Of a DNA stretch of 63,132 nucleotides, positions 1 through 63,132 are shown piece after piece; position 1 is the stretch's first letter; every line of letters begins with the position of its first letter. The notes beneath the pieces are model-generated. The model saw only the letters and a program-made list of their open reading frames with translations, made no database searches and was not told where the DNA came from. The stretch lies in the NCBI GenBank assembly GCA_012521375.1, contig JAAYMO010000100.1, forward strand, positions 1-63,132, read 5' to 3'. Source of the stretch: Clostridiales bacterium. Lineage in GTDB: Bacteria > Bacillota > Clostridia > Lutisporales > Lutisporaceae. A program made the translations under genes and the position numbers.

Positions 1-642
1 GAATTAAGTGTTGATGGTCTACAAGACGTGGATGCAGTATTGACTACCAGAGAGTTGGCAAAGATGATAAAGGAAGCAGGCATAGATTTCAACGTATTGG
101 AAGATGATAAATTTGATAAGCTTATGGGTCAATCTACAGGTGCAGCAGTGATTTTCGGTGCTACTGGAGGAGTTATGGAAGCTGCTTTGAGAACTGTAGC
201 AGATATACTGACAGGCCAAGATTTGGAAGAGATAGATTATACACCTGTTAGAGGCTTGGAAGACATTAAGGAAGCTATAGTAAAAATAGGAGATACTGAT
301 ATTAAGGTGGCTGTGGCTCACGGTACAGGAAATGCGGGAAAACTGCTGGATAGAGTAAGGAATGGAGAAGCTGAATATCATTTTATTGAAGTAATGGCAT
401 GCCCCGGCGGATGCATCAATGGTGGTGGACAACCAATAATTATGGATAAGGAGAAAACTGAAGAAGTATGTAAATTGAGGGCTCAAGGTTTATATAAAAT
501 AGATGAAGGAATGACTTTAAGAAAATCCCACAAGAATCCAGAGATAAAAGCTTTATATGATGAATACTTGGGTGAAGCTAATGGAGAAAAAGCCCATCGC
601 CTTCTTCACACTCATTATGTGAAAAGGGAAATTATTATGTAA
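1..642 (+). CDS. hydA: [FeFe] hydrogenase, C-terminal part of H-cluster domain (5' end outside window)
   Basis: The reading frame is open from the first base, so only the last 213 residues are visible. It carries the final H-cluster signature MACPGGCINGGGQP at nt 394-435, whose two cysteines help hold the catalytic [4Fe-4S]-2Fe centre, preceded by the family-typical DVDAVLTTRELAKMIKEAGI stretch. The family makes or oxidises H2 with ferredoxin and/or NAD(P)H in the cytoplasm. The N-terminal FeS domains cannot be judged. A membrane-protein gene follows after 21 nt, and formate dehydrogenase genes lie 0.8-1.8 kb downstream, so a hydrogenase/formate dehydrogenase partnership is possible but not proven. 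Confidence 0.95.
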   Translation, partial: ELSVDGLQDVDAVLTTRELAKMIKEAGIDFNVLEDDKFDKLMGQSTGAAVIFGATGGVMEAALRTVADILTGQDLEEIDYTPVRGLEDIKEAIVKIGDTDIKVAVAHGTGNAGKLLDRVRNGEAEYHFIEVMACPGGCINGGGQPIIMDKEKTEEVCKLRAQGLYKIDEGMTLRKSHKNPEIKALYDEYLGEANGEKAHRLLHTHYVKREIIM

Positions 643-663
643 TCAGAAAGGGATATAGATAAT

Positions 664-1164
664 ATGAATGAAGTAATTAGCAAAAAGACCAATACATTGA
701 CCAGAGCAGCAATATTATTAGCTGTAGCATTGGTATTTCAATTTGTTAAATTTGGCCAATTGATAACAGGTTCAGGGATAAATGCAGTTTTGATTTTGGC
801 CGCTCATTTCTGCGGTTTAACCTGGGCGGCGGCTATAGGAGCTATAACTCCATTTATGGCTTTCATATTGGGTGTTCAGCCTCCAGCCATAGTCCCGGCC
901 ATACCTTTTATAATGGCTGCCAATATACTATATGCAGCAGTTTATTCTATATTGAAGAATAAGAATACCATTTTGGCTGTAGCTTTTGCTTCTGTGTTAA
1001 AATTTGGTCTTCTTTATACAGTAGTAAATTATTTTATAGATGTGAAACCTCCTATACAGGTGGCTTTGAGTTTTCCACAATTGGTTACGGCATTGATAGG
1101 CGGGGCAGCAGCTATAATAATAATTAATGTGTTGAGCAGATACAACAAGAGTAAAAATAAATGA
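664..1164 (+). CDS. ECF-transporter S-component-like integral membrane protein
   Basis: A 166-residue, very hydrophobic protein with about five predicted membrane helices and a lysine-rich C-terminal tail. Size and helix layout resemble the substrate-binding S components of energy-coupling-factor transporters, with short loops and Gly/Ala/Pro-rich helices. No substrate can be assigned. The ATG follows an AAGGGATAT ribosome site, 21 nt after the hydrogenase stop, so it is probably cotranscribed with hydA; a hairpin terminator lies 80 nt downstream. A role linked to hydrogenase (metal or cofactor precursor uptake) would be a guess from position alone. Confidence 0.7.
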   Translation: MNEVISKKTNTLTRAAILLAVALVFQFVKFGQLITGSGINAVLILAAHFCGLTWAAAIGAITPFMAFILGVQPPAIVPAIPFIMAANILYAAVYSILKNKNTILAVAFASVLKFGLLYTVVNYFIDVKPPIQVALSFPQLVTALIGGAAAIIIINVLSRYNKSKNK

Positions 1165-1243
1165 ACAATAAATGTTAAAAAATAAACTATTTAGACAAAA
1201 CTATGATATATGAATAAATTTATATAGTAAATTTAATAATGAT

Positions 1244-1293
1244 AGGCTAATTCTGCATATAAATATTTGCAGGATTAGTCTTTATTTTTTGTT
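1244..1293 (+). terminator. Rho-independent terminator after the hydrogenase operon
   Basis: Arms AGGCTAATTCTGCA (1244-1257) and TGCAGGATTAGTCT (1268-1281) pair with only G-U exceptions around a 10-nt loop and are followed by a T-rich run to 1290. It separates hydA and its neighbour from the formate dehydrogenase genes. Confidence 0.85.
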
Positions 1294-1400
1294 TTATATT
1301 GACGATTATTTCACAATGAGTTATTATGTAAGTGCTGGAAGTATTTACGGAATTTTTTTTATTTATCATTTTTTCTAAATTAATTATAGGGGGAACTCAG

Positions 1401-2315
1401 ATGAATATGATCAATTTAACCATCGATGGCATTCCTGTCAAGGTAAAAAGTGGTACAACTGTTATGGAAGCTGCAAAAAGCATAGGTATTGACATTCCCG
1501 CTTTGTGTTATTTAAAAGGTGTCAATGAAGTGGGAGCGTGCAGAATTTGTGTTGTGGAAGTGGAAAGAGCCAGAACGCTTCAAGCCTCATGCGTATTGCC
1601 TGTTGCTGAGGGAATGGTAGTACACACAGAAAGCCCTGCTGTTGTAGAGGCAAGAAAAGAAATATTAAAGCTTATTCTAGATAATCACCCCAATGACTGT
1701 TTGACTTGTGACAAAGCTGGAGAATGCAAGTTGCAAGAATATGCTTACAGATATGATGTTAAATTTAGAGAACATGATGGTGCAAGAAGAAATGCAATAA
1801 TCGATACTTCAAATCCGTATATATTGAGAGATAACAACAAGTGTATCCTATGCGGGAGATGCGTTAGTACATGCAGTCAGATACAAGAAAGAAGTGTGCT
1901 GTCTTTTGGGGAGAGGGGATTTGAGACTCACATAATAGCTGACAATGATAGAATATTGGGAGAATCATCCTGTGTTTCCTGTGGTAGATGTATAAGCGTA
2001 TGCCCTGTAGGTGCATTGATTGATAATAGAATTGCAGGAAAAGCCAGGGCCTGGGAGACTGAAAAAGAAGAAGTAAAATGCACTCAATGTGAATATGGCT
2101 GCAATTTTGAACTTTTAAAGAAGGACGGGGTTGTACTTGGGGTAAGGGCCAAGGAACCAGGGGAAGGAAGGCCCTTATGCTTAAAAGGTAAATTATCTGT
2201 TGACCTAACCTATAATCCTAAACCTCTGGCTCCATTGATGAAGAAAGACGACCAGTATGTTGAAGTAAGCTGGGCAGAAGCTTTAGGATTGGAAAAGATT
2301 ATTGATAAATTATAA
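1401..2315 (+). CDS. Stand-alone FeS electron-transfer protein resembling the N-terminus of NuoG/FdhA
   Basis: A 304-residue protein collinear with the first ~300 residues of the FdhA encoded next: a [2Fe-2S] ferredoxin domain (CYLKGVNEVGACRIC), a NuoG-type His-Cys cluster (HPNDCLTCDKAGEC), two [4Fe-4S] motifs (CILCGRCVSTC, CVSCGRCISVCPVG) and the CTQCEYGC motif that opens molybdopterin oxidoreductases. It ends by a normal stop just after VSWAEAL, where the molybdopterin-binding catalytic part would begin. A start 69 nt upstream is open, but AGGGGGA sits just before ATG 1401 and the protein family begins here. Probably an electron-wiring subunit for a hydrogenase or formate dehydrogenase; partner unknown. 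Confidence 0.85.
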   Translation: MNMINLTIDGIPVKVKSGTTVMEAAKSIGIDIPALCYLKGVNEVGACRICVVEVERARTLQASCVLPVAEGMVVHTESPAVVEARKEILKLILDNHPNDCLTCDKAGECKLQEYAYRYDVKFREHDGARRNAIIDTSNPYILRDNNKCILCGRCVSTCSQIQERSVLSFGERGFETHIIADNDRILGESSCVSCGRCISVCPVGALIDNRIAGKARAWETEKEEVKCTQCEYGCNFELLKKDGVVLGVRAKEPGEGRPLCLKGKLSVDLTYNPKPLAPLMKKDDQYVEVSWAEALGLEKIIDKL

Positions 2316-2331
2316 TTCTATATATTTTATT

Positions 2332-2365
2332 TACATTGTAAAGGAGTCTACATTGTAAAGGAGGT
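2332..2365 (+). repeat. 17-bp tandem duplication carrying two ribosome-binding sites
   Basis: TACATTGTAAAGGAGTC (2332-2348) is followed directly by TACATTGTAAAGGAGGT (2349-2365). Each copy holds a Shine-Dalgarno core; the second (AAGGAGG, 2358-2364) is at normal distance from the TTG start of fdhA at 2373. Confidence 0.9.
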
Positions 2366-2372
2366 AAAACTA

Positions 2373-5051
2373 TTGATTAACTTAACCATCAACGGCATAA
2401 AATGTCAAGCCGAACCTGGCTCCACTATATTGCAAGCAGCCCAAAAGGTAGGCATCAAAATACCAACTTTATGCTATGATGAAAGGCTTGTTGCTCATGG
2501 AGCCTGTCGAATATGTGTAGTAGAGGTTAAAGGTGCAAGAGCCCTTGTGCCCTCATGTTCTGCTCCTGTAGCTGAAGGTATGGAAATCCAAACTGATAGC
2601 CCTACAGTGATTGAAGCCCGGAAAGAGATATTGAAGCTTATGATTGAAAACCATCCATTAGATTGTCTAACCTGCGAAAAGTCAGGGAGTTGTACTTTGC
2701 AAGATTTGTGTTATGAGTATGATATTAAAGAAGGCGGCTACAACGGGGAAAAGAAGAATTATCCTATTGATGACAGCAATCCTTTCTTCACTTATGATCC
2801 TAATAAGTGTATATTATGCGGAAAATGTGTCAGAGTGGATAATGAATTGCAATGTACTGGAGCAATAAACTTTATAGACAGAGGTTTTTATACTCACGTA
2901 GGTGTTGCAGGGGACAAAACTTTTGAAGAATCGGTATGTGTATCCTGCGGAAATTGCGTATCAGTATGTCCTGTTGGAGCTTTAATGCCTAAACAGCCTG
3001 AAAAATTTAGATATTGGGAATTGAACAAGGTTAGAACAACATGTGCTTACTGCGGTGTAGGATGTCAGATGGATCTTTTGGTTAAGGACGATAAAGTAGT
3101 AGGGGTAGAGCCTGTAAATATTGAACCTAATGACGGACTCCTTTGTGTTAAGGGTAAATTTGGATATAAATTTTTAAATCATCCCGATAGGCTGAAAAAA
3201 CCACTTATTAGAAAAGATGGAGAACTTAAAGAAGCAACCTGGGATGAAGCCATGGAGCTTATAGCATCTAAAATTAAGGAAATTAAGGAAAAACACGGCT
3301 CGGAAGCTTTTGGAGCCCTGTCTTCTGCAAGATGTACCAATGAAGAAAACTACCTGATGCAAAAATTATTTAGGGCGGTGATCGGCACAAATAATATAGA
3401 CCACTGTGCCCGTCTCTGACATTCCGCTACAGTTGCAGGTCTTGCAACTACATTTGGAAGCGGAGCTATGACTAATGGAATCAATGAGCTCTTAGAAGCT
3501 GATGTAATATTTGTTATGGGATCTAACACTACAGAAAACCATCCTGTAATAGGAGCAAAGATAAGGCAGGCATTGAGAAAGGGCAGTAAGCTGATAGTTG
3601 CGGATCCTAGAAAGATTGAACTTTCCAATGATGCAGATACTTTCCTGCAGATCAAGCCAGGGACAAATATCGCTTTGGTCAACGGAATGATGAATGTTAT
3701 ACTGTCTGAAGGCTTAGAAAATAAGGAATTCATAGAAGAGAGGACAGAAGACTTTGAAAAGTTGAAGGAAGCTGTGAAAGATTTTACTCCTGAAAAGGCA
3801 GGAGAAATCTGCGGAGTAGATCCAGAGGATATAAGGAAAGCTGCAAGATTATATGCCAAAGGCGAAAAAAGCAGTATAGTATACTGTATGGGTGTAACTC
3901 AACATACATCAGGAACCAATAATGTTATGTCTATGGCCAACCTTGCTATGCTTTGCGGACAAATTGGACGTGAATCTACAGGTGTTAACCCATTGAGAGG
4001 CCAAAACAACGTTCAGGGTGCGTGTGATATGGGAGCTTTACCTAATGTTTATACAGGCTATCAAGCGGTTAACAAACCAGAAATTGCAGAAAAATTTGAA
4101 AAGGCTTGGGGCGTGGAAGGATTGTCTCAAGTACCTGGACTTACTGTGGCAGAAATGCTGGATGCAGCTAGCCGGGGAGATATAAAGATGCTCTATATAA
4201 TGGGAGAAAACCCAATGGTGTCAGACCCAGATTTAAATCATGTGAAACATGCTTTGGAGAACACAGAATTCTTAGTGGTGCAGGATATATTCTTAACAGA
4301 AACAGCTGAGTTGGCAGATGTGGTTCTTCCTGCTGCAGCCTTTGCAGAAAAGGATGGAACTTTCTCCAATACAGAAAGACGAGTTCAGAGAATCAGAAAA
4401 GCAATAGATGCACCAGGACTAGCCAAACCCGACTGGCTTATATTGATGGATCTTATGAATAGGCTAGGCTATAATAAAAAATATGATAATCCTTCAGAAA
4501 TATTTGATGAGATAGCATCAGTGACACCTTCCTATGCAGGCATAGATTATCAAAGAATAGAGAATAAAGGAATTCAGTGGCCATGCCCTGACAAGGAACA
4601 TCCTGGCACACCATATCTGCATAAAGGTAAATTCTCAAGAGGCAAAGGCTTGTTCATGGGCATAGAATACAAGGATCCTGCTGAACTGCCTGATGATGAA
4701 TATCCTATGATTCTAACTACTGGCAGGGTATTGTATCAATACCATACAAGGACCATGACAGGCAAGGTTGAAGGTCTCAACAAGAAGGTGCCGGAAAGCT
4801 ATGTAGAGATAAATCCTGCTACTGCTGCCAAACTAGGTATCAATGATGGAGATAAAGTTAAGGTAACTTCAAGACGAGGAACCATAGTTGTGAAAGCAAA
4901 AGTAAGCGATATAGTAGAAGATTCAGTAGTATTCATACCATTCCACTTTGCTGAAGGAGCTGCAAATATATTGACCAATGCAGCTTTGGATCCAAAGTGT
5001 AAGATACCTGAATACAAGGTATGTGCAGTAAACTTAGAAAAAGCAGTATAA
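2373..5051 (+). CDS. fdhA: Selenocysteine-containing formate dehydrogenase, catalytic subunit (UGA read through)
   Basis: One gene interrupted by an in-frame TGA at 3417-3419. The flanking residues DHCARL-[U]-HSATVAG are the active-site context of Sec formate dehydrogenases, so codon 349 is selenocysteine, giving 892 residues, the usual size for the clostridial type with a NuoG-like N-terminus. Domains: [2Fe-2S] (1-80), His-Cys cluster (~95-115), two [4Fe-4S] (~140-210), a fourth FeS cluster (CAYCGVGC) opening the molybdopterin/tungstopterin domains, and a C-terminal dinucleotide-binding domain. It interconverts formate and CO2 in the cytoplasm. TTG start chosen from AGGAGG spacing. mobA and fdhD, needed for its cofactor, are 4-5 kb downstream; a strong terminator follows. 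Confidence 0.96.
3423..3464 (+). promoter_or_regulatory. Bacterial SECIS element directing selenocysteine insertion
   Basis: Immediately after the TGA at 3417-3419 the mRNA can form a two-part stem: TCCGCT (3423-3428) with AGCGGA (3459-3464), and an apical perfect stem GTTGCA (3432-3437)/TGCAAC (3443-3448) closing the loop GGTCT. Position (3-45 nt past the UGA) and a short G/U-containing apical loop fit the SelB-binding hairpin of bacterial selenoprotein genes. Confidence 0.85.
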
Positions 5052-5055
5052 TACA

Positions 5056-5115
5056 AATTAGAATAAATAATAAAGGTGCTCATGGAGCACCTTTATTATT
5101 TATTCTAATTTTTTC
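5056..5115. terminator. Bidirectional terminator after fdhA
   Basis: A perfect 26-bp hairpin: arm 5056-5081 and arm 5085-5110 around a 3-nt ATG loop, with a GGTGCTC/GAGCACC core and A-rich and T-rich outer ends, followed by TTTT. Confidence 0.93.
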
Positions 5116-5181
5116 CGTTGAATTTAGATAAAGTATTTTCTTGGCAAAAAAATTGGAAGTTATGAAGGATTTTTTTAAGTA

Positions 5182-5190
5182 TGATATAAT
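5182..5190 (+). promoter_or_regulatory. Extended -10 promoter for the busR-like gene
   Basis: TGATATAAT at 5182-5190 is an extended -10 box, 70 nt before the start codon. No good -35 box is seen at 17 bp, as is common for extended -10 promoters. Confidence 0.5.
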
Positions 5191-5260
5191 TTATTATTAG
5201 CAATAATTTATGAAAGCAAAATATTAAAACCACCCTTATTATCACAAGGAGTTGAAGTTA

Positions 5261-5887
5261 ATGGAAAAAAATGTTGATTTATCAAATCCTATATATCAAC
5301 AGATTGCTTTAGATATTGCCTCAAAGATTATTAGCGGACATTATGAAATAGGAGATAAGCTTTATGCCCGTTCAGTGTTAGCAAGCCAATATGGAGTTTC
5401 TCCAGAAACCGCCAGAAGAGCTGTAAGTATCCTATCAGATGTGGGAATAGTGGAAGTTACCAAGGGCAGCGGAGTAATAATCAAGTCCAGTGAAAATGCT
5501 CTGAAATATGTAAGGCAGTATACAGATATTCAGACTATGAAGGATTTAAAAAGAGACATAATCGGTTCTATAGAACGTCAGAACAAAGAAAATGATAATC
5601 TAAAGGAAATGATTGGAATATTAATGGATAAAACAGAACGCTTCAAAGCCAGCAATCCCTTTATTCCATATGAAATTTTGATTGATGAAAAATGTAAATA
5701 TTTGGGAAAAACCATAAGTGATATTAATTTTTGGCACCATACTTCGGCAACCATAGTGGCAATTAAAAGAAACAATGAATTGCTATTGTCACCTGGTCCT
5801 TATGCTGTGCTCACCAAGGGAGATTTCATATATTTTGTTGGAGATGAGAATTCTCCTGAAAGAGTGTATAAGTACCTATTTCATTAA
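5261..5887 (+). CDS. busR: GntR-HTH / RCK_C transcription regulator, BusR-like osmolyte-uptake repressor
   Basis: A 208-residue protein with an N-terminal winged helix of the GntR type (PIYQQIALDIASKIISGHYEIGDK..., ~8-72), a helical linker likely to be a coiled coil (~85-125) and a C-terminal RCK_C/TrkA-C domain (~130-208). This order is that of BusR of streptococci and lactococci, which binds cyclic di-AMP through RCK_C and represses a glycine betaine transporter. The betaine transporter genes lie directly downstream, which supports the same role. ATG 5261 was chosen because AAGGAG at 5246-5251 is 9 nt away; a TTG at 5252 is too close. Cyclic di-AMP binding itself is inferred from the family. 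Confidence 0.85.
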   Translation: MEKNVDLSNPIYQQIALDIASKIISGHYEIGDKLYARSVLASQYGVSPETARRAVSILSDVGIVEVTKGSGVIIKSSENALKYVRQYTDIQTMKDLKRDIIGSIERQNKENDNLKEMIGILMDKTERFKASNPFIPYEILIDEKCKYLGKTISDINFWHHTSATIVAIKRNNELLLSPGPYAVLTKGDFIYFVGDENSPERVYKYLFH

Positions 5888-5928
5888 AAAGAATATTAAT
5901 AATGAAATAATTCATAAAGAATGAGATT

Positions 5929-5957
5929 GAATGAGATTTTAATCTCATTCTTTATTT
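5929..5957 (+). terminator. Hairpin terminator after busR-like gene
   Basis: GAATGAGATT (5929-5938) pairs perfectly with AATCTCATTC (5941-5950), followed by TTTATTT. The left arm is itself a second tandem copy of the preceding GAATGAGATT (5919-5928). Confidence 0.7.
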
Positions 5958-5966
5958 GAATCCAAT

Positions 5967-6003
5967 TTGACTAAAGTGACAACTTTATGGTATTATAAAG
6001 TTG
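5967..6003 (+). promoter_or_regulatory. Sigma-A promoter with overlapping operator-like dyad for the betaine transporter
   Basis: TTGACT (5967-5972), an 18-bp spacer and TATTAT (5991-5996) form a promoter 39 nt before the transporter start codon. A perfect inverted repeat CAACTTTA (5980-5987)/TAAAGTTG (5996-6003) straddles the -10 box, the position expected for a repressor site; the adjacent BusR-like protein is the obvious candidate. Confidence 0.65.
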
Positions 6004-6034
6004 TTTGTTAATTTAGTGAAGGGGGATGTTATAG

Positions 6035-7033
6035 ATGAAAAGAAGTATTGTATTAATGCTAGCATTAGCATTTTGTATAACTACTGTACTAGGAGGTTGC
6101 AGCGGGAACGAAAAAGCAGAAATAAAAACTATAACAGTTACAAACAATGGTTGGGACAGCCAGATGCTACATAATGAGATAGCTAAGTTTATTGTGTTAA
6201 ACGGATACGAAAATTATGATTTTCAAACGTCTACAGGATCTTCCACAATGAACTGGCAGGCTATGATAGCAGGAGATGTGGATTTAGATATTGAAAGTTG
6301 GACAGACAATGTAGCCACATATCCTGAAGATGTAGCCAATGGAGATATCGTAGATGTAGGTGTTTTGGTGCCGGATAGTGCTCAGGGACTATATGTGCCA
6401 AGATATGTTATAGAAGGGGATCCTGAACGTGGCATAGAGCCTATGGCACCTGATCTTAAAACTGTGGAAGATTTAAAGAAGTATCCTCACATATTTCCCG
6501 ATGATGAAGAGCCTGAGAAGGGAAGGCTTTATGGTTCACTTCCGGGATGGATGGCAGATGAGATATTGTATAAAAAGTATGAGTATTATGGACTAAATGA
6601 ATCATATAACTATGTGAGGTTAGGCAGTGAAGCCGCATTATTTGCTTCATTGGCTTCAGCATACAATCTAGGGGATCCGTGGGTAGGTTATTGTTATGAA
6701 CCAACATGGATAACTGGAAAGTTAGATTTAGTCCTCTTGGAAGATGCACCTTACGATCCGGATCTATATTTGGAAGGCAAGTGTGAGTTCCCTAAACAGG
6801 AACTAAAGATCGTCAGCAGCAGTAAATTTGCTGAAAAAGCTCCGGATCTTCTGGAATTCTTTAAGAAATATAAAACAGGCAGTCAACTGATAAGTGAAGC
6901 TTTGGCATACTTAGACGAGACAGGAGCCACTCATGAGGAAGCCGCCAAGTGGTTTTTAAAGGAATATGACTACTTATTGGATGAATGGCTGCCTGCAGAA
7001 AGAGCTGAAAAAGTGCGAGAAGCTCTTAACTGA
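6035..7033 (+). CDS. opuAC: Glycine betaine/carnitine ABC transporter, substrate-binding lipoprotein
   Basis: A 332-residue exported lipoprotein: signal peptide with lipobox LGGC (Cys ~22) followed by an OpuAC-type periplasmic-binding domain that ends in the helical ...EEAAKWFLKEYDYLLDEWLP region. Trp and Tyr are abundant (for example NNGWDSQML, VDLDIESWTDN), fitting an aromatic box for quaternary amines. It delivers osmoprotectant to the permease and ATPase encoded 24 nt and 0.9 kb downstream. ATG 6035 follows AAGGGGGATG. At 332 residues it is slightly longer than usual for the family. The substrate (betaine, carnitine or choline) cannot be fixed from sequence alone. Confidence 0.9.
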   Translation: MKRSIVLMLALAFCITTVLGGCSGNEKAEIKTITVTNNGWDSQMLHNEIAKFIVLNGYENYDFQTSTGSSTMNWQAMIAGDVDLDIESWTDNVATYPEDVANGDIVDVGVLVPDSAQGLYVPRYVIEGDPERGIEPMAPDLKTVEDLKKYPHIFPDDEEPEKGRLYGSLPGWMADEILYKKYEYYGLNESYNYVRLGSEAALFASLASAYNLGDPWVGYCYEPTWITGKLDLVLLEDAPYDPDLYLEGKCEFPKQELKIVSSSKFAEKAPDLLEFFKKYKTGSQLISEALAYLDETGATHEEAAKWFLKEYDYLLDEWLPAERAEKVREALN

Positions 7034-7057
7034 CACACTCTATAAGGGGGCGAGTTT

Positions 7058-7927
7058 TTGAAGGATTATCTATTACATTTTCCTAAGGAGTGGCAGTTTG
7101 ATGTAGGTGACACCATTGACCTTTGGATAAAGACTTTTAGCAGAGAAAATAGAGAGATTCTTACAGCAATTAGGAATTTTGTAATCGCATCAATAAAAGG
7201 GATAAATTGGCTTCTTGCCATTATCCCTTGGTGGTTACTTATAATAATTGTCATGATACTAGGATGGAGAATAAGTGGAAGAAAACGAGTAGGACTATTG
7301 TATGGCGCAATGCTGATATTTGTCGGTTCTTGTGGACTTTGGGTTCATATGTTGGAAACATTGAGCATTGTAATTGCATCGGTAATCCTTTCTGTAATAT
7401 TAGGATTCCCCTTAGGGGTGCTTATTGCAATGAATAAAAGAGCAGAAAGTATCATAAGACCAATTCTTGATTTAATGCAAACCATGCCTACTTTTGTATA
7501 TTTGGTTCCTGCGGTAATGTTATTTAGTACAGGAAAGACACCTGCCCTTATGGCAACAACTATATATGCTATTGTGCCAATGATTAGGATGACAAGTCAC
7601 GGTATTATCCATGTGAACGGAGAGGTAGTAGAAGCGGCAAAAGCTTTCGGCTCTACTAATCTACAGACCTTAGTGAAAGTACAAATACCCCAAGCTATGC
7701 CTACAATAATGACAGGACTTAATCAAACTATTATGATGGCCATGTCAATGGTTGTAACCTGCGCATTGATAGGCGCCCAAGGATTGGGAATGGAAATCCT
7801 TTTAGCTACTAATCGAACAGAAATGGGCAAGGCACTTATGCCAGGTATATGCATAGTAATAGTAGCCATTATTTTAGACCGCCTCACTCAAGGTTTGGTG
7901 AAAAGGAAGGAGGCGGAGCAGCAATGA
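7058..7927 (+). CDS. opuAB: Glycine betaine ABC transporter permease
   Basis: A 289-residue membrane protein with an N-terminal extension, a helix near residues 50-70 and a BPD_transp_1 core holding the EAA-loop motif (VEAAKAFGSTNLQTLVKVQIP) that docks onto the ATPase. The TTG start at 7058 has AAGGGGG at 7044-7050. Its stop overlaps the ATPase start (ATGA), indicating translational coupling. It forms the channel for compatible-solute uptake under osmotic stress. Confidence 0.92.
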   Translation: MKDYLLHFPKEWQFDVGDTIDLWIKTFSRENREILTAIRNFVIASIKGINWLLAIIPWWLLIIIVMILGWRISGRKRVGLLYGAMLIFVGSCGLWVHMLETLSIVIASVILSVILGFPLGVLIAMNKRAESIIRPILDLMQTMPTFVYLVPAVMLFSTGKTPALMATTIYAIVPMIRMTSHGIIHVNGEVVEAAKAFGSTNLQTLVKVQIPQAMPTIMTGLNQTIMMAMSMVVTCALIGAQGLGMEILLATNRTEMGKALMPGICIVIVAIILDRLTQGLVKRKEAEQQ

Positions 7928-9099
7928 AAGATGAAGTCATCATAAAAGTAGAAAATGTGACAAAGCTTTATGGAATAAATAAGTCTGAAGCTATAAAACT
8001 TATGAAGGAAGGTGCTGATAAGGATACAGTCTATAAAAAAACCGGAGTCACAGTAGCCCTTTGGGATGTATCCTTTGAAGTAAAAAAAGGAGAAGTGTTT
8101 GTGATTATAGGACTTTCTGGTTCGGGAAAGTCAACTATTATTCGTTGTTTAAACAAACTCAATAGGCCTACTTCAGGGAAAATATATTTTCAAAATAACG
8201 ATATAGACCAGCTTAGCAAGAAAGAATTATTAGATTTAAGGCGCAATAAAATATCTATGGTTTTTCAAAACTTTGGACTGATGAGTCATAGAACTGTCAT
8301 GGAAAATGTAGCCTATGGTCTTGAGGTTAAGAAAGTTTCTAAAGAGGAAAGGGAGAAAAAGGCTAAAGAGATGATATCCTTGGTAGGTTTAGAAGGATGG
8401 GAGCATCAGCCTATAAGCAGTTTGTCGGGAGGCATGAAGCAAAGAGTTGGTTTGGCTAGGGCTCTTGCCAATGATCCGGAAGTGCTGCTTATGGATGAAC
8501 CCTTTTCCGCTTTGGATCCACTGGTAAAAAGGGATATGCAATTTGAACTGCTTTCCATACAAAGGAAGCTTCAAAAGACTGTGGTTTTTATAACTCATGA
8601 TATTAACGAAGCATTTAAATTAGGTGATACCGTAGCAATTATGCGGGATGGCAGAATTATTCAGATAGACACACCTCAAGACATGGCATTAAATCCTGCC
8701 GATGAATATGTGGCAAAGTTCATTGACGGCGCAGATAAATCAAAGGTTCTCAGCGCTAAACATGTCATGATCACACCGAGATGTATGGTTAGAGAAAAGG
8801 ATGCACCGATTCATGTAATAGAAGAATTAAGCCGTAACGATGTGTCTACTGCTTATGTGGTGGATGATTCTATGAAACTGTTAGGCGTTATTTCCATAGA
8901 TAATGCTATACGAGCTAGAAAAGAAAACATTCCTATTTCCGACTTTATTGATAGGGATATCTATACAATTCGTAGGGATACTTTGATAGTAGATATGCTT
9001 CAATTAACAGCTAAATCTAAGTATCCTATTGCGGTAGTAGATGAGAAAAATAGATTGAAAGGGATAGTCAGCAAATCTGCAGTGCTGTCTTCTCTATAA
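7924..9099 (+). CDS. opuAA: Glycine betaine ABC transporter ATPase with C-terminal CBS domains
   Basis: A 391-residue ProV/OpuAA-type ATPase: the family N-terminal extension (NVTKLYGINKSEAIKLMKEG), Walker A GLSGSGKST, signature LSGGMKQR, Walker B VLLMDEPFSALDP, a switch histidine (FITHD), then two CBS motifs from about residue 280 to the end. In OpuA systems the tandem CBS module senses ionic strength and/or cyclic di-AMP. ATG 7924 was chosen because AAGGAGG at 7907-7913 precedes it and the start overlaps the permease stop; a longer upstream reading would lie inside the permease gene. A terminator follows directly. Confidence 0.94.
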   Translation: MKDEVIIKVENVTKLYGINKSEAIKLMKEGADKDTVYKKTGVTVALWDVSFEVKKGEVFVIIGLSGSGKSTIIRCLNKLNRPTSGKIYFQNNDIDQLSKKELLDLRRNKISMVFQNFGLMSHRTVMENVAYGLEVKKVSKEEREKKAKEMISLVGLEGWEHQPISSLSGGMKQRVGLARALANDPEVLLMDEPFSALDPLVKRDMQFELLSIQRKLQKTVVFITHDINEAFKLGDTVAIMRDGRIIQIDTPQDMALNPADEYVAKFIDGADKSKVLSAKHVMITPRCMVREKDAPIHVIEELSRNDVSTAYVVDDSMKLLGVISIDNAIRARKENIPISDFIDRDIYTIRRDTLIVDMLQLTAKSKYPIAVVDEKNRLKGIVSKSAVLSSL

Positions 9100-9106
9100 T
9101 AGAAAT

Positions 9107-9146
9107 AATAGGGCAAGAGTGGAAAAAACACTCTGCCTTATTTTTT
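9107..9146 (+). terminator. Rho-independent terminator after betaine transporter operon
   Basis: Arms 9107-9121 and 9129-9142 pair with one bulged A around a 7-nt A-rich loop, followed by TTTT to 9146. Confidence 0.85.
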
Positions 9147-9168
9147 GTTATTTATTTAACTTATTCCA

Positions 9169-9197
9169 TTGTAATAAAGTGTTACCTGTTGTACAAT
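9169..9197 (+). promoter_or_regulatory. Sigma-A promoter for mobA-fdhD
   Basis: TTGTAA (9169-9174), a 17-bp spacer and TACAAT (9192-9197) lie 35 nt before the mobA start. Confidence 0.6.
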
Positions 9198-9232
9198 ATG
9201 ATTAGATGAAATTTTCAGAATCGGGTGATAAT

Positions 9233-9880
9233 ATGTATTCAATGGACACTGCCATAATTCTTGCCGGAGGAAACAGCAAGCGCATGGGTTTTGACAAACA
9301 ATTCATAAATATTGGTTCAATGAGTATAACCGAACATATAATAGAAGCTTTAAAGGAGCTATTTCCCAATGTTATATTGGTTACTAACAAACCACAAGCT
9401 TATTGTAGAAAAGACATAGAAATTACACAAGATATATATAAAGGATTTGGTCCCTTGGGAGGCATACATGCAGGGCTTATGAAATCTCAAAGCCAATACA
9501 ATTATATATTAGCCTGTGATATGCCCTTTATTAATAAAGATTATATAAGATATATGTATAAAAAGTTAGAAGACAATGAGTTTACAGCAGAGGCAGTCAT
9601 AACTAAATATGGCCAATGGATAGAACCTTTTAATGCTATTTATAGCAAAGCTTTGCTTCCTAGGATAGAAGCAGGAGTGCTTGCAGAAAAAAAGAAAATT
9701 TCCGGCTTGCTTAGAATGGCAGATGTATTATATATAGAAGAGGAAGAAGCCAGAAACTTTAGTCCCGATTGGAATATGTTTATGAATATAAATACGGAAA
9801 AAGACTTGATGTTATATAGAGCGATGGAGCAGGAGGATATGTATGGAGCTTACCAGGCAAGTAATGTTAACAAGATATGA
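9233..9880 (+). CDS. mobA: Molybdenum cofactor guanylyltransferase MobA
   Basis: A 215-residue nucleotidyltransferase with the N-terminal signature LAGGNSKRMGFDKQ, a GPLGGIHAGL motif and ILACDMPFI metal-binding aspartate region, all typical of MobA. It attaches GMP to molybdopterin to form the bis-MGD (or tungsten analogue) used by formate dehydrogenase. ATG 9233 follows GGGTGAT; an in-frame ATG at 9206 lacks a ribosome site. It overlaps fdhD by 38 nt, so the two are coupled and both serve the fdhA product encoded 4 kb upstream. Confidence 0.9.
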   Translation: MYSMDTAIILAGGNSKRMGFDKQFINIGSMSITEHIIEALKELFPNVILVTNKPQAYCRKDIEITQDIYKGFGPLGGIHAGLMKSQSQYNYILACDMPFINKDYIRYMYKKLEDNEFTAEAVITKYGQWIEPFNAIYSKALLPRIEAGVLAEKKKISGLLRMADVLYIEEEEARNFSPDWNMFMNINTEKDLMLYRAMEQEDMYGAYQASNVNKI

Positions 9881-10625
9881 TAGAGGAGACATAGAAGAGG
9901 TAGAAGATATCGTAGTAATTGAATATCCTCTGACTATATACCTAAATGATGAGGAATTGGTTACATTATTATGCTCACCAGCCAGCTTAGAGTTTTTAGT
10001 CATAGGTTTCCTTCTATCTGAAAGCATTATAAAGACAAAAGACGAAATTAATAGCATAAGGATAGACCGATCTAAAGGCATAGCCTATGTGAAGACAAAT
10101 ACCCCAAAAGACATGGCTAAATATTTCATGGGCAAAAGAATGCTAACTACAGGATGCGGAAGAGGTACTACATTTTACAATATATATGATTCAATGAACT
10201 GTGGTATAATCAATAGCGACCTAAAGATAAGCTATGATAAAATTTTGTCCCTAATGAAAGTATTTGCAGCAAAATCTCAGGTTTTTCAAAGTACTGGTGG
10301 AGTTCACAGTGCTGCTTTAAGTCAAGATGAGGAGATTCTATTTTTTCAGGAGGATGTAGGAAGACATAATGCTCTGGATAAGGTGCTGGGAGAAGCGTTT
10401 ATGAAGGATATAGATTTTTCCAAGACGCTCCTTCTGACAAGCGGAAGGATTTCGTCAGAAATGCTTTTAAAAGCAGGCAAAAGGGGAATTTCCACTGTTG
10501 TTTCCCGTTCTGCACCAATGGATTTGGCACTGAAGATGGGTATTGAATTAAATATGACTATAGTAGGATTTGCTAGGGGCCAGAGAATGAATGTATATAC
10601 AGGCAAAGAAAGGATAATTTGGTAA
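9843..10625 (+). CDS. fdhD: Formate dehydrogenase accessory sulfurtransferase FdhD
   Basis: A 260-residue protein with the FdhD landmarks EYPLTIYLNDEELVTLLCSP, the Cys loop TTGCGRGTTF (Cys ~103), STGGVHSAAL, VGRHNALDKV and TSGRISSEML. FdhD passes sulfur from a cysteine desulfurase to the molybdenum/tungsten cofactor before insertion into formate dehydrogenase. The E. coli enzyme has a CxxC loop; here the second position is Gly, so only one loop cysteine remains. ATG 9843 sits 6 nt after AGGAGG and lies within the end of mobA. Confidence 0.93.
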   Translation: MELTRQVMLTRYDRGDIEEVEDIVVIEYPLTIYLNDEELVTLLCSPASLEFLVIGFLLSESIIKTKDEINSIRIDRSKGIAYVKTNTPKDMAKYFMGKRMLTTGCGRGTTFYNIYDSMNCGIINSDLKISYDKILSLMKVFAAKSQVFQSTGGVHSAALSQDEEILFFQEDVGRHNALDKVLGEAFMKDIDFSKTLLLTSGRISSEMLLKAGKRGISTVVSRSAPMDLALKMGIELNMTIVGFARGQRMNVYTGKERIIW

Positions 10626-10678
10626 CATTGTAGCCAATGATTCATAATCCTTTTGTAAACTTATAGAATAGTCTAATT

Positions 10679-10705
10679 CAGCGGTTAGAGGTTAGAGACC
10701 AGAAG
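10679..10705 (+). repeat. Short intergenic repeat module (GGTTAGA type)
   Basis: CAGCGGTTAGAGGTTAGAG plus CCAGAAG; the reverse complement of 47132-47159 (CCAGCGGTTAGAAGCTAGAA...) matches most positions. It belongs to the word-like non-coding repeats scattered through this window. Confidence 0.55.
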
Positions 10706-10788
10706 TAAAAAGAAAGAGACTAGTGGCTTTTCAATTATTTGACAATTAACAAACGGAATTATGAGAAAAAATATGCAAGGAGGTCTTT

Positions 10789-11322
10789 ATGTTAAAAAAT
10801 ATTTTAGAACACAACAAAAAGTTTGTAGAGGAAAGGAAGAAAGCAGGTCTTCATAAGCCAATAGAGGGGCATGCCCAAAAAGATGTGATGATATTTACTT
10901 GCATGGATACCAGGCTTATAGATCTTCTAGAACCTGCCATGGGTATTAAAAGAGGAGATGTTAAAATTCTAAAAAATGCAGGCAATACTATAAGAGACGG
11001 ATGTGATGAGATCATCAGATGTATAACTGTGGGAACAGTGCTTATGGGGCTTTCACAAGTATATGTAGTTGGACATAAGGATTGTGGAATGGCTAAACTT
11101 GAACCGGAAAAAGTAAGAGAAAAAATGATTTCAAGAGGTATTCCTAAAGAAATTGTCGATTCTATTAATATTGAGCAATGGATAGGGATTTTGAAAAATG
11201 AAAAGGAAAATGTAATGGAAACAGTAAGGAAGATAAAAGAATCTCCTTTCGTTCCTAAGGATATAGTAGTGCACGGCCTATTAATGGATCCGGATTCAGG
11301 AGAAATAGAGGTTGTTTGTTAG
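10789..11322 (+). CDS. Beta-class carbonic anhydrase
   Basis: A 177-residue short beta-carbonic anhydrase. Zinc ligands and partners are visible: Cys38, Asp40 and Arg42 in FTCMDTRL, then His96 and Cys99 in GHKDCGM. It interconverts CO2 and bicarbonate in the cytoplasm. Located between fdhD and a formate channel, it probably keeps CO2 available to, or removes it from, formate dehydrogenase. ATG 10789 follows AAGGAGG with normal spacing. The 163-nt gap upstream carries a repeat module and a TTGACA box (10739-10744) without a clear -10 partner. Confidence 0.9.
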   Translation: MLKNILEHNKKFVEERKKAGLHKPIEGHAQKDVMIFTCMDTRLIDLLEPAMGIKRGDVKILKNAGNTIRDGCDEIIRCITVGTVLMGLSQVYVVGHKDCGMAKLEPEKVREKMISRGIPKEIVDSINIEQWIGILKNEKENVMETVRKIKESPFVPKDIVVHGLLMDPDSGEIEVVC

Positions 11323-11427
11323 CAAAGATTGTTAAAAAAATGGTTAAATATATAGACTGATTGTGAAAAAAATGATAAGATTACATTAGAAGGCAATATG
11401 ATTATCGTTTAGGAAAGGAGTATAGTA

Positions 11428-12240
11428 ATGGAAAAAAGAATGCTTACACCTAAAGAAATTGCTCAAGCTACAATAGATGCAGGTGTAGCTAAGACAAAAC
11501 TTTCTATCGCACAGATGATCATACTAGGAATTTTTGCTGGAGCATTTATTGGATTTGGTGGACAGGGAGCCATAACCATAGGTCAGACTTATGCTAATAT
11601 TGATTTAGGAATGTCAAAGTTTATATTTGCTGCGGCTTTTCCTGTTGGCTTGATGCTTGTTGTAATTTGTGGTGCTGAGTTATTTACAGGCAATAATTTA
11701 ATGGTTTTAGGTTATTTGAATGGGAATTATGAATTTAAGGATGTATTAAGAAATTGGATAGTGGTTTACCTAGCTAATTTTGTCGGTTCTGTAATACTTG
11801 CATTAATGGTTGCTAACTCTGGTTTGATGACAGGGGCTGCAGCCGAAAAGGCAATAAGTATAGCAAATGCAAAAGTTGCTATACCATTTGGAGAAGCAAT
11901 TATAAGAGGTATTTTGTGTAATATATTAGTGGTGCTGGCGGTTTGGATGGCTACAGGCGGAAGAGATATCATAAGCAAAATATTTGCTTGTTGGTTCCCC
12001 ATCATGTTATTTGTGCTCATCGGTTTTGAACATAGCGTAGCTAATATGTATTTTGCACCTCTTGGAATGTTCTTGGGAGCTCCTATTACATGGGGACAGA
12101 TATGGATAAACAATTTGATTCCTGTAACTATAGGTAATTTGATAGGTGGCGCGGTTATAGTTCCCTTTGCATATTATATTACCTACGTTAAGACGCCAAA
12201 AGTACCTTCAAAATTTGAAAAGAGTACCAGAATCGCATAG
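11428..12240 (+). CDS. focA: Formate/nitrite transporter family channel
   Basis: A 270-residue FNT-family membrane protein with about six helices and family stretches AGAFIGFGGQGA, GAELFTGNNLM (first half) and GFEHSVANMYFAPLGM (second half, including the pore histidine). FNT channels form pentamers that pass formate, nitrite or related anions. With fdhA, fdhD and mobA nearby, formate is the likely substrate, in either direction. The ATG follows AAAGGAG. The gene ends at a strong hairpin. Confidence 0.92.
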   Translation: MEKRMLTPKEIAQATIDAGVAKTKLSIAQMIILGIFAGAFIGFGGQGAITIGQTYANIDLGMSKFIFAAAFPVGLMLVVICGAELFTGNNLMVLGYLNGNYEFKDVLRNWIVVYLANFVGSVILALMVANSGLMTGAAAEKAISIANAKVAIPFGEAIIRGILCNILVVLAVWMATGGRDIISKIFACWFPIMLFVLIGFEHSVANMYFAPLGMFLGAPITWGQIWINNLIPVTIGNLIGGAVIVPFAYYITYVKTPKVPSKFEKSTRIA

Positions 12241-12260
12241 TATTAGTATGGGTGAATTTT

Positions 12261-12292
12261 AAATAGCAGCTCAATAGAGCTGCTATTTCCAT
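12261..12292 (+). terminator. Hairpin terminator after formate channel gene
   Basis: AAATAGCAGCTC (12261-12272) pairs perfectly with GAGCTGCTATTT (12277-12288) around AATA; the T-run is short. Confidence 0.75.
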
Positions 12293-12466
12293 TTAGTTAC
12301 AAGTAAGTTTAGTGAGAAAAACAGTTATGAATTGCAGCTCTTAGCTTTGTCATAAATTACCGTTGTCTTTTATCCCATAATTATGTAAACTATAATAAAC
12401 CGTACTGTTTAGCTGAACCCAGAATTAACTTTCAACCAACTTCGTAACATAAGAGAGGAGAGTTAC

Positions 12467-13498
12467 ATGAGGAAGAGCAAAACATTACTATTTTTTATGG
12501 TATTAGCTTTGCTGATGATATCACCGGTTTTTGGGGATGTTTTGAAAGTCGGAAGTACCGGCACAGCGGTAAAAAATCTTCAAACGAAGCTAATATCTTT
12601 AGGTTATTTGAGTTCAAAAGCAACAGGTTATTATGGTACTTTGACGAAGAAGGCTGTACTGGAGTTTCAGACAAAAAATGGTCTAAAACAGGACGGTATT
12701 GCCGGTAAACAAACCCTTACCGCTTTATCAAAAATTGGGACAAGCAGCGGAGCAAGCGGAAGCAGAGGGTCTGCTAAATCTTACACTATAAAAGATGTAC
12801 AAACAGTTTTAAAAAATCTAGGCCTATATACAGGGAAAATAGATGGGATAGCAGGTCCTAAGACTAAGGCTGCTTTGAAGCAGTTTCAAAGGAGCAACGG
12901 GCTAGTTGTGGACGGAATAATGGGTCCTAAGACAGCTGCCAAACTTTTTAGCGTAGAACCGACTTCCACGGCAGATAGAGGAGACATTAATCGTAAAGAT
13001 GGTACATACAATTCTTCAAACGAAACTGAATACGGAGAGTTGTTAGATTGGTGGACAGAAGCTTCTAAGATATTTTATCGTGGAGCGAAGGCTGAAGTCA
13101 TAGATTTATGGACAGGAAAAAGCTTTAACGTAATGAGAACCTATGGCAGTAATCATGCCGATTGCGAGCCTTTAACAGCTGAAGATACAAAAATAATGAA
13201 AGAAATATATGGAGGCAGCTGGAGCTGGAATAGGAGACCTATAATTGTTGTAACAGGAGGCAGAAGAATTGCAGCATCAATGGCTGGTATGCCTCATGCA
13301 GGTCTGGATTCAAAACCTAAGAATGTGACAGTTAGCGGTAGAAGCGGTGGTTACGGTAAAGGAACTAACTTAGATACCATAAAAGGAAATAATATGGATG
13401 GTCATTTCGATATCCATTTTCTAAATAGCCGTACCCATGGTACTAATAAAGTTAATGCAGCCCATCAAAAAGCGGTAAAACAAGCAGCAGGTTTATAG
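12467..13498 (+). CDS. Secreted protein with two peptidoglycan-binding repeats and an uncharacterised C-terminal domain
   Basis: A 343-residue exported protein: signal peptide (1-~24), PG_binding_1 repeat 1 (~25-90, LKVGSTGTAVKNLQTKLISL... QDGIAGKQT), repeat 2 (~102-160, IKDVQTVLKNLGLYTGKIDG... VDGIMGPKT), then ~180 residues not matched to any enzyme I can name. That region has conserved-looking polar motifs (YGSNHADCEPL, PHAGLDS, GHFDIHFLNSRTHG) of the kind that could bind metal or form an active site, suggesting a cell-wall or spore-coat enzyme. Monocistronic: terminators lie on both sides. The ribosome site is AGAGAGGAGAG before ATG 12467. Confidence 0.8.
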   Translation: MRKSKTLLFFMVLALLMISPVFGDVLKVGSTGTAVKNLQTKLISLGYLSSKATGYYGTLTKKAVLEFQTKNGLKQDGIAGKQTLTALSKIGTSSGASGSRGSAKSYTIKDVQTVLKNLGLYTGKIDGIAGPKTKAALKQFQRSNGLVVDGIMGPKTAAKLFSVEPTSTADRGDINRKDGTYNSSNETEYGELLDWWTEASKIFYRGAKAEVIDLWTGKSFNVMRTYGSNHADCEPLTAEDTKIMKEIYGGSWSWNRRPIIVVTGGRRIAASMAGMPHAGLDSKPKNVTVSGRSGGYGKGTNLDTIKGNNMDGHFDIHFLNSRTHGTNKVNAAHQKAVKQAAGL

Positions 13499-13515
13499 TA
13501 ACAAATGCAGTACGG

Positions 13516-13547
13516 TAAGCTCAGGCGAGAACCTGAGCTTAATTTTA
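13516..13547 (+). terminator. Rho-independent terminator
   Basis: TAAGCTCAGG (13516-13525)/CCTGAGCTTA (13532-13541), 6-nt loop, then ATTTTAT. Confidence 0.8.
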
Positions 13548-13675
13548 TATCAAAAAATTTTTGGACTAATTATATAATAATTAAATAATGGGGAGTAATA
13601 ATATACAGAGCGTGAAACTGATTTATAAACGATTAATAGCAATTGATGTGAATATTCTATATTTTTTTCAAACCT

Positions 13676-13704
13676 TTGACAAACAGATACACTTTAAATA
13701 TAAT
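13676..13704 (+). promoter_or_regulatory. Consensus sigma-A promoter for guaB
   Basis: TTGACA (13676-13681), exactly 17 bp, TATAAT (13699-13704): a perfect consensus promoter 47 nt before the guaB start. No purine riboswitch is seen in the leader. Confidence 0.9.
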
Positions 13705-13735
13705 TAAAAAAACAATAAAAAACGGCATTTTATAA

Positions 13736-15205
<1,470 letters not shown>

Positions 15206-15479
15206 GCTGAAACCACTATTTATTAGGAAACCACAATACTAATATTTGAAACCACTAAAACCACTGAAAACACTAAAAATTATTATAATTAAAGCATCAG
15301 GACGGGAAAAGAATACTATAGACAACGCTAAACACAAAAAAGACCCAAGAGGAATACTCAGGCTACTCAAGCTAATAACTCGAGACTCGTAACCCGTAAC
15401 AGGATATATGAGGAATACACAAGGTAACGCAACATTCATAGCTCATAGTTCATAGTTCAAATATTAAGGAGCGTGAATT
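15206..15479 (+). repeat. Non-coding composite repeat block upstream of guaA
   Basis: No gene is seen. In order it holds a purine-rich run of AAACCACT/AAAACACTAAAAATT words (15206-15292), GCATCAGGACGGGAAAAGAAT (15295 onward), GACCCAAGAGGAATAC (~15343), ACTCGTAACCCGTAAC (~15386) and CATAGCTCATAGTTC (~15438). The same words occur in the reverse order and opposite strand at 31426-31680, and partly at 35050-35130 and 47190-47400. The guaA ribosome site AAGGAG is at its right end. Confidence 0.75.
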
Positions 15480-16451
15480 ATGGAAAGAAATTTTGGTAAG
15501 AACTTTGATATTGATAAATATATAGAGGATACCATCACTGATATCAAAAATACAGTAGGGGATAAAAAACTCATCTGTGCATTAAGCGGAGGAGTGGATT
15601 CCTCTGTAGCGGCGGTTATGGTACATAAAGCAGTTGGAGACCAGCTTACCTGTATATTTGTAGATAATGGCCTTATGAGGAAGGGCGAAGGAGATCAGGT
15701 GATGGCTGTGTTTAAGGAACAGTTCAAGATGAACCTGATAAGAGTCAATGCACAGGAAAGATTCTTAAATAAGCTTGATGGAGTTTCTGATCCGGAGAAA
15801 AAGAGAAAGATAATCGGAGAAGAATTCATAAGGGTTTTTGAGGAAGAAGCCAAGAAACTGGGAGATATTGACTTTCTGGTACAAGGCACTATTTATCCAG
15901 ATATATTGGAAAGCGGAACCAAGAAAGGTGGGTTGGTCAAATCTCATCATAATGTAGGTGGCTTGCCCAAAGATATGAAGCTTAAACTTATAGAGCCAGT
16001 AAGGCTTCTTTATAAAGATGAAGTAAGGGAAGTAGGTTTAAAACTTGGAATCCCAGAAGACTTGATCTGGAGACAACCTTTCCCGGGGCCGGGGTTGGCA
16101 GTAAGAGTTTTAGGCGCCATTACCAGAGAAAAACTTGACATAGTCAGAGAAGCCGATGCCATTTTGAGAGAAGAAATTAAGAATGCAAATCTCCACAGAA
16201 GTATATGGCAGTATTTTACTGTTATACCTGATATAAAAAGTGTTGGTGTAAAAAACGATGAAAGAACCTATAGCCATACAATAATTATAAGAGCAATACA
16301 CAGCAAGGATGCTATGACGGCGGATTGGGCAAGAATACCTTATGAAGTTCTGGATAAAATATCATCAAGAATTGTCAGCGAAGTAGAAGAAGTAAATCGA
16401 GTAGTATACGACATAACTTCCAAACCGCCGGCAACAATCGAGTGGGAATAA
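15480..16451 (+). CDS. guaA: GMP synthase ATP-pyrophosphatase subunit, glutaminase domain absent
   Basis: A 323-residue protein equal to the C-terminal two-thirds of normal bacterial GMP synthase (~510 residues). It has the PP-loop [12 protein letters not shown] near residue 40, [37 protein letters not shown] and the C-terminal dimerisation end [10 protein letters not shown]. It adenylates XMP and aminates it to GMP with ammonia. The N-terminal class I glutaminase domain is missing: AAGGAG lies 7 nt before the ATG and the sequence upstream is repeat DNA, not a broken gene. This is the archaeal-style split form (GuaAb); a separate GuaAa glutaminase could be elsewhere. Confidence 0.93.
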
Positions 16452-16455
16452 AAGT

Positions 16456-16504
16456 AATCCCCGTGGGAAAGCAAGCGATTTAGCTTTCCTACGGGGATTT
16501 TCTT
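16456..16504 (+). terminator. Terminator after guaA (member of a repeated hairpin family)
   Basis: AATCCCCGTGGGAAAGC (16456-16472) pairs with GCTTTCCTACGGGGATT (16483-16499), followed by TTTCTT. A closely related hairpin sits at 22527-22580. Confidence 0.88.
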
Positions 16505-16523
16505 ACTCTCATCATCTCTTGAG

Positions 16524-16554
16524 AGAAACTAAGCCTTTAATAGGCTGAGTTTCT
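16524..16554 (-). terminator. Hairpin downstream of the TRAP permease gene
   Basis: AGAAACTAAGCC (16524-16535)/GGCTGAGTTTCT (16543-16554), with 11 of 12 pairs. It lies just past the stop of the minus-strand permease gene; no strong T-run is visible. Confidence 0.5.
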
Positions 16555-16580
16555 TCAGAGAAGTTCAAGTCGATTGACTT

Positions 16581-18530
16581 TTATGCTTGCGCTGTAGGTT
16601 TTATTTCCTTTTCTTCTTCGTAAACTCCGATGTTAAACTTCAAGCATAATAAGAATATTGCGATACAAGCTACTCCTATTAAATCTGTTTTTATACCTGG
16701 TATTATCAATGAAAACGCTGCTATCGCCAGCAATAATCTTATAGGCAACTTAAGAAACTTTTTAAACCAACCCTGTATACATGCAGCAAGGACCACGACA
16801 CCTACTACAGATGTAATAAATGCTAGAATAATGTCAATTGCGTTACCTTGCATTAATAAAGTCTGATTATAAACAAATACATAAGGGATTATGAAACCTG
16901 TAATTCCTAATCTGAAAGCGGTAACACCTACTTTCCACATGCTATCTTTCGCAAGCGCTGCCGCTGCATAGGCCGCTAGAGCTACCGGTGGTGTTATTAC
17001 TGATACTGCACAGAAATAGAATATAAATAGATGGGCCGCAAGCGGTGGTACACCCATGCTTACCAATGCTGGTCCTACGGCGCTGCCTGCTATCGCATAT
17101 GCTGCTACCGGTGGAACACCCATGCCAAGAATAATCGCTACAATCATTGTTAATAGTAACGCAGGTATCAATCTACCATCTGAAAGTTCTATTAGAAGAA
17201 TGGAGAATCTATGCCCCAATCCGGTAAGGCTCATGGTTCCAACTACAATGCCTGCTGCAGCACAGGTTGATGCTACCGTTATCAAGTCTTTTGGTGCAGT
17301 AATTACTGTCTCAAGAAGCTTCTTAGGTGCAACATTCTTTCTAGTATTAGGATTAAGCAGTGCAAAAATAATTACCGATATTGCTGAATAAAGAGCCGAT
17401 TTCAGGGGTGATAGACCTACAACCACAAGGAAGAACAGAAGAACTAATATTGGGAACAGAAGCAGTCCGTGTTTTTTAAATACCTGATTCATCCTAGGTA
17501 GTTCTTCCTTAGACAGTCCTAATAGGTTCTTCTTTGCCGCTTCAAAGTCTACCACTGCAAATAGACATATGTAATAAAGCAGTGCAGGAATAATAGTTGC
17601 TATTACAATCTTCGAATAGGGCACTCCAAGCACTTCAGCGATCAGAAACGCCGCAGCACCCAGCACCGGAGGAGTAATCTGTCCCCCTGTTGAAGCTACT
17701 GCTTCTACAGCTCCGGCAAAATGGCTATCATAGCCTGTTTTTTTCATCAAAGGTATTGTAAAGGTTCCCGTTACAACAACATTCGCTACTGCAGACCCTG
17801 ATATTGAACCAAATAATGCACTGGATAGTATGGCTACCTTTGCAGGACCACCCCTTTTACCACCAGCTATAGATTTGGCAAAATCGATTATCGCTTCACC
17901 AGCACCAGATGTATTAAGCAGCGCTCCAAACAATATAAACATAAATACAAAAGTTGCTGAAACGCCTACTGGTTCGCTGAATATTCCCTGTACTCCAAAC
18001 AAAAAGCTAACTACCCTTTTAAAACTATACTTCGGATGACCTAAAAGACCGGGCAGGTTTGCTCCATACAGTGCATACAGTAAGAATATTATCGCTATAA
18101 TTGGAAGCGTGATACCCGTCGTTCTTCTTGCCATTTCTATAATAGAAACTATCAATATAACTCCAAAAATTATATCCAACTGTGTTGGGTTTACACCGCT
18201 TCTTAGAGTAATACCCTTGTATTCGCTTATTGTATAGAACATAAGTGCAAGTGCACCAGCAGCAAGTATCAAATCAATAAAATGGACTTTATCTTTTCTC
18301 ATTTTATCTGATAATGGAAAATATAAAAAACCCAAAAGCAAAACAAAGCATATATGCACCGTTCTAAGTAATAAAGGATCTATCGGTGAAATAAATAGGA
18401 CGTATAATTGCCATAGAACAAAGACTATGGAAATTGCCATAACAAAATACATTATGTTTTTGGGCAAAGTCCTTTGCTTATCTTCTTCTAACTGTATCTG
18501 TTTATCCAATTGGTTTGTATCTTTTGCCAT
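16581..18530 (-). CDS. TRAP transporter fused permease (TAXI type)
   Basis: A 649-residue membrane protein in which the small DctQ-like and large DctM-like permease parts are fused, as usual for TAXI-type TRAP systems. The long DctM half shows repeated Gly-rich stretches (GSISGSAVANVVVTGTFTIPLMK, TGGQITPPVLGAAAF, GMGVPPVAAYAIAG). It imports an organic acid using a sodium or proton gradient together with the binding protein encoded upstream. The ATG at 18530 has AAAGGAG. Its 3' end converges on guaA. Neighbours (PrpF isomerase, 2-hydroxyacid dehydrogenase) suggest a di- or tricarboxylate, but the substrate is unknown. Confidence 0.93.
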   Translation of the reverse strand: MAKDTNQLDKQIQLEEDKQRTLPKNIMYFVMAISIVFVLWQLYVLFISPIDPLLLRTVHICFVLLLGFLYFPLSDKMRKDKVHFIDLILAAGALALMFYTISEYKGITLRSGVNPTQLDIIFGVILIVSIIEMARRTTGITLPIIAIIFLLYALYGANLPGLLGHPKYSFKRVVSFLFGVQGIFSEPVGVSATFVFMFILFGALLNTSGAGEAIIDFAKSIAGGKRGGPAKVAILSSALFGSISGSAVANVVVTGTFTIPLMKKTGYDSHFAGAVEAVASTGGQITPPVLGAAAFLIAEVLGVPYSKIVIATIIPALLYYICLFAVVDFEAAKKNLLGLSKEELPRMNQVFKKHGLLLFPILVLLFFLVVVGLSPLKSALYSAISVIIFALLNPNTRKNVAPKKLLETVITAPKDLITVASTCAAAGIVVGTMSLTGLGHRFSILLIELSDGRLIPALLLTMIVAIILGMGVPPVAAYAIAGSAVGPALVSMGVPPLAAHLFIFYFCAVSVITPPVALAAYAAAALAKDSMWKVGVTAFRLGITGFIIPYVFVYNQTLLMQGNAIDIILAFITSVVGVVVLAACIQGWFKKFLKLPIRLLLAIAAFSLIIPGIKTDLIGVACIAIFLLCLKFNIGVYEEEKEIKPTAQA

Positions 18531-18550
18531 ATTTCGATACTCCTTTCTGT

Positions 18551-18607
18551 AGACGAGTACAGGTTGGGGGGTTCACATAGGAACCCTCCAACTAAAGTAT
18601 CTCGTCT
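18551..18607 (-). other. Strong intercistronic hairpin between TRAP binding-protein and permease genes
   Basis: GTTGGGGGGTTC (18563-18574)/GAACCCTCCAAC (18581-18592), nested inside AGACGAG (18551-18557)/CTCGTCT (18601-18607). No T-run, so more likely an mRNA-protecting or processing hairpin giving more binding protein than permease. Confidence 0.6.
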
Positions 18608-18625
18608 AACAAATCTCTTTATTGT

Positions 18626-19675
18626 TTAATCAATTGGCATTGCTGCTTCGGGAACTTCTACACCCATTTCTTTATAGTATCTGTATGCTCCTGGATGAAG
18701 AGGTAGAGCTATTGTTCTAACATTTTCCAGTGTCATATCTTTTGCTCCGGCAAAGGCGGCTGTTAATACATCTATCTGCTCAAAAGAAGCCTTTACGAAT
18801 TCGTATACAATGTCTTCAGGTACATCTTTGTCAAACATATATACGTTTACGTCAGCTATTGTATTTACCGGTTCGGTCTGACCAGTATATGTGTTTGCTG
18901 GTATAGCCATCTTTGCATAGAAAGGAACCTTTTCAATGACTTTGTTAGCTTCTTCTTCGCTGACACCGATAATTTTTGCCCCTAAGGTAGCTGCACATTC
19001 TTCTACTGCGCTTGCAGGTACACCCATGCTGCTTACAAACACATCAACCATTCCGTCTCTGAGGTTGTTTGGTGCATCAGAAAAAGAGGTGTTTACAAAC
19101 TTATTAACTTTCACGCCAAGAATATCAAGTATTTCTTTGTTGTATTCGTCTGATGTACCACCTGCAGGTCCGCCACATACTATTTTACCTTTGAGGTCTG
19201 AGTAACTATTAATATTTTTATCTAGTGTCCAGCCGTGAATGAATGAAGGATGTAGTGGAAGAGCAGCTCTCAATTCTTTGTTAGGTTCTTGTCCTTCAAA
19301 CAATCCGGTGCCAGTCCAAGATTGATAAGCAGCACCCTGGGAAATCAATGCTGAACCCATTTCTCCAGCTTGAATCAGATTGCAGTTATGAACGGAACCA
19401 CCTGTCACTTCTGCGGATGCGGATATGCCAAGGCTGTTCCAAACATTAACAAATCCGCCTCCAAAGGCATACAGTGCACCGCCAACGCTTGCTGTTCCAA
19501 TACTCATGGAAGTGATGGTTTGTTCAGGTTTAGCTTCTTTAGCTTCTTCTTTTTCACCTGCGTCAGTTTGAGCGGCAGGTTCCGCCGGTTGACTGGGTGA
19601 ACATCCAACAAGACCAAATATAAGCATGATAACTAATGTTAAGCTAAGTACCTTGATAAAAGAATTCTTTTTCAT
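18626..19675 (-). CDS. TAXI-family TRAP transporter solute-binding lipoprotein
   Basis: A 349-residue exported lipoprotein (signal peptide ending LVGC, Cys ~25, then an acidic/Ala-rich linker). The TAXI signature region is visible: ITSMSIGTASVGGALYAFGG near the mature N-terminus and a GxxGGTSDEYNKEIL segment mid-protein. It captures the solute and hands it to the fused permease encoded 95 nt downstream. GGAGGAG precedes the ATG at 19675. Confidence 0.93.
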   Translation of the reverse strand: MKKNSFIKVLSLTLVIMLIFGLVGCSPSQPAEPAAQTDAGEKEEAKEAKPEQTITSMSIGTASVGGALYAFGGGFVNVWNSLGISASAEVTGGSVHNCNLIQAGEMGSALISQGAAYQSWTGTGLFEGQEPNKELRAALPLHPSFIHGWTLDKNINSYSDLKGKIVCGGPAGGTSDEYNKEILDILGVKVNKFVNTSFSDAPNNLRDGMVDVFVSSMGVPASAVEECAATLGAKIIGVSEEEANKVIEKVPFYAKMAIPANTYTGQTEPVNTIADVNVYMFDKDVPEDIVYEFVKASFEQIDVLTAAFAGAKDMTLENVRTIALPLHPGAYRYYKEMGVEVPEAAMPID

Positions 19676-19866
19676 TACTTAACTCCTCCTCCAATTATTT
19701 TTCTTCCATCAATAGGAAAGTGTTATAGTTTCTATTAAAATAATCCCCCCTTTATGTTTCAATTTTATTAAATATAAACATTATTTATGTATTCTTTGCA
19801 GCGTATGGTGTTCATATATTGCTATGTATAATGGTACATTTCTATAAACTAATAGAATATCAAAAA

Positions 19867-20784
19867 CTATGCATTTAATGATTTCAAATGATTGATAACT
19901 TTATTAGCAAGGGACTCAGCTATATATTGTTGTGCTTCAATAGTTCCTGCACCGATATGCGGAGTGCAAATGAAATTGTCCAATTCAAACAGTTTGGAAT
20001 GTCCTGGCGGTTCCTTTTCCATTACATCAACGGCAGCACCTTTCAGTTTGCCGTTTACAAGGGCATCATATAATGCGTCTTCATCGATCAGCCCGCCTCT
20101 ACCTAAATTTATTATGTATGCTCCGTCTTTCATCATGTCTAGTTGTTCTTTACCGATCATATGATATGTTTGTGGAGTTAATGGTACATGCATTGATACT
20201 ATATCCGCGGTTTTTAATAAATCTTCTAAAGCCATTAATTCTACATTCATCTCAGTAGCCACACTCGGATCAATAAAGGGGTCATAAGCTATAACTTTCA
20301 TCCCAAATGCCTGGCACAGCTTGGCCACCCTGGAACCAATCTTACCAATAGCTACTAATCCAATAGTCTTGCCCTTTAACTGATTTCCCATATAACCTGT
20401 TTTATCCCAATGATCCTTTTTGACATCATTTATGGCATTATACATTTTTCTGCAAATGCATATCAATAATCCAATGGTGAGTTCTGCTACTGAATCGTTA
20501 CTGCCATCTGGAACATTGAAAACAGCTATTCCTTTTTCCTTGCAATATTCTAAGTCAATATGGTTAAGGCCTATTCCGGCCATACCGACAACTTTCAAAT
20601 TTTTTCCGCGATCAATGAGTTCTTTGTTAACCGGAGTATCAGACCTCACAATTAGTACATCATATTTATCTATGCAATTCAACAAATCTTCCCTGCTGAT
20701 ATTATATCTAACATCAACAGTACCATGTTCCTTTAACAGTTCAATACCGCTTTCGTGGAATTTTTCAGTAATTATACACTTCAT
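19867..20784 (-). CDS. D-isomer-specific 2-hydroxyacid dehydrogenase (phosphoglycerate-dehydrogenase-like)
   Basis: A 305-residue NAD-dependent dehydrogenase lacking the C-terminal regulatory domain of long SerA proteins. Catalytic Arg (LGRGGLIDEDAL), Glu (MEKEPPGH) and His (TPHIGAGTIEA) are present. The NAD fingerprint reads VAIGKIGSRVA, so the first Gly of GxGxxG is Ala. It lies upstream of, and in line with, the TRAP genes (191-nt gap) and divergent from a PrpF-family gene, so a catabolic 2-hydroxyacid or 2-oxoacid is a more likely substrate than 3-phosphoglycerate. ATG 20784 follows AAAGGAGAG. Confidence 0.88.
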   Translation of the reverse strand: MKCIITEKFHESGIELLKEHGTVDVRYNISREDLLNCIDKYDVLIVRSDTPVNKELIDRGKNLKVVGMAGIGLNHIDLEYCKEKGIAVFNVPDGSNDSVAELTIGLLICICRKMYNAINDVKKDHWDKTGYMGNQLKGKTIGLVAIGKIGSRVAKLCQAFGMKVIAYDPFIDPSVATEMNVELMALEDLLKTADIVSMHVPLTPQTYHMIGKEQLDMMKDGAYIINLGRGGLIDEDALYDALVNGKLKGAAVDVMEKEPPGHSKLFELDNFICTPHIGAGTIEAQQYIAESLANKVINHLKSLNA

Positions 20785-21295
20785 TTGTATCTCTCCTTTG
20801 ATGTGATAGTTTATTTTTTTATAAAGGCTCAGGCAGGACTACTGACTTTTAAACCCCCTTCTAAGTTTATAGGACTGAGATTTGCAATCATTTCTGTTAA
20901 CTGTCTGCATTGTCGTTTTCACTTGTACTAAATAATATACTACAATATAATTTATAATTCAACAGAGTATTCACAATTTTTTCACAAAGTTTAGACTATA
21001 ACTTAAATACATTAAAGATTTTTTTTCATATATATGATACTTGTCAAAATTGCCTATTGTTCATTATTTAACAAGATTGGCTGCACAATTGAAGTATAAG
21101 TTTGTGACACTTGCAATTGTATAAAAACATAAAAATTATCGTTAAAAATTTAACAATAATTTTGCAACTTAGTAAATACATTTTAAATATAGTTAAAACA
21201 AACATTTTGGATGCTTGTATTACTGTGCCCTGTTGTTTATAATTTATTTGTAAACATACAGGAGTATTCAATAAAATAAGAAAGGAAGTGACAGA
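20785..21295. promoter_or_regulatory. Divergent control region with two long dyads
   Basis: This 511-bp AT-rich gap between the dehydrogenase and prpF holds no credible gene. It contains two operator-like dyads: ACAATTGAAGT (21085-21095)/ACTTGCAATTGT (21109-21120), and AAAATTATCGTTAAA (21132-21146)/TTTAACAATAATTTT (21149-21163), 15-bp arms with one mismatch and a 2-nt centre. Both sit on the prpF side. Confidence 0.55.
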
Positions 21296-22432
21296 ATGAA
21301 AACAATCCCATGCACTTTTATGAGGGGTGGAGCTTGTAAAGGAGTCATTTTTCATAGGTCAGATTTACCAGAGGATGTAAGTAAATGGGATAATATTTTT
21401 ATTCAGGTTATGGGAAGCCCAGACCCAAAACAGGTTGATGGGCTGGGTGGAGGTACATCATCTAATAACAAAGTTGTCGTTGTCAGTCCCTCTGAAAGGG
21501 AAGGAATAGATGTGGATTATACCACTGTTCAGGTTATACCAGATAAACCTCAGGCTGATTACAAAAGTAATTGCGGTAATATGACTTCTACAGTAGGACC
21601 TTTTGCAGTTGACGAGGGATTAGTTGAGGTAAATGAACCCTTTACCATTGTAAAAGCTTTTAATACGAATACAGAGAAAGTAGTAGAGCTGAAGGTTCCT
21701 GTGGAAAATGGAAAAGCTGCTACAAAGGGTACATATAAGTTTGCAGGTGTATTGGGAACAGCACCTGAGTTATCTTTAACTTTTAAAGATCCTGCGGGAA
21801 CTGTTACCGGAAAATTATTGCCTACTGGCAATAAGATTGATACTTTAGAAATACCGGATTATGGACCAATTGAAATGACTATTATTGATGTTGCAAGCCC
21901 ATTAGTTATTATTCGAGCAAAGGATATTGGATTGAAGGGGAAGGAATTACCCGGTCAACTGAATAATAATAATGAATTTATAGAGCTTATCAGAAAGATT
22001 AGGGGAGTTGCCTCCCAAAGAATTGGTTTGGTAGACAATTGGGAAGATGTTGAATCAGTAACACCCGCTCTGCCTAAGGTGGCATTCTTCTCAGAAGCTC
22101 AGGATTATGTGAGTTTGGAATCTGAAACCGTTTCTAAGGAAGAAATGGATTTTTGTACAAGAATAGTTTCTTTACAGAAAGTTCACAATGCTTATGTGTT
22201 TACAGGTGCTATTGCTATGGCTGTAGCAGCAAATCTAAAAGGAAGCATACTTAATAATTTTCTTACGGAAAAAGATCTGAGCAAATTGGTTCGAATAGGC
22301 CATCCCAGCGGCATAATGCCGGTTTCGCTGGATATATTAAATGAGGGCGATACCTTTGAAGTTAAAGGAGTAACATTGAAATCAACAGCAAGAAAGATAA
22401 TGAAAGGCGTTGTCTATGTTGACGATTTTTGA
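21296..22432 (+). CDS. prpF: PrpF/methylitaconate isomerase-family protein
   Basis: A 378-residue protein of the PrpF family (two diaminopimelate-epimerase-like halves). Motifs: CTFMRGGACKGVIF at the N-terminus, VDGLGGGTSSNNKVVVV and SNCGNMTSTVGPFA, which hold residues lining the isomerase active site, and RIGHPSGIMPV near the end. Family members shift a double bond or cis/trans geometry in unsaturated di- and tricarboxylates (2-methylaconitate, methylitaconate, oxalomesaconate). The local TRAP transporter, dehydrogenase and LysR regulator suggest an uptake-and-degradation cluster; the exact acid is unknown. ATG 21296 follows GAAAGGAAGTG. Confidence 0.88.
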   Translation: MKTIPCTFMRGGACKGVIFHRSDLPEDVSKWDNIFIQVMGSPDPKQVDGLGGGTSSNNKVVVVSPSEREGIDVDYTTVQVIPDKPQADYKSNCGNMTSTVGPFAVDEGLVEVNEPFTIVKAFNTNTEKVVELKVPVENGKAATKGTYKFAGVLGTAPELSLTFKDPAGTVTGKLLPTGNKIDTLEIPDYGPIEMTIIDVASPLVIIRAKDIGLKGKELPGQLNNNNEFIELIRKIRGVASQRIGLVDNWEDVESVTPALPKVAFFSEAQDYVSLESETVSKEEMDFCTRIVSLQKVHNAYVFTGAIAMAVAANLKGSILNNFLTEKDLSKLVRIGHPSGIMPVSLDILNEGDTFEVKGVTLKSTARKIMKGVVYVDDF

Positions 22433-22526
22433 TTAATATATTTAGTATAAATAGATTCCAGAAGCCGACGCTACCCGAATTCCATACTGACTAAACCCGT
22501 CGATAGCTGGGGAAAGAAGCCAACAA

Positions 22527-22580
22527 ACCCCGTGGGAAAGCAAGGGATTAGGTTTTTTCACGGGGCTATTTATTTTATTT
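22527..22580. terminator. Terminator between convergent prpF and lysR
   Basis: CCCCGTGGGAAA (22528-22539) pairs with TTTTTCACGGGG ending at 22565, using G-U pairs, then TATTTATTTTATTT. The left arm and loop (CCCCGTGGGAAAGCAAG) match the terminator at 16456. Confidence 0.8.
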
Positions 22581-22665
22581 ATTAATACATTTACAGAAAA
22601 TCTGCACGTTGTTTTTTGGTTAATACAGATTCAATGTTTATCAAGAGGTATGATCAAAGTAAACA

Positions 22666-23568
22666 TTAAGTAGAATAAGTAGAATTAGTAACAAGATTCA
22701 CAAACTCCTGGGCAGCTCTAGTTAGTGGCACATCCTTATGTGTTAAAAGTCCCAGATATCTTGAGATTATTTTCTCCTCCAATTCTATTTCAAATAGGCT
22801 TCCTTCTTTGATGGCTGAAGCAGCTGCATCTTTTATTACATAGGATATTCCTAGGCCTATTTTGGCCATGTCTATCAATAGATCTATACTGGACAGTTCA
22901 ATCTCTGGCTTGACTTCTAAATTATGCTGCCCAAAAAGCCTTTCAAAGAATACTCTGGTATTGGTGTTCTTCTCCAGCACCAGCAAAGGGTACTGTACAA
23001 GCTCTGCTATGGACATTTTCTTGCCTTTTAGCTCATCAAATTTCTTTCCTGCCACAAATATATCTTCAATTTCTTTTAGTATGTTGATATTAAAATTTTT
23101 GTAATCATAGTTTTCATTAATATTCACTACAGCCAGATCTACTTCGCCCTTTTCTAAAAGTTGGGTGCATACTGGGGAGGTTCTGCTGATTATTTGTATC
23201 TTTATATCAGGGTATAGAGTATTGTATTTTTCAATATAGGGCAGGAGAAAATGCCTGCAAATGGTATCGCTGGCTCCTATACGGACTTCTCCTTCCAGCA
23301 AATCCTTCATCTCTTCAATCAACCGCTCTCCCTTGAGGAAAAGATTTATAGCCTGTTCAACATATGCAAATAGCTTTTCGCCTTCACTGGTAAGTCTTAT
23401 ATTTTTAGTATTTCTTACAAAAAGCTTTATATCGAGCTTGGTTTCCAATGCTTTTATGGATTGGCTTACTGCGGATTGGGAAATATATAGTTTAGCAGCA
23501 GCCTGAGAAAAGCTATTGTATTTGGCTACATAATAGAATACTTTGTATAGCTCAAAATTAACATCCAT
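22666..23568 (-). CDS. LysR-family transcription regulator
   Basis: A 300-residue LysR protein: N-terminal winged helix (VFYYVAKYNSFSQAAAKLYISQSAVSQSIKALE, about residues 9-41) and a C-terminal two-lobed effector domain from ~90. It is transcribed toward prpF and divergent from purL. Because LysR regulators usually act on neighbouring catabolic genes, it may control the prpF/TRAP locus in response to the imported acid; regulation of purL is less likely. The ATG at 23568 follows AAGGAGAT. Confidence 0.92.
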   Translation of the reverse strand: MDVNFELYKVFYYVAKYNSFSQAAAKLYISQSAVSQSIKALETKLDIKLFVRNTKNIRLTSEGEKLFAYVEQAINLFLKGERLIEEMKDLLEGEVRIGASDTICRHFLLPYIEKYNTLYPDIKIQIISRTSPVCTQLLEKGEVDLAVVNINENYDYKNFNINILKEIEDIFVAGKKFDELKGKKMSIAELVQYPLLVLEKNTNTRVFFERLFGQHNLEVKPEIELSSIDLLIDMAKIGLGISYVIKDAAASAIKEGSLFEIELEEKIISRYLGLLTHKDVPLTRAAQEFVNLVTNSTYST

Positions 23569-23728
23569 TGATAAGATCTCCTTATAAATAAAATTAGTAA
23601 TATTAATTGTTATTATAAATAATATTATGCTACTATGAAATTGTAAAGAGATATTAAGTACGGAAACGCAAATGATGATGAAGATATGGCTTGTTTGGAA
23701 ATATAAAAAACAGATTGGAGTGTTGATA

Positions 23729-26700
23729 ATGAGTAAGGTAAGAAGGATATTTATTGAGAAAAAAGCGGATTATGCAGTAGAAGCAAAGGCTCTTCTGACG
23801 GATTTGAAAGAGAATCTAGGCATAAAGGGACTTGAGGGTATAAGGATAATCAAAAGATATGATGTGGAAGGTATAAATGATGAAGTTTACGAAAAAGCAA
23901 AATACACGATATTTTCAGAGCCTCCTGTAGAGAATGTATACGAGGAAGAATTGGATTTGGACGAAAAGGACATGGTTTTTGCATCAGAATATTTGCCCGG
24001 ACAGTATGACCAGAGAGCAGATTTGGCAGCCCAATGTCTTCAGATTATGGGCATGGGTGATAAACCAGAGGTTAGGACTGCCAATGTGATTGTACTGAAA
24101 GGGAATCTATCGGAAGAAGAAATGAAAAAGATCAAGGACTATTATATCAATCCTGTGGAGATGAAAGAGGCAGGTCTCAAAAAGTACGATACTCTTACTG
24201 AGAAAGTGAATACTCCAAATAGTGTAGCTGTTTTTGAAGGTTTTATAGATATGGATGAAAAAAGCCTACAAAACTTTAAAGAAAAGCTAGGTTTAGCCAT
24301 GAGTTTTGAGGATCTAAGCTTTTGTCAAAGCTATTTCAAAAACATCGAGAAAAGAAATCCTACAATAACAGAAATAAGGGTTATAGACACATATTGGTCT
24401 GATCATTGCAGGCATACCACATTCAACACCATTATCGAGAATGTTGATATAGAAGAAGGCAAATACAAAGAAATCATCCAAAAAGCTTTTGAAATCTACA
24501 AGAATGCTAGAAAAGCCGTTTACAAAGATAGGGAAAAGCCCATGTGTCTTATGGATTTAGCCCAGATGGCAATGAGAGAGATGAGGATAAATGGGCAGCT
24601 TGATGATTTAGAAGTATCTGAGGAGATAAATGCATCCAGCATTGAAGTGGAAGCAGAAGTCGACGGTAAAAAAGAAAAGTGGCTGGTAATGTTTAAAAAC
24701 GAGACTCACAATCATCCCACCGAGATTGAGCCCTTTGGCGGAGCGGCCACCTGCCTGGGCGGTGCCATTAGAGATCCATTATCTGGAAGATCCTATGTCT
24801 ATGGTGCCATGAGAGTCACAGGAAGTGGAGACCCCAGAACTCATGTATCAAAGACTTTACCGGGTAAATTACCTCAGAGAAAAATAACTACCACTGCAGC
24901 AAATGGATATAGTTCCTATGGAAATCAGATAGGTGTGGCTGCAGGACAGATAGCAGAAGTTTACCATGAAGGTTTTGTGGCAAAGAGGATGGAGTTAGGG
25001 GCTGTTGTAGCAGCTGCTCCAAAGTCCAATGTGGTGAGAGAAACTCCAAAACCGGGAGATATAATAATTCTATTAGGCGGCAGAACGGGAAGGGATGGAT
25101 GCGGAGGTGCCACCGGATCATCTAAGGAGCATGATGAATTGTCTTTGATTACCGGAGGACCTGAGGTACAGAAGGGGAATGCACCTATCGAAAGAAGAAT
25201 TCAGAGGCTTTTTAGAAATCCCCAAGTCAGCACTATGATAAAAAAGTGCAACGATTTTGGCGCAGGAGGAGTATCAGTTGCCATAGGCGAGTTGGCAGAA
25301 GGACTATATATTGATTTGGATGCGGTGCCAACAAAGTATGATGGATTGGATGGTACTGAGTTAGCTATATCCGAGTCTCAGGAGAGGATGGCGGTACTAA
25401 TTGACCCAGAGAATGAGGAAAAGTTTATAAAAATGGCCTATGAGGAAAACCTGGAAGCAGTAGTTGTAGCAAAGGTTACGGATAATAGAAGGTTGACCAT
25501 GATTTGGAAGGAAAAGGCCATAGTTGATATTAGCAGAGATTTTTTGGATACCAATGGTATCAGGCAAAAAACTGATGTGAAGGTTTCTATGCCTAAAGCA
25601 GAGGATAATTTCTATAAGACTTATGAGTATAAAGATGAAAAAATTGATATAAAGAAAGCATGGCTGGAAAATCTGAAGGATTTAAATGTATGCAGCCAAA
25701 AAGGCTTAGTGGAAAAATTTGATGCCACCGCAGGTTCTGGTACTGTATTGATGCCCTTTGGAGGAAAATATCAGGCTACTCCCAGCGAAGGGCTTCTTAT
25801 GAAATTGCCTGTGCTAAAGGGAGATACCATAACAGGTACTGCAATGACCTATGGATATAATCCATACTTATCAAGCTGGAGCCCTTTCCATGGTGCCTTG
25901 TATGCGGTAGTTCATGCCGTATCCAAGATAGTGGCAATGGGAGGAGATTATAAAAGAGTGAGGCTGACTTTTCAAGAGTATTTTGAAAAGCTGGGCAAAG
26001 ATGAGCAAAAATGGGGAAAACCATTTGCCGCATTATTAGGGGCTTATTTAGCCCAGAAAAACTTGAGTATACCATCCATTGGAGGAAAGGACAGTATGTC
26101 AGGCACATTTCTTGATCTCAATGTGCCTCCGACTTTGGTAGCTTTTGCATTGGCTCCAATTGATGTAAGATATGCAGTTTCCCAGGAGTTTAAAGCTGCA
26201 GAAAGTCAGGTTGTGCTATTGCCTATTGTGAGAGATGAAAAGGATGTACCGGATTTTGAAGGATTGAAAAAAACCTACGAAAGGCTCCATGAGTTGATAA
26301 AAGAAGGTTATGTTTTGTCTTCTTCTACAGTAAAAGAAGGAGGCATAGCCGCTGCATTGACAAAAATGTGCTTTGGCAATGGAATAGGGATAAAGATCAC
26401 TGGAGATTTCATGTATGACAGACTGTTTACGCCGGATTTCGGCTCCATAATTATAGAACTGAAAAAAGATGCTGATATAGATGAACAGTTATCCGGAACA
26501 AATTATATAAAACTGGGAGAAACGTGGAATAAAAAATCTATCTATGTAAAAGATACTGAAATAGACCTTGAAGAAGCTTATGATTTCTGGAGCAAGCCTT
26601 TGGAAGATGTATTCCCTACAAAGGCAGAAAAAGCAGAAAAAGTATTTAATATTGAGTATAAAGAAAGAAGTACAAGAAAGCCTAATGTAAAATATGCGGC

Positions 26701-27499
26701 ACCAAGGGTGTTGATACCGGTTTTTCCAGGAACCAATAATGAATATGATACTGTAAGAGCTTTTGAAGAGGCAGGAGCTAAAACAGATATTATGATTATA
26801 AAGAATCTGACTCACCAGGATATAGAAGAATCAATGAATCAATTGGTTAGAAGAATTGATGACAGCCAGATATTAGTTCTTCTCGGAGACTTTAACAATG
26901 GTGATGTGCCTGATGGTTATGGGAAATTCATATCTACAGTTTTAAGAAATGGGTATGTAAAAGAAGCGGTGATGAATCTGTTAAATAAAAGGGACGGATT
27001 GATTTTAGGCATTGGCAACGGTTTTAATGCATTGATAAAACTTGGGTTGGTACCCTATGGAGATATAAGGGATATGAATGAGAATAGTCCTGCTCTTACT
27101 TGTAACAAAATCGGCCGTCATGTATCCCAATTTGTAAGGACTAAAGTAGTTTCTACATTGTCTCCTTGGTTTGCTTATTCAGAAGTGGGAGATATTCATA
27201 CTTTACCGGTATCCCACAGTGAAGGCAGATTTGTTGCCGGTGAGGATATGGTAAGGGAGTTGGCAGCTAAAGGCCAGATAGCAACCCAATATGTGGATCT
27301 TGACGGAATTCCATCTTCAGAAGTTCCCCATAATCCTAATGGATCGATTTGTGCCATAGAAGCATTAACAAGCCCTGATGGAAGGGTAATGGGAAAGATG
27401 GCTCATTCTGAGAGGATGGGTAACCATCTATATAAAAATATACCTGGGCTAAAAACGCAAAATATTTTCAAATCAGGAGTAGATTACTTTGCAAAATAA
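23729..27499 (+). CDS. purL: Phosphoribosylformylglycinamidine synthase, single chain, with degenerate glutaminase domain
   Basis: A 1256-residue large-type PurL: N-terminal domain, two AIRS-like halves with HNHPTEIEPFGGAATCLGG and SIGGKDSMSGT, and a class I glutaminase domain from ~residue 990. It makes FGAM from FGAR, ATP and an amino donor. In the glutaminase domain the nucleophile motif, normally GICNGFQ, reads GIGNGFN: Cys is Gly1096 (GGC, 27014-27016). The oxyanion segment, normally PGGFSxGDEPDG, reads LGDFNNGDVPDG. His1226 and Glu1228 (AHSER) remain. Glutamine hydrolysis is therefore unlikely; ammonia use or a helper glutaminase is inferred. ATG 23729 chosen from GGAG spacing. Confidence 0.95.
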   Translation: MSKVRRIFIEKKADYAVEAKALLTDLKENLGIKGLEGIRIIKRYDVEGINDEVYEKAKYTIFSEPPVENVYEEELDLDEKDMVFASEYLPGQYDQRADLAAQCLQIMGMGDKPEVRTANVIVLKGNLSEEEMKKIKDYYINPVEMKEAGLKKYDTLTEKVNTPNSVAVFEGFIDMDEKSLQNFKEKLGLAMSFEDLSFCQSYFKNIEKRNPTITEIRVIDTYWSDHCRHTTFNTIIENVDIEEGKYKEIIQKAFEIYKNARKAVYKDREKPMCLMDLAQMAMREMRINGQLDDLEVSEEINASSIEVEAEVDGKKEKWLVMFKNETHNHPTEIEPFGGAATCLGGAIRDPLSGRSYVYGAMRVTGSGDPRTHVSKTLPGKLPQRKITTTAANGYSSYGNQIGVAAGQIAEVYHEGFVAKRMELGAVVAAAPKSNVVRETPKPGDIIILLGGRTGRDGCGGATGSSKEHDELSLITGGPEVQKGNAPIERRIQRLFRNPQVSTMIKKCNDFGAGGVSVAIGELAEGLYIDLDAVPTKYDGLDGTELAISESQERMAVLIDPENEEKFIKMAYEENLEAVVVAKVTDNRRLTMIWKEKAIVDISRDFLDTNGIRQKTDVKVSMPKAEDNFYKTYEYKDEKIDIKKAWLENLKDLNVCSQKGLVEKFDATAGSGTVLMPFGGKYQATPSEGLLMKLPVLKGDTITGTAMTYGYNPYLSSWSPFHGALYAVVHAVSKIVAMGGDYKRVRLTFQEYFEKLGKDEQKWGKPFAALLGAYLAQKNLSIPSIGGKDSMSGTFLDLNVPPTLVAFALAPIDVRYAVSQEFKAAESQVVLLPIVRDEKDVPDFEGLKKTYERLHELIKEGYVLSSSTVKEGGIAAALTKMCFGNGIGIKITGDFMYDRLFTPDFGSIIIELKKDADIDEQLSGTNYIKLGETWNKKSIYVKDTEIDLEEAYDFWSKPLEDVFPTKAEKAEKVFNIEYKERSTRKPNVKYAAPRVLIPVFPGTNNEYDTVRAFEEAGAKTDIMIIKNLTHQDIEESMNQLVRRIDDSQILVLLGDFNNGDVPDGYGKFISTVLRNGYVKEAVMNLLNKRDGLILGIGNGFNALIKLGLVPYGDIRDMNENSPALTCNKIGRHVSQFVRTKVVSTLSPWFAYSEVGDIHTLPVSHSEGRFVAGEDMVRELAAKGQIATQYVDLDGIPSSEVPHNPNGSICAIEALTSPDGRVMGKMAHSERMGNHLYKNIPGLKTQNIFKSGVDYFAK

Positions 27500-27586
27500 A
27501 TCGAATGTTTATAAATATAATATTAAAAATAATTCGTAACCATATGTACTAAAAATAATACAACAATAAAATAGTTCGAAATATTC

Positions 27587-27616
27587 TTGACGCTCTGTTC
27601 TTTAATATGGTAATAT
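27587..27616 (+). promoter_or_regulatory. Promoter of the purEFMNHD operon
   Basis: TTGACG (27587-27592), 18-bp spacer, TAATAT (27611-27616), placing transcription start about 25 nt before the riboswitch aptamer. A TTGACA at 27621 has no good -10 partner. Confidence 0.6.
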
Positions 27617-27644
27617 TATTTTGACAACAAAATTATCTGGTTAA

Positions 27645-27770
27645 GTAGCTCATATAATGTCAGGAATATGGCCTGAGAGTTTCTACCAAACAACCGTAAA
27701 TTGTTTGACTATGAGTGAAATGTTCATTCTGTTTTTGAAAGGATGGGTTTCACTACCTATCCTTTTTTGT
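27645..27770 (+). promoter_or_regulatory. Purine riboswitch (guanine class) with intrinsic terminator
   Basis: The aptamer has P1 CTCAT/ATGAG, the conserved ATATAAT junction, P2 TCAGG/CCTGA closing loop AATATGG, the core AGTTTCTACC, P3 CAAACAA/TTGTTTG closing loop CCGTAAA, and GACTATGAG at the 3' side. The specificity base in GACTATG is C, marking guanine/hypoxanthine rather than adenine recognition. Downstream, AAAGGATGGGT (27738-27748)/ACCTATCCTTT (27755-27765) plus a T-run forms a terminator. Guanine binding should stop transcription of purEFMNHD; purL lies outside its control. Confidence 0.95.
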
Positions 27771-27836
27771 ACCAGTAATATTAAATTTTGATAAATAAAT
27801 AAAGTTTTAATATAAATGCTAATTGGAGGAGATTAT

Positions 27837-28346
27837 ATGGATAAGAAACCAAAGGTTGCAATTATTATGGGCAGTGATTCGGATTTGCCTATTGTTTCAA
27901 AAACCATAAAAGTACTTAAAGAATTCAATATTGAATTTGAAGCGAGAGTCATATCTGCTCACAGAACTCCCGATAAAGCCTCTCAATTCGCCAAGGAAGC
28001 GGAGAATATGGGCTTTGATATAATTATAGCTGCAGCAGGTAAGGCTGCTCATCTTCCTGGAGTTTTGGCAGCATATACTGTGGTTCCTGTAATAGGTATA
28101 CCTATAAAATCATCAGCATTGTACGGCATGGATGCTTTGCTTTCAATAGTGCAGATGCCTTCAGGTATTCCTGTGGCTACTGTAGGCATAGATGGGGCAG
28201 AAAATGCAGGACTGCTGGCAGTAGAAATGTTATCTATAAAATATGACTATCTGAGAAAAACTCTCAAAGATCGCAGAGAGAAAATGGCCCAAGAAGTTTC
28301 TAAAAAAGATGAAAAAGTAAAAATGGAAGAATTTAATTTTGATTAG
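27837..28346 (+). CDS. purE: N5-carboxyaminoimidazole ribonucleotide mutase
   Basis: A 169-residue class I PurE: IIMGSDSDLP phosphate-binding loop, SAHRTPDKA and the AAAGKAAHLPGVLA active-site segment (usually AGGAAHLPG). It rearranges N5-CAIR to CAIR in purine synthesis. First gene of the riboswitch-controlled operon, starting at ATG 27837 behind GGAGGAG. No purK is seen alongside. Confidence 0.95.
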   Translation: MDKKPKVAIIMGSDSDLPIVSKTIKVLKEFNIEFEARVISAHRTPDKASQFAKEAENMGFDIIIAAAGKAAHLPGVLAAYTVVPVIGIPIKSSALYGMDALLSIVQMPSGIPVATVGIDGAENAGLLAVEMLSIKYDYLRKTLKDRREKMAQEVSKKDEKVKMEEFNFD

Positions 28347-28357
28347 GAGATATGTAG

Positions 28358-29695
28358 ATGTGCGGTGTAGTTGGAATATATGATAAAGGAAATATCAATG
28401 CTGCCAACGGCGCTTATTATGGTTTGGTTGCTTTGCAGCATCGGGGGCAGGAAAGCGCAGGCATAGCTATTAATAATGATGGGATAATAACCTGCTACAA
28501 AGACATGGGATTTGTAAATGAAGTATTTGATGATAAGATACTAGGTTTACTGAAAGGCGATATGGCCATAGGACATGTAAGATATTCTACCTCAGGGGCT
28601 AATTTTGCAGCTAATGCCCAGCCTATAGTCATCAAATACAAAAATGGTAGCTTGGCAATATCACATAATGGTAATCTGGTGAATGCGGATTTATTGAGAA
28701 ATCAGTTGGAGGATCAGGGTTTATTCTTTAGCACCACTACCGATACGGAAGTTATTGCTGCTTTAATAGCGAGAAATTATAAAGGAGATATTATAGAAGC
28801 AATAAAGAAAACTTTGAAGACTATAAAGGGTTCCTACGCATTGACAATATTGACGGATAATAAGTTGATAGGTATAAGAGATGGGTATGGATTTAGACCT
28901 TTGGTTTTGGGCAAGTTGGAAAATGGTTATGCATTGGCATCAGAAAGCTGTGCTTTGGATACTTTAGGAGCCCAGTTTCTTAGAGATGTTAAACCCGGCG
29001 AAATAATAATGATAGATAAAGATGGAGTAAAATGTTTTGAAACCGAGGATATAGTTCCTAAGAAGGTCTGCTTGTTTGAATATATATATTTTGCAAGGCC
29101 TGACAGTATAATAGACGGTATCAGTATGTATAAGGCAAGAGAAAATGCAGGAAGGATATTGGCTGTAGAGCAGCCGGCTATTGCAGATACAGTAGTCTCA
29201 GTACCAGATTCTGGTACACCAGCATCCATTGGTTATGCCAGTGAATCTGGAATACCATATTCCATTGGCTTGATAAAGAACAGATACGTAGGTAGAACTT
29301 TTATACAACCAACCCAATCTATGAGAGAATTAGGGGTAAAATTAAAACTTAATCCATTGAAGGAAAATATTAAAGGGAAAAAAGTTGTAATGGTAGATGA
29401 CAGCATAGTGAGGGGCACAACAAGCAGGAAGATTGTACAGGCTTTAAGAGATGCGGGAGCAAAAGAAGTCCATGTGAGAGTAAGCTCTCCCCCAGTTATT
29501 GGACCCTGCTGTTATGGAATAAATACTCCTACTAGAGAAGAGTTAATTGGAGCAAGAAAAACTGTCGAAAGCATAAGGGAATATATCGGAGCAGACAGCC
29601 TGGGTTATCTGAGCATTGAGGGGCTGCTAACTGCTGTAGGCAGTAAAGGCGAAGGCTTTTGCAGTGCCTGCTTCAATGGCGATTATCCCCTATAA
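28358..29695 (+). CDS. purF: Amidophosphoribosyltransferase
   Basis: A 445-residue PurF that commits PRPP to purine synthesis. The N-terminal nucleophile glutaminase begins MCGVVGIYDKG, so the catalytic Cys is exposed after Met removal; LQHRGQESAGIA follows. The phosphoribosyltransferase half has the PRPP motif VMVDDSIVRGTTS. Late cysteines (GPCCYGINTP, EGFCSACF) fit the [4Fe-4S] cluster of the Bacillus-type enzyme. Unlike PurL and GuaA in this window, its glutaminase looks intact. Confidence 0.96.
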   Translation: MCGVVGIYDKGNINAANGAYYGLVALQHRGQESAGIAINNDGIITCYKDMGFVNEVFDDKILGLLKGDMAIGHVRYSTSGANFAANAQPIVIKYKNGSLAISHNGNLVNADLLRNQLEDQGLFFSTTTDTEVIAALIARNYKGDIIEAIKKTLKTIKGSYALTILTDNKLIGIRDGYGFRPLVLGKLENGYALASESCALDTLGAQFLRDVKPGEIIMIDKDGVKCFETEDIVPKKVCLFEYIYFARPDSIIDGISMYKARENAGRILAVEQPAIADTVVSVPDSGTPASIGYASESGIPYSIGLIKNRYVGRTFIQPTQSMRELGVKLKLNPLKENIKGKKVVMVDDSIVRGTTSRKIVQALRDAGAKEVHVRVSSPPVIGPCCYGINTPTREELIGARKTVESIREYIGADSLGYLSIEGLLTAVGSKGEGFCSACFNGDYPL

Positions 29696-29725
29696 GCGAG
29701 ACACCGGGGACGGTTCGCTATGGCT
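29693..29725 (+). repeat. GAGACACCGGGGACGG-type intergenic repeat
   Basis: Between purF and purM lies GCGAGACACCGGGGACGGTTC followed by GCTATGGCTC. It is related to GAGCCACCGGGACAGTTCTC and GAGCAGGGACAAACTGTTCC at 41246-41340. Confidence 0.5.
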
Positions 29726-29761
29726 CAAAAACTTTGGTTTCAAAAAAGGAAGGTGAAAAAG

Positions 29762-30802
29762 ATGGATGATAGATTGACATACAAGGATGCTGGAGTAGAT
29801 GTGGAAGCTGGATATGAAGCTGTAAAGCTTATGAAGGAACATGTAAAAAAGACCCATATAGCCGGTGTTATGGGAGACTTAGGAAGCTTCGGAGGCTTTT
29901 TTATGCCTGATTTATCTGGAATAAAAGAGCCAATCTTTGTATCAGGTACCGATGGTGTAGGTACAAAGCTTCAGATAGCATTTATGATGGATAAGCATGA
30001 TACCATAGGTATAGACTGTGTAGCCATGTGTGTAAACGATATCGCCTGTCATGGAGCCAAACCTTTATTTTTCCTGGACTATATTGGCACAGGCAGACTT
30101 AATCCTAAAAAGGCGGAAGCTATTGTCAAAGGAATCTGTGACGGTTGCATAGAGGCTGGATGCGCTTTAATAGGTGGTGAAACAGCCGAAATGCCAGGAT
30201 TTTATAAGGATGAAGAATATGATTTGGCAGGCTTTGCTGTAGGTATAGTGGATAAATCAAAAGTTATAAACGGTGAAAACGTAAAACAAGGAGATGTGCT
30301 TATAGGTCTCCAGTCCAGCGGGATACATAGTAATGGATACTCTTTGGTAAGGAAGCTTTTTTTCGGAATCAACGATTATAAGGTGGAGCATAAATTCCCT
30401 GAATTGGATTGCCTTCTTGGTGAAGAATTGCTAAAGCCTACAAAGATATATGTAAAAACTATATTGAACCTTGTAGAAAAATATAGTATCAAAGGGATTG
30501 CCCATATCACCGGCGGAGGATTCATCGAGAATATACCTAGGACCATACCTAAGGGATTAAAGGCCAGAGTAGAGCTGGGAAGCTGGGATGTACTGCCTAT
30601 TTTTAGGCTTATGAGAGATTTAGGCAAAATCCATGATGATGTACTATACAATACATTTAATATGGGAATAGGTCTTGTAATAATAGCAGATAAATCAGAT
30701 GTAGATGGCATTATGGAGAGTTTAAAAAACATGGGTGAGAAAGCATACATAATAGGTGATGTTGTAGCCGATGAGGGAGGAATAGAGCTTTGCCAAAAGT
30801 AA
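29762..30802 (+). CDS. purM: Phosphoribosylformylglycinamidine cyclo-ligase
   Basis: A 346-residue AIR synthetase: [13 protein letters not shown] at the start, [41 protein letters not shown] and [13 protein letters not shown]. It closes the imidazole ring of FGAM to AIR. ATG 29762 is preceded by AAGGAAGGTG; an in-frame ATG at 29720 falls inside the intergenic repeat. Its last codons overlap purN. Confidence 0.96.
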
Positions 30803-31425
30803 AGATCGGAGTTTTGATATCTGGCAGCGGTACTAATTTGCAGGCTTTGATAGATAATATTGAGAAAGGTTTAATCAATGGTGAGATATCTATAGTTATA
30901 TCCGATAAGAAGGATGCCTTTGGAATCCAAAGAGCAAAAAAACATGGTATAAATGCCGTAGAAATAGATAAAAAGAATTTTGCTGATAAAAATATCTTTA
31001 TGAAAGCTATAATGGATGAACTGGAAAAGCATCATGTGGAATTAGTAGTATTGGCAGGTTTTTTGAGCATATTATCCGAGGATTTTATAGAGAAATTCAG
31101 AAATAGGATAATTAACATTCATCCATCTTTAATACCAGCATTTTGCGGCAAAGGCTATTATGGGCAAAGAGTACATAAAGCAGCGTTAGATTATGGGGTT
31201 AAGGTTTCCGGAGCTACGGTTCATTTTGTAGATGAGGGAGCTGATACAGGTCCAATAATACTTCAGGAAGCCGTAAAGGTGGAAGATGATGATACACCTG
31301 AATCTCTTGCAGCAAGGATCTTAAAAGTAGAGCATAAGCTATTGCCCCAAGCAGTGAAACTATACTGCGAAGGCAGACTCACTATAGAGGGAAGAAAAGT
31401 TATTATTAGAACTCAGAATGATTGA
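30790..31425 (+). CDS. purN: Phosphoribosylglycinamide formyltransferase
   Basis: A 211-residue PurN using formyl-tetrahydrofolate. Motifs: [13 protein letters not shown], catalytic [10 protein letters not shown] and [13 protein letters not shown]. It starts at TTG 30790, 7 nt after GGGAGG and overlapping the purM stop by 13 nt, so translation is coupled. Formyl-THF ties this step to the formate metabolism encoded at 2-12 kb. Confidence 0.95.
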
Positions 31426-31680
31426 GCTAAGAGCTATGAATATTTGAACTATGTGCTATGAGCTAAGAACTAAGAACTATGTGCTATGAGCTAAGAACTA
31501 AGAACTATGAGCTATGAGCTAAGAACTATGAGATATTAGAAGTTAGAGCTCAGAGTTTGGGTATTCCTTTTCCGTACTGATGCGTGTTTCGTAATGCACG
31601 AAATATAATAATTTTTAGTGTTTTTGGTGTGTTTAGTGGTTTCATATAATTAGTGTTTTCAGTGGTTACAAAAAATAAGA
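31426..31680 (+). repeat. Composite non-coding repeat block between purN and purH, with 28-bp tandem repeats
   Basis: Built of GAACTATGAGCTAAGAACTA words; two perfect 28-bp copies run 31446-31473 and 31474-31501, with a degenerate third after. Then come a GGGTATTCC word (31559), TCCGTACTGATGC (31572) and a tail of AGTGTTTTTGGTGT/AGTGGTTTC words (31616-31670). Read on the minus strand, the order matches the block at 15206-15479. The block sits inside the pur operon; no promoter or gene was recognised. Confidence 0.75.
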
Positions 31681-31686
31681 AGGGTG

Positions 31687-33234
31687 ATGGTTTTGGTTAA
31701 GAGAGCAATTATTAGTGTTTCGGATAAGACAGGCATAATAGAATTTGCTAAAGAGTTAAGTGACATGGGAGTTGAGATAATATCAACCGGAGGTACTGCA
31801 AAGACATTGATCGATGCAGGCATAAAGGTAGTATCTATATCAGATGTGACAGGATTTCCTGAATGTTTGGACGGTAGAGTAAAGACTCTACATCCAAATA
31901 TTTTTGCCGGAATATTGGCAATGCGAGATAGAAAAGAGCATATGGATACTTTGGAAGAACTTAATATAAATACCATAGATATGGTAGTTGTAAATCTTTA
32001 TCCTTTTAAAGAAACCATAGAAAAAGATGGAGTCCTTTTGGAAGAAGCTATAGAAAATATAGATATTGGCGGTCCTTCCATGCTAAGAGCTGCCGCTAAA
32101 AACTATAAAGCTGTAACAGTTATCACCGATCCAGCTGATTATGGCATGATTTTAACTCAATTAAAAGAAACAGGAGAGGTTAACGAGAAGACCAGGTTTA
32201 AATTGGCAGCTAAGGTTTTCAACCATACAGCCCATTATGATTCCTTGATTGCTAATTATTTATGGGAAAAAGCAGATATGGAAAAGTACCCTCAACTGCT
32301 TACTCTCACTTTTGAAAAGGCCCAAGATTTGAGATATGGGGAAAATCCACATCAACAAGCTGCATATTATAAGGATCCTCTCAAGACTGTCGGTATGCTC
32401 CATAACGCTGAACAGTTAAATGGAAAGGAGCTTTCCTACAATAATATAAATGATGCTAATGCTGCTTTAGAATTATTAAAGGAATTTAATGAACCGGCAT
32501 GTGTAGCCATAAAGCATGCTAATCCATGCGGAGTGGGCATAGGTGAGAATATTTTTGAAGCTTATAAAAAAGCATATGAGGGTGATCCAGTTTCCATATT
32601 TGGTGGCATTGTAGCTGTGAATGAAGAAGTAGATGCAAGTACTGCTGAGGAAATGGCTAAAATATTTTTAGAAATTATTATAGCACCTTCATATAGTGAT
32701 GATGCTTTGAAGATACTGAAAGAAAAGAAGAATCTTAGGGTATTGAAACTGGACAGCATTAAGTTCAGGCCGGAAAAAGCTTTTGAGTTGAAAAGGGTAT
32801 CTGGCGGTTTGCTGGTTCAAGACTCGGATTATGCTGATTTTTCCATAGAAGATATAAAATATGTTACTGTGAAGAAACCTACAGAAGAGCAGATGAAAGA
32901 TTTGCTGTTTGCTTGGAAGGTAGTGAAACATGTTAAATCCAATGCAATTGTTATTGCAAAGGATGGTAAGACTTTGGGTATTGGACCCGGTCAGACCAAC
33001 AGAATCTGGTCTGCCCAGATGAGCATTGACAGGGCTGGAGAGCAAGTGAAAGGCGCAGTTATGGCATCTGATGCATTCTTCCCCTTTTCAGATGTGGCAG
33101 AAGCTGCTGCCAATGCAGGGCTAAGTGCTATCATCCAGCCCGGTGGCTCCATAAGGGATGAAGACTCAATAGAAGCCTGTAACAAGGCAGGTATAGCCAT
33201 GATATTTACAGGAATGAGGCATTTTAAGCACTAA
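31687..33234 (+). CDS. purH: Bifunctional AICAR formyltransferase/IMP cyclohydrolase
   Basis: About 515 residues. The N-terminal MGS-like cyclohydrolase domain starts [13 protein letters not shown] and has STGGTAK and DGRVKTLHP; the AICAR formyltransferase domain holds [10 protein letters not shown] and the KHANPCGVG motif. It performs the last two steps to IMP. AGGGTGAT overlaps ATG 31687; TTG 31693 is better spaced from it and may be the true start. It follows a 261-bp repeat block yet lies in the same direction as the rest of the operon. Confidence 0.95.
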
Positions 33235-33247
33235 AGGAGGTGCCAAT

Positions 33248-34501
33248 GTGAAAGTATTGGTAGTTGGAAGCGGTGGAAGGGAACATGCGATAATATGGAA
33301 GTTGCTTCAAAGCCCTAAAGTATCTTATGTTTACTGCGCTCCCGGCAATGGGGGCATAAGACAGATGGCAGAATGCGTTGACATAAAAGCAGATGATATA
33401 GAAGGATTATGCCAATTTGCAAAAAAACATAAAATAGATCTTACAGTAGTAGGGCCTGAACTGCCTTTAAGCCTTGGAATAGTAGATGTTTTTGAGAAAG
33501 AGGGCTTAAGAATATTTGGACCCAGAAAAAATGCTGCTATAATAGAGAGCAGTAAAGCTTTTGCAAAGGATTTCATGCAGAAATATGGTATACCTACTGC
33601 ACAATATAAGATTTATGAAGATGCGACAAAAGCAAAAGAGCAAATAGACAGCTTTGGGTTTCCAGTTGTTATAAAGGCAGATGGATTGGCAGCAGGAAAA
33701 GGCGTAATAATAGCTGATACTAAAGAAGAAGCAATAAAAACTATAGATATGGTGATGAGGGATAGACATTTTGGCCAAGCAGGAGACAAAGTAGTAATTG
33801 AAGAGTTTTTACAGGGTAAGGAAGCATCCATACTAGCTTTTGTAGATGGGAAAACTGCTGTACCTATGGTAAGTGCTCAGGATTACAAGAGAACCTACGA
33901 TGGAGATTTAGGTCTAAACACTGGAGGTATGGGAGCCATTTCTCCAGCGCCCCATTATGATGAAAAGGTTGCAACTGATGTTATGGAGGAGATTATAAAG
34001 CCTACAGTAGAGGCCATGAAAAGAGAAAACAGACCTTACAAAGGTGTGTTGTATTTTGGATTGATGATTACAAAAGATGGACCTAAGGTAATTGAATACA
34101 ACTGTCGCTTTGGAGACCCGGAGACAGAGGCAGTGCTCCTCAGGCTTGAAAGCGATTTGGTAGAGATAATGGAAGCTGTTTTAGATGAAAAGCTTCATGA
34201 AATGGACATTGAGTGGAGTGAAAATGCAGCTATGTGTGTGGTAATGGCTTCTGGTGGATATCCGGTAAGCTTTGAAAAAGGTTATGAGATAAAAGGACTT
34301 GAGAATGCAGAGCAAGGAATAGTATTTCATGCCGGCACCAAGTATATAGACGGCAAGATTGTTACCGATGGTGGACGTGTATTGATATTTTCCGCTTTAG
34401 GCAAAACTTTAGATGAAGCCAGAGCTATTGTATATGCAGATATGGAAAAGGTGAATTTCAAAGATTGCCACTATAGGCGGGACGTAGGTTTAATAAGGTA
34501 G
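33248..34501 (+). CDS. purD: Phosphoribosylamine-glycine ligase
   Basis: A 417-residue ATP-grasp enzyme: MKVLVVGSGGREHAI at the N-terminus, VIKADGLAAGKGVI, DLGLNTGGMGAISPAP and EYNCRFGDPETEAV. It joins phosphoribosylamine to glycine. GTG start with AAAGGAGGTG just upstream, 13 nt after purH. Last gene of the cluster; purB, purC and purK are not in this window. Confidence 0.96.
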   Translation: MKVLVVGSGGREHAIIWKLLQSPKVSYVYCAPGNGGIRQMAECVDIKADDIEGLCQFAKKHKIDLTVVGPELPLSLGIVDVFEKEGLRIFGPRKNAAIIESSKAFAKDFMQKYGIPTAQYKIYEDATKAKEQIDSFGFPVVIKADGLAAGKGVIIADTKEEAIKTIDMVMRDRHFGQAGDKVVIEEFLQGKEASILAFVDGKTAVPMVSAQDYKRTYDGDLGLNTGGMGAISPAPHYDEKVATDVMEEIIKPTVEAMKRENRPYKGVLYFGLMITKDGPKVIEYNCRFGDPETEAVLLRLESDLVEIMEAVLDEKLHEMDIEWSENAAMCVVMASGGYPVSFEKGYEIKGLENAEQGIVFHAGTKYIDGKIVTDGGRVLIFSALGKTLDEARAIVYADMEKVNFKDCHYRRDVGLIR

Positions 34502-34712
34502 GCTCTTTTAGTTGGCTATTTGTTAAAGATTTAATGCCTGTATCAACTTTGGTGTTCTTAGTTCTGGCTTGTTGCGTGCTACTAGCTACGAGAAGTCAGG
34601 GTATTCCTATTGGGTCTTTGTAGCTAATCTAAGTAAGCTACATCTGTCTGCATATTAGATATGTACTTCAGATATAGGAGTTCGCTTTGCCAGTTCTATA
34701 GCTTGAACTCAC

Positions 34713-34792
34713 AAAAAGCCTAACGGCATCCAAAGGACATCCATGTCCTGGATGCCTAGGCTGACATCCGTGTCAGCCTTACGGCTTTTTTT
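34713..34792 (+). terminator. Nested palindrome cluster, terminator-like; possible end of pur operon
   Basis: AAAAAGCC (34713-34720) pairs with GGCTTTTT (34783-34790). Enclosed are GGCATCC (34725-34731)/GGATGCC (34750-34756) holding GGACAT (34735-34740)/ATGTCC (34743-34748), then GGCTGACA (34759-34766)/TGTCAGCC (34771-34778). The T-run after GGC makes it a plausible terminator for purD. Confidence 0.7.
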
Positions 34793-34917
34793 GTTCGTTC
34801 TTCGCTAAGAACTGGTAACAAAGCTCACAATATATCTTCAGCACATATCTAATATGCAGTTACAGCAACGTTCTCCTATACAATAATTTCTTTATCTTAG
34901 CAAGTTATAGTAACTAA

Positions 34918-35016
34918 AGAATTAGCATATGTGCAAGTGAACAAATTATTGATTTTGCTAGTAACCTAAAGGTTACCAAAATCAATTCCTTTGTGAACTG
35001 CACATATGCTAATTCT
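34918..35016. repeat. ~99-bp imperfect hairpin inside the 34.6-kb element
   Basis: AGAATTAGCATATGTGCA at the left pairs with TGCACATATGCTAATTCT at the right; the arms continue through ATTGATTTT/AAAATCAAT to an apical GTAACC-TAAA-GGTTAC. Confidence 0.85.
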
Positions 35017-35194
35017 ATAAAAGATCTAGTTTTCTTAGATTAGCATAATGACCCTAGAGGAATACCCTAATTACTCGTAGCATGCAACCCACAGCCCGTA
35101 GTATGCAGCAGGACGAAATAGGAATACCCTATCTTCAATTGAATGTCCATGATATAATTATGCTAAAGTTACTAGAAAAGAATGGAGAATAAAA

Positions 35195-36079
35195 ATGACC
35201 GAACAGCCTAAAAGCCCCATAAATCCATACTTTGCATTGATGATGTCAGTGCTGTCTGTTTCTACATCATCGATTTTCGTCAGATTTTCCGATGCTTCTT
35301 CAATGATAATTTCAACTTACAGGATGTTGTTTACGGTAATTCTCATGGCGCCTGTTGTATTGGTAAAGCACAGGAGACAATTGGTTGAAATCGATAGAAA
35401 AGATGTGTTATATGCTGCAGTAAGCGGATTTTTCCTTGCATTGCATTTTGCAACATGGATAACATCCCTTAAACTGACAACGGTAGCTGCATCTACAGTT
35501 TTGGTGCAAATGTCTCCTATATTTGTGGTAGCCGGCTCCTATATATTATTTAAGGAGAAAATCAACCGAGCATCTATGATAGGCGTTATAATTGCAATAG
35601 CTGGAAGCATTTTAGTAGGTTTATTAGATTTTAGAATCGGAGGTAAAGCCTTTGTAGGAGACTTTCTGGCATTATCGGGAGCATTCTTTTTAGCAGGTTA
35701 TCTGTTGATAGGAAGAGAGCTTAGAAAGAGGATAAATCTTTTGCCATATACATTTATAGTATACATCAGTTGTACTTTATTTTTATTGATCGGTTCCATC
35801 ATTATGTGCATACCATTGTATCCCTATTCCCTGAAAAATTATGCAATATTTTTTGCCCTTGCTTTTTTCTGTACCATATTGGGACATACTGTATTTAATT
35901 GGGCATTAAAATATTTACCTGCATATGCAGTATCAACATGTAGTTTATTTGAGCCAGTGGGTGCCACAATTTTGGCGTTTTTGCTTTTAGGCGAGATTCC
36001 TGGTTTTATGCAGATATTAGGACAGCTTTTAATATTGATAGGTTTGTATATATTCATTATAAAAGGAACTCAAAAATAA
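35195..36079 (+). CDS. EamA-family (DMT) transporter
   Basis: A 294-residue membrane protein with ten predicted helices arranged as two EamA repeats, as in drug/metabolite exporters. The first repeat includes FVRFSDASSMIISTYRMLFT and the second ends LFEPVGATILAFLLLGEIP. Substrate unknown; members export amino acids, nucleosides or other metabolites. ATG 35195 follows AATGGAGAA. A separate terminator ends it. Confidence 0.9.
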   Translation: MTEQPKSPINPYFALMMSVLSVSTSSIFVRFSDASSMIISTYRMLFTVILMAPVVLVKHRRQLVEIDRKDVLYAAVSGFFLALHFATWITSLKLTTVAASTVLVQMSPIFVVAGSYILFKEKINRASMIGVIIAIAGSILVGLLDFRIGGKAFVGDFLALSGAFFLAGYLLIGRELRKRINLLPYTFIVYISCTLFLLIGSIIMCIPLYPYSLKNYAIFFALAFFCTILGHTVFNWALKYLPAYAVSTCSLFEPVGATILAFLLLGEIPGFMQILGQLLILIGLYIFIIKGTQK

Positions 36080-36147
36080 AAAGGAGATATATTTGTGAAA
36101 ATAAAATTGTAAAAAAATTAACAAAAAAAGCATACAGATAAGATTTT

Positions 36148-36173
36148 AAGTGCCGTAAATTCGGCACTTTTTT
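36148..36173 (+). terminator. Rho-independent terminator after EamA gene
   Basis: AAGTGCCG (36148-36155)/CGGCACTT (36162-36169), 6-nt loop, then TTTTT. Confidence 0.88.
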
Positions 36174-36348
36174 ATTCCGCAAGAGTATATAATTCTACAA
36201 TAATGTTGACTTGACCTAATGGGTTTCTTAAACAATTCTTAATGAAGAGAAGACTTTATTATAGCACGCGGAGTTTGTATCGAATCCCATCTTTCTTAGT
36301 GTAAATAATATTTTTTCTACAATATGGGAATTAAAAAGGAATTTATTA

Positions 36349-36365
36349 TTGGCATAATATTTGCT
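36349..36365 (+). promoter_or_regulatory. Sigma-54 (-24/-12) promoter for the butyryl-CoA operon
   Basis: TTGGCATAATATTTGCT has GG and GC exactly 10 nt apart and fits TGGCAC-N5-TTGCW with one change (C to T). It lies 72 nt before the bcd start. The rest of the 36174-36436 gap is AT-rich; no strong sigma-A promoter or clear activator site was recognised in it. Confidence 0.7.
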
Positions 36366-36436
36366 AAAAATTTAACAATAGATACTCTATACTTCGTTAT
36401 TATATACAATACTCATTTTGTTAGGAGGGTATAAAT

Positions 36437-37576
36437 ATGAACTTTAATCTGACTAAAGAACAGGAAATGGTCAGAAAGCTAATGAGGGAATTTGCAGAAA
36501 ACGAGGTTAAGCCTATAGCTGCAGAAGTTGACGAAGAAGGAAGATTCCCCAGAGAAACAGTTGAGAAAATGGCCAAGTATTCTATGATGGGAATACCATT
36601 TCCAAAAGAGCTAGGTGGAGCAGGTGGAGATACCTTATCCTATATAATTGCAGTGGAGGAATTATCCAGGGTTTGTGCTACTACAGGAGTTATATTGTCA
36701 GCACATACTTCTTTAGCGGCACATCCTATATATCAGTTTGGAACAGAAGAACAAAAAGAGAAGTATTTGAAGCCTCTTGCGGAAGGTAAATATATAGGGG
36801 CCTTTGGTCTTACAGAACCTAATGCAGGAACTGATGCAGCTTCTCAACAAACTACGGCGGTTTTACAAGGTGACTATTATATCCTAAATGGAACAAAAAT
36901 CTTTATAACCAATGGAGGAGAAGCAGATATATACATCATATTTGCAATGACTGATAAATCAAAGGGAACAAGAGGCATAAGTGCTTTTATTGTAGAGAAA
37001 AACTATCCAGGCTTTTCTATAGGAAAAGTTGAAAATAAAATGGGCATCAGAGGTTCCAGTACAGCTGAGCTAATTTTTGAAGATTGTAAAGTGCCTAAAG
37101 AAAATTTGTTAGGCAAAGAAGGAAAAGGTTTTAGCATAGCTATGCAGACCTTGGATGGCGGGAGAATAGGTATTGCAGCCCAGGCATTAGGAATAGCTCA
37201 AGGGGCTTTAGATGAATGTACCAAGTATATGAAGGAAAGGAAGCAGTTTGGCAAACCTTTGGCAGCTTTCCAAGGGTTGCAGTGGATGTATGCAGATATG
37301 GCTACTAAAGTTCAAGCTGCAAGATTATTGGTATACAGTGCAGCTTTGAAAAAAGATGAGAACAAACCCTTTTCTGTTGATGCAGCTATGGCTAAACTTT
37401 TCGCTGCAGAGACAGCCATGGAGGTAACTACCAATGCGGTGCAGATTCATGGTGGTTATGGATATATAAAGGATTATCCGATTGAAAGAATGATGAGGGA
37501 TGCCAAGATAACTGAAATATATGAAGGCACTTCGCAGGTGCAAAAAATGGTAATTTCTGCGAATTTACTTAAGTAG
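36437..37576 (+). CDS. bcd: Acyl-CoA (butyryl-CoA type) dehydrogenase
   Basis: A 379-residue FAD acyl-CoA dehydrogenase: N-terminal helical domain, [19 protein letters not shown] substrate/FAD segment, [16 protein letters not shown], and [19 protein letters not shown], whose Glu of the YEG motif is the catalytic base position of short-chain enzymes. Next to etfBA, crt and hbd it most likely reduces crotonyl-CoA to butyryl-CoA, coupled to ferredoxin reduction through Etf. AGGAGGG precedes the ATG. First gene of a five-gene operon. Confidence 0.94.
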
Positions 37577-37592
37577 ACGGAGGTGGAATCAG

Positions 37593-38381
37593 ATGAAGAT
37601 AATCGTTTGCATAAAACAAGTTCCAGATACTAACGAAGTGAAAATAGATCCAAAGACAGGCACCCTTATAAGAGAAGGGGTACCTAGCATAATAAACCAT
37701 GATGATAAAAATGCTTTGGAAGAAGCATTAAAGTTAAAAGATAAATATGAAGATGTTCATATAACTGTTTTGACAATGGGGCCACCTCAAGCAGATGTAG
37801 CTTTGAGAGAAGCTCTTGCTATGGGTGCAGACCGAGCAATACTTTTGTCAGACAGAGCTTTTGCAGGTTCAGATACTTGGGCTACTGCTAAGACCCTTGC
37901 AGCAGCCATCAAAAAAATAGGTGAATACGACCTTATCTTTTGTGGGAGACAAGCAATTGACGGAGATACAGCCCAGGTAGGGCCTCAACTGGCAGAAAAT
38001 TTAGATGTACCGCAGATCACCTATGTAACATATTTGCAGATAAATGGAAAAGAAGTAAAAGCTCATAGGGCATTGGAGGATGGATATCAGGTTCTTATCA
38101 CAAAGATGCCTTGTTTGCTTACTGCCATCAAAGAGTTGAATGAGCCCAGATATCCTAGTGTGAGAGGAATATTTGAAGCCTATAATGGAAAACAAATGGA
38201 AGTATGGAGTTCAAAAGATATAGAGATAAGCTTAGATGAAACCGGACTTAACAGCTCACCTACCAATGTAAGGCAAACCTTTACTCCTAGCCCAAAGGGT
38301 CAGGGTATGGTTTTAGATGGATGCGGACGAGACACAGTTTGTGAATTGCTTTTCAAACTAAGTGAAAAGCACTTTATATAA
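37593..38381 (+). CDS. etfB: Electron transfer flavoprotein, beta subunit
   Basis: A 262-residue EtfB: starts [20 protein letters not shown], with [31 protein letters not shown] and the conserved [20 protein letters not shown] segment. It partners EtfA to carry electrons between NADH, ferredoxin and the acyl-CoA dehydrogenase encoded 16 nt upstream. GGAGGTG precedes the start. Confidence 0.95.
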
Positions 38382-38394
38382 GGAGGCGAATAGG

Positions 38395-39597
38395 ATGAGC
38401 GTTACAATATTGAAGGAAAAATGCAGAGGCTGCAGATTATGTTTAAAAATATGTCCTTTTGATGCAATAAGGATGGATGATGGCAAAGCTGTTATCAATT
38501 ACGATAAATGTACCAATTGTGGGGCATGTGAAATATCTTGCAAGTTTGAAGCTATTTTAGTTGAAAGAGAAGAGAAAGAGGAAAAGACGGACATATCAGC
38601 ATATAAAGGGGTATGGGTTTATGCAGAGCAGAGATTAGGAAAGCTGATGACTACTTCCTTGGAACTTTTGGGAGCAGGAAGAAAGCTAGCAAACAAGTTG
38701 GGTGTAGAGCTTTCGGCAGTGCTTTTAGGCAGCGGAGTTGATTTTATCTGTGAAGAGCTTGTACATTATGGTGCCGACAAAGTAATTTATGTAGAGCACA
38801 AACTATTGCAAAATTACACCACTGACGGTTATACTAAAGTTATAACAGATCTTATCAATGAGAGAAAACCTGAAATCATGTTAATAGGAGCTACTAATAT
38901 AGGAAGAGACTTGGCTCCAAGAGTTGCGGCAAGATTGAATACAGGGCTCACTGCCGATTGCACAAAACTAGATATAGATGAAGAACAGAAAATCCTTCTT
39001 CAAACCAGACCGGCTTTTGGAGGTAATATTATGGCTACCATAGTGACTCCGAAACATAGGCCTCAGATGGCAACTGTAAGACCTGGTGTTATGAAGAAGA
39101 TGGAGAAGGACGAAAAAAGAAAAGGTGTTATAGAAAAAGTAGAAGCTCAACTTAGCGATGAAGATCTAAGGGTAAAAGTAGAACAAGTGGTTAAATCAAC
39201 AAAACAAATAGTAAATCTTGTGGAAGCAGAATATATTGTCTCTGGTGGAAGGGGATTAGGAGGACCAGAAGGCTTTAAGCTTATGGAGGAACTAGCAAAT
39301 GCTTTAGGCGGTGTTGTAGGTTCATCTCGTGCGGCAGTAGATGCAGGCTGGATTTCTCATGATCACCAGGTAGGCCAGACAGGCAAGACTGTAAGACCAA
39401 AGGTATATATAGCATGTGGAATTTCCGGAGCCATACAGCATTTGGCAGGTATGCAAAATAGCGATTGCATTATAGCCATCAACAAAAATCCTGATGCCCC
39501 CATTTTTTCTGTTGCAGATTATGGAATAGTGGGTGACCTTTACAAAGTAGTTCCTATGCTCATTGAAGAGGTGAAAAAGCTGAAAGAACAAAAATAA
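38395..39597 (+). CDS. etfA: Electron transfer flavoprotein, alpha subunit, with N-terminal 2[4Fe-4S] ferredoxin domain
   Basis: A 400-residue EtfA whose first ~60 residues form a bacterial-ferredoxin module ([16 protein letters not shown] and [16 protein letters not shown]) ahead of the usual EtfA fold; the FAD domain has [20 protein letters not shown] and [14 protein letters not shown]. EtfAs with this extension occur in electron-bifurcating systems such as caffeyl-CoA reductase of Acetobacterium. The start at 38395 follows AGGAGGCGAATAGG; a longer upstream reading runs into etfB. It suggests direct wiring to ferredoxin. Confidence 0.95.
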
Positions 39598-39611
39598 AAG
39601 GAGGGCCCTCT

Positions 39612-40388
39612 ATGGATCACAAGTATCTGACATTGACTCAAGATGGCAATGTGGGTGTCATAACCATAAGTAGGCCAAAAGCTTTAAATGCTCTCAATAG
39701 GTCAGTGTTGAAAGAGCTGAGCAATGCTATAGACCAGTTGGAAAAGAATAAGGATGTATATGTGATTGTGCTGACAGGAGAAGGCAAAGCCTTTGTTGCA
39801 GGAGCTGATATTGCAGAGATGAAGGACATGACCCCGGAAGAGGCAAAGTCATTTGGACAGATGGGTTCAGAAATCTTCAGAAAAATTGAGACCATTACCA
39901 AACCCGTTATTGCTGCAGTCAATGGATACGCCTTGGGCGGAGGTTGCGAACTTGCAATGGCATGCGACATAATAATAGCCAGTGAACAGGCAAAGTTTGG
40001 GCAGCCTGAAGTAGGCTTAGGTATAATTCCTGGTTTTAGCGGTACTCAGAGGTTGCCGAGGATAGTAGGCCCAAAGATAGCTAAAGAACTAATATTTACG
40101 GGAGGAACCATAGGAGCTGAAGAGGCTCTAAGGATTGGGCTGGTCAACAAAGTGGTTCCCCATGATGAATGTTTACAGACAGCCATTGATATGGGCAAAA
40201 CAATAGCGTCTAAAGGTCAGATTGCTGTAAGAAATGCTAAAGCTGCTATAAATCGCGGTATCGAGACTAATATCGATGAAGGTATAGCCATAGAAATTGA
40301 AATGTTTGCCGCATGTTTTGCAAATGAAGACCAAAAAGAGGGTATGACAGCATTCTTAGAAAAACGAAAACCCAATTTCAAAAATTAA
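39612..40388 (+). CDS. crt: Enoyl-CoA hydratase (crotonase)
   Basis: A 258-residue crotonase-fold protein: oxyanion-hole segments AFVAGADIAEM and NGYALGGGCELAMACD, catalytic glutamates in GCELAMA and GQPEVGLGIIPG. It hydrates crotonyl-CoA to 3-hydroxybutyryl-CoA or runs in reverse. Third enzyme of the C4 pathway operon, 15 nt after etfA, with AAGGAGG. Confidence 0.95.
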   Translation: MDHKYLTLTQDGNVGVITISRPKALNALNRSVLKELSNAIDQLEKNKDVYVIVLTGEGKAFVAGADIAEMKDMTPEEAKSFGQMGSEIFRKIETITKPVIAAVNGYALGGGCELAMACDIIIASEQAKFGQPEVGLGIIPGFSGTQRLPRIVGPKIAKELIFTGGTIGAEEALRIGLVNKVVPHDECLQTAIDMGKTIASKGQIAVRNAKAAINRGIETNIDEGIAIEIEMFAACFANEDQKEGMTAFLEKRKPNFKN

Positions 40389-40402
40389 CGGGGGTGTATT
40401 AG

Positions 40403-41239
40403 ATGAAAGTATTTGTATTAGGTTCCGGCACCATGGGTACCGGAATAGTTCAGACTTTTGCCCAAGCAGGTATAGAAGTGACCATGAGGGAGAGAACTCC
40501 AGGCAAAGGCATGAGTAAAATTGTCAAGTCGCTGGATAGATTAGTACAGAAAGGCAAAATGACGGAAGAAGAAAAGGATAGAATTTTGGGAAATATTAAA
40601 TCTGCTCAAGAACTTGAAGCAGCTAAAGATGCAGATCTTGTTATTGAAGCTGCTGTAGAAGAGCTCAATCTGAAAAAAGAGCTATTTGCTGAACTTGATA
40701 AAATATGCAAGCCTGAAACTATTTTAGCAACAAATACTTCGTCTTTATCCATAACAGAGATTGCCAGTGTTACAAACAGGCCTGATAAGGTAATCGGCAT
40801 GCACTTTTTCAATCCGGTACCTTTGATGAAACTAGTAGAGGTAATAAAGGGAATAGCCACATCCCAAGAAACCAGAGATAAGATATTTGAAATAGCAGAA
40901 CAGGTAGGGAAAAAACCTGTAGAAGTAGAGGAAGCACCAGGTTTTGTTGTAAACAGAATACTAATTCCTATGATAAATGAAGCAGTAGGAATATTGGCAG
41001 AAGGCATAGCCAAGGCAGAAGACATAGATGAGGCTATGAAACTTGGCGCTAACCATCCTATGGGACCCTTGGCTTTGGCAGACTTGATAGGCAATGATGT
41101 TTGCCTAGCCATTATGGAAGTACTGTACACTGAATTCAGTGATTCAAAATATAGACCCCATCCACTATTAAGGAAGATGGTAAGAGGAAATCTGCTAGGC
41201 CGAAAGACTGGAAAAGGATTCTACGACTACAGCAAGTAA
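40403..41239 (+). CDS. hbd: 3-hydroxybutyryl-CoA dehydrogenase
   Basis: A 278-residue NAD(P)-binding dehydrogenase: [17 protein letters not shown] Rossmann motif, [13 protein letters not shown], catalytic [15 protein letters not shown] with His, [16 protein letters not shown] and [17 protein letters not shown]. It reduces acetoacetyl-CoA. Last gene of the operon, followed by a terminator. A thiolase gene, usual partner, is not in this window. Confidence 0.95.
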
Positions 41240-41255
41240 AAGCATGGGCTACGGG

Positions 41256-41290
41256 TGAGCCACCGGGACAGTTCTCAGTGGCTCATTTTT
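41256..41290 (+). terminator. Terminator after hbd, part of a repeated hairpin family
   Basis: TGAGCCAC (41256-41263)/GTGGCTCA (41278-41285) with loop CGGGACAGTTCTCA and TTTTT. A related copy (GTGAGCAGGGACAAACTGTTCC) follows at 41296-41327. Confidence 0.82.
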
Positions 41291-41361
41291 CTTAGGTGAG
41301 CAGGGACAAACTGTTCCTAGTGGCTCAAACTGTTCTCGATTGGTAAAAAGGAGGTTGAGAG

Positions 41362-42393
41362 ATGAATATTGCATTATTAGGCTGTGGTGGAGTGGGAAAA
41401 GCCTTTATCCGATTGTTGCAAGAGAAGGAAAGACAGTTGATGGCTCAAGGACTCTGTATATCTTTAAAATATGTTTTGAGCAGCAAAGGGGGAGTATATA
41501 ATCCTCAGGGCATAGATAAAGCAGATTTTTTAGAGTTTGCTGCTTCTGAGAGAAACATATTCAAATACTCTATAGGCGGAAATCCAAATCTATCTTTTGA
41601 GGATATCATTTCCAATAAGGATGTTGATATGCTTGTAGAACTTACTCCAACCAATAAGGATACTGGAGAACCTGGACTTAGCCATATTACACAGGCTTTA
41701 AAAAATGGAATCAATGTTGTTACTGGAAACAAAGGTCCCATAATGTTGGCTTATAAGAAGTTGAAAGATTTGGCAAAAGAAAATAGCGTCCAATTGGGTA
41801 TAGGTTGCACCACCGGTGGGGCTTTGCCTACAATAAACGCTGGTCTCATGGATTTAGCAGGATCTGAAATACTTTCCATAGAAGGTGTTCTAAATGGAAC
41901 AACTAATTTTATCATCCAGCAAATGGAAGAAAAGGCCATAGATTACCAGGAAGCGCTGAAAACTGCACAAGATTTGGGCATAGCAGAAACGGATCCATCA
42001 TATGACATAGAGGGATGGGACACTGCAATTAAAATGCTCATACTCGTCAATGTGCTCATGGGTGAAGAAAAAACCCTAAAAGATATAAATGTATCGGGAA
42101 TAACTGGTATAACCCGAAAAGACATAATCAATGCAAAAACAAAGGGCAGAAAGTTGAAACTTATAGGCAGAACTGTAAAAGATGGAGAAAAGCTTGATAT
42201 GTATGTTACCTTAGAGGAGATAGATCCTTCTCATCCGCTTTACGGAGTAGATGGAAAAAACAAAGGTGTTACATATATATCTGATACATTGGGCGATTTA
42301 ACCATAATAGGAGGAGCTTCCGGCACCAAAGCAGCGGCTGCTTCTATACTAAGAGATATAGTTAATATAGATAAAGGTTATAAGTTTGTGTAA
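41362..42393 (+). CDS. hom: Homoserine dehydrogenase, short form without ACT domain
   Basis: A 343-residue NAD(P)-dependent dehydrogenase: ALLGCGGVGKAFIRLL, DMLVELTPTNKDTGEP, VTGNKGPIML, GVLNGTTNFI and the catalytic-core AETDPSYDIEGWDTAIKM. It ends without an ACT regulatory domain, as in short or archaeal-type enzymes. It lies directly before a second, ACT-containing homoserine dehydrogenase, so it may be feedback-insensitive or may act on a related semialdehyde. AAAAGGAGG precedes the ATG. Confidence 0.88.
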   Translation: MNIALLGCGGVGKAFIRLLQEKERQLMAQGLCISLKYVLSSKGGVYNPQGIDKADFLEFAASERNIFKYSIGGNPNLSFEDIISNKDVDMLVELTPTNKDTGEPGLSHITQALKNGINVVTGNKGPIMLAYKKLKDLAKENSVQLGIGCTTGGALPTINAGLMDLAGSEILSIEGVLNGTTNFIIQQMEEKAIDYQEALKTAQDLGIAETDPSYDIEGWDTAIKMLILVNVLMGEEKTLKDINVSGITGITRKDIINAKTKGRKLKLIGRTVKDGEKLDMYVTLEEIDPSHPLYGVDGKNKGVTYISDTLGDLTIIGGASGTKAAAASILRDIVNIDKGYKFV

Positions 42394-42409
42394 ACTTATA
42401 ACCTTTATC
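42370..42409 (+). terminator. Perfect 18-bp hairpin spanning the hom stop codon
   Basis: GATAAAGGTTATAAGTTT (42370-42387)/AAACTTATAACCTTTATC (42392-42409) with loop GTGT. The left arm encodes the last residues and the stop codon starts in the loop. The T-run is weak, so it may act as an attenuator or RNA-stabilising hairpin between the two hom genes. Confidence 0.7.
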
Positions 42410-42514
42410 TATTGTCAAACCCGTAAAAGGCTGGTAAAATGTTTATTGTTGCATACACATGTTTCTTATAAACAAACATGGAAACTATATAAAATTGTAT
42501 TGGAGGAAGTACAT

Positions 42515-43798
42515 ATGAGAGAAAAAGTTAAAGTAGCCATAATGGGTTTTGGAACTGTAGGTACAGGAACATATAAAATATTGACGGAAAACAGAGAGTT
42601 AATTGTAAATCAAGTAGGTGCGGATATAGAAGTTGTGAAAATTCTCGTAAGAGACATAAATAAAAAGAGGCAGATTGAAGCTCCTGAATATTTGTTTACA
42701 TCTGATGCTGATGATATATTAGAAAATCCTGAAATTGATATTGTTGTAGAGCTTATGGGAGGTTTAGAACCAGCGTATTCATATATAATGAAAGCTTTAG
42801 AGAGAGGCAAGCATGTAGTTACAGCTAACAAAGAGGTTATGGCTAAAAAAGGAAGAGATATTCTGACTAAAGCTGATGAAAATAGTTTGAGACTTTGTTT
42901 TGAAGCCAGCGTTTGCGGAGGAGTACCTATAATCCGTGCCCTAAAGAATTCTCTAGCCACAGATAGAATAACAAAAATAATGGGCATAGTAAATGGAACT
43001 ACCAATTATATTTTGACAAAGATGTCCCAAGAAGGCAGCGAATATGAAGAGGCATTAAGAGAAGCTCAAGCTTTAGGCTATGCTGAGGCAGATCCTACTG
43101 CTGATGTGGAAGGATATGATGCTGCATACAAGATGGCTATCCTATCATCTATAGGATTTCATTCAAAAGTAGATATAGATAAGGTAAAAAGAGAGGGTAT
43201 ATCCAAAGTAAGCCAGTTGGATATTGAGTACGGAAATGAACTGGGATGGACAATAAAGTTGCTTGGTATCGCACAGGACGTTGAAGGTAAACTGGATATA
43301 AGCGTAAGCCCTGTTATGCTGCCAAAACAACATCCGTTGGCTGGGGTAATGGGGGTAAATAATGCTGTATTTATCAATTCGGAAGCTGTAGGAGAGTTAA
43401 TGTTCTATGGCCCTGGGGCAGGGCAAATGGCTACAGGAAACTCAGTGGCAGCAGACATAATGGCTATAGCAAAACAAATTGTAATGGGTAACAAAATGCA
43501 ATCTAATTGTAGTTGTTTTACTGATAAAGACTATGTAGAGGAATTAAAGGCCGGTTACTATACTAGAATGAATGTCATAAATAAGCCTGGGGTTTTGGCC
43601 AAAATTGCTGCCGTATTTGGAAACTTTGGAGTAAGCATAGAATCTGTGCTTCAGAAAAAGACTGAAGGAGATAAAGCAGAGATTGTGTGGATTACTGCAA
43701 AAGTAGGGGAAAGCAGCTTTAGAAAAGCCATTGAAGCTATAGAATCTTTGGACGTGGTGAATAGTATATCAAGCATTATTCGTGTAGAAAACAATTGA
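42515..43798 (+). CDS. hom: Homoserine dehydrogenase with C-terminal ACT domain
   Basis: A 427-residue enzyme: IMGFGTVGTGTYKILTEN, VELMGGLEPAYSYIMKAL, VVTANKEVMA, GIVNGTTNYILTKM, the substrate-site run YAEADPTADVEGYDAAYKM, and an ACT domain from ~350 (GYYTRMNVINKPGVLAKIA) that normally senses threonine. It makes homoserine for threonine and methionine. ATG 42515 follows TTGGAGGAAG; the open frame upstream of it has no ribosome site and covers intergenic DNA. Confidence 0.95.
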   Translation: MREKVKVAIMGFGTVGTGTYKILTENRELIVNQVGADIEVVKILVRDINKKRQIEAPEYLFTSDADDILENPEIDIVVELMGGLEPAYSYIMKALERGKHVVTANKEVMAKKGRDILTKADENSLRLCFEASVCGGVPIIRALKNSLATDRITKIMGIVNGTTNYILTKMSQEGSEYEEALREAQALGYAEADPTADVEGYDAAYKMAILSSIGFHSKVDIDKVKREGISKVSQLDIEYGNELGWTIKLLGIAQDVEGKLDISVSPVMLPKQHPLAGVMGVNNAVFINSEAVGELMFYGPGAGQMATGNSVAADIMAIAKQIVMGNKMQSNCSCFTDKDYVEELKAGYYTRMNVINKPGVLAKIAAVFGNFGVSIESVLQKKTEGDKAEIVWITAKVGESSFRKAIEAIESLDVVNSISSIIRVENN

Positions 43799-43800
43799 TA

Positions 43801-43828
43801 TTGTTAATTTTTCTAAATATGCTATAAT
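43801..43828 (+). promoter_or_regulatory. Sigma-A promoter for the second EamA gene
   Basis: TTGTTA (43801-43806), 16-bp spacer, TATAAT (43823-43828), directly after the hom stop codon and 38 nt before the next start. Confidence 0.6.
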
Positions 43829-43865
43829 TATTTGGGCGTTATTATAATCTTTAGGAGAAATTAAA

Positions 43866-44744
43866 ATGACTGAGATGAATTCTAACGTATTGGAAGCAAA
43901 AAAAATAAAAGCTTATGCAGAATTGCTTTTTGTAGCATTCAGCTGGGCTCTTTCTACAGTTATTATAAAGAAGCATATAGGAGATATGCCATTCTATCAT
44001 CTTTTGATGGGAAGATTTACAGTAGGAACACTTTTTATTTTTGCATTACAACCCAGTAATGTTGCGAGAATAAGAAAACAAGATTTAAAGGTAGGTATTC
44101 CTTTAGGTATTTTGCTATTTGGAGCTTATGCATTTGGTGTTATCTGCTTAAAGTATACCAGTGCATCCAAGTCAGCATTTTTGATATCTCTATCGGTATT
44201 ATTCATACCTTTGGTAGAAACAATAAGGAAGAAAACAACACCATCAAAATGGATAATAATAAGCGTTGTGTTATCTTTGGCAGGTATGGTATTGATTTCC
44301 GGTATCAATGGAACAAGTTTCAATTACGGAGATGCATTGGCAATAGCTTCTTCAATAGTCTATACCATGTATGTATTGACTTTGGATAGGCATGGTAAAA
44401 ATATAGAAGATACATTGTTAACCTTGATTCAATTGGTTATAGTGTCGATATGCTTTTTTATCGCTGCTGTTTTATTCGAAGGATTTAGCATAAACCATAT
44501 AATGAATGGGCTGATACCCATAATCATAATAGGGGTTTTATGTACTGGTATGGCTACTTTGTTTCAAACCAGGGCACAGAAGGTTGCCAGCCCTGAAGCC
44601 GCGGGCATACTATTTTTGGGAGAACCTTTATTTACATTGATAATGTCTTATTTTATTCTCAAAGAAACTATTCTTTTCGGCGGATTGATAGGCGCAGCTC
44701 TTATTCTTTCATCTTTGGTGATAGCGGTGTTGAAGAAGGTTTAG
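43866..44744 (+). CDS. EamA-family (DMT) transporter
   Basis: A 292-residue, ten-helix protein with two EamA repeats (LLFVAFSWALSTVIIKKHIGD; SPEAAGILFLGEPLFTLIMSYFILKE). It follows two homoserine dehydrogenase genes; since some DMT proteins (RhtA) export homoserine and threonine, that role is a reasonable guess from context only. TTAGGAGAA precedes the ATG. Confidence 0.9.
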   Translation: MTEMNSNVLEAKKIKAYAELLFVAFSWALSTVIIKKHIGDMPFYHLLMGRFTVGTLFIFALQPSNVARIRKQDLKVGIPLGILLFGAYAFGVICLKYTSASKSAFLISLSVLFIPLVETIRKKTTPSKWIIISVVLSLAGMVLISGINGTSFNYGDALAIASSIVYTMYVLTLDRHGKNIEDTLLTLIQLVIVSICFFIAAVLFEGFSINHIMNGLIPIIIIGVLCTGMATLFQTRAQKVASPEAAGILFLGEPLFTLIMSYFILKETILFGGLIGAALILSSLVIAVLKKV

Positions 44745-44768
44745 GAGGGTACAACCCTCCTATTTTGT
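44742..44768. terminator. Bidirectional terminator between EamA gene and small minus-strand gene
   Basis: TAGGAGGGT (44742-44750)/ACCCTCCTA (44754-44762) around a 3-nt loop, then TTTTG; the left arm includes the EamA stop codon. Confidence 0.82.
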
Positions 44769-44984
44769 TTTTATGTCCTTCCAAACCTTTACCTTACATT
44801 GTTCTTTAAAGCAATTCTCTAATGCTTTGCTTTGGTCTTCCATATTGTCTGGGTCATAGTTTTCAGGGAAATAATAAGCATTGTATTCCCTTTCAATGAT
44901 GGGATAATCAGCCCCATTATATGTTTTGTCTATTATGTTATGCTCTATAGCATTTGTTTTGTTGATGAATTTATCCTTATCCAT
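44760..44984 (-). CDS. Small hypothetical protein
   Basis: A 74-residue, hydrophilic, charged protein rich in Lys, Asp, Asn and Tyr with two cysteines near the C-terminus (ENCFKEQCKVKVW). AAAAAGGAG lies 8 nt before the ATG, and the convergent terminator at its 3' end supports a real gene. No family recognised. Confidence 0.65.
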   Translation of the reverse strand: MDKDKFINKTNAIEHNIIDKTYNGADYPIIEREYNAYYFPENYDPDNMEDQSKALENCFKEQCKVKVWKDIKTK

Positions 44985-45198
44985 GATTTCACTCCTTTTT
45001 AATAGATAACATTTGGCAATTCGTATTATTTAAGTTATTATATTTTTTTCATAATAAATTTGATTATACAAAAGAGTTTTGTAATTTTTTGATTACATAG
45101 GTTTACCTTATATGTAGTGTTGTAATTGCTTGTGCAATTGCTGTAGTTGTTATAAAATAAAAGAATAAAATATGCCAATTATACTTTTGGAGGTTAAG

Positions 45199-47124
45199 AT
45201 GAATAATCTTTTGGACAATTTAAACAAACAGCAAAGGGAAGCAGTAGAACATACAGAAGGACCTTTACTTATATTGGCCGGTGCAGGCTCGGGCAAGACT
45301 AGAGTTCTTACCCATAGGATTGCATATCTGATAAACGTAAAAAATGTTTATCCATCTAATATTCTGGCCATTACATTTACCAACAAGGCTGCCAAGGAAA
45401 TGAAAGAAAGAGTGGAGAGTCTTTTGGAAGTCTCCTACGATATGTGGGTATCCACATTTCATTCAGCCTGCGCCAGGATTCTAAGAATGGAGATTGAAAA
45501 GCTTAAAGGTTATAAGAGAAACTTCATTATATTTGATACTGATGATCAGGCAAAGCTCATAAAAGAGTGTTTAAAAGAGCTTAATTATAATGAAAAGAAT
45601 TTCCCGCCTAAAGAAGTCTTATCAACCATATCTAAGGCTAAGGATAAGCTTATAACTCCTGATAAGTTTTATGATAGATATGGGAGAGATTTTAGATCGA
45701 AAAAGGTAGCTGATATTTATTCTCTCTATCAGAAAAAGCTCATGGCTAATAATGCATTGGATTTTGATGATATATTGTTCAAGACTGTAGAACTCTTTCA
45801 AAACCATCCTGATGTGCTGCAGCACTATCAGCAGAAGTTCAAATATATAATGGTAGATGAGTATCAGGATACTAACTATTGTCAGTATATGTTGGTTAAT
45901 CTGCTGGCAAAAAATCATAGGAATCTCTGTGTCGTTGGAGATGATGATCAGAGTATTTATAGTTGGAGAGGCGCTGACATAGGCAATATATTGAACTTTG
46001 AGAAGGATTTTCCAGATGCTAAGGTGATAAAGTTAGAGCAAAACTACCGTTCTACTCAAACTATATTGGATGCGGCTAATAGCGTTATAAGCAACAATTA
46101 TGGAAGAAAGAAGAAAAGGCTATGGACAGACAATGGAGAAGGCAAGGCTATAGTGTATTATAAAGCTTTAGATGAAAGAGATGAAGCGGATTTTATTATA
46201 AGCCAGATAGATAGAATGGCATTTCAGGAACAAAGGAGTCTCAATAATTTTGCCATACTATACAGGACCAATACCCAATCTCGTGTCCTGGAAGAAATGT
46301 GCATGGCCAGAGGTATACCTTATAAAATTGTAGGAGGCCATCGTTTTTATGATAGGATGGAAGTCAAGGATGTGATAGCTTATTTAAGGGTTATACAAAA
46401 TCCAGAAGGAGATCTGAGTGTAAAAAGAATTATAAATGTTCCTAAAAGAGGAATAGGCAAGGCTACCATAAATGCATTGGAGGCTTATGCAGCAGAACGG
46501 GGATTATCATTTTATGACAGTTTGCTTTTTGTTGATAATATTAAATCTATAGGTAAAAAGGCAAAAACCAATATTAAAGAGTTTCTAAGACTGATAGCAG
46601 AGTTGATGAGCATAGCGGAAAAGGAAACTGCATCTGAGGTAATAAATCAAGTAATACTCAGAAGTGGATATTTGGAGGAATTGGAGAAAGGTGATGAAGA
46701 AGACCAGGAAAGAGGGAAAAATATTAAAGAATTGATTTCTGCCGCAATGGAATATGAAGAAAAAAATGAAGATAGTTCCCTTACAGGATTTTTGGAGAAC
46801 ATGGCATTGATGTCAGATATAGATGGATTAGACGAGGAAAGAGATGGTATCGCCATGATGACTTTGCACAGTGCCAAAGGTTTGGAGTTTCCTGTGGTAT
46901 TTATATGCGGCTTAGAGGAAGGGCTTTTCCCTACACAAAGAGCATTTTTCGAAGAACATCAGCTGGAGGAAGAAAGAAGACTCATGTATGTAGGGATTAC
47001 TAGGGCAAAGGAGAAACTGTTTCTTACTTCAGCCTTTGAGAGAACTTTGTATGGGTCAAGATCCTATACAATGGAATCAAGATTCTTGAGGGAGATACCT
47101 AAGGAATTGATGATGAAAATATAG
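45199..47124 (+). CDS. pcrA: UvrD/PcrA-type DNA helicase, short form
   Basis: A 641-residue superfamily 1A helicase with all core motifs: GAGSGKTRVLTHR (Walker A), MVDEYQDTN (Walker B), GDDDQSIYSWRGA, EQNYRSTQTIL, MTLHSAKGLEFPVVFICGLEEG and EERRLMYVGITRAKE. It ends soon after the helicase core (SRFLREIPKELMMKI), about 100 residues shorter than typical PcrA, so the C-terminal Tudor-like region that contacts RNA polymerase is missing. It unwinds DNA in repair and replication. ATG 45199 was chosen from TTTGGAGG spacing. Position before ligA and gatCAB is common in Firmicutes. Confidence 0.93.
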   Translation: MNNLLDNLNKQQREAVEHTEGPLLILAGAGSGKTRVLTHRIAYLINVKNVYPSNILAITFTNKAAKEMKERVESLLEVSYDMWVSTFHSACARILRMEIEKLKGYKRNFIIFDTDDQAKLIKECLKELNYNEKNFPPKEVLSTISKAKDKLITPDKFYDRYGRDFRSKKVADIYSLYQKKLMANNALDFDDILFKTVELFQNHPDVLQHYQQKFKYIMVDEYQDTNYCQYMLVNLLAKNHRNLCVVGDDDQSIYSWRGADIGNILNFEKDFPDAKVIKLEQNYRSTQTILDAANSVISNNYGRKKKRLWTDNGEGKAIVYYKALDERDEADFIISQIDRMAFQEQRSLNNFAILYRTNTQSRVLEEMCMARGIPYKIVGGHRFYDRMEVKDVIAYLRVIQNPEGDLSVKRIINVPKRGIGKATINALEAYAAERGLSFYDSLLFVDNIKSIGKKAKTNIKEFLRLIAELMSIAEKETASEVINQVILRSGYLEELEKGDEEDQERGKNIKELISAAMEYEEKNEDSSLTGFLENMALMSDIDGLDEERDGIAMMTLHSAKGLEFPVVFICGLEEGLFPTQRAFFEEHQLEEERRLMYVGITRAKEKLFLTSAFERTLYGSRSYTMESRFLREIPKELMMKI

Positions 47125-49441
<2,317 letters not shown>

Positions 49442-49442
49442 T

Positions 49443-49727
49443 ATGATTGAAAAAAAGGAATTGTTAAATATAGCATCTCTTGCCAAACTCAAATTGAGTG
49501 AAGAAGATGAAGAAAAGATAACAAAAAAATTCAATTTGGTTCTTAATTATGCAAGAATGTTTGATGAACTGGACTTAGAAAATGTGGAACCCTTAGTTAA
49601 TATCAATAACCTGTCAAATGTGATGAGGGAAGATGAGCCAATGGAATCTTATGATAGAGAGACCTTACTGGCAAATGCACCGGAAAAATTATATGGCTGC
49701 ATAAAGGTAAGCAAGATAATAGAATAG
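49443..49727 (+). CDS. gatC: Aspartyl/glutamyl-tRNA amidotransferase subunit C
   Basis: A 94-residue GatC: LLNIASLAKLKLSEEDEEKI and the conserved LENVEPLVNI and MREDEPMES segments. It is the small subunit stabilising GatAB, which converts Glu-tRNA(Gln) and/or Asp-tRNA(Asn) to the amide. Begins 1 nt after ligA. Confidence 0.93.
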   Translation: MIEKKELLNIASLAKLKLSEEDEEKITKKFNLVLNYARMFDELDLENVEPLVNINNLSNVMREDEPMESYDRETLLANAPEKLYGCIKVSKIIE

Positions 49728-49742
49728 GGAGAGGTGAACACA

Positions 49743-51200
49743 TTGGATTTATTTAGCCTTACTCTTCATGAGATAAGAGATATGATGAGAAATGGAGAAA
49801 TAAGCTCCAAAGAGGTATTAGATAGTGTATATGGGCGTATCGAGGCTGTGGAAGACAAGATAGAAGCCTATTTAACCCTTACCAAGGATTATGCCTACGA
49901 GGCTGCTGAATCAATTGACAAGAGACGTCTAAAGGGAGAAAAGCTAGGGGATTTGGCGGGAATTCCTATGGCTGTTAAAGATAATATTTCTACTAAAGGA
50001 ATAAAGACTACCTGTGCATCAAAAATGTTAGAAAATTATATTCCGCCTTTTGATGCTCATGTATTTGAAAAGCTGAAAGAGGCAGGAGCAATCCTTGTGG
50101 GAAAAACCAATCTAGATGAATTTGCCATGGGCTGTTCAACGGAGACTTCTGCTTTCAAAATCACTAAAAATCCATGGGATTTGGAGCGAGTTCCCGGAGG
50201 CTCCAGTGGAGGTTCTGCTGCAGCGGTTGCAGCCGATGAAGCATATTTTGCTATAGGCTCAGATACTGGAGGTTCTATGAGACAACCAGCTTCATTATGT
50301 GGAGTTATAGGATTCAAGCCAACTTATGGAGCGATATCCAGGTATGGTCTTGTTGCTTTTGCTTCTTCCTTTGATCAGATAGGTACTTTTGCAAAAGATG
50401 TAGAAGATTGTGCCATTATACTTAATTATTTATATGGCTATGATGAAAAAGATACCACATCTTTACCTATTGAGTTCGGGGATTTCAAGGAAGCTTTGAA
50501 CAAGGATATTAAGGGTATGAAGATTGGCTTGCCTAAGGAATATTATGATAAAGGCATTGATGGGGAAGTTAAAGAAATGATATTGGATGGAGTTAAAGTT
50601 TTGGAAAGATTAGGAGCACATGTAGAAGAGATTAGCCTTCCTTATGCTAAATATGCTGTTCCTGTATACTATATAATATCGTCTTCAGAGGCTTCATCTA
50701 ATTTAGCCAGATTCGATGGAGTAAGATATGGATATAGAGCTAAAGAGTATAAGGATTTGGAAGAGTTATATGTGAATAGCCGAAGCCAAGGGTTTGGGAG
50801 CGAAGTGAAATTTAGAATAATGCTAGGTACTTATTCACTAAGTTCAAAGTGTTATGATACTCATTATAATAGAGCATTGAAGGTAAGAAGGCTTATAAAA
50901 CAGGAGCTTGAAGAAGCATTTGTGAAATATGATATACTTATTACTCCTACTTATCCTACCATAGCCTCCAAGATTGGGGAAAAATCCGAAGATTTGGTGG
51001 CAATGTATATGTCTGATATATGCACTGTAACTGCAAATATTGCAGGCATACCTGCTATGTCCATACCTTGTGGATTTTCCAAGGGCTTGCCAGTAGGCAT
51101 GCAGATAATGAGCAAGGCTATGGGAGAGGCTGACATAATAAAAGCAGCTCATGCTTTTGAAAAAAATACAAATTATTATAAGAATAAACCTACTTTGTAA
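49743..51200 (+). CDS. gatA: Aspartyl/glutamyl-tRNA amidotransferase subunit A
   Basis: A 485-residue amidase-signature enzyme with catalytic Lys79 ([11 protein letters not shown]) and the Ser-Ser pair in [14 protein letters not shown] and [12 protein letters not shown]. It releases ammonia from glutamine for GatB. TTG 49743 is preferred because GAGGTGA is 5 nt upstream; GTG 49734 lies within that ribosome site. Its glutaminase motifs are intact, unlike those of PurL here. Confidence 0.95.
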
Positions 51201-51213
51201 GGTGGTGTAAGTT

Positions 51214-52644
51214 ATGAATTATGAAACCATAATAGGACTGGAAGTCCATGCAGAACTAAGCACAAAAACCAAAGCCTTTTGCAGTTGCAAAAATGAATTT
51301 GGTGGAGAAGTAAATACCAATTGCTGCCCTATTTGCATGGGTTATCCTGGTGCATTACCAGTACTAAACAAAAAGGTCGTAGAATATGCAGTTAGAGCAG
51401 GTTTGGCTCTCAATTGCCATATATCATTGTTTAGCAAAACTGACAGGAAAAACTATTTTTATCCTGATTTGCCTAAGGCCTATCAGATTTCCCAGTTTGA
51501 TTTGCCTTTGTGTAGAGACGGCAGAATAAAAATAGAAATAGATGGTCAAGATAAACATATTGGAATTACAAGGATTCATATTGAAGAAGATGCAGGAAAA
51601 CTTCTACATGGCACAGAATCAGAAGATTATTCATTGGTTGACTTTAACAGAAGCGGAGTGCCTTTGATAGAAATAGTATCTGAGCCGGATTTAAGAAGTC
51701 CTTTGGAAGCCAGATTATATTTAGAAAAATTGAAGGGTATATTGGAGTATCTTGAAATATCAGATTGTAAAATGCAGGAAGGCTCATTGAGATGCGATGC
51801 TAATATATCTATAAGACCTGTTGGTCAAAAAAGTTTTGGTATTAAAACCGAAATAAAAAATATGAACTCTATGAAGGCTTTGCAACGAGCTTTAGAATAT
51901 GAAGAAGAAAGACACAGAAGAATCCTCTCTCAAGGTGGCACTATTATTCAGGAAACCAGAAGATGGGATGAGGCGAAGGGCATTACCGTGTCAATGAGAA
52001 CTAAAGAACAGGCCGATGATTACAGAAATTTTCCTGAACCGGATTTAGTACCTATCGTATTGGATAAAGAATGGATAGAGAGCATAAGAAAAGATTTGCC
52101 GGAACTTCCTGATGATAAGAGAAAAAGATTTGTAAAGGAGTTTGGCATTCCTGAATATGATGCATCTATTTTGACTCTCACAAAGGAATTATCTAACTTT
52201 TTCGAAGAATGTGCAAAAGGACATAAAAACCCGAAAGCAGTAAGTAATTGGGTTATGGGAGAAGTTTTGAGAATAATGAAGGAAGAGGATATTGAATTAA
52301 AAGATCTTAATATTAAACCTCAATCCTTAGGACGATTGATAGATTTAGTAGATGAAGGAGTATTAAGCAGCACTGGTGCAAAACAGGTTTTTGAGGAGAT
52401 GTACAAAACTGGTGAAGAACCAGAAGTATTAGTAGATAGATTGGGATTAAAGCAGATAAGTGATGAAGATGCTATAGCTGAGTTGGTAAAAAAGGTTGTA
52501 GATGAAAATCAGAAAACTGTTGAAGATTATAAGAGAGGGAAGACAAATGCTTTAGGATATCTTGTAGGTCAATGCATGAAGGCGTCTAAGGGCAAAGCAA
52601 ACCCTCAGCTTATAAATAAAATGCTTAGAGATTTGTTGTCTTAA
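51214..52644 (+). CDS. gatB: Aspartyl/glutamyl-tRNA amidotransferase subunit B
   Basis: A 476-residue Gat[64 protein letters not shown] in the kinase-like cradle, and a C-terminal YqeY-like tRNA-binding tail ([16 protein letters not shown]). It phosphorylates and amidates mischarged tRNA. Cys pair CSCKN/NCCPIC suits the zinc site. Stop at 52644; the next gene is a separate transcription unit. Confidence 0.96.
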
Positions 52645-52843
52645 GATATAAAAAGCAGCATAATTTAGAGACAATAATCTGATGTTATAAGGGTTATATG
52701 ATTTCATATGTATCTTATATGAAATTATTACAGCAAAAAAAATCAAAAAAACCTTACAATGCTAAAACCTTGATTTTGCTTGATTACATATTTATAATAT
52801 CCGAATGAATTTTGGCATATATATTTTATGGGCATAAAATCTA

Positions 52844-52872
52844 TTGAAAAAACCTTTAAATTCGTGTAATAT
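52844..52872 (+). promoter_or_regulatory. Sigma-A promoter for the opp operon
   Basis: TTGAAA (52844-52849), 17-bp spacer, TAATAT (52867-52872), giving a leader of roughly 120 nt. The remainder of the 52645-52997 gap shows only a TATGAAAT hairpin (52701-52725). Confidence 0.65.
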
Positions 52873-52910
52873 AAATGTTATAAAATTAATATCTTATCTT
52901 TTTGGCTAGG

Positions 52911-52971
52911 TTGTAGTACAGCGAAGCTGTATCTACATAAAATTCTCGTAGTTCGGTGCAAATAATGCACC
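52911..52971 (+). promoter_or_regulatory. Two hairpins in the oppA leader
   Basis: TGTAGTACAGC (52912-52922)/GCTGTATCTACA (52926-52937) with loop GAA, and GGTGCA (52955-52960)/TGCACC (52966-52971). No known riboswitch class was recognised; they may be regulatory or repeat-derived. Confidence 0.45.
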
Positions 52972-52997
52972 TAAGAAAAAATAAGGGGGATGAATTA

Positions 52998-54659
52998 ATG
53001 AGAAGATCACTAACATTAGTTATTGTGATGCTGCTTGCGCTTAGTTTAGTGCTTACAGCATGCGGACCAAAGGCTCCTGCAGAGGAACCGACTCCAGGTG
53101 AAGAGCCTGCAGCAGGAGAAAAGGTGCTAAGATTTCACATTGGAGCAGAGCCTCCAGCACTTGATCAACAGATAGCTACAGATACTTATGCTATTATGTT
53201 GGGCAACCATCTTTATGAAGGCCTTGTAAGGGTATACGATGGAGATATTCAACCAGGCATGGCTGAATCTTGGGAGATTTCCGAAGATGGTCTTACTTAC
53301 ACTTTCCATCTGAGAGATGCTGTATGGAACGATGGAGAGCCAGTAACAGCACATGATTTTGAATATGGTATCAAGAGGTTGCTGGATCCTGCTACAGCTT
53401 CAGAGTATGCATACCAAGGTTATTATATACTGAACGGTGAAGCTTACAACACTGGAAAGATCACTGATCCTTCACAGGTTGGAGTTAAGGCGTTAGATGA
53501 TAAGACTCTGGAGATTAAGCTAGAAAACCCAACAGGTTATTTCTTATCCTTGACAAACTTTATATCCTTGTTCCCAGTAAGACAGGATTTTGTCGAAACT
53601 CATGGAACAGCTTATGCTTCAGAAGCTGATAAGATCCTTTATAATGGTCCATTTATCATGACTGAGTGGAGACATGAAGATGGCCTTGTTCTTGAGAAGA
53701 ACGATAAGTATTGGAACAAAGACGCTATAAAAATAGACAGAGTAGAGATTGCAATAGTTACAGATTCCAATACTGCAATGGGTATGTATGAAGCTGGAGA
53801 CCTTGACTTTGTTATGCTCCCTGCTGCAAGGGTACAGGAATTTATTGACAACGGCCAGGCTAAATTCTACTATGATGGTGCAGAATTCTACTTCCAGTTC
53901 AATGTTAAGGGAAAAACTCCTGAAACTGGCAAGTTTACTGGAAATGCTAATTTCAGAAAAGCACTGGGCTTTGCTATAGACAGACAGAGCTTTGTTGATG
54001 CAGTTTTGAAGAATGGTTCAGATCCAGCTACTAGATATGTATTGCCGCTTTTGGCTGGCGTAAACGATACTTTTGCCGAGGAATATCCATATGAGTTCTA
54101 TTCAAAGAATGCAGATGTGGATAAAGCAAAAGAGTATTTGAATAAAGCTTTAGAGGAAATTGGAGCTACAGCTGACCAAATTCCTACATTTGAATATCTG
54201 ACAGATGATTCCGATACTGCAAGGATTTCAGCAGAAGCTATTCAAGATATGTTAAAACGCAACCTTGGCATAAATATTGAAATCAAACAAGTACCATTCA
54301 AGCAAAGACTTGAACTTATGACTGCTTTGGATTATGACATAGTATTCGCAGGTTGGGGTCCTGACTACGATGATCCTTTGACTTACCTAGATCTATGGGT
54401 AATCGGCGGTGGAAATAATGATTCAGGTTGGGAAGATCAGACCTATACAGATATGATTAACTTCATTAGAACAAGTCCTGATTTAAAAGCAAGAGCAGAC
54501 AAGATGTTTGAGGCAGAAAAATACTTGCTTGAAAATGGTCCAGTAGTTCCTGTTTACTTTAGAAGAAGAGCATGGATACATGTTGATGGATTGACAGGAT
54601 TAGTTAGAAACTTTATAGGTGCTGACCCAGACTTCACATACGCTGATATTACAAGATAA
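52998..54659 (+). CDS. oppA: Oligopeptide ABC transporter substrate-binding lipoprotein
   Basis: A 553-residue family-5 solute-binding lipoprotein: signal peptide with lipobox LTAC (Cys ~21), a Pro/Glu-rich linker, then VLRFHIGAEPPALDQQIA and the family signature LYEGLVRVYDGDIQPGMAESWEIS; it ends with YFRRRAWIHVDGLTGLV. It binds peptides outside the membrane. ATG 52998 follows AAGGGGGATG; an in-frame ATG at 52956 overlaps a leader hairpin and lacks a ribosome site. Confidence 0.94.
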   Translation: MRRSLTLVIVMLLALSLVLTACGPKAPAEEPTPGEEPAAGEKVLRFHIGAEPPALDQQIATDTYAIMLGNHLYEGLVRVYDGDIQPGMAESWEISEDGLTYTFHLRDAVWNDGEPVTAHDFEYGIKRLLDPATASEYAYQGYYILNGEAYNTGKITDPSQVGVKALDDKTLEIKLENPTGYFLSLTNFISLFPVRQDFVETHGTAYASEADKILYNGPFIMTEWRHEDGLVLEKNDKYWNKDAIKIDRVEIAIVTDSNTAMGMYEAGDLDFVMLPAARVQEFIDNGQAKFYYDGAEFYFQFNVKGKTPETGKFTGNANFRKALGFAIDRQSFVDAVLKNGSDPATRYVLPLLAGVNDTFAEEYPYEFYSKNADVDKAKEYLNKALEEIGATADQIPTFEYLTDDSDTARISAEAIQDMLKRNLGINIEIKQVPFKQRLELMTALDYDIVFAGWGPDYDDPLTYLDLWVIGGGNNDSGWEDQTYTDMINFIRTSPDLKARADKMFEAEKYLLENGPVVPVYFRRRAWIHVDGLTGLVRNFIGADPDFTYADITR

Positions 54660-54695
54660 TAAATAATATAAAATATAAGTTATAATGTATGAAAG

Positions 54696-54725
54696 ACAAA
54701 GGTATATGTTAACATATACCTTTGT
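54696..54725 (+). terminator. Perfect 30-bp palindrome between oppA and oppB
   Basis: ACAAAGGTATATGTT (54696-54710) and AACATATACCTTTGT (54711-54725) are exact reverse complements. No T-run follows, so it is more likely a partial terminator or 3'-end protector that keeps oppA in excess. Confidence 0.65.
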
Positions 54726-54814
54726 CCCATATTTGAGAGAAATATTTCTTAAAATCATCACAATTATTTCATAAAAAATTCATAATTTAATTTAGGTTTG
54801 GAGGTGCCTATATT

Positions 54815-55732
54815 TTGATAAGATACATTATAAAAAGATTCTTTGTATCGCTTATAACAGTATGGATTTTAGCTACCTTGACATTCTTTTTAGTACGAGC
54901 ATTGCCAGGAGATCCATTTTCCAGTGAGAAGATTACACCGGAAATAAAAGCTAACATGATGAAATATTATGGATTGGACAAGCCCTTACCAGTACAGTAT
55001 GTGACATATATGACCAATTTATTAAAAGGAGATATGGGTTATTCACTACGATATAAAAACAGAGAAGTAAATGCTATAATTGCAGATGCTTTTCCAGCTT
55101 CAGCAGAGTTAGGTATTCGTTCTTTAATTTTTTCAATTACAGTTGGACTTATTCTTGGCATCATAGCAGCTCTTAATCATAATAAAGGGTGGGACTATAT
55201 CAGCATGATTATTGCTGTAATAGGTGTGTCAGTACCTAGCTTTGTTGTCGGTGCATTAGTGCAATATCTATTTGGCATACATTGGAAGATACTGCCTGTT
55301 GCTCAGTGGAAGAGTTTTGCCCATACTATTATGCCCACTTTCTCCTTAGGATTAGGGACATTAGCTTTGATTGCAAGGCTTATGCGTACCAGCATGCTGG
55401 AGGTGGTAGGGCAAGACTACATTAAGACAGCAAAAGCAAAGGGATTGTCTCCTATACAGGTTACTGTTAAACATCAGATAAGAAATGCTATCCTGCCTGT
55501 TGTTACTGTTTTAGGTCCTATAGCTGCCGCACTTCTTACAGGTACTTTTGTGGTAGAGCAGATATTTGCTATTCCCGGTCTCGGGAGACATTATGTGTTG
55601 AGCATACAAAATCTAGACTATACTATGGTTTTGGGATTGACTATATTCTTTGGAGCTTTCTTGGTATTTATGAACTTCTTAGTTGATATAGCTTACGGAT
55701 TTGTTGATCCTAGAATCAGAGTAGGCAAGTAA
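54815..55732 (+). CDS. oppB: Oligopeptide ABC transporter permease OppB
   Basis: A 305-residue permease with the DppB/OppB N-terminus (MIRYIIKRFFVSLITVWILATLTFFLVRALPGDPF) and EAA loop (DYIKTAKAKGLSPIQVTVKHQIRNAILP). TTG start behind GGAGGTG. Confidence 0.94.
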   Translation: MIRYIIKRFFVSLITVWILATLTFFLVRALPGDPFSSEKITPEIKANMMKYYGLDKPLPVQYVTYMTNLLKGDMGYSLRYKNREVNAIIADAFPASAELGIRSLIFSITVGLILGIIAALNHNKGWDYISMIIAVIGVSVPSFVVGALVQYLFGIHWKILPVAQWKSFAHTIMPTFSLGLGTLALIARLMRTSMLEVVGQDYIKTAKAKGLSPIQVTVKHQIRNAILPVVTVLGPIAAALLTGTFVVEQIFAIPGLGRHYVLSIQNLDYTMVLGLTIFFGAFLVFMNFLVDIAYGFVDPRIRVGK

Positions 55733-55748
55733 GAAAGGAGCCGACTAT

Positions 55749-56663
55749 ATGGAAATAAGCAAGGAAAAGTTTAGACATGTTGGAATAAACGAAGGAGAGA
55801 GTCAGGCTATAGTAAGACCTAGTATGACTTATTGGCAGGACGCATGGAGAAGATTAAAAAAGAATAAGATTGCAATGGTTGGACTATTTGTAATAATTAT
55901 TATGACAATTATGTCCATTATAGGACCTATGATGGTGCCTTATGTGCATAGTGATAACGATTTATCAAATACGGACCAATGGCCAAGCAAGGAGCATTGG
56001 TTTGGAACTGACGATTTGGGAAGAGATTTATGGGCTCGTGTTTGGGTAGGAGCTCGCGTATCTTTGTTTATAGGCTTGATGGCTGCCCTTCTCGATACGC
56101 TGCTTGGTGTATTAATCGGTGGTATATCAGGTTATTATGGGGGCAAATTAGATATGCTCATAATGCGTTTTATCGATGTTATGATAGCCATACCTGGCAT
56201 GATATTTATAATCCTTATAATGGTTATAGTTGGCTCTGGTGTGGTACCCATAATAATTTCATTTGCAATAACAGGATGGCTTAGTATGGCCAGATTGGTT
56301 AGAGGGCAGATATTACAGCTAAAAGAACAAGAATTTGTTTTAGCTGCTAAAACATTGGGAGCTAATTCTTCAAGATTGATATTTAGACATCTTATACCCA
56401 ATACTTTGGGTGTTATTATAGTTAGTTTAACCATGAGGATACCCAGTGCCATATTTACAGAGGCTTTTCTCAGCTTTATTGGATTAGGTGTTAAGCCTCC
56501 GATGTCAAGCTGGGGACAGCTAGCATCATCTGGCGCAGCTGTTTTAAGGGTATATCCTTATAGATTGTTTATACCTGCGTTTTTCATAAGCATAACAATG
56601 CTTTCATTAAATCTGTTTGGCGATGGATTGAGAGATGCTCTGGATCCAAGATTGAGAAGGTAG
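55749..56663 (+). CDS. oppC: Oligopeptide ABC transporter permease OppC
   Basis: A 304-residue permease with the OppC-type soluble N-terminus (SMTYWQDAWRRLKKNKIAMVGLF), HWFGTDDLGRDLWARV and the EAA loop EFVLAAKTLGANSSRLIFRHLIPN. It pairs with OppB; AAAGGAG precedes the start, 17 nt after oppB. Confidence 0.95.
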   Translation: MEISKEKFRHVGINEGESQAIVRPSMTYWQDAWRRLKKNKIAMVGLFVIIIMTIMSIIGPMMVPYVHSDNDLSNTDQWPSKEHWFGTDDLGRDLWARVWVGARVSLFIGLMAALLDTLLGVLIGGISGYYGGKLDMLIMRFIDVMIAIPGMIFIILIMVIVGSGVVPIIISFAITGWLSMARLVRGQILQLKEQEFVLAAKTLGANSSRLIFRHLIPNTLGVIIVSLTMRIPSAIFTEAFLSFIGLGVKPPMSSWGQLASSGAAVLRVYPYRLFIPAFFISITMLSLNLFGDGLRDALDPRLRR

Positions 56664-56675
56664 GAGGTGTAATAT

Positions 56676-57698
56676 ATGGAGAAAGAAAAAATTCTAGAAG
56701 TCAAAGATCTATACGTTTCTTTTGACACTTATGCTGGAGAAGTTAAGGCCGTAAGGGGAGTGTCATTTCATTTGAATAAAGCTGAAGCAATAGCAATAGT
56801 TGGAGAATCCGGCTGTGGCAAAAGCGTAACTGCCCAGTCCATTATGAAGCTTATACCTATGCCTCCAGGAAGGATCAAGAGCGGTAATATTATTTTTAAC
56901 GGTGTTGATATAACCAAGTATTCAGATAAAGAGATGGAAGCCATAAGAGGCTCAGAAATAAGTATGATATTCCAAGATCCTATGACATCTTTAAATCCTA
57001 CAATGGTTGTTGGCAAACAGATAGCAGAAGGTTTGAGAAAACATCAACATTTAAGCAAGAAAGAAGCTATGGAAAAAGCGGTGGAAATGCTTAAATTAGT
57101 TGGTATTCCTAATCCTGATAAAAGAGCAGGACAATATCCTCACGAATTCAGCGGTGGTATGAGACAGAGAGCTATGATAGCCATAGCTTTGGCATGTAAT
57201 CCAAAACTCCTTATTGCTGACGAACCTACCACTGCCCTTGATGTAACTATTCAAGCCCAGATTTTAGACTTGATGAAAGAATTAAAATCTAAGCTTGATA
57301 CTTCAATAATATTGATTACCCACGATCTTGGTGTTGTAGCAGGTATGGCAGAAAGGATTATAGTTATGTATGCTGGAGTAGTCGTAGAAAGTGGCACTGT
57401 AGAAGACATATTCTATAATCCTCAGCACCCATATACCTGGGGACTTTTGAAATCGGTACCAAGACTTGATGCAGAAAATAAGGAACAATTAATACCAATT
57501 ACAGGAACTCCACCGGATCTTTTTGCCCCACCAAAAGGATGCGCTTTTGCTGCTAGATGTAAATATGCTATGGAGATTTGCTATGAAATGCCTCCTGAAA
57601 ATATGGAGTACAACAAAGAGCATTATGCAGCTTGTTGGCTAGGCCATCCTTATGCACCAAAGGTTGAAAGGCCTGTTACAGGAAGAGGGGTGAAATAA
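56676..57698 (+). CDS. oppD: Oligopeptide ABC transporter ATPase OppD
   Basis: A 340-residue ATPase: Walker [14 protein letters not shown], signature FSGGMRQRAMIA, Walker B LLIADEPTTALDVT, and the C-terminal Opp-type extension with Cys motif (GCAFAARCKYAMEICYE...AACW) thought to hold an FeS cluster. Its stop overlaps the oppF start (ATAATGG). Confidence 0.95.
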   Translation: MEKEKILEVKDLYVSFDTYAGEVKAVRGVSFHLNKAEAIAIVGESGCGKSVTAQSIMKLIPMPPGRIKSGNIIFNGVDITKYSDKEMEAIRGSEISMIFQDPMTSLNPTMVVGKQIAEGLRKHQHLSKKEAMEKAVEMLKLVGIPNPDKRAGQYPHEFSGGMRQRAMIAIALACNPKLLIADEPTTALDVTIQAQILDLMKELKSKLDTSIILITHDLGVVAGMAERIIVMYAGVVVESGTVEDIFYNPQHPYTWGLLKSVPRLDAENKEQLIPITGTPPDLFAPPKGCAFAARCKYAMEICYEMPPENMEYNKEHYAACWLGHPYAPKVERPVTGRGVK

Positions 57699-58654
57699 TG
57701 GAAACCAAAAAATTGATAGAGGTTAAAGATTTAAAGAAATACTTCTATATAGGCGGAAGTGGAGTATTGAAAGCTGTTGATGGTTTGAACTTTTTTATAA
57801 GGGAAGGGGAAACCCTGGGTCTTGTTGGAGAATCAGGCTGTGGCAAATCTACAGCTGGAAGAACCATCATAAGACTTTATGATGCTACAGGTGGAGAAGT
57901 ATTATTCGATGGTATGAATGTTCATAAACTAGATAAAAACAAAGCTAAAGAATTTACAAAAAAAGCACAGATGATATTCCAAGACCCTTATGCATCTTTG
58001 GATCCCAGAATGACAGTAGGAGATATAATAGGGGAAGGAATAGATATTCATAATCTATACACAGGAAAAGAGAGAATGGAAAGGATATATGAGCTATTGC
58101 ATACTGTTGGACTTAATAGAGAGCATGCCAATAGATTCCCTCATGAATTCTCAGGGGGACAGAGGCAGAGAATAGGTATTGCTCGTGCATTGGCTGTAGA
58201 GCCTCAGTTCATAGTTTGCGATGAGCCTATATCAGCTCTTGATGTTTCCATTCAGGCTCAGGTTGTCAATTTGCTCATAGAGTTGCAGCATGAAAAGAAA
58301 CTGACCTATCTTTTCATCGCTCATGACTTGAGCATGGTAAAACATATTTCCGATAGAGTAGGAGTTATGTATTTAGGCACATTAGTTGAGTTAGCATCCA
58401 GTGCTGAATTATATAAGAGGCCAATTCATCCTTATACTCAGGCTCTTATGTCAGCAATACCCATAGCAGATCCAGATGTGGAGAGATCTAGGAAAAGGAT
58501 TTTATTGGAGGGGGATGTACCAAGTCCGATAAATCCGCCACCAGGATGCAGATTTAAAGCAAGATGCAGATATGCTACTGACATATGCTCCCAGGTAACG
58601 CCTGAGTTTAGGGAAATAGATAAAGATCACTTTGTGGCGTGTCATAATGTTTAG
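57698..58654 (+). CDS. oppF: Oligopeptide ABC transporter ATPase OppF
   Basis: A 318-residue ATPase: LKKYFYIGG start, Walker [14 protein letters not shown], signature [12 protein letters not shown], Walker [15 protein letters not shown], and the C-terminal Cys-rich Opp extension ([16 protein letters not shown]). Completes the OppABCDF importer. Confidence 0.95.
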
Positions 58655-58725
58655 AGCTCAGAGCTATTGAACTGAGAACTATGAGCTTTTGAACTATGAG
58701 CCAAGAGTTATGAACTAAGATGTTA
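58655..58725 (+). repeat. GAACTATGAGC-type repeat words after oppF
   Basis: Runs of GAGCTATTGAACTGAGAACTATGAGC and GAACTATGAGCCAAGAG-like words, matching the tandem array at 31426-31540 and, inverted, 15438-15459 and 47326-47350. Confidence 0.65.
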
Positions 58726-58788
58726 GAGTAGGGCTCTGGAGTCATTTTAGTGATTTTGGCAATCAGAACTTTGAAACTTAAGGCTAAG

Positions 58789-58821
58789 AGTAGGGAATGG
58801 TGAAGCCATTCCCTACTTTAA
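58789..58821 (+). terminator. Hairpin terminator after the opp operon
   Basis: AGTAGGGAATGG (58789-58800)/CCATTCCCTACT (58806-58817), perfect 12 bp, loop TGAAG, short TT tail. Confidence 0.75.
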
Positions 58822-58856
58822 TACATAAATTTATAGGAGTACAGAGGGGGAGTCAT

Positions 58857-60488
58857 ATGAAAAGAAGAAAATATTTGCCTATATTTTATTCAATAGTGAT
58901 TATCCTAATAATATTTTCTTTTCATACTTGTCAAAATCTGAAACATATAACCTCTTCACCTTCTGACAAGTGGGCAAGAGAACTGTATATAGATAAGAGT
59001 CCCTATAAAAAAACAGTGAGTATGGAAATGAATGAAGAAGACATAGTGATATTAACTGCCAAAGAGGATAGGTTTACCAAGACAGTATTAGAGAAAGATA
59101 AAGCAAGAATCAAGGAGACGGAAGACATCATAATACCTGATGCTGCTTTAAACAAGCTGGTAAAATATCAAAGCATGGAGCCATATATATTTTGGACAGA
59201 AAACTATGAGCTATATGCATCAAAGAGTATAAATGGCAATACTTATGAGGAAAAAAGCCTCATATTAGATAAAGTAAAAGATTTTGAAGCTTTGTCTCAT
59301 GAAGATAATATCTATCTAGCAGTAGCTGATGAAACAGGACTCAGATATTATATGATCGATGATAAAGGAGTACATCAATTTGGAGAGACATATGCCTTTG
59401 AAGAGCCGGTTTGTGTTTCAGCAGCCATAGATGATGCAGGCATATTGCACACTGTTTCTATAAGGGAAATCTCCCCTATGGAAAAAGAAATCATATATTT
59501 GAATTTCTTGAAAGGTGAATGGTCGCTTAAGGCACAAAAGGTAGAGAATTTCCAAATTTCAAATGAAAGCATAGGGAATTTGGAGATAGGCCTAGATAAT
59601 GATTATGCGTACATTTTTTACGAAAATAACGTTTGGAATAAGGCTGGTCAGACAGCGAAAACTCAATATGCTGCAGTGCCGTTAAATGAAGCATATGTTT
59701 CTGAAATGGGCTTTAAACCCTTTAAACCTCTGGGAAGGGAAAGCCAAACCGATGTTTATATCAGTGAAGTCAGATGTCCGGATAAGAAGCAAGATGAATT
59801 GATGGCTGTGTTTATAGAAAACCATCATGATGAAACAGGTAGCGGTTTCAGGATTCTTAATGCTTACTTCAGAGACGGGATAATCAGCAATCAATTGTAT
59901 TCAACAAAGACGCTGGATTTTATAAAAGGTATCAATATAGTTAAGCATGGAGAAGATGAGGCTTTAGTATTCTTAAGAGCAGCTGGAGAATTCAAGTACG
60001 ATGTTTTCTTTACCGAAATCGGGGAAGAATATGCTGCTATTATGGAAAAACCGACGAAACAGGACTATTTCATAGCCATGGCAAATAGCATATCGCCTTT
60101 TATAAATGGGTTTATAATAGCGATTATAAAAGCATTTGTATTCATACCAGCAATTTTATGGCTTGTTTTTGTAGAGGTTTTTGAAATCAAAAAATTTGTC
60201 AGGAATCCAAAGCTTAATTACTCAATGGCAATAGGACTTTTTATGATTATAAAATTAATAACCGCAAATTCCTATTACACTGGCTTGTCGTACTATATGA
60301 TTCCAAACTTTATGCAGCCCCCCTTTATAAAGTACATGATTATGGTTTGTATCAGTGTTATATCATATCTTATGGCAAAAGCATGGAAAAAGAGCATTGA
60401 ATATTTGCATGTAATACCAGAATTCTTATTATTCATGCTCTATGATTTATTGATTACGGTATTTTTATATGGTCCATATATAACATGA
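58857..60488 (+). CDS. Membrane protein of unknown function with large extracytoplasmic domain
   Basis: A 543-residue protein: an N-terminal membrane anchor or signal (~8-25, ending FHTC, not a convincing lipobox), about 370 residues rich in short beta-like strands with repeated Asp/Glu-Tyr segments (a propeller-like look), then four or five membrane helices (~415-540). No family was recognised. GAGGGGGAG lies 4 nt before ATG 58857; an in-frame upstream start would pass through the terminator. It is probably a single-gene unit, closed by a bidirectional hairpin at 60513. Confidence 0.75.
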   Translation: MKRRKYLPIFYSIVIILIIFSFHTCQNLKHITSSPSDKWARELYIDKSPYKKTVSMEMNEEDIVILTAKEDRFTKTVLEKDKARIKETEDIIIPDAALNKLVKYQSMEPYIFWTENYELYASKSINGNTYEEKSLILDKVKDFEALSHEDNIYLAVADETGLRYYMIDDKGVHQFGETYAFEEPVCVSAAIDDAGILHTVSIREISPMEKEIIYLNFLKGEWSLKAQKVENFQISNESIGNLEIGLDNDYAYIFYENNVWNKAGQTAKTQYAAVPLNEAYVSEMGFKPFKPLGRESQTDVYISEVRCPDKKQDELMAVFIENHHDETGSGFRILNAYFRDGIISNQLYSTKTLDFIKGINIVKHGEDEALVFLRAAGEFKYDVFFTEIGEEYAAIMEKPTKQDYFIAMANSISPFINGFIIAIIKAFVFIPAILWLVFVEVFEIKKFVRNPKLNYSMAIGLFMIIKLITANSYYTGLSYYMIPNFMQPPFIKYMIMVCISVISYLMAKAWKKSIEYLHVIPEFLLFMLYDLLITVFLYGPYIT

Positions 60489-60512
60489 TGTTGAATATTT
60501 CCCAGGAAATAC

Positions 60513-60553
60513 GAAAAAGCGACAGCTAATACATATGCATGTTGCTTTTTTCA
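60513..60553. terminator. Bidirectional terminator between the membrane protein gene and the small minus-strand gene
   Basis: GAAAAAGCGACA (60513-60524) pairs with TGTTGCTTTTTTC (60540-60552), with A-rich and T-rich outer arms that give a T-run in either direction. Confidence 0.75.
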
Positions 60554-60570
60554 TATTGAATTATATAATA

Positions 60571-60750
60571 CTACTGATTCTTGGAGGAGGGCTCTTTCGG
60601 TATATTAACATTTTTCTTACTATTTTCTACATAAAATTCACAGCCCGTCGATGTAGTGTTAGAAATTTTTCCTACATGATCCAAGGTACACATGCCATCT
60701 TTTTGATATATACAATTTTCAGTGCAATTTATCAGAATCAGGATAAACAC
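60571..60750 (-). CDS. Tiny Cys-rich protein, unusual start codon
   Basis: On the minus strand a 59-codon frame follows an AGGAGGTG ribosome site. Its core is NCTENCIYQKDGMCTLDHVG, with a fourth Cys in STGCEFY, then a Lys/Asn-rich tail. The Cys spacing (C-x3-C-x7-C-x14-15-C) recalls small metal-binding clostridial proteins such as DUF1540-like ones. The only standard start, GTG at 60750, lies inside the ribosome site; by spacing, CTG at 60741 or ATT at 60738 fit better, giving ~56 residues. A terminator follows its stop, supporting a real gene. Function unknown. Confidence 0.6.
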   Translation of the reverse strand: MFILILINCTENCIYQKDGMCTLDHVGKISNTTSTGCEFYVENSKKNVNIPKEPSSKNQ

Positions 60751-60829
60751 CTCCTATAATAATTTTCTCCAATTAGCTAAAACTAATGTATCAATATTAA
60801 GGTAAATTATTGGATAGGGAGGCGATTTG

Positions 60830-61462
60830 TTGACATTTGAGGATTTTTCCGTGACTGGTGCACTATATCATGTAGTGAGTATTATAGATCTGGAGAAAAC
60901 CTTAGCAGAAGGAATACGTTTTGATGATAAAACAACTTATTTTGAAAAATACTATCATTTCCATGACTATTTCGACAAATACAAAACTCCTAATATTCCT
61001 CCATGGGTTTTTAGAAAAAAAGCCATATTTGCAAGTATGAATTTTAAAAAAACTCACAATTGGCATTCTCATACCGCATTATTAAAAATAAAAGCGGATA
61101 TAAATAGATGTTGGGTTTGCAATGAAAATAAAGCCAATATATTATTCGAACCTTTTATTTTACAAAACATAAAAGGTTTTGAAGAAGCAAAGGATTTCAT
61201 TGAAAGGAAAGGCCCTAAAATAGTAGAGGAGTATTGGTTAGATTCATTAAGTCTAATTGAAAATATAAAAGTCAGGAGGGATAAGGAAGAAGGATATGAT
61301 GCAGAGATATTGATTTTTCATGATATCCCTCCAGAAGATATCCAATGTATATTTATAATATCCGACCATAGTATAATGTCACCGGATAAATGGACTAAGT
61401 ATTTCAAAGAAGCTGTCTGCAAGCCCAAAGAGAGCGCTCTGCATGGAAATATTCATCCATGA
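60830..61462 (+). CDS. Uncharacterised protein, possible ADP-ribosyltransferase-like fold
   Basis: A 210-residue soluble protein. The start LYHVVSIIDLEKTLAEGI (His14) and later AIFASMNF, HTALLKIKADINRCWVC and AEILIFHDIPPEDIQCIFI resemble the layout of DarT/DUF4433-like ADP-ribosyltransferase folds (His near the N-terminus, a helix ending in EGI/L, a late E-x-L before IPP). The similarity is from motif reading only. TTG 60830 is 7 nt after AGGGAGG; TTG 60827 is also possible. Its last 59 nt overlap the convergent gene. Confidence 0.55.
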   Translation: MTFEDFSVTGALYHVVSIIDLEKTLAEGIRFDDKTTYFEKYYHFHDYFDKYKTPNIPPWVFRKKAIFASMNFKKTHNWHSHTALLKIKADINRCWVCNENKANILFEPFILQNIKGFEEAKDFIERKGPKIVEEYWLDSLSLIENIKVRRDKEEGYDAEILIFHDIPPEDIQCIFIISDHSIMSPDKWTKYFKEAVCKPKESALHGNIHP

Positions 61463-62720
61463 TTTTAAATCTTGACTTAGATATCTTATATTCAATCCTC
61501 TCCAAAAAAACGGGAGGGGATTTTTTTGATGTATTTATGGTTTTAGGCAGATTTATCTTTTCTTCATCTAGTATAGGATAACTTTGATTAATAAATATTC
61601 CGCTTTTCAATATCAGGTTTTTAAAGGAGGCGGATATCATTCTATCTACATCATATATATAAGTGCCTTTAGCACAGTTTCTAAAGTTTCTAAGGGAGGA
61701 AAACAAAGCTCCAATTTCTTTTATTGAATATTCAATGGTGCTATCTTGGCTTTTTAGGAAAATACCTTGTTCATCATCCCAGTGATTTTTTAATACATCA
61801 TATAATGTAAAAGCAGAGGATAAATAATTGGGAAAACTGCAAAGGAGATAAAGCCTGCTTAATATAGACAAAGACATAAGCGTTGTGAAAAATGAACTTA
61901 TTTTGGAGTCTTCTGGAAGTCTTAATATTTCACCTCTTGATGTGATCCTTTCGCATAGTTCTTGTCCTAATATGTTTATGGTGTTATAAACTAAGGCTTT
62001 GCTAAAATCAGTATATTCATATATATTTATGAGGCTGTCACATATTTGACATAGTATACGAGATGGAGTATAAAGAGCATCTTTTATAGCTATATGGCAT
62101 AAATCAGGAAGTAGATTAATGATTGCTTTTTTAGAATTAGGGCTTAGACATAAATAGCTTTCAGTGGTATCTATAAGGTTTTGTGTCAAAGCAGCGGCTT
62201 CGCATGCATAATATTGGGGTAATAACTTTAAACTCATATCATCTATTCTAAGTTCATCATTTCCATAGTCATCATACTTATGTTTGAAAGAGTAAAGCAG
62301 GTCATCCTTGGAAAGATTGTCATACATGAAATTCAACTGGGCTACTGAAGAATAGGCAAAAAAATATGCTATTTCTTCTCCATCTTTGATCCTCAATGAA
62401 CCATCAATAATTTTCCTGGTTGACAGATTAAGGCATAGTATAGATAGAGCTTGTGCTAAAGGGGTTATAGTTTTTTTAGTTTTTTTATTTTTCCATAAAT
62501 ATGAACTGAAATAATAGGGATTTTCCGGCTTATTCTCATATTCAGGCAAAGCTTTTCTATATAGAGCTACATTTATTTTAATGTCCCTATAGTTGGATTG
62601 TTTATTGGCTATTGATTCAGTGATGCCACAACCTGAGAGGAGACAAAAGGATATGGTATTTAAATAGGCCATATACTCAAGATATCTGGCAACACTTTCA
62701 CTATCATAGAAACTATCCAT
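61404..62720 (-). CDS. Uncharacterised, mostly helical 438-residue protein
   Basis: A soluble-looking protein with many predicted helices, several cysteines and no recognised motif or signal peptide; Leu/Ile/Ser/Tyr-rich helical pairs hint at an alpha-helical repeat or barrel. ATG 62720 has AAGGCGGTGAT just upstream, so it is very likely expressed. Its 3' end overlaps the convergent 60830-61462 gene by 59 nt, and no terminator separates the two. Confidence 0.7.
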   Translation of the reverse strand: MDSFYDSESVARYLEYMAYLNTISFCLLSGCGITESIANKQSNYRDIKINVALYRKALPEYENKPENPYYFSSYLWKNKKTKKTITPLAQALSILCLNLSTRKIIDGSLRIKDGEEIAYFFAYSSVAQLNFMYDNLSKDDLLYSFKHKYDDYGNDELRIDDMSLKLLPQYYACEAAALTQNLIDTTESYLCLSPNSKKAIINLLPDLCHIAIKDALYTPSRILCQICDSLINIYEYTDFSKALVYNTINILGQELCERITSRGEILRLPEDSKISSFFTTLMSLSILSRLYLLCSFPNYLSSAFTLYDVLKNHWDDEQGIFLKSQDSTIEYSIKEIGALFSSLRNFRNCAKGTYIYDVDRMISASFKNLILKSGIFINQSYPILDEEKINLPKTINTSKKSPPVFLERIEYKISKSRFKIMDEYFHAERSLWACRQLL

Positions 62721-62769
62721 AAAATCACCGCCTTGATAGGTTATATTGAAATATATGCCTCTTTATGCT

Positions 62770-63132
62770 AGGGTATTCCTCCAGGGTCTTTATAGCTAAT
62801 CTCTAAGCTACATTTGTCTGCATATTAGATATGTGCTTCAGATATAAGAGTTCGCTTTGGGTAACCTAAAGGTCACAGGCAGTTCTATAGCTTGATCTCA
62901 CAAAAAGCCTTACGGCTTTTTTGTTCGTTCTTCGCTAAGAACTGCTAACAAAGCTCACAATATTCTTCAGCACATATTTAATATGCAGTTAAAGTAGCGG
63001 TATAAAGCCAATCTAATGGATATATAATATCGCATCAGTTATTAACTTTGGTAACCCTACGGGTCACAGGTGACATTCTAATGCTCATCTAAAAGAGAAT
63101 TCTAACGTCGCAAAACGGGCATCCATGCCCTA
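62770..63132. mobile_element. Second copy of the TIR element (right end beyond window)
   Basis: Starts AGGGTATTCCTCCAGGGTC and is about 89% identical by eye to 34598-34690, then to 34691-34868 apart from small insertions. Relative to the first copy it lacks the 58-bp palindromic block (it reads AAAAAGCC-TTAC-GGCTTTTTT at 62903-62923) but has an extra GGTAACCTAAAGGTCACAGG at 62861-62880. After ~63000 it diverges and holds GGTAACCCTACGGGTCAC (63050) and, at the edge, GGGCATCCATGCCC. No gene seen. Confidence 0.72.

Follow-up and report, generated by a model that had tools for sequence, protein, structure and literature searches.

A Lutispora-like anaerobe has lost the nucleophile and several conserved loop residues of the glutaminase domain of its FGAM synthase, PurL, and has deleted the corresponding domain from the neighbouring GMP synthase, GuaA. 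It shows no gene for glutamine synthetase, so it probably builds purines from free ammonia. This switch appears to have happened many separate times in Clostridia, with at least about 8 origins of a Cys-less PurL among those examined.

Results

The window analysed here is a 63,132-nucleotide stretch of DNA (contig JAAYMO010000100.1 of assembly GCA_012521375.1). It contains the following features, all on the + strand. Other genomes of our sample of Clostridia are designated by G followed by a number.

13736-15205 (+): guaB, IMP dehydrogenase (TIGR01302), neighbour of guaA
15480-16451 (+): guaA, GMP synthase reduced to the ATP-pyrophosphatase part (323 aa), N-terminal glutaminase domain absent
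23729-27499 (+): purL, FGAM synthase of the single-chain clostridial type (TIGR01857), 1256 aa
23729-26683 (+): FGAM synthetase part of PurL (residues 1-985), conserved
26684-27496 (+): glutaminase domain of PurL (GATase_5, PF13507; 252 bits), inferred to be catalytically disarmed but predicted to be folded
26726-26749 (+): PGTNNEYD, normally PGTNCEYD (C1004N)
26882-26917 (+): LGDFNNGDVPDG, altered oxyanion-hole loop region, normally PGGFSxGDEPDG
27008-27028 (+): GIGNGFN, nucleophile elbow, encoded by ggc att ggc aac ggt ttt aat; codon 27014-27016 is GGC, Gly1096 in place of Cys
27206-27232 (+): PVSHSEGRF, conserved HGEG loop with G1164S
27398-27418 (+): MAHSERM, catalytic His1226 and Glu1228 retained
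27630-27731 (+): purine riboswitch aptamer between purL and purE (Rfam RF00167, 90.7 bits)
27816-28346 (+): purE (TIGR01162)
28358-29695 (+): purF (TIGR01134), with catalytic Cys1 (MCGVVG) and the SHNGN loop retained
29720-34501 (+): purM, purN, purH and purD, the rest of the de novo purine operon, identified as open frames

PurL is a full-length member of the TIGR01857 family, with a score of 1854.7 bits against a cut-off of 1057 over profile positions 1 to 1239. An earlier note, made from the sequence alone, had reported a PurL with Gly1096 in place of the nucleophile, altered oxyanion and PGTNCEYD loops, and conserved His1226 and Glu1228. Translation from the ATG at 23729 confirmed this observation in full, including the residue numbers, and the invariant columns of an alignment place the catalytic His and Glu at these two positions. 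In the oxyanion-hole region, PGGFS is replaced by LGDFN and GDEPDG by GDVPDG. C1004 is a conserved neighbour and not one of the catalytic residues. The note missed a further change, from SHGEGR to SHSEGR.

We next asked whether these changes exceed chance. Compared with 53 Cys-intact PurLs, 10 of 80 near-invariant positions are changed in the glutaminase part (C1004N, P1052L, G1054D, S1056N, E1060V, S1064Y, C1096G, Q1100N, T1122A and G1164S), but 0 of 98 in the synthase part. Using G017 and G020 as outgroups, the synthase part shows 53 changes unique to the window and 50 unique to the sister species Lutispora thermophila, whereas the glutaminase part shows 35 and 4, respectively. The acceleration is thus confined to the glutaminase domain. 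Nevertheless, pairwise dN/dS is 0.09 to 0.15 in this domain and about 0.07 in the synthase part where synonymous sites are not saturated, so the domain is still constrained. An AF2 model built from 30 related domains keeps the class I glutaminase fold (pLDDT 82.5, pTM 0.87) and matches Salmonella PurL best. The two lowest-confidence stretches, with pLDDT below 50, are the altered loop at residues 70 to 76 of the model and residues 241 to 244.

The note had proposed, as a check of its claim, to determine whether the Cys-to-Gly change is fixed in a clade. In the window's own genus it is not: four species, L. thermophila DSM 19022 (G021), G017, G018 and G020, keep GICNGFQ, PGGFSGGDEP(D/G)G and PGTNCEYD. 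The change is private to this species in our sample, although it recurs independently elsewhere.

We then examined the surroundings of purL and the rest of the genome. The guaA gene lies 7 kb upstream. Its product matches the ATP-pyrophosphatase and GMP_synt_C part (TIGR00884, 511.6 bits; PF00958), but the NF000848 profile aligns only from position 192 of 512 and there is no GATase Pfam match. The open frame has 324 codons, as opposed to 510-517 for the full enzyme with Cys in L. thermophila and G017. The gene has its own ATG behind aaggag, with a gap of 275 bp between guaB and guaA. In the genome (2.84 Mb, 308 contigs, 97% complete), a search with PF13507 returned only the Cys-less PurL domain, and PF00117 returned two matches, CTP synthase (PyrG) with its Cys and a C26-type hydrolase with Cys. 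Hence, no PurQ-type glutaminase and no separate GuaA glutaminase were seen, within the limits of one draft assembly whose absences are partly echoed by relatives. Glutamine synthetase (PF00120) gave no candidate in this genome and no match in G020, G018 or G014, the latter from another genus of the same family, while L. thermophila has two. In contrast, the glutaminase of PurF looks intact. The purine riboswitch is conserved in the family and is also present in L. thermophila, G017 and G014, and purM, purN, purH and purD used as queries recovered the same gene order in other genomes.

A sample of 391 genomes of the class was searched, and about 160 PurL glutaminase domains were read. Cys-less PurL was found in G014, G190/G250, G142, G092, G056, G287, G089, G185/G327, G083/G179, G157 and G156, and as second copies in G032, G280 and G231. 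Many hits of the first pattern searches were not PurL and were dropped. On a tree of the synthase part alone, which leaves out the glutaminase columns, the state changes 9 times with 68 rows, at least 7 of them forced by well-supported branches, and 11 times with 71 rows, at least 8 of them forced. In f46 (a family), G156 and G089, the His and Glu are gone too, showing that loss can proceed further. Cys-less purL genes of seven other genomes (G083, G179, G157, G089, G156, G014 and in part others) remain in full purine operons, several with a purine riboswitch.

The replacement is Gly in 16 of 18 rows and Ser in 2. Gly first seemed to be the only residue allowed, but the first pattern search was biased towards it. 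Of 100 further PurL domains read without regard to the residue, 97 had Cys, and Ser was found in G287 and G092. Gly nevertheless also dominates among the sequences found by domain search. A likely reason is that the nucleophile elbow holds a strained backbone angle that Gly and Asn tolerate; at the same place, GuaA of G190/G250 has Asn and TrpG of G190 has Gly.

We investigated whether other amidotransferases are affected in the same genomes. Of 9 genomes with a Cys-less PurL as sole copy and a listed GuaA, 8 have a lost, decayed or Cys-less GuaA glutaminase, against 7 of 85 with intact PurL (Fisher p 4.8e-7). This test ignores shared ancestry, and an independent-pairs test goes 3.4 v 0 in the same direction but has too few pairs to reach significance. 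The Cys-less copies of G032, G280 and G231 sit beside an intact PurQ or PurL and were left out, and the short GuaA frames of G380 and G149 are contig ends rather than losses. GuaA of f46 and G156 was not placed. The one exception is G287, with PurL Cys to Ser and intact GuaA. Conversely, GuaA loss occurs with intact PurL in G020, G004, G005, G191, G065, G225 and G386, suggesting that GuaA often goes first. In genus g77 of family f22, the PurQ form of the same change is found, with Ser for Cys in G128 and G101 together with single-domain GuaA.

PurF starts TTG-Ser-Gly in G083, G179, G157, G089 and G156 and Met-Gly-Gly in G014, in place of Met-Cys-Gly, each behind a plausible ribosome site. The Asn of the SHNGN loop is Asp in G014 and the others. 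CTP synthase was not found in G014, G190, G250, G142, G089, G185, G327 or G156, for which we have no explanation. A perfect link between the losses of glutamine synthetase and of the PurL cysteine was ruled out, as G190, G250, G142 and G089 have a Cys-less PurL but still have a glutamine synthetase.

Discussion

The most likely interpretation, in which we have fairly high confidence, is that this PurL is an FGAM synthase whose glutaminase half has lost its nucleophile and part of its oxyanion and substrate loops but is kept as a folded structural part, so that FGAR is aminated with free ammonia instead of glutamine-derived ammonia. It would be one step of a wider move from glutamine to ammonia in this lineage, in which GMP synthase has shed its glutaminase domain and glutamine synthetase appears to be gone. 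PurF and CTP synthase still look glutamine dependent, indicating that glutamine is still used. The sequence changes, the GuaA deletion, the lack of detected replacements and the recurrence in other Clostridia were observed directly, whereas the loss of glutaminase activity, the use of free ammonia in vivo and a high-ammonia life as the reason are inferences, as neither glutamine hydrolysis nor activity with ammonium was assayed. The interpretation of the earlier note is thus partly supported. Free ammonia is the most likely donor and the domain is kept under purifying selection, but the partner glutaminase that the note offered as an alternative is not supported, with none found in a 97% complete genome, and neither is ADP binding by this domain, since in Salmonella PurL the auxiliary ADP sits in the synthetase part.

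Amidotransferase synthase sites accept ammonia in vitro, and glutamine is used in vivo because free ammonia is usually low (PMC3376133). In a cell with much ammonia or little glutamine, the glutaminase can be lost. In single-chain PurL the domain packs against the synthase (PMC3815217), so point inactivation is easier than deletion, whereas in GuaA the glutaminase is an N-terminal module that can be dropped. This fits point loss in PurL and deletion in GuaA. Lutispora is mentioned in studies of protein-fed and ammonium-loaded digesters, which fits but is not proof for this organism.

A broader hypothesis, about as likely as not, is that free ammonia has repeatedly replaced glutamine as the nitrogen donor of nucleotide synthesis in Clostridia, and that several stages are visible. 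The GuaA glutaminase would go first (G020, G065, G191), then that of PurL (window, G142), then Cys1 of PurF. At the far end, G014 has Cys-less PurF and PurL, GuaA without glutaminase, and no glutamine synthetase, CTP synthase or PF00117 glutaminase detected. The order of losses in the genus is unsettled, because the PurL tree puts the window with L. thermophila (support 87, not among the branches marked as well supported) and the GuaA tree puts it with G020 and G014.

Among the alternatives, a separate glutaminase might dock on PurL and GuaA and supply ammonia, as PurQ does for small PurL. Many PurL enzymes use separate glutaminase subunits (PMC3376133, PMC3815217). Archaeal GMP synthases do so as well, and PyrG and the C26-type hydrolase exist in the genome. 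However, the profile searches found no other candidate in this 97% complete genome, the PurL glutaminase domain still occupies the docking place, and glutamine synthetase was not found, making this unlikely. Relaxed selection alone, with purines salvaged and PurL on its way to a pseudogene, could account for the domain-specific acceleration, but it is less likely still. The near-invariant synthase positions are all unchanged, the open frame is intact, purE-F-M-N-H-D is complete with a conserved riboswitch, and dN/dS is about 0.1 in both parts. Decay confined to the glutaminase is not what loss of the whole pathway gives. It is very unlikely that the glutaminase works with another nucleophile. 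His1226 and Glu1228 are retained, but the oxyanion-loop, Cys and Gln1100 positions are all changed and Gly has no nucleophilic side chain. Finally, although the assembly is single and fragmented, an artefact can practically be dismissed, with ten conserved positions changed in separate loops, a clean open frame without frameshift and the same kind of loss in many unrelated genomes.

Textbook amidotransferases make ammonia from glutamine and pass it through a tunnel because free ammonia in cells is usually scarce. Repeated disarming of the glutaminase in PurL, GuaA and PurF of free-living bacteria would show that whole pathways can run on ammonia in vivo. It would provide natural ammonia-only enzymes for studying how ammonia enters the tunnel, and it would predict insensitivity of those enzymes to glutamine analogues. 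It would also warn that automatic annotation as "glutamine-hydrolyzing GMP synthase" or FGAM synthase hides the change.

A 2012 survey listed guaA as fused in 100% of 730 genomes and no purL or guaA without a glutaminase component (PMC3376133), whereas here both are affected in one genome; that survey counted genes, not active-site residues. Among the families compared, only NAD synthetase had ammonia-only forms. The short NAD synthetase is an amidotransferase family member that uses free ammonia in vivo, and the present GuaA is the same in form, with the synthetase domain only. We found no report of natural Cys-less PurL or of single-domain bacterial GuaA in the literature searched, which lacked most subscription journals. 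In the archaeal two-subunit GMP synthase (GuaAa + GuaAb) the ATP-pyrophosphatase part is likewise encoded alone, but no glutaminase subunit gene was found in this genome, and its GuaA groups with related full-length clostridial GuaA rather than as a separate outlying lineage, in a tree that included no archaeal sequences.

Relative to single-chain PurL (Salmonella 1T3T; clostridial TIGR01857), the window's enzyme shares the domain order, the synthase part and the predicted fold of the glutaminase domain. The nucleophile Cys and several conserved active-site loop residues are replaced, and it should not use glutamine. The herpesvirus FGAM-synthase-like tegument proteins (TIGR01739, a weak match here) are PurL relatives whose glutaminase part has diverged, but they are viral proteins with other roles, whereas here the synthase is intact and in a purine operon. 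The closest functional parallel is vertebrate carbamoyl-phosphate synthetase I, an ammonia-using enzyme that keeps a glutaminase domain whose Cys is replaced. It belongs to a different synthase family and pathway, Ser replaces Cys there and Gly here, and it represents an animal lineage as opposed to repeated loss in bacteria.

RNA elements around the purine genes

Rfam searches placed two RNA elements beside the purine genes of the window:
27630-27731, purine riboswitch, after purL and before purE
34677-34831, minus strand, TwoAYGGAY RNA (RF01731, 57.4 bits), just downstream of purD and on the opposite strand

The purine riboswitch lies after purL and before purE, so that purL itself is upstream of the switch. 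The same order was found in Lutispora thermophila, in G017, a species of the same genus, and in G014, a genome of the same family but another genus.

Other amidotransferases and CTP synthase

We next considered the other amidotransferases of the Clostridia genomes examined (G numbers; L numbers denote individual loci). In some genomes with a Cys-less PurL, PurF lacks its N-terminal Cys, which is replaced by Ser or Gly (loci L199, L200, L201, L202, L205 and L216). In G190, TrpG has Gly in place of the catalytic Cys (LGIGLGM; locus L123) in an otherwise normal trp cluster. In G128 and G101, PurQ has Ser in place of Cys (GISNGFQ; loci L044 and L045). These two genomes belong to a genus whose GuaA has no glutaminase domain, whereas a third species, G172, keeps the Cys. 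A profile search for CTP synthase (PF06418) returned no match in G014, G190, G250, G142, G089, G185, G327, G156, G378, G363 or G231, although most of these genomes are over 90% complete, and how they make CTP is unclear.

Cys-less PurL also occurs in addition to intact enzymes. G032, G280 and G231 carry a Cys-less PurL, and in G032 and G280 a decayed GuaA, as an extra copy beside intact ones (loci L210, L211, L206, L207 and L212). The GuaA protein of G344 (locus L251) keeps the GICYG motif but has QFYLD where the catalytic QFHPE is expected, and it is probably another dead glutaminase. The single-domain GuaA of the window (15480-16451) would be named "glutamine-hydrolyzing GMP synthase" by NCBIfam, with 536 bits against a cut-off of 400, although the glutaminase part is absent.
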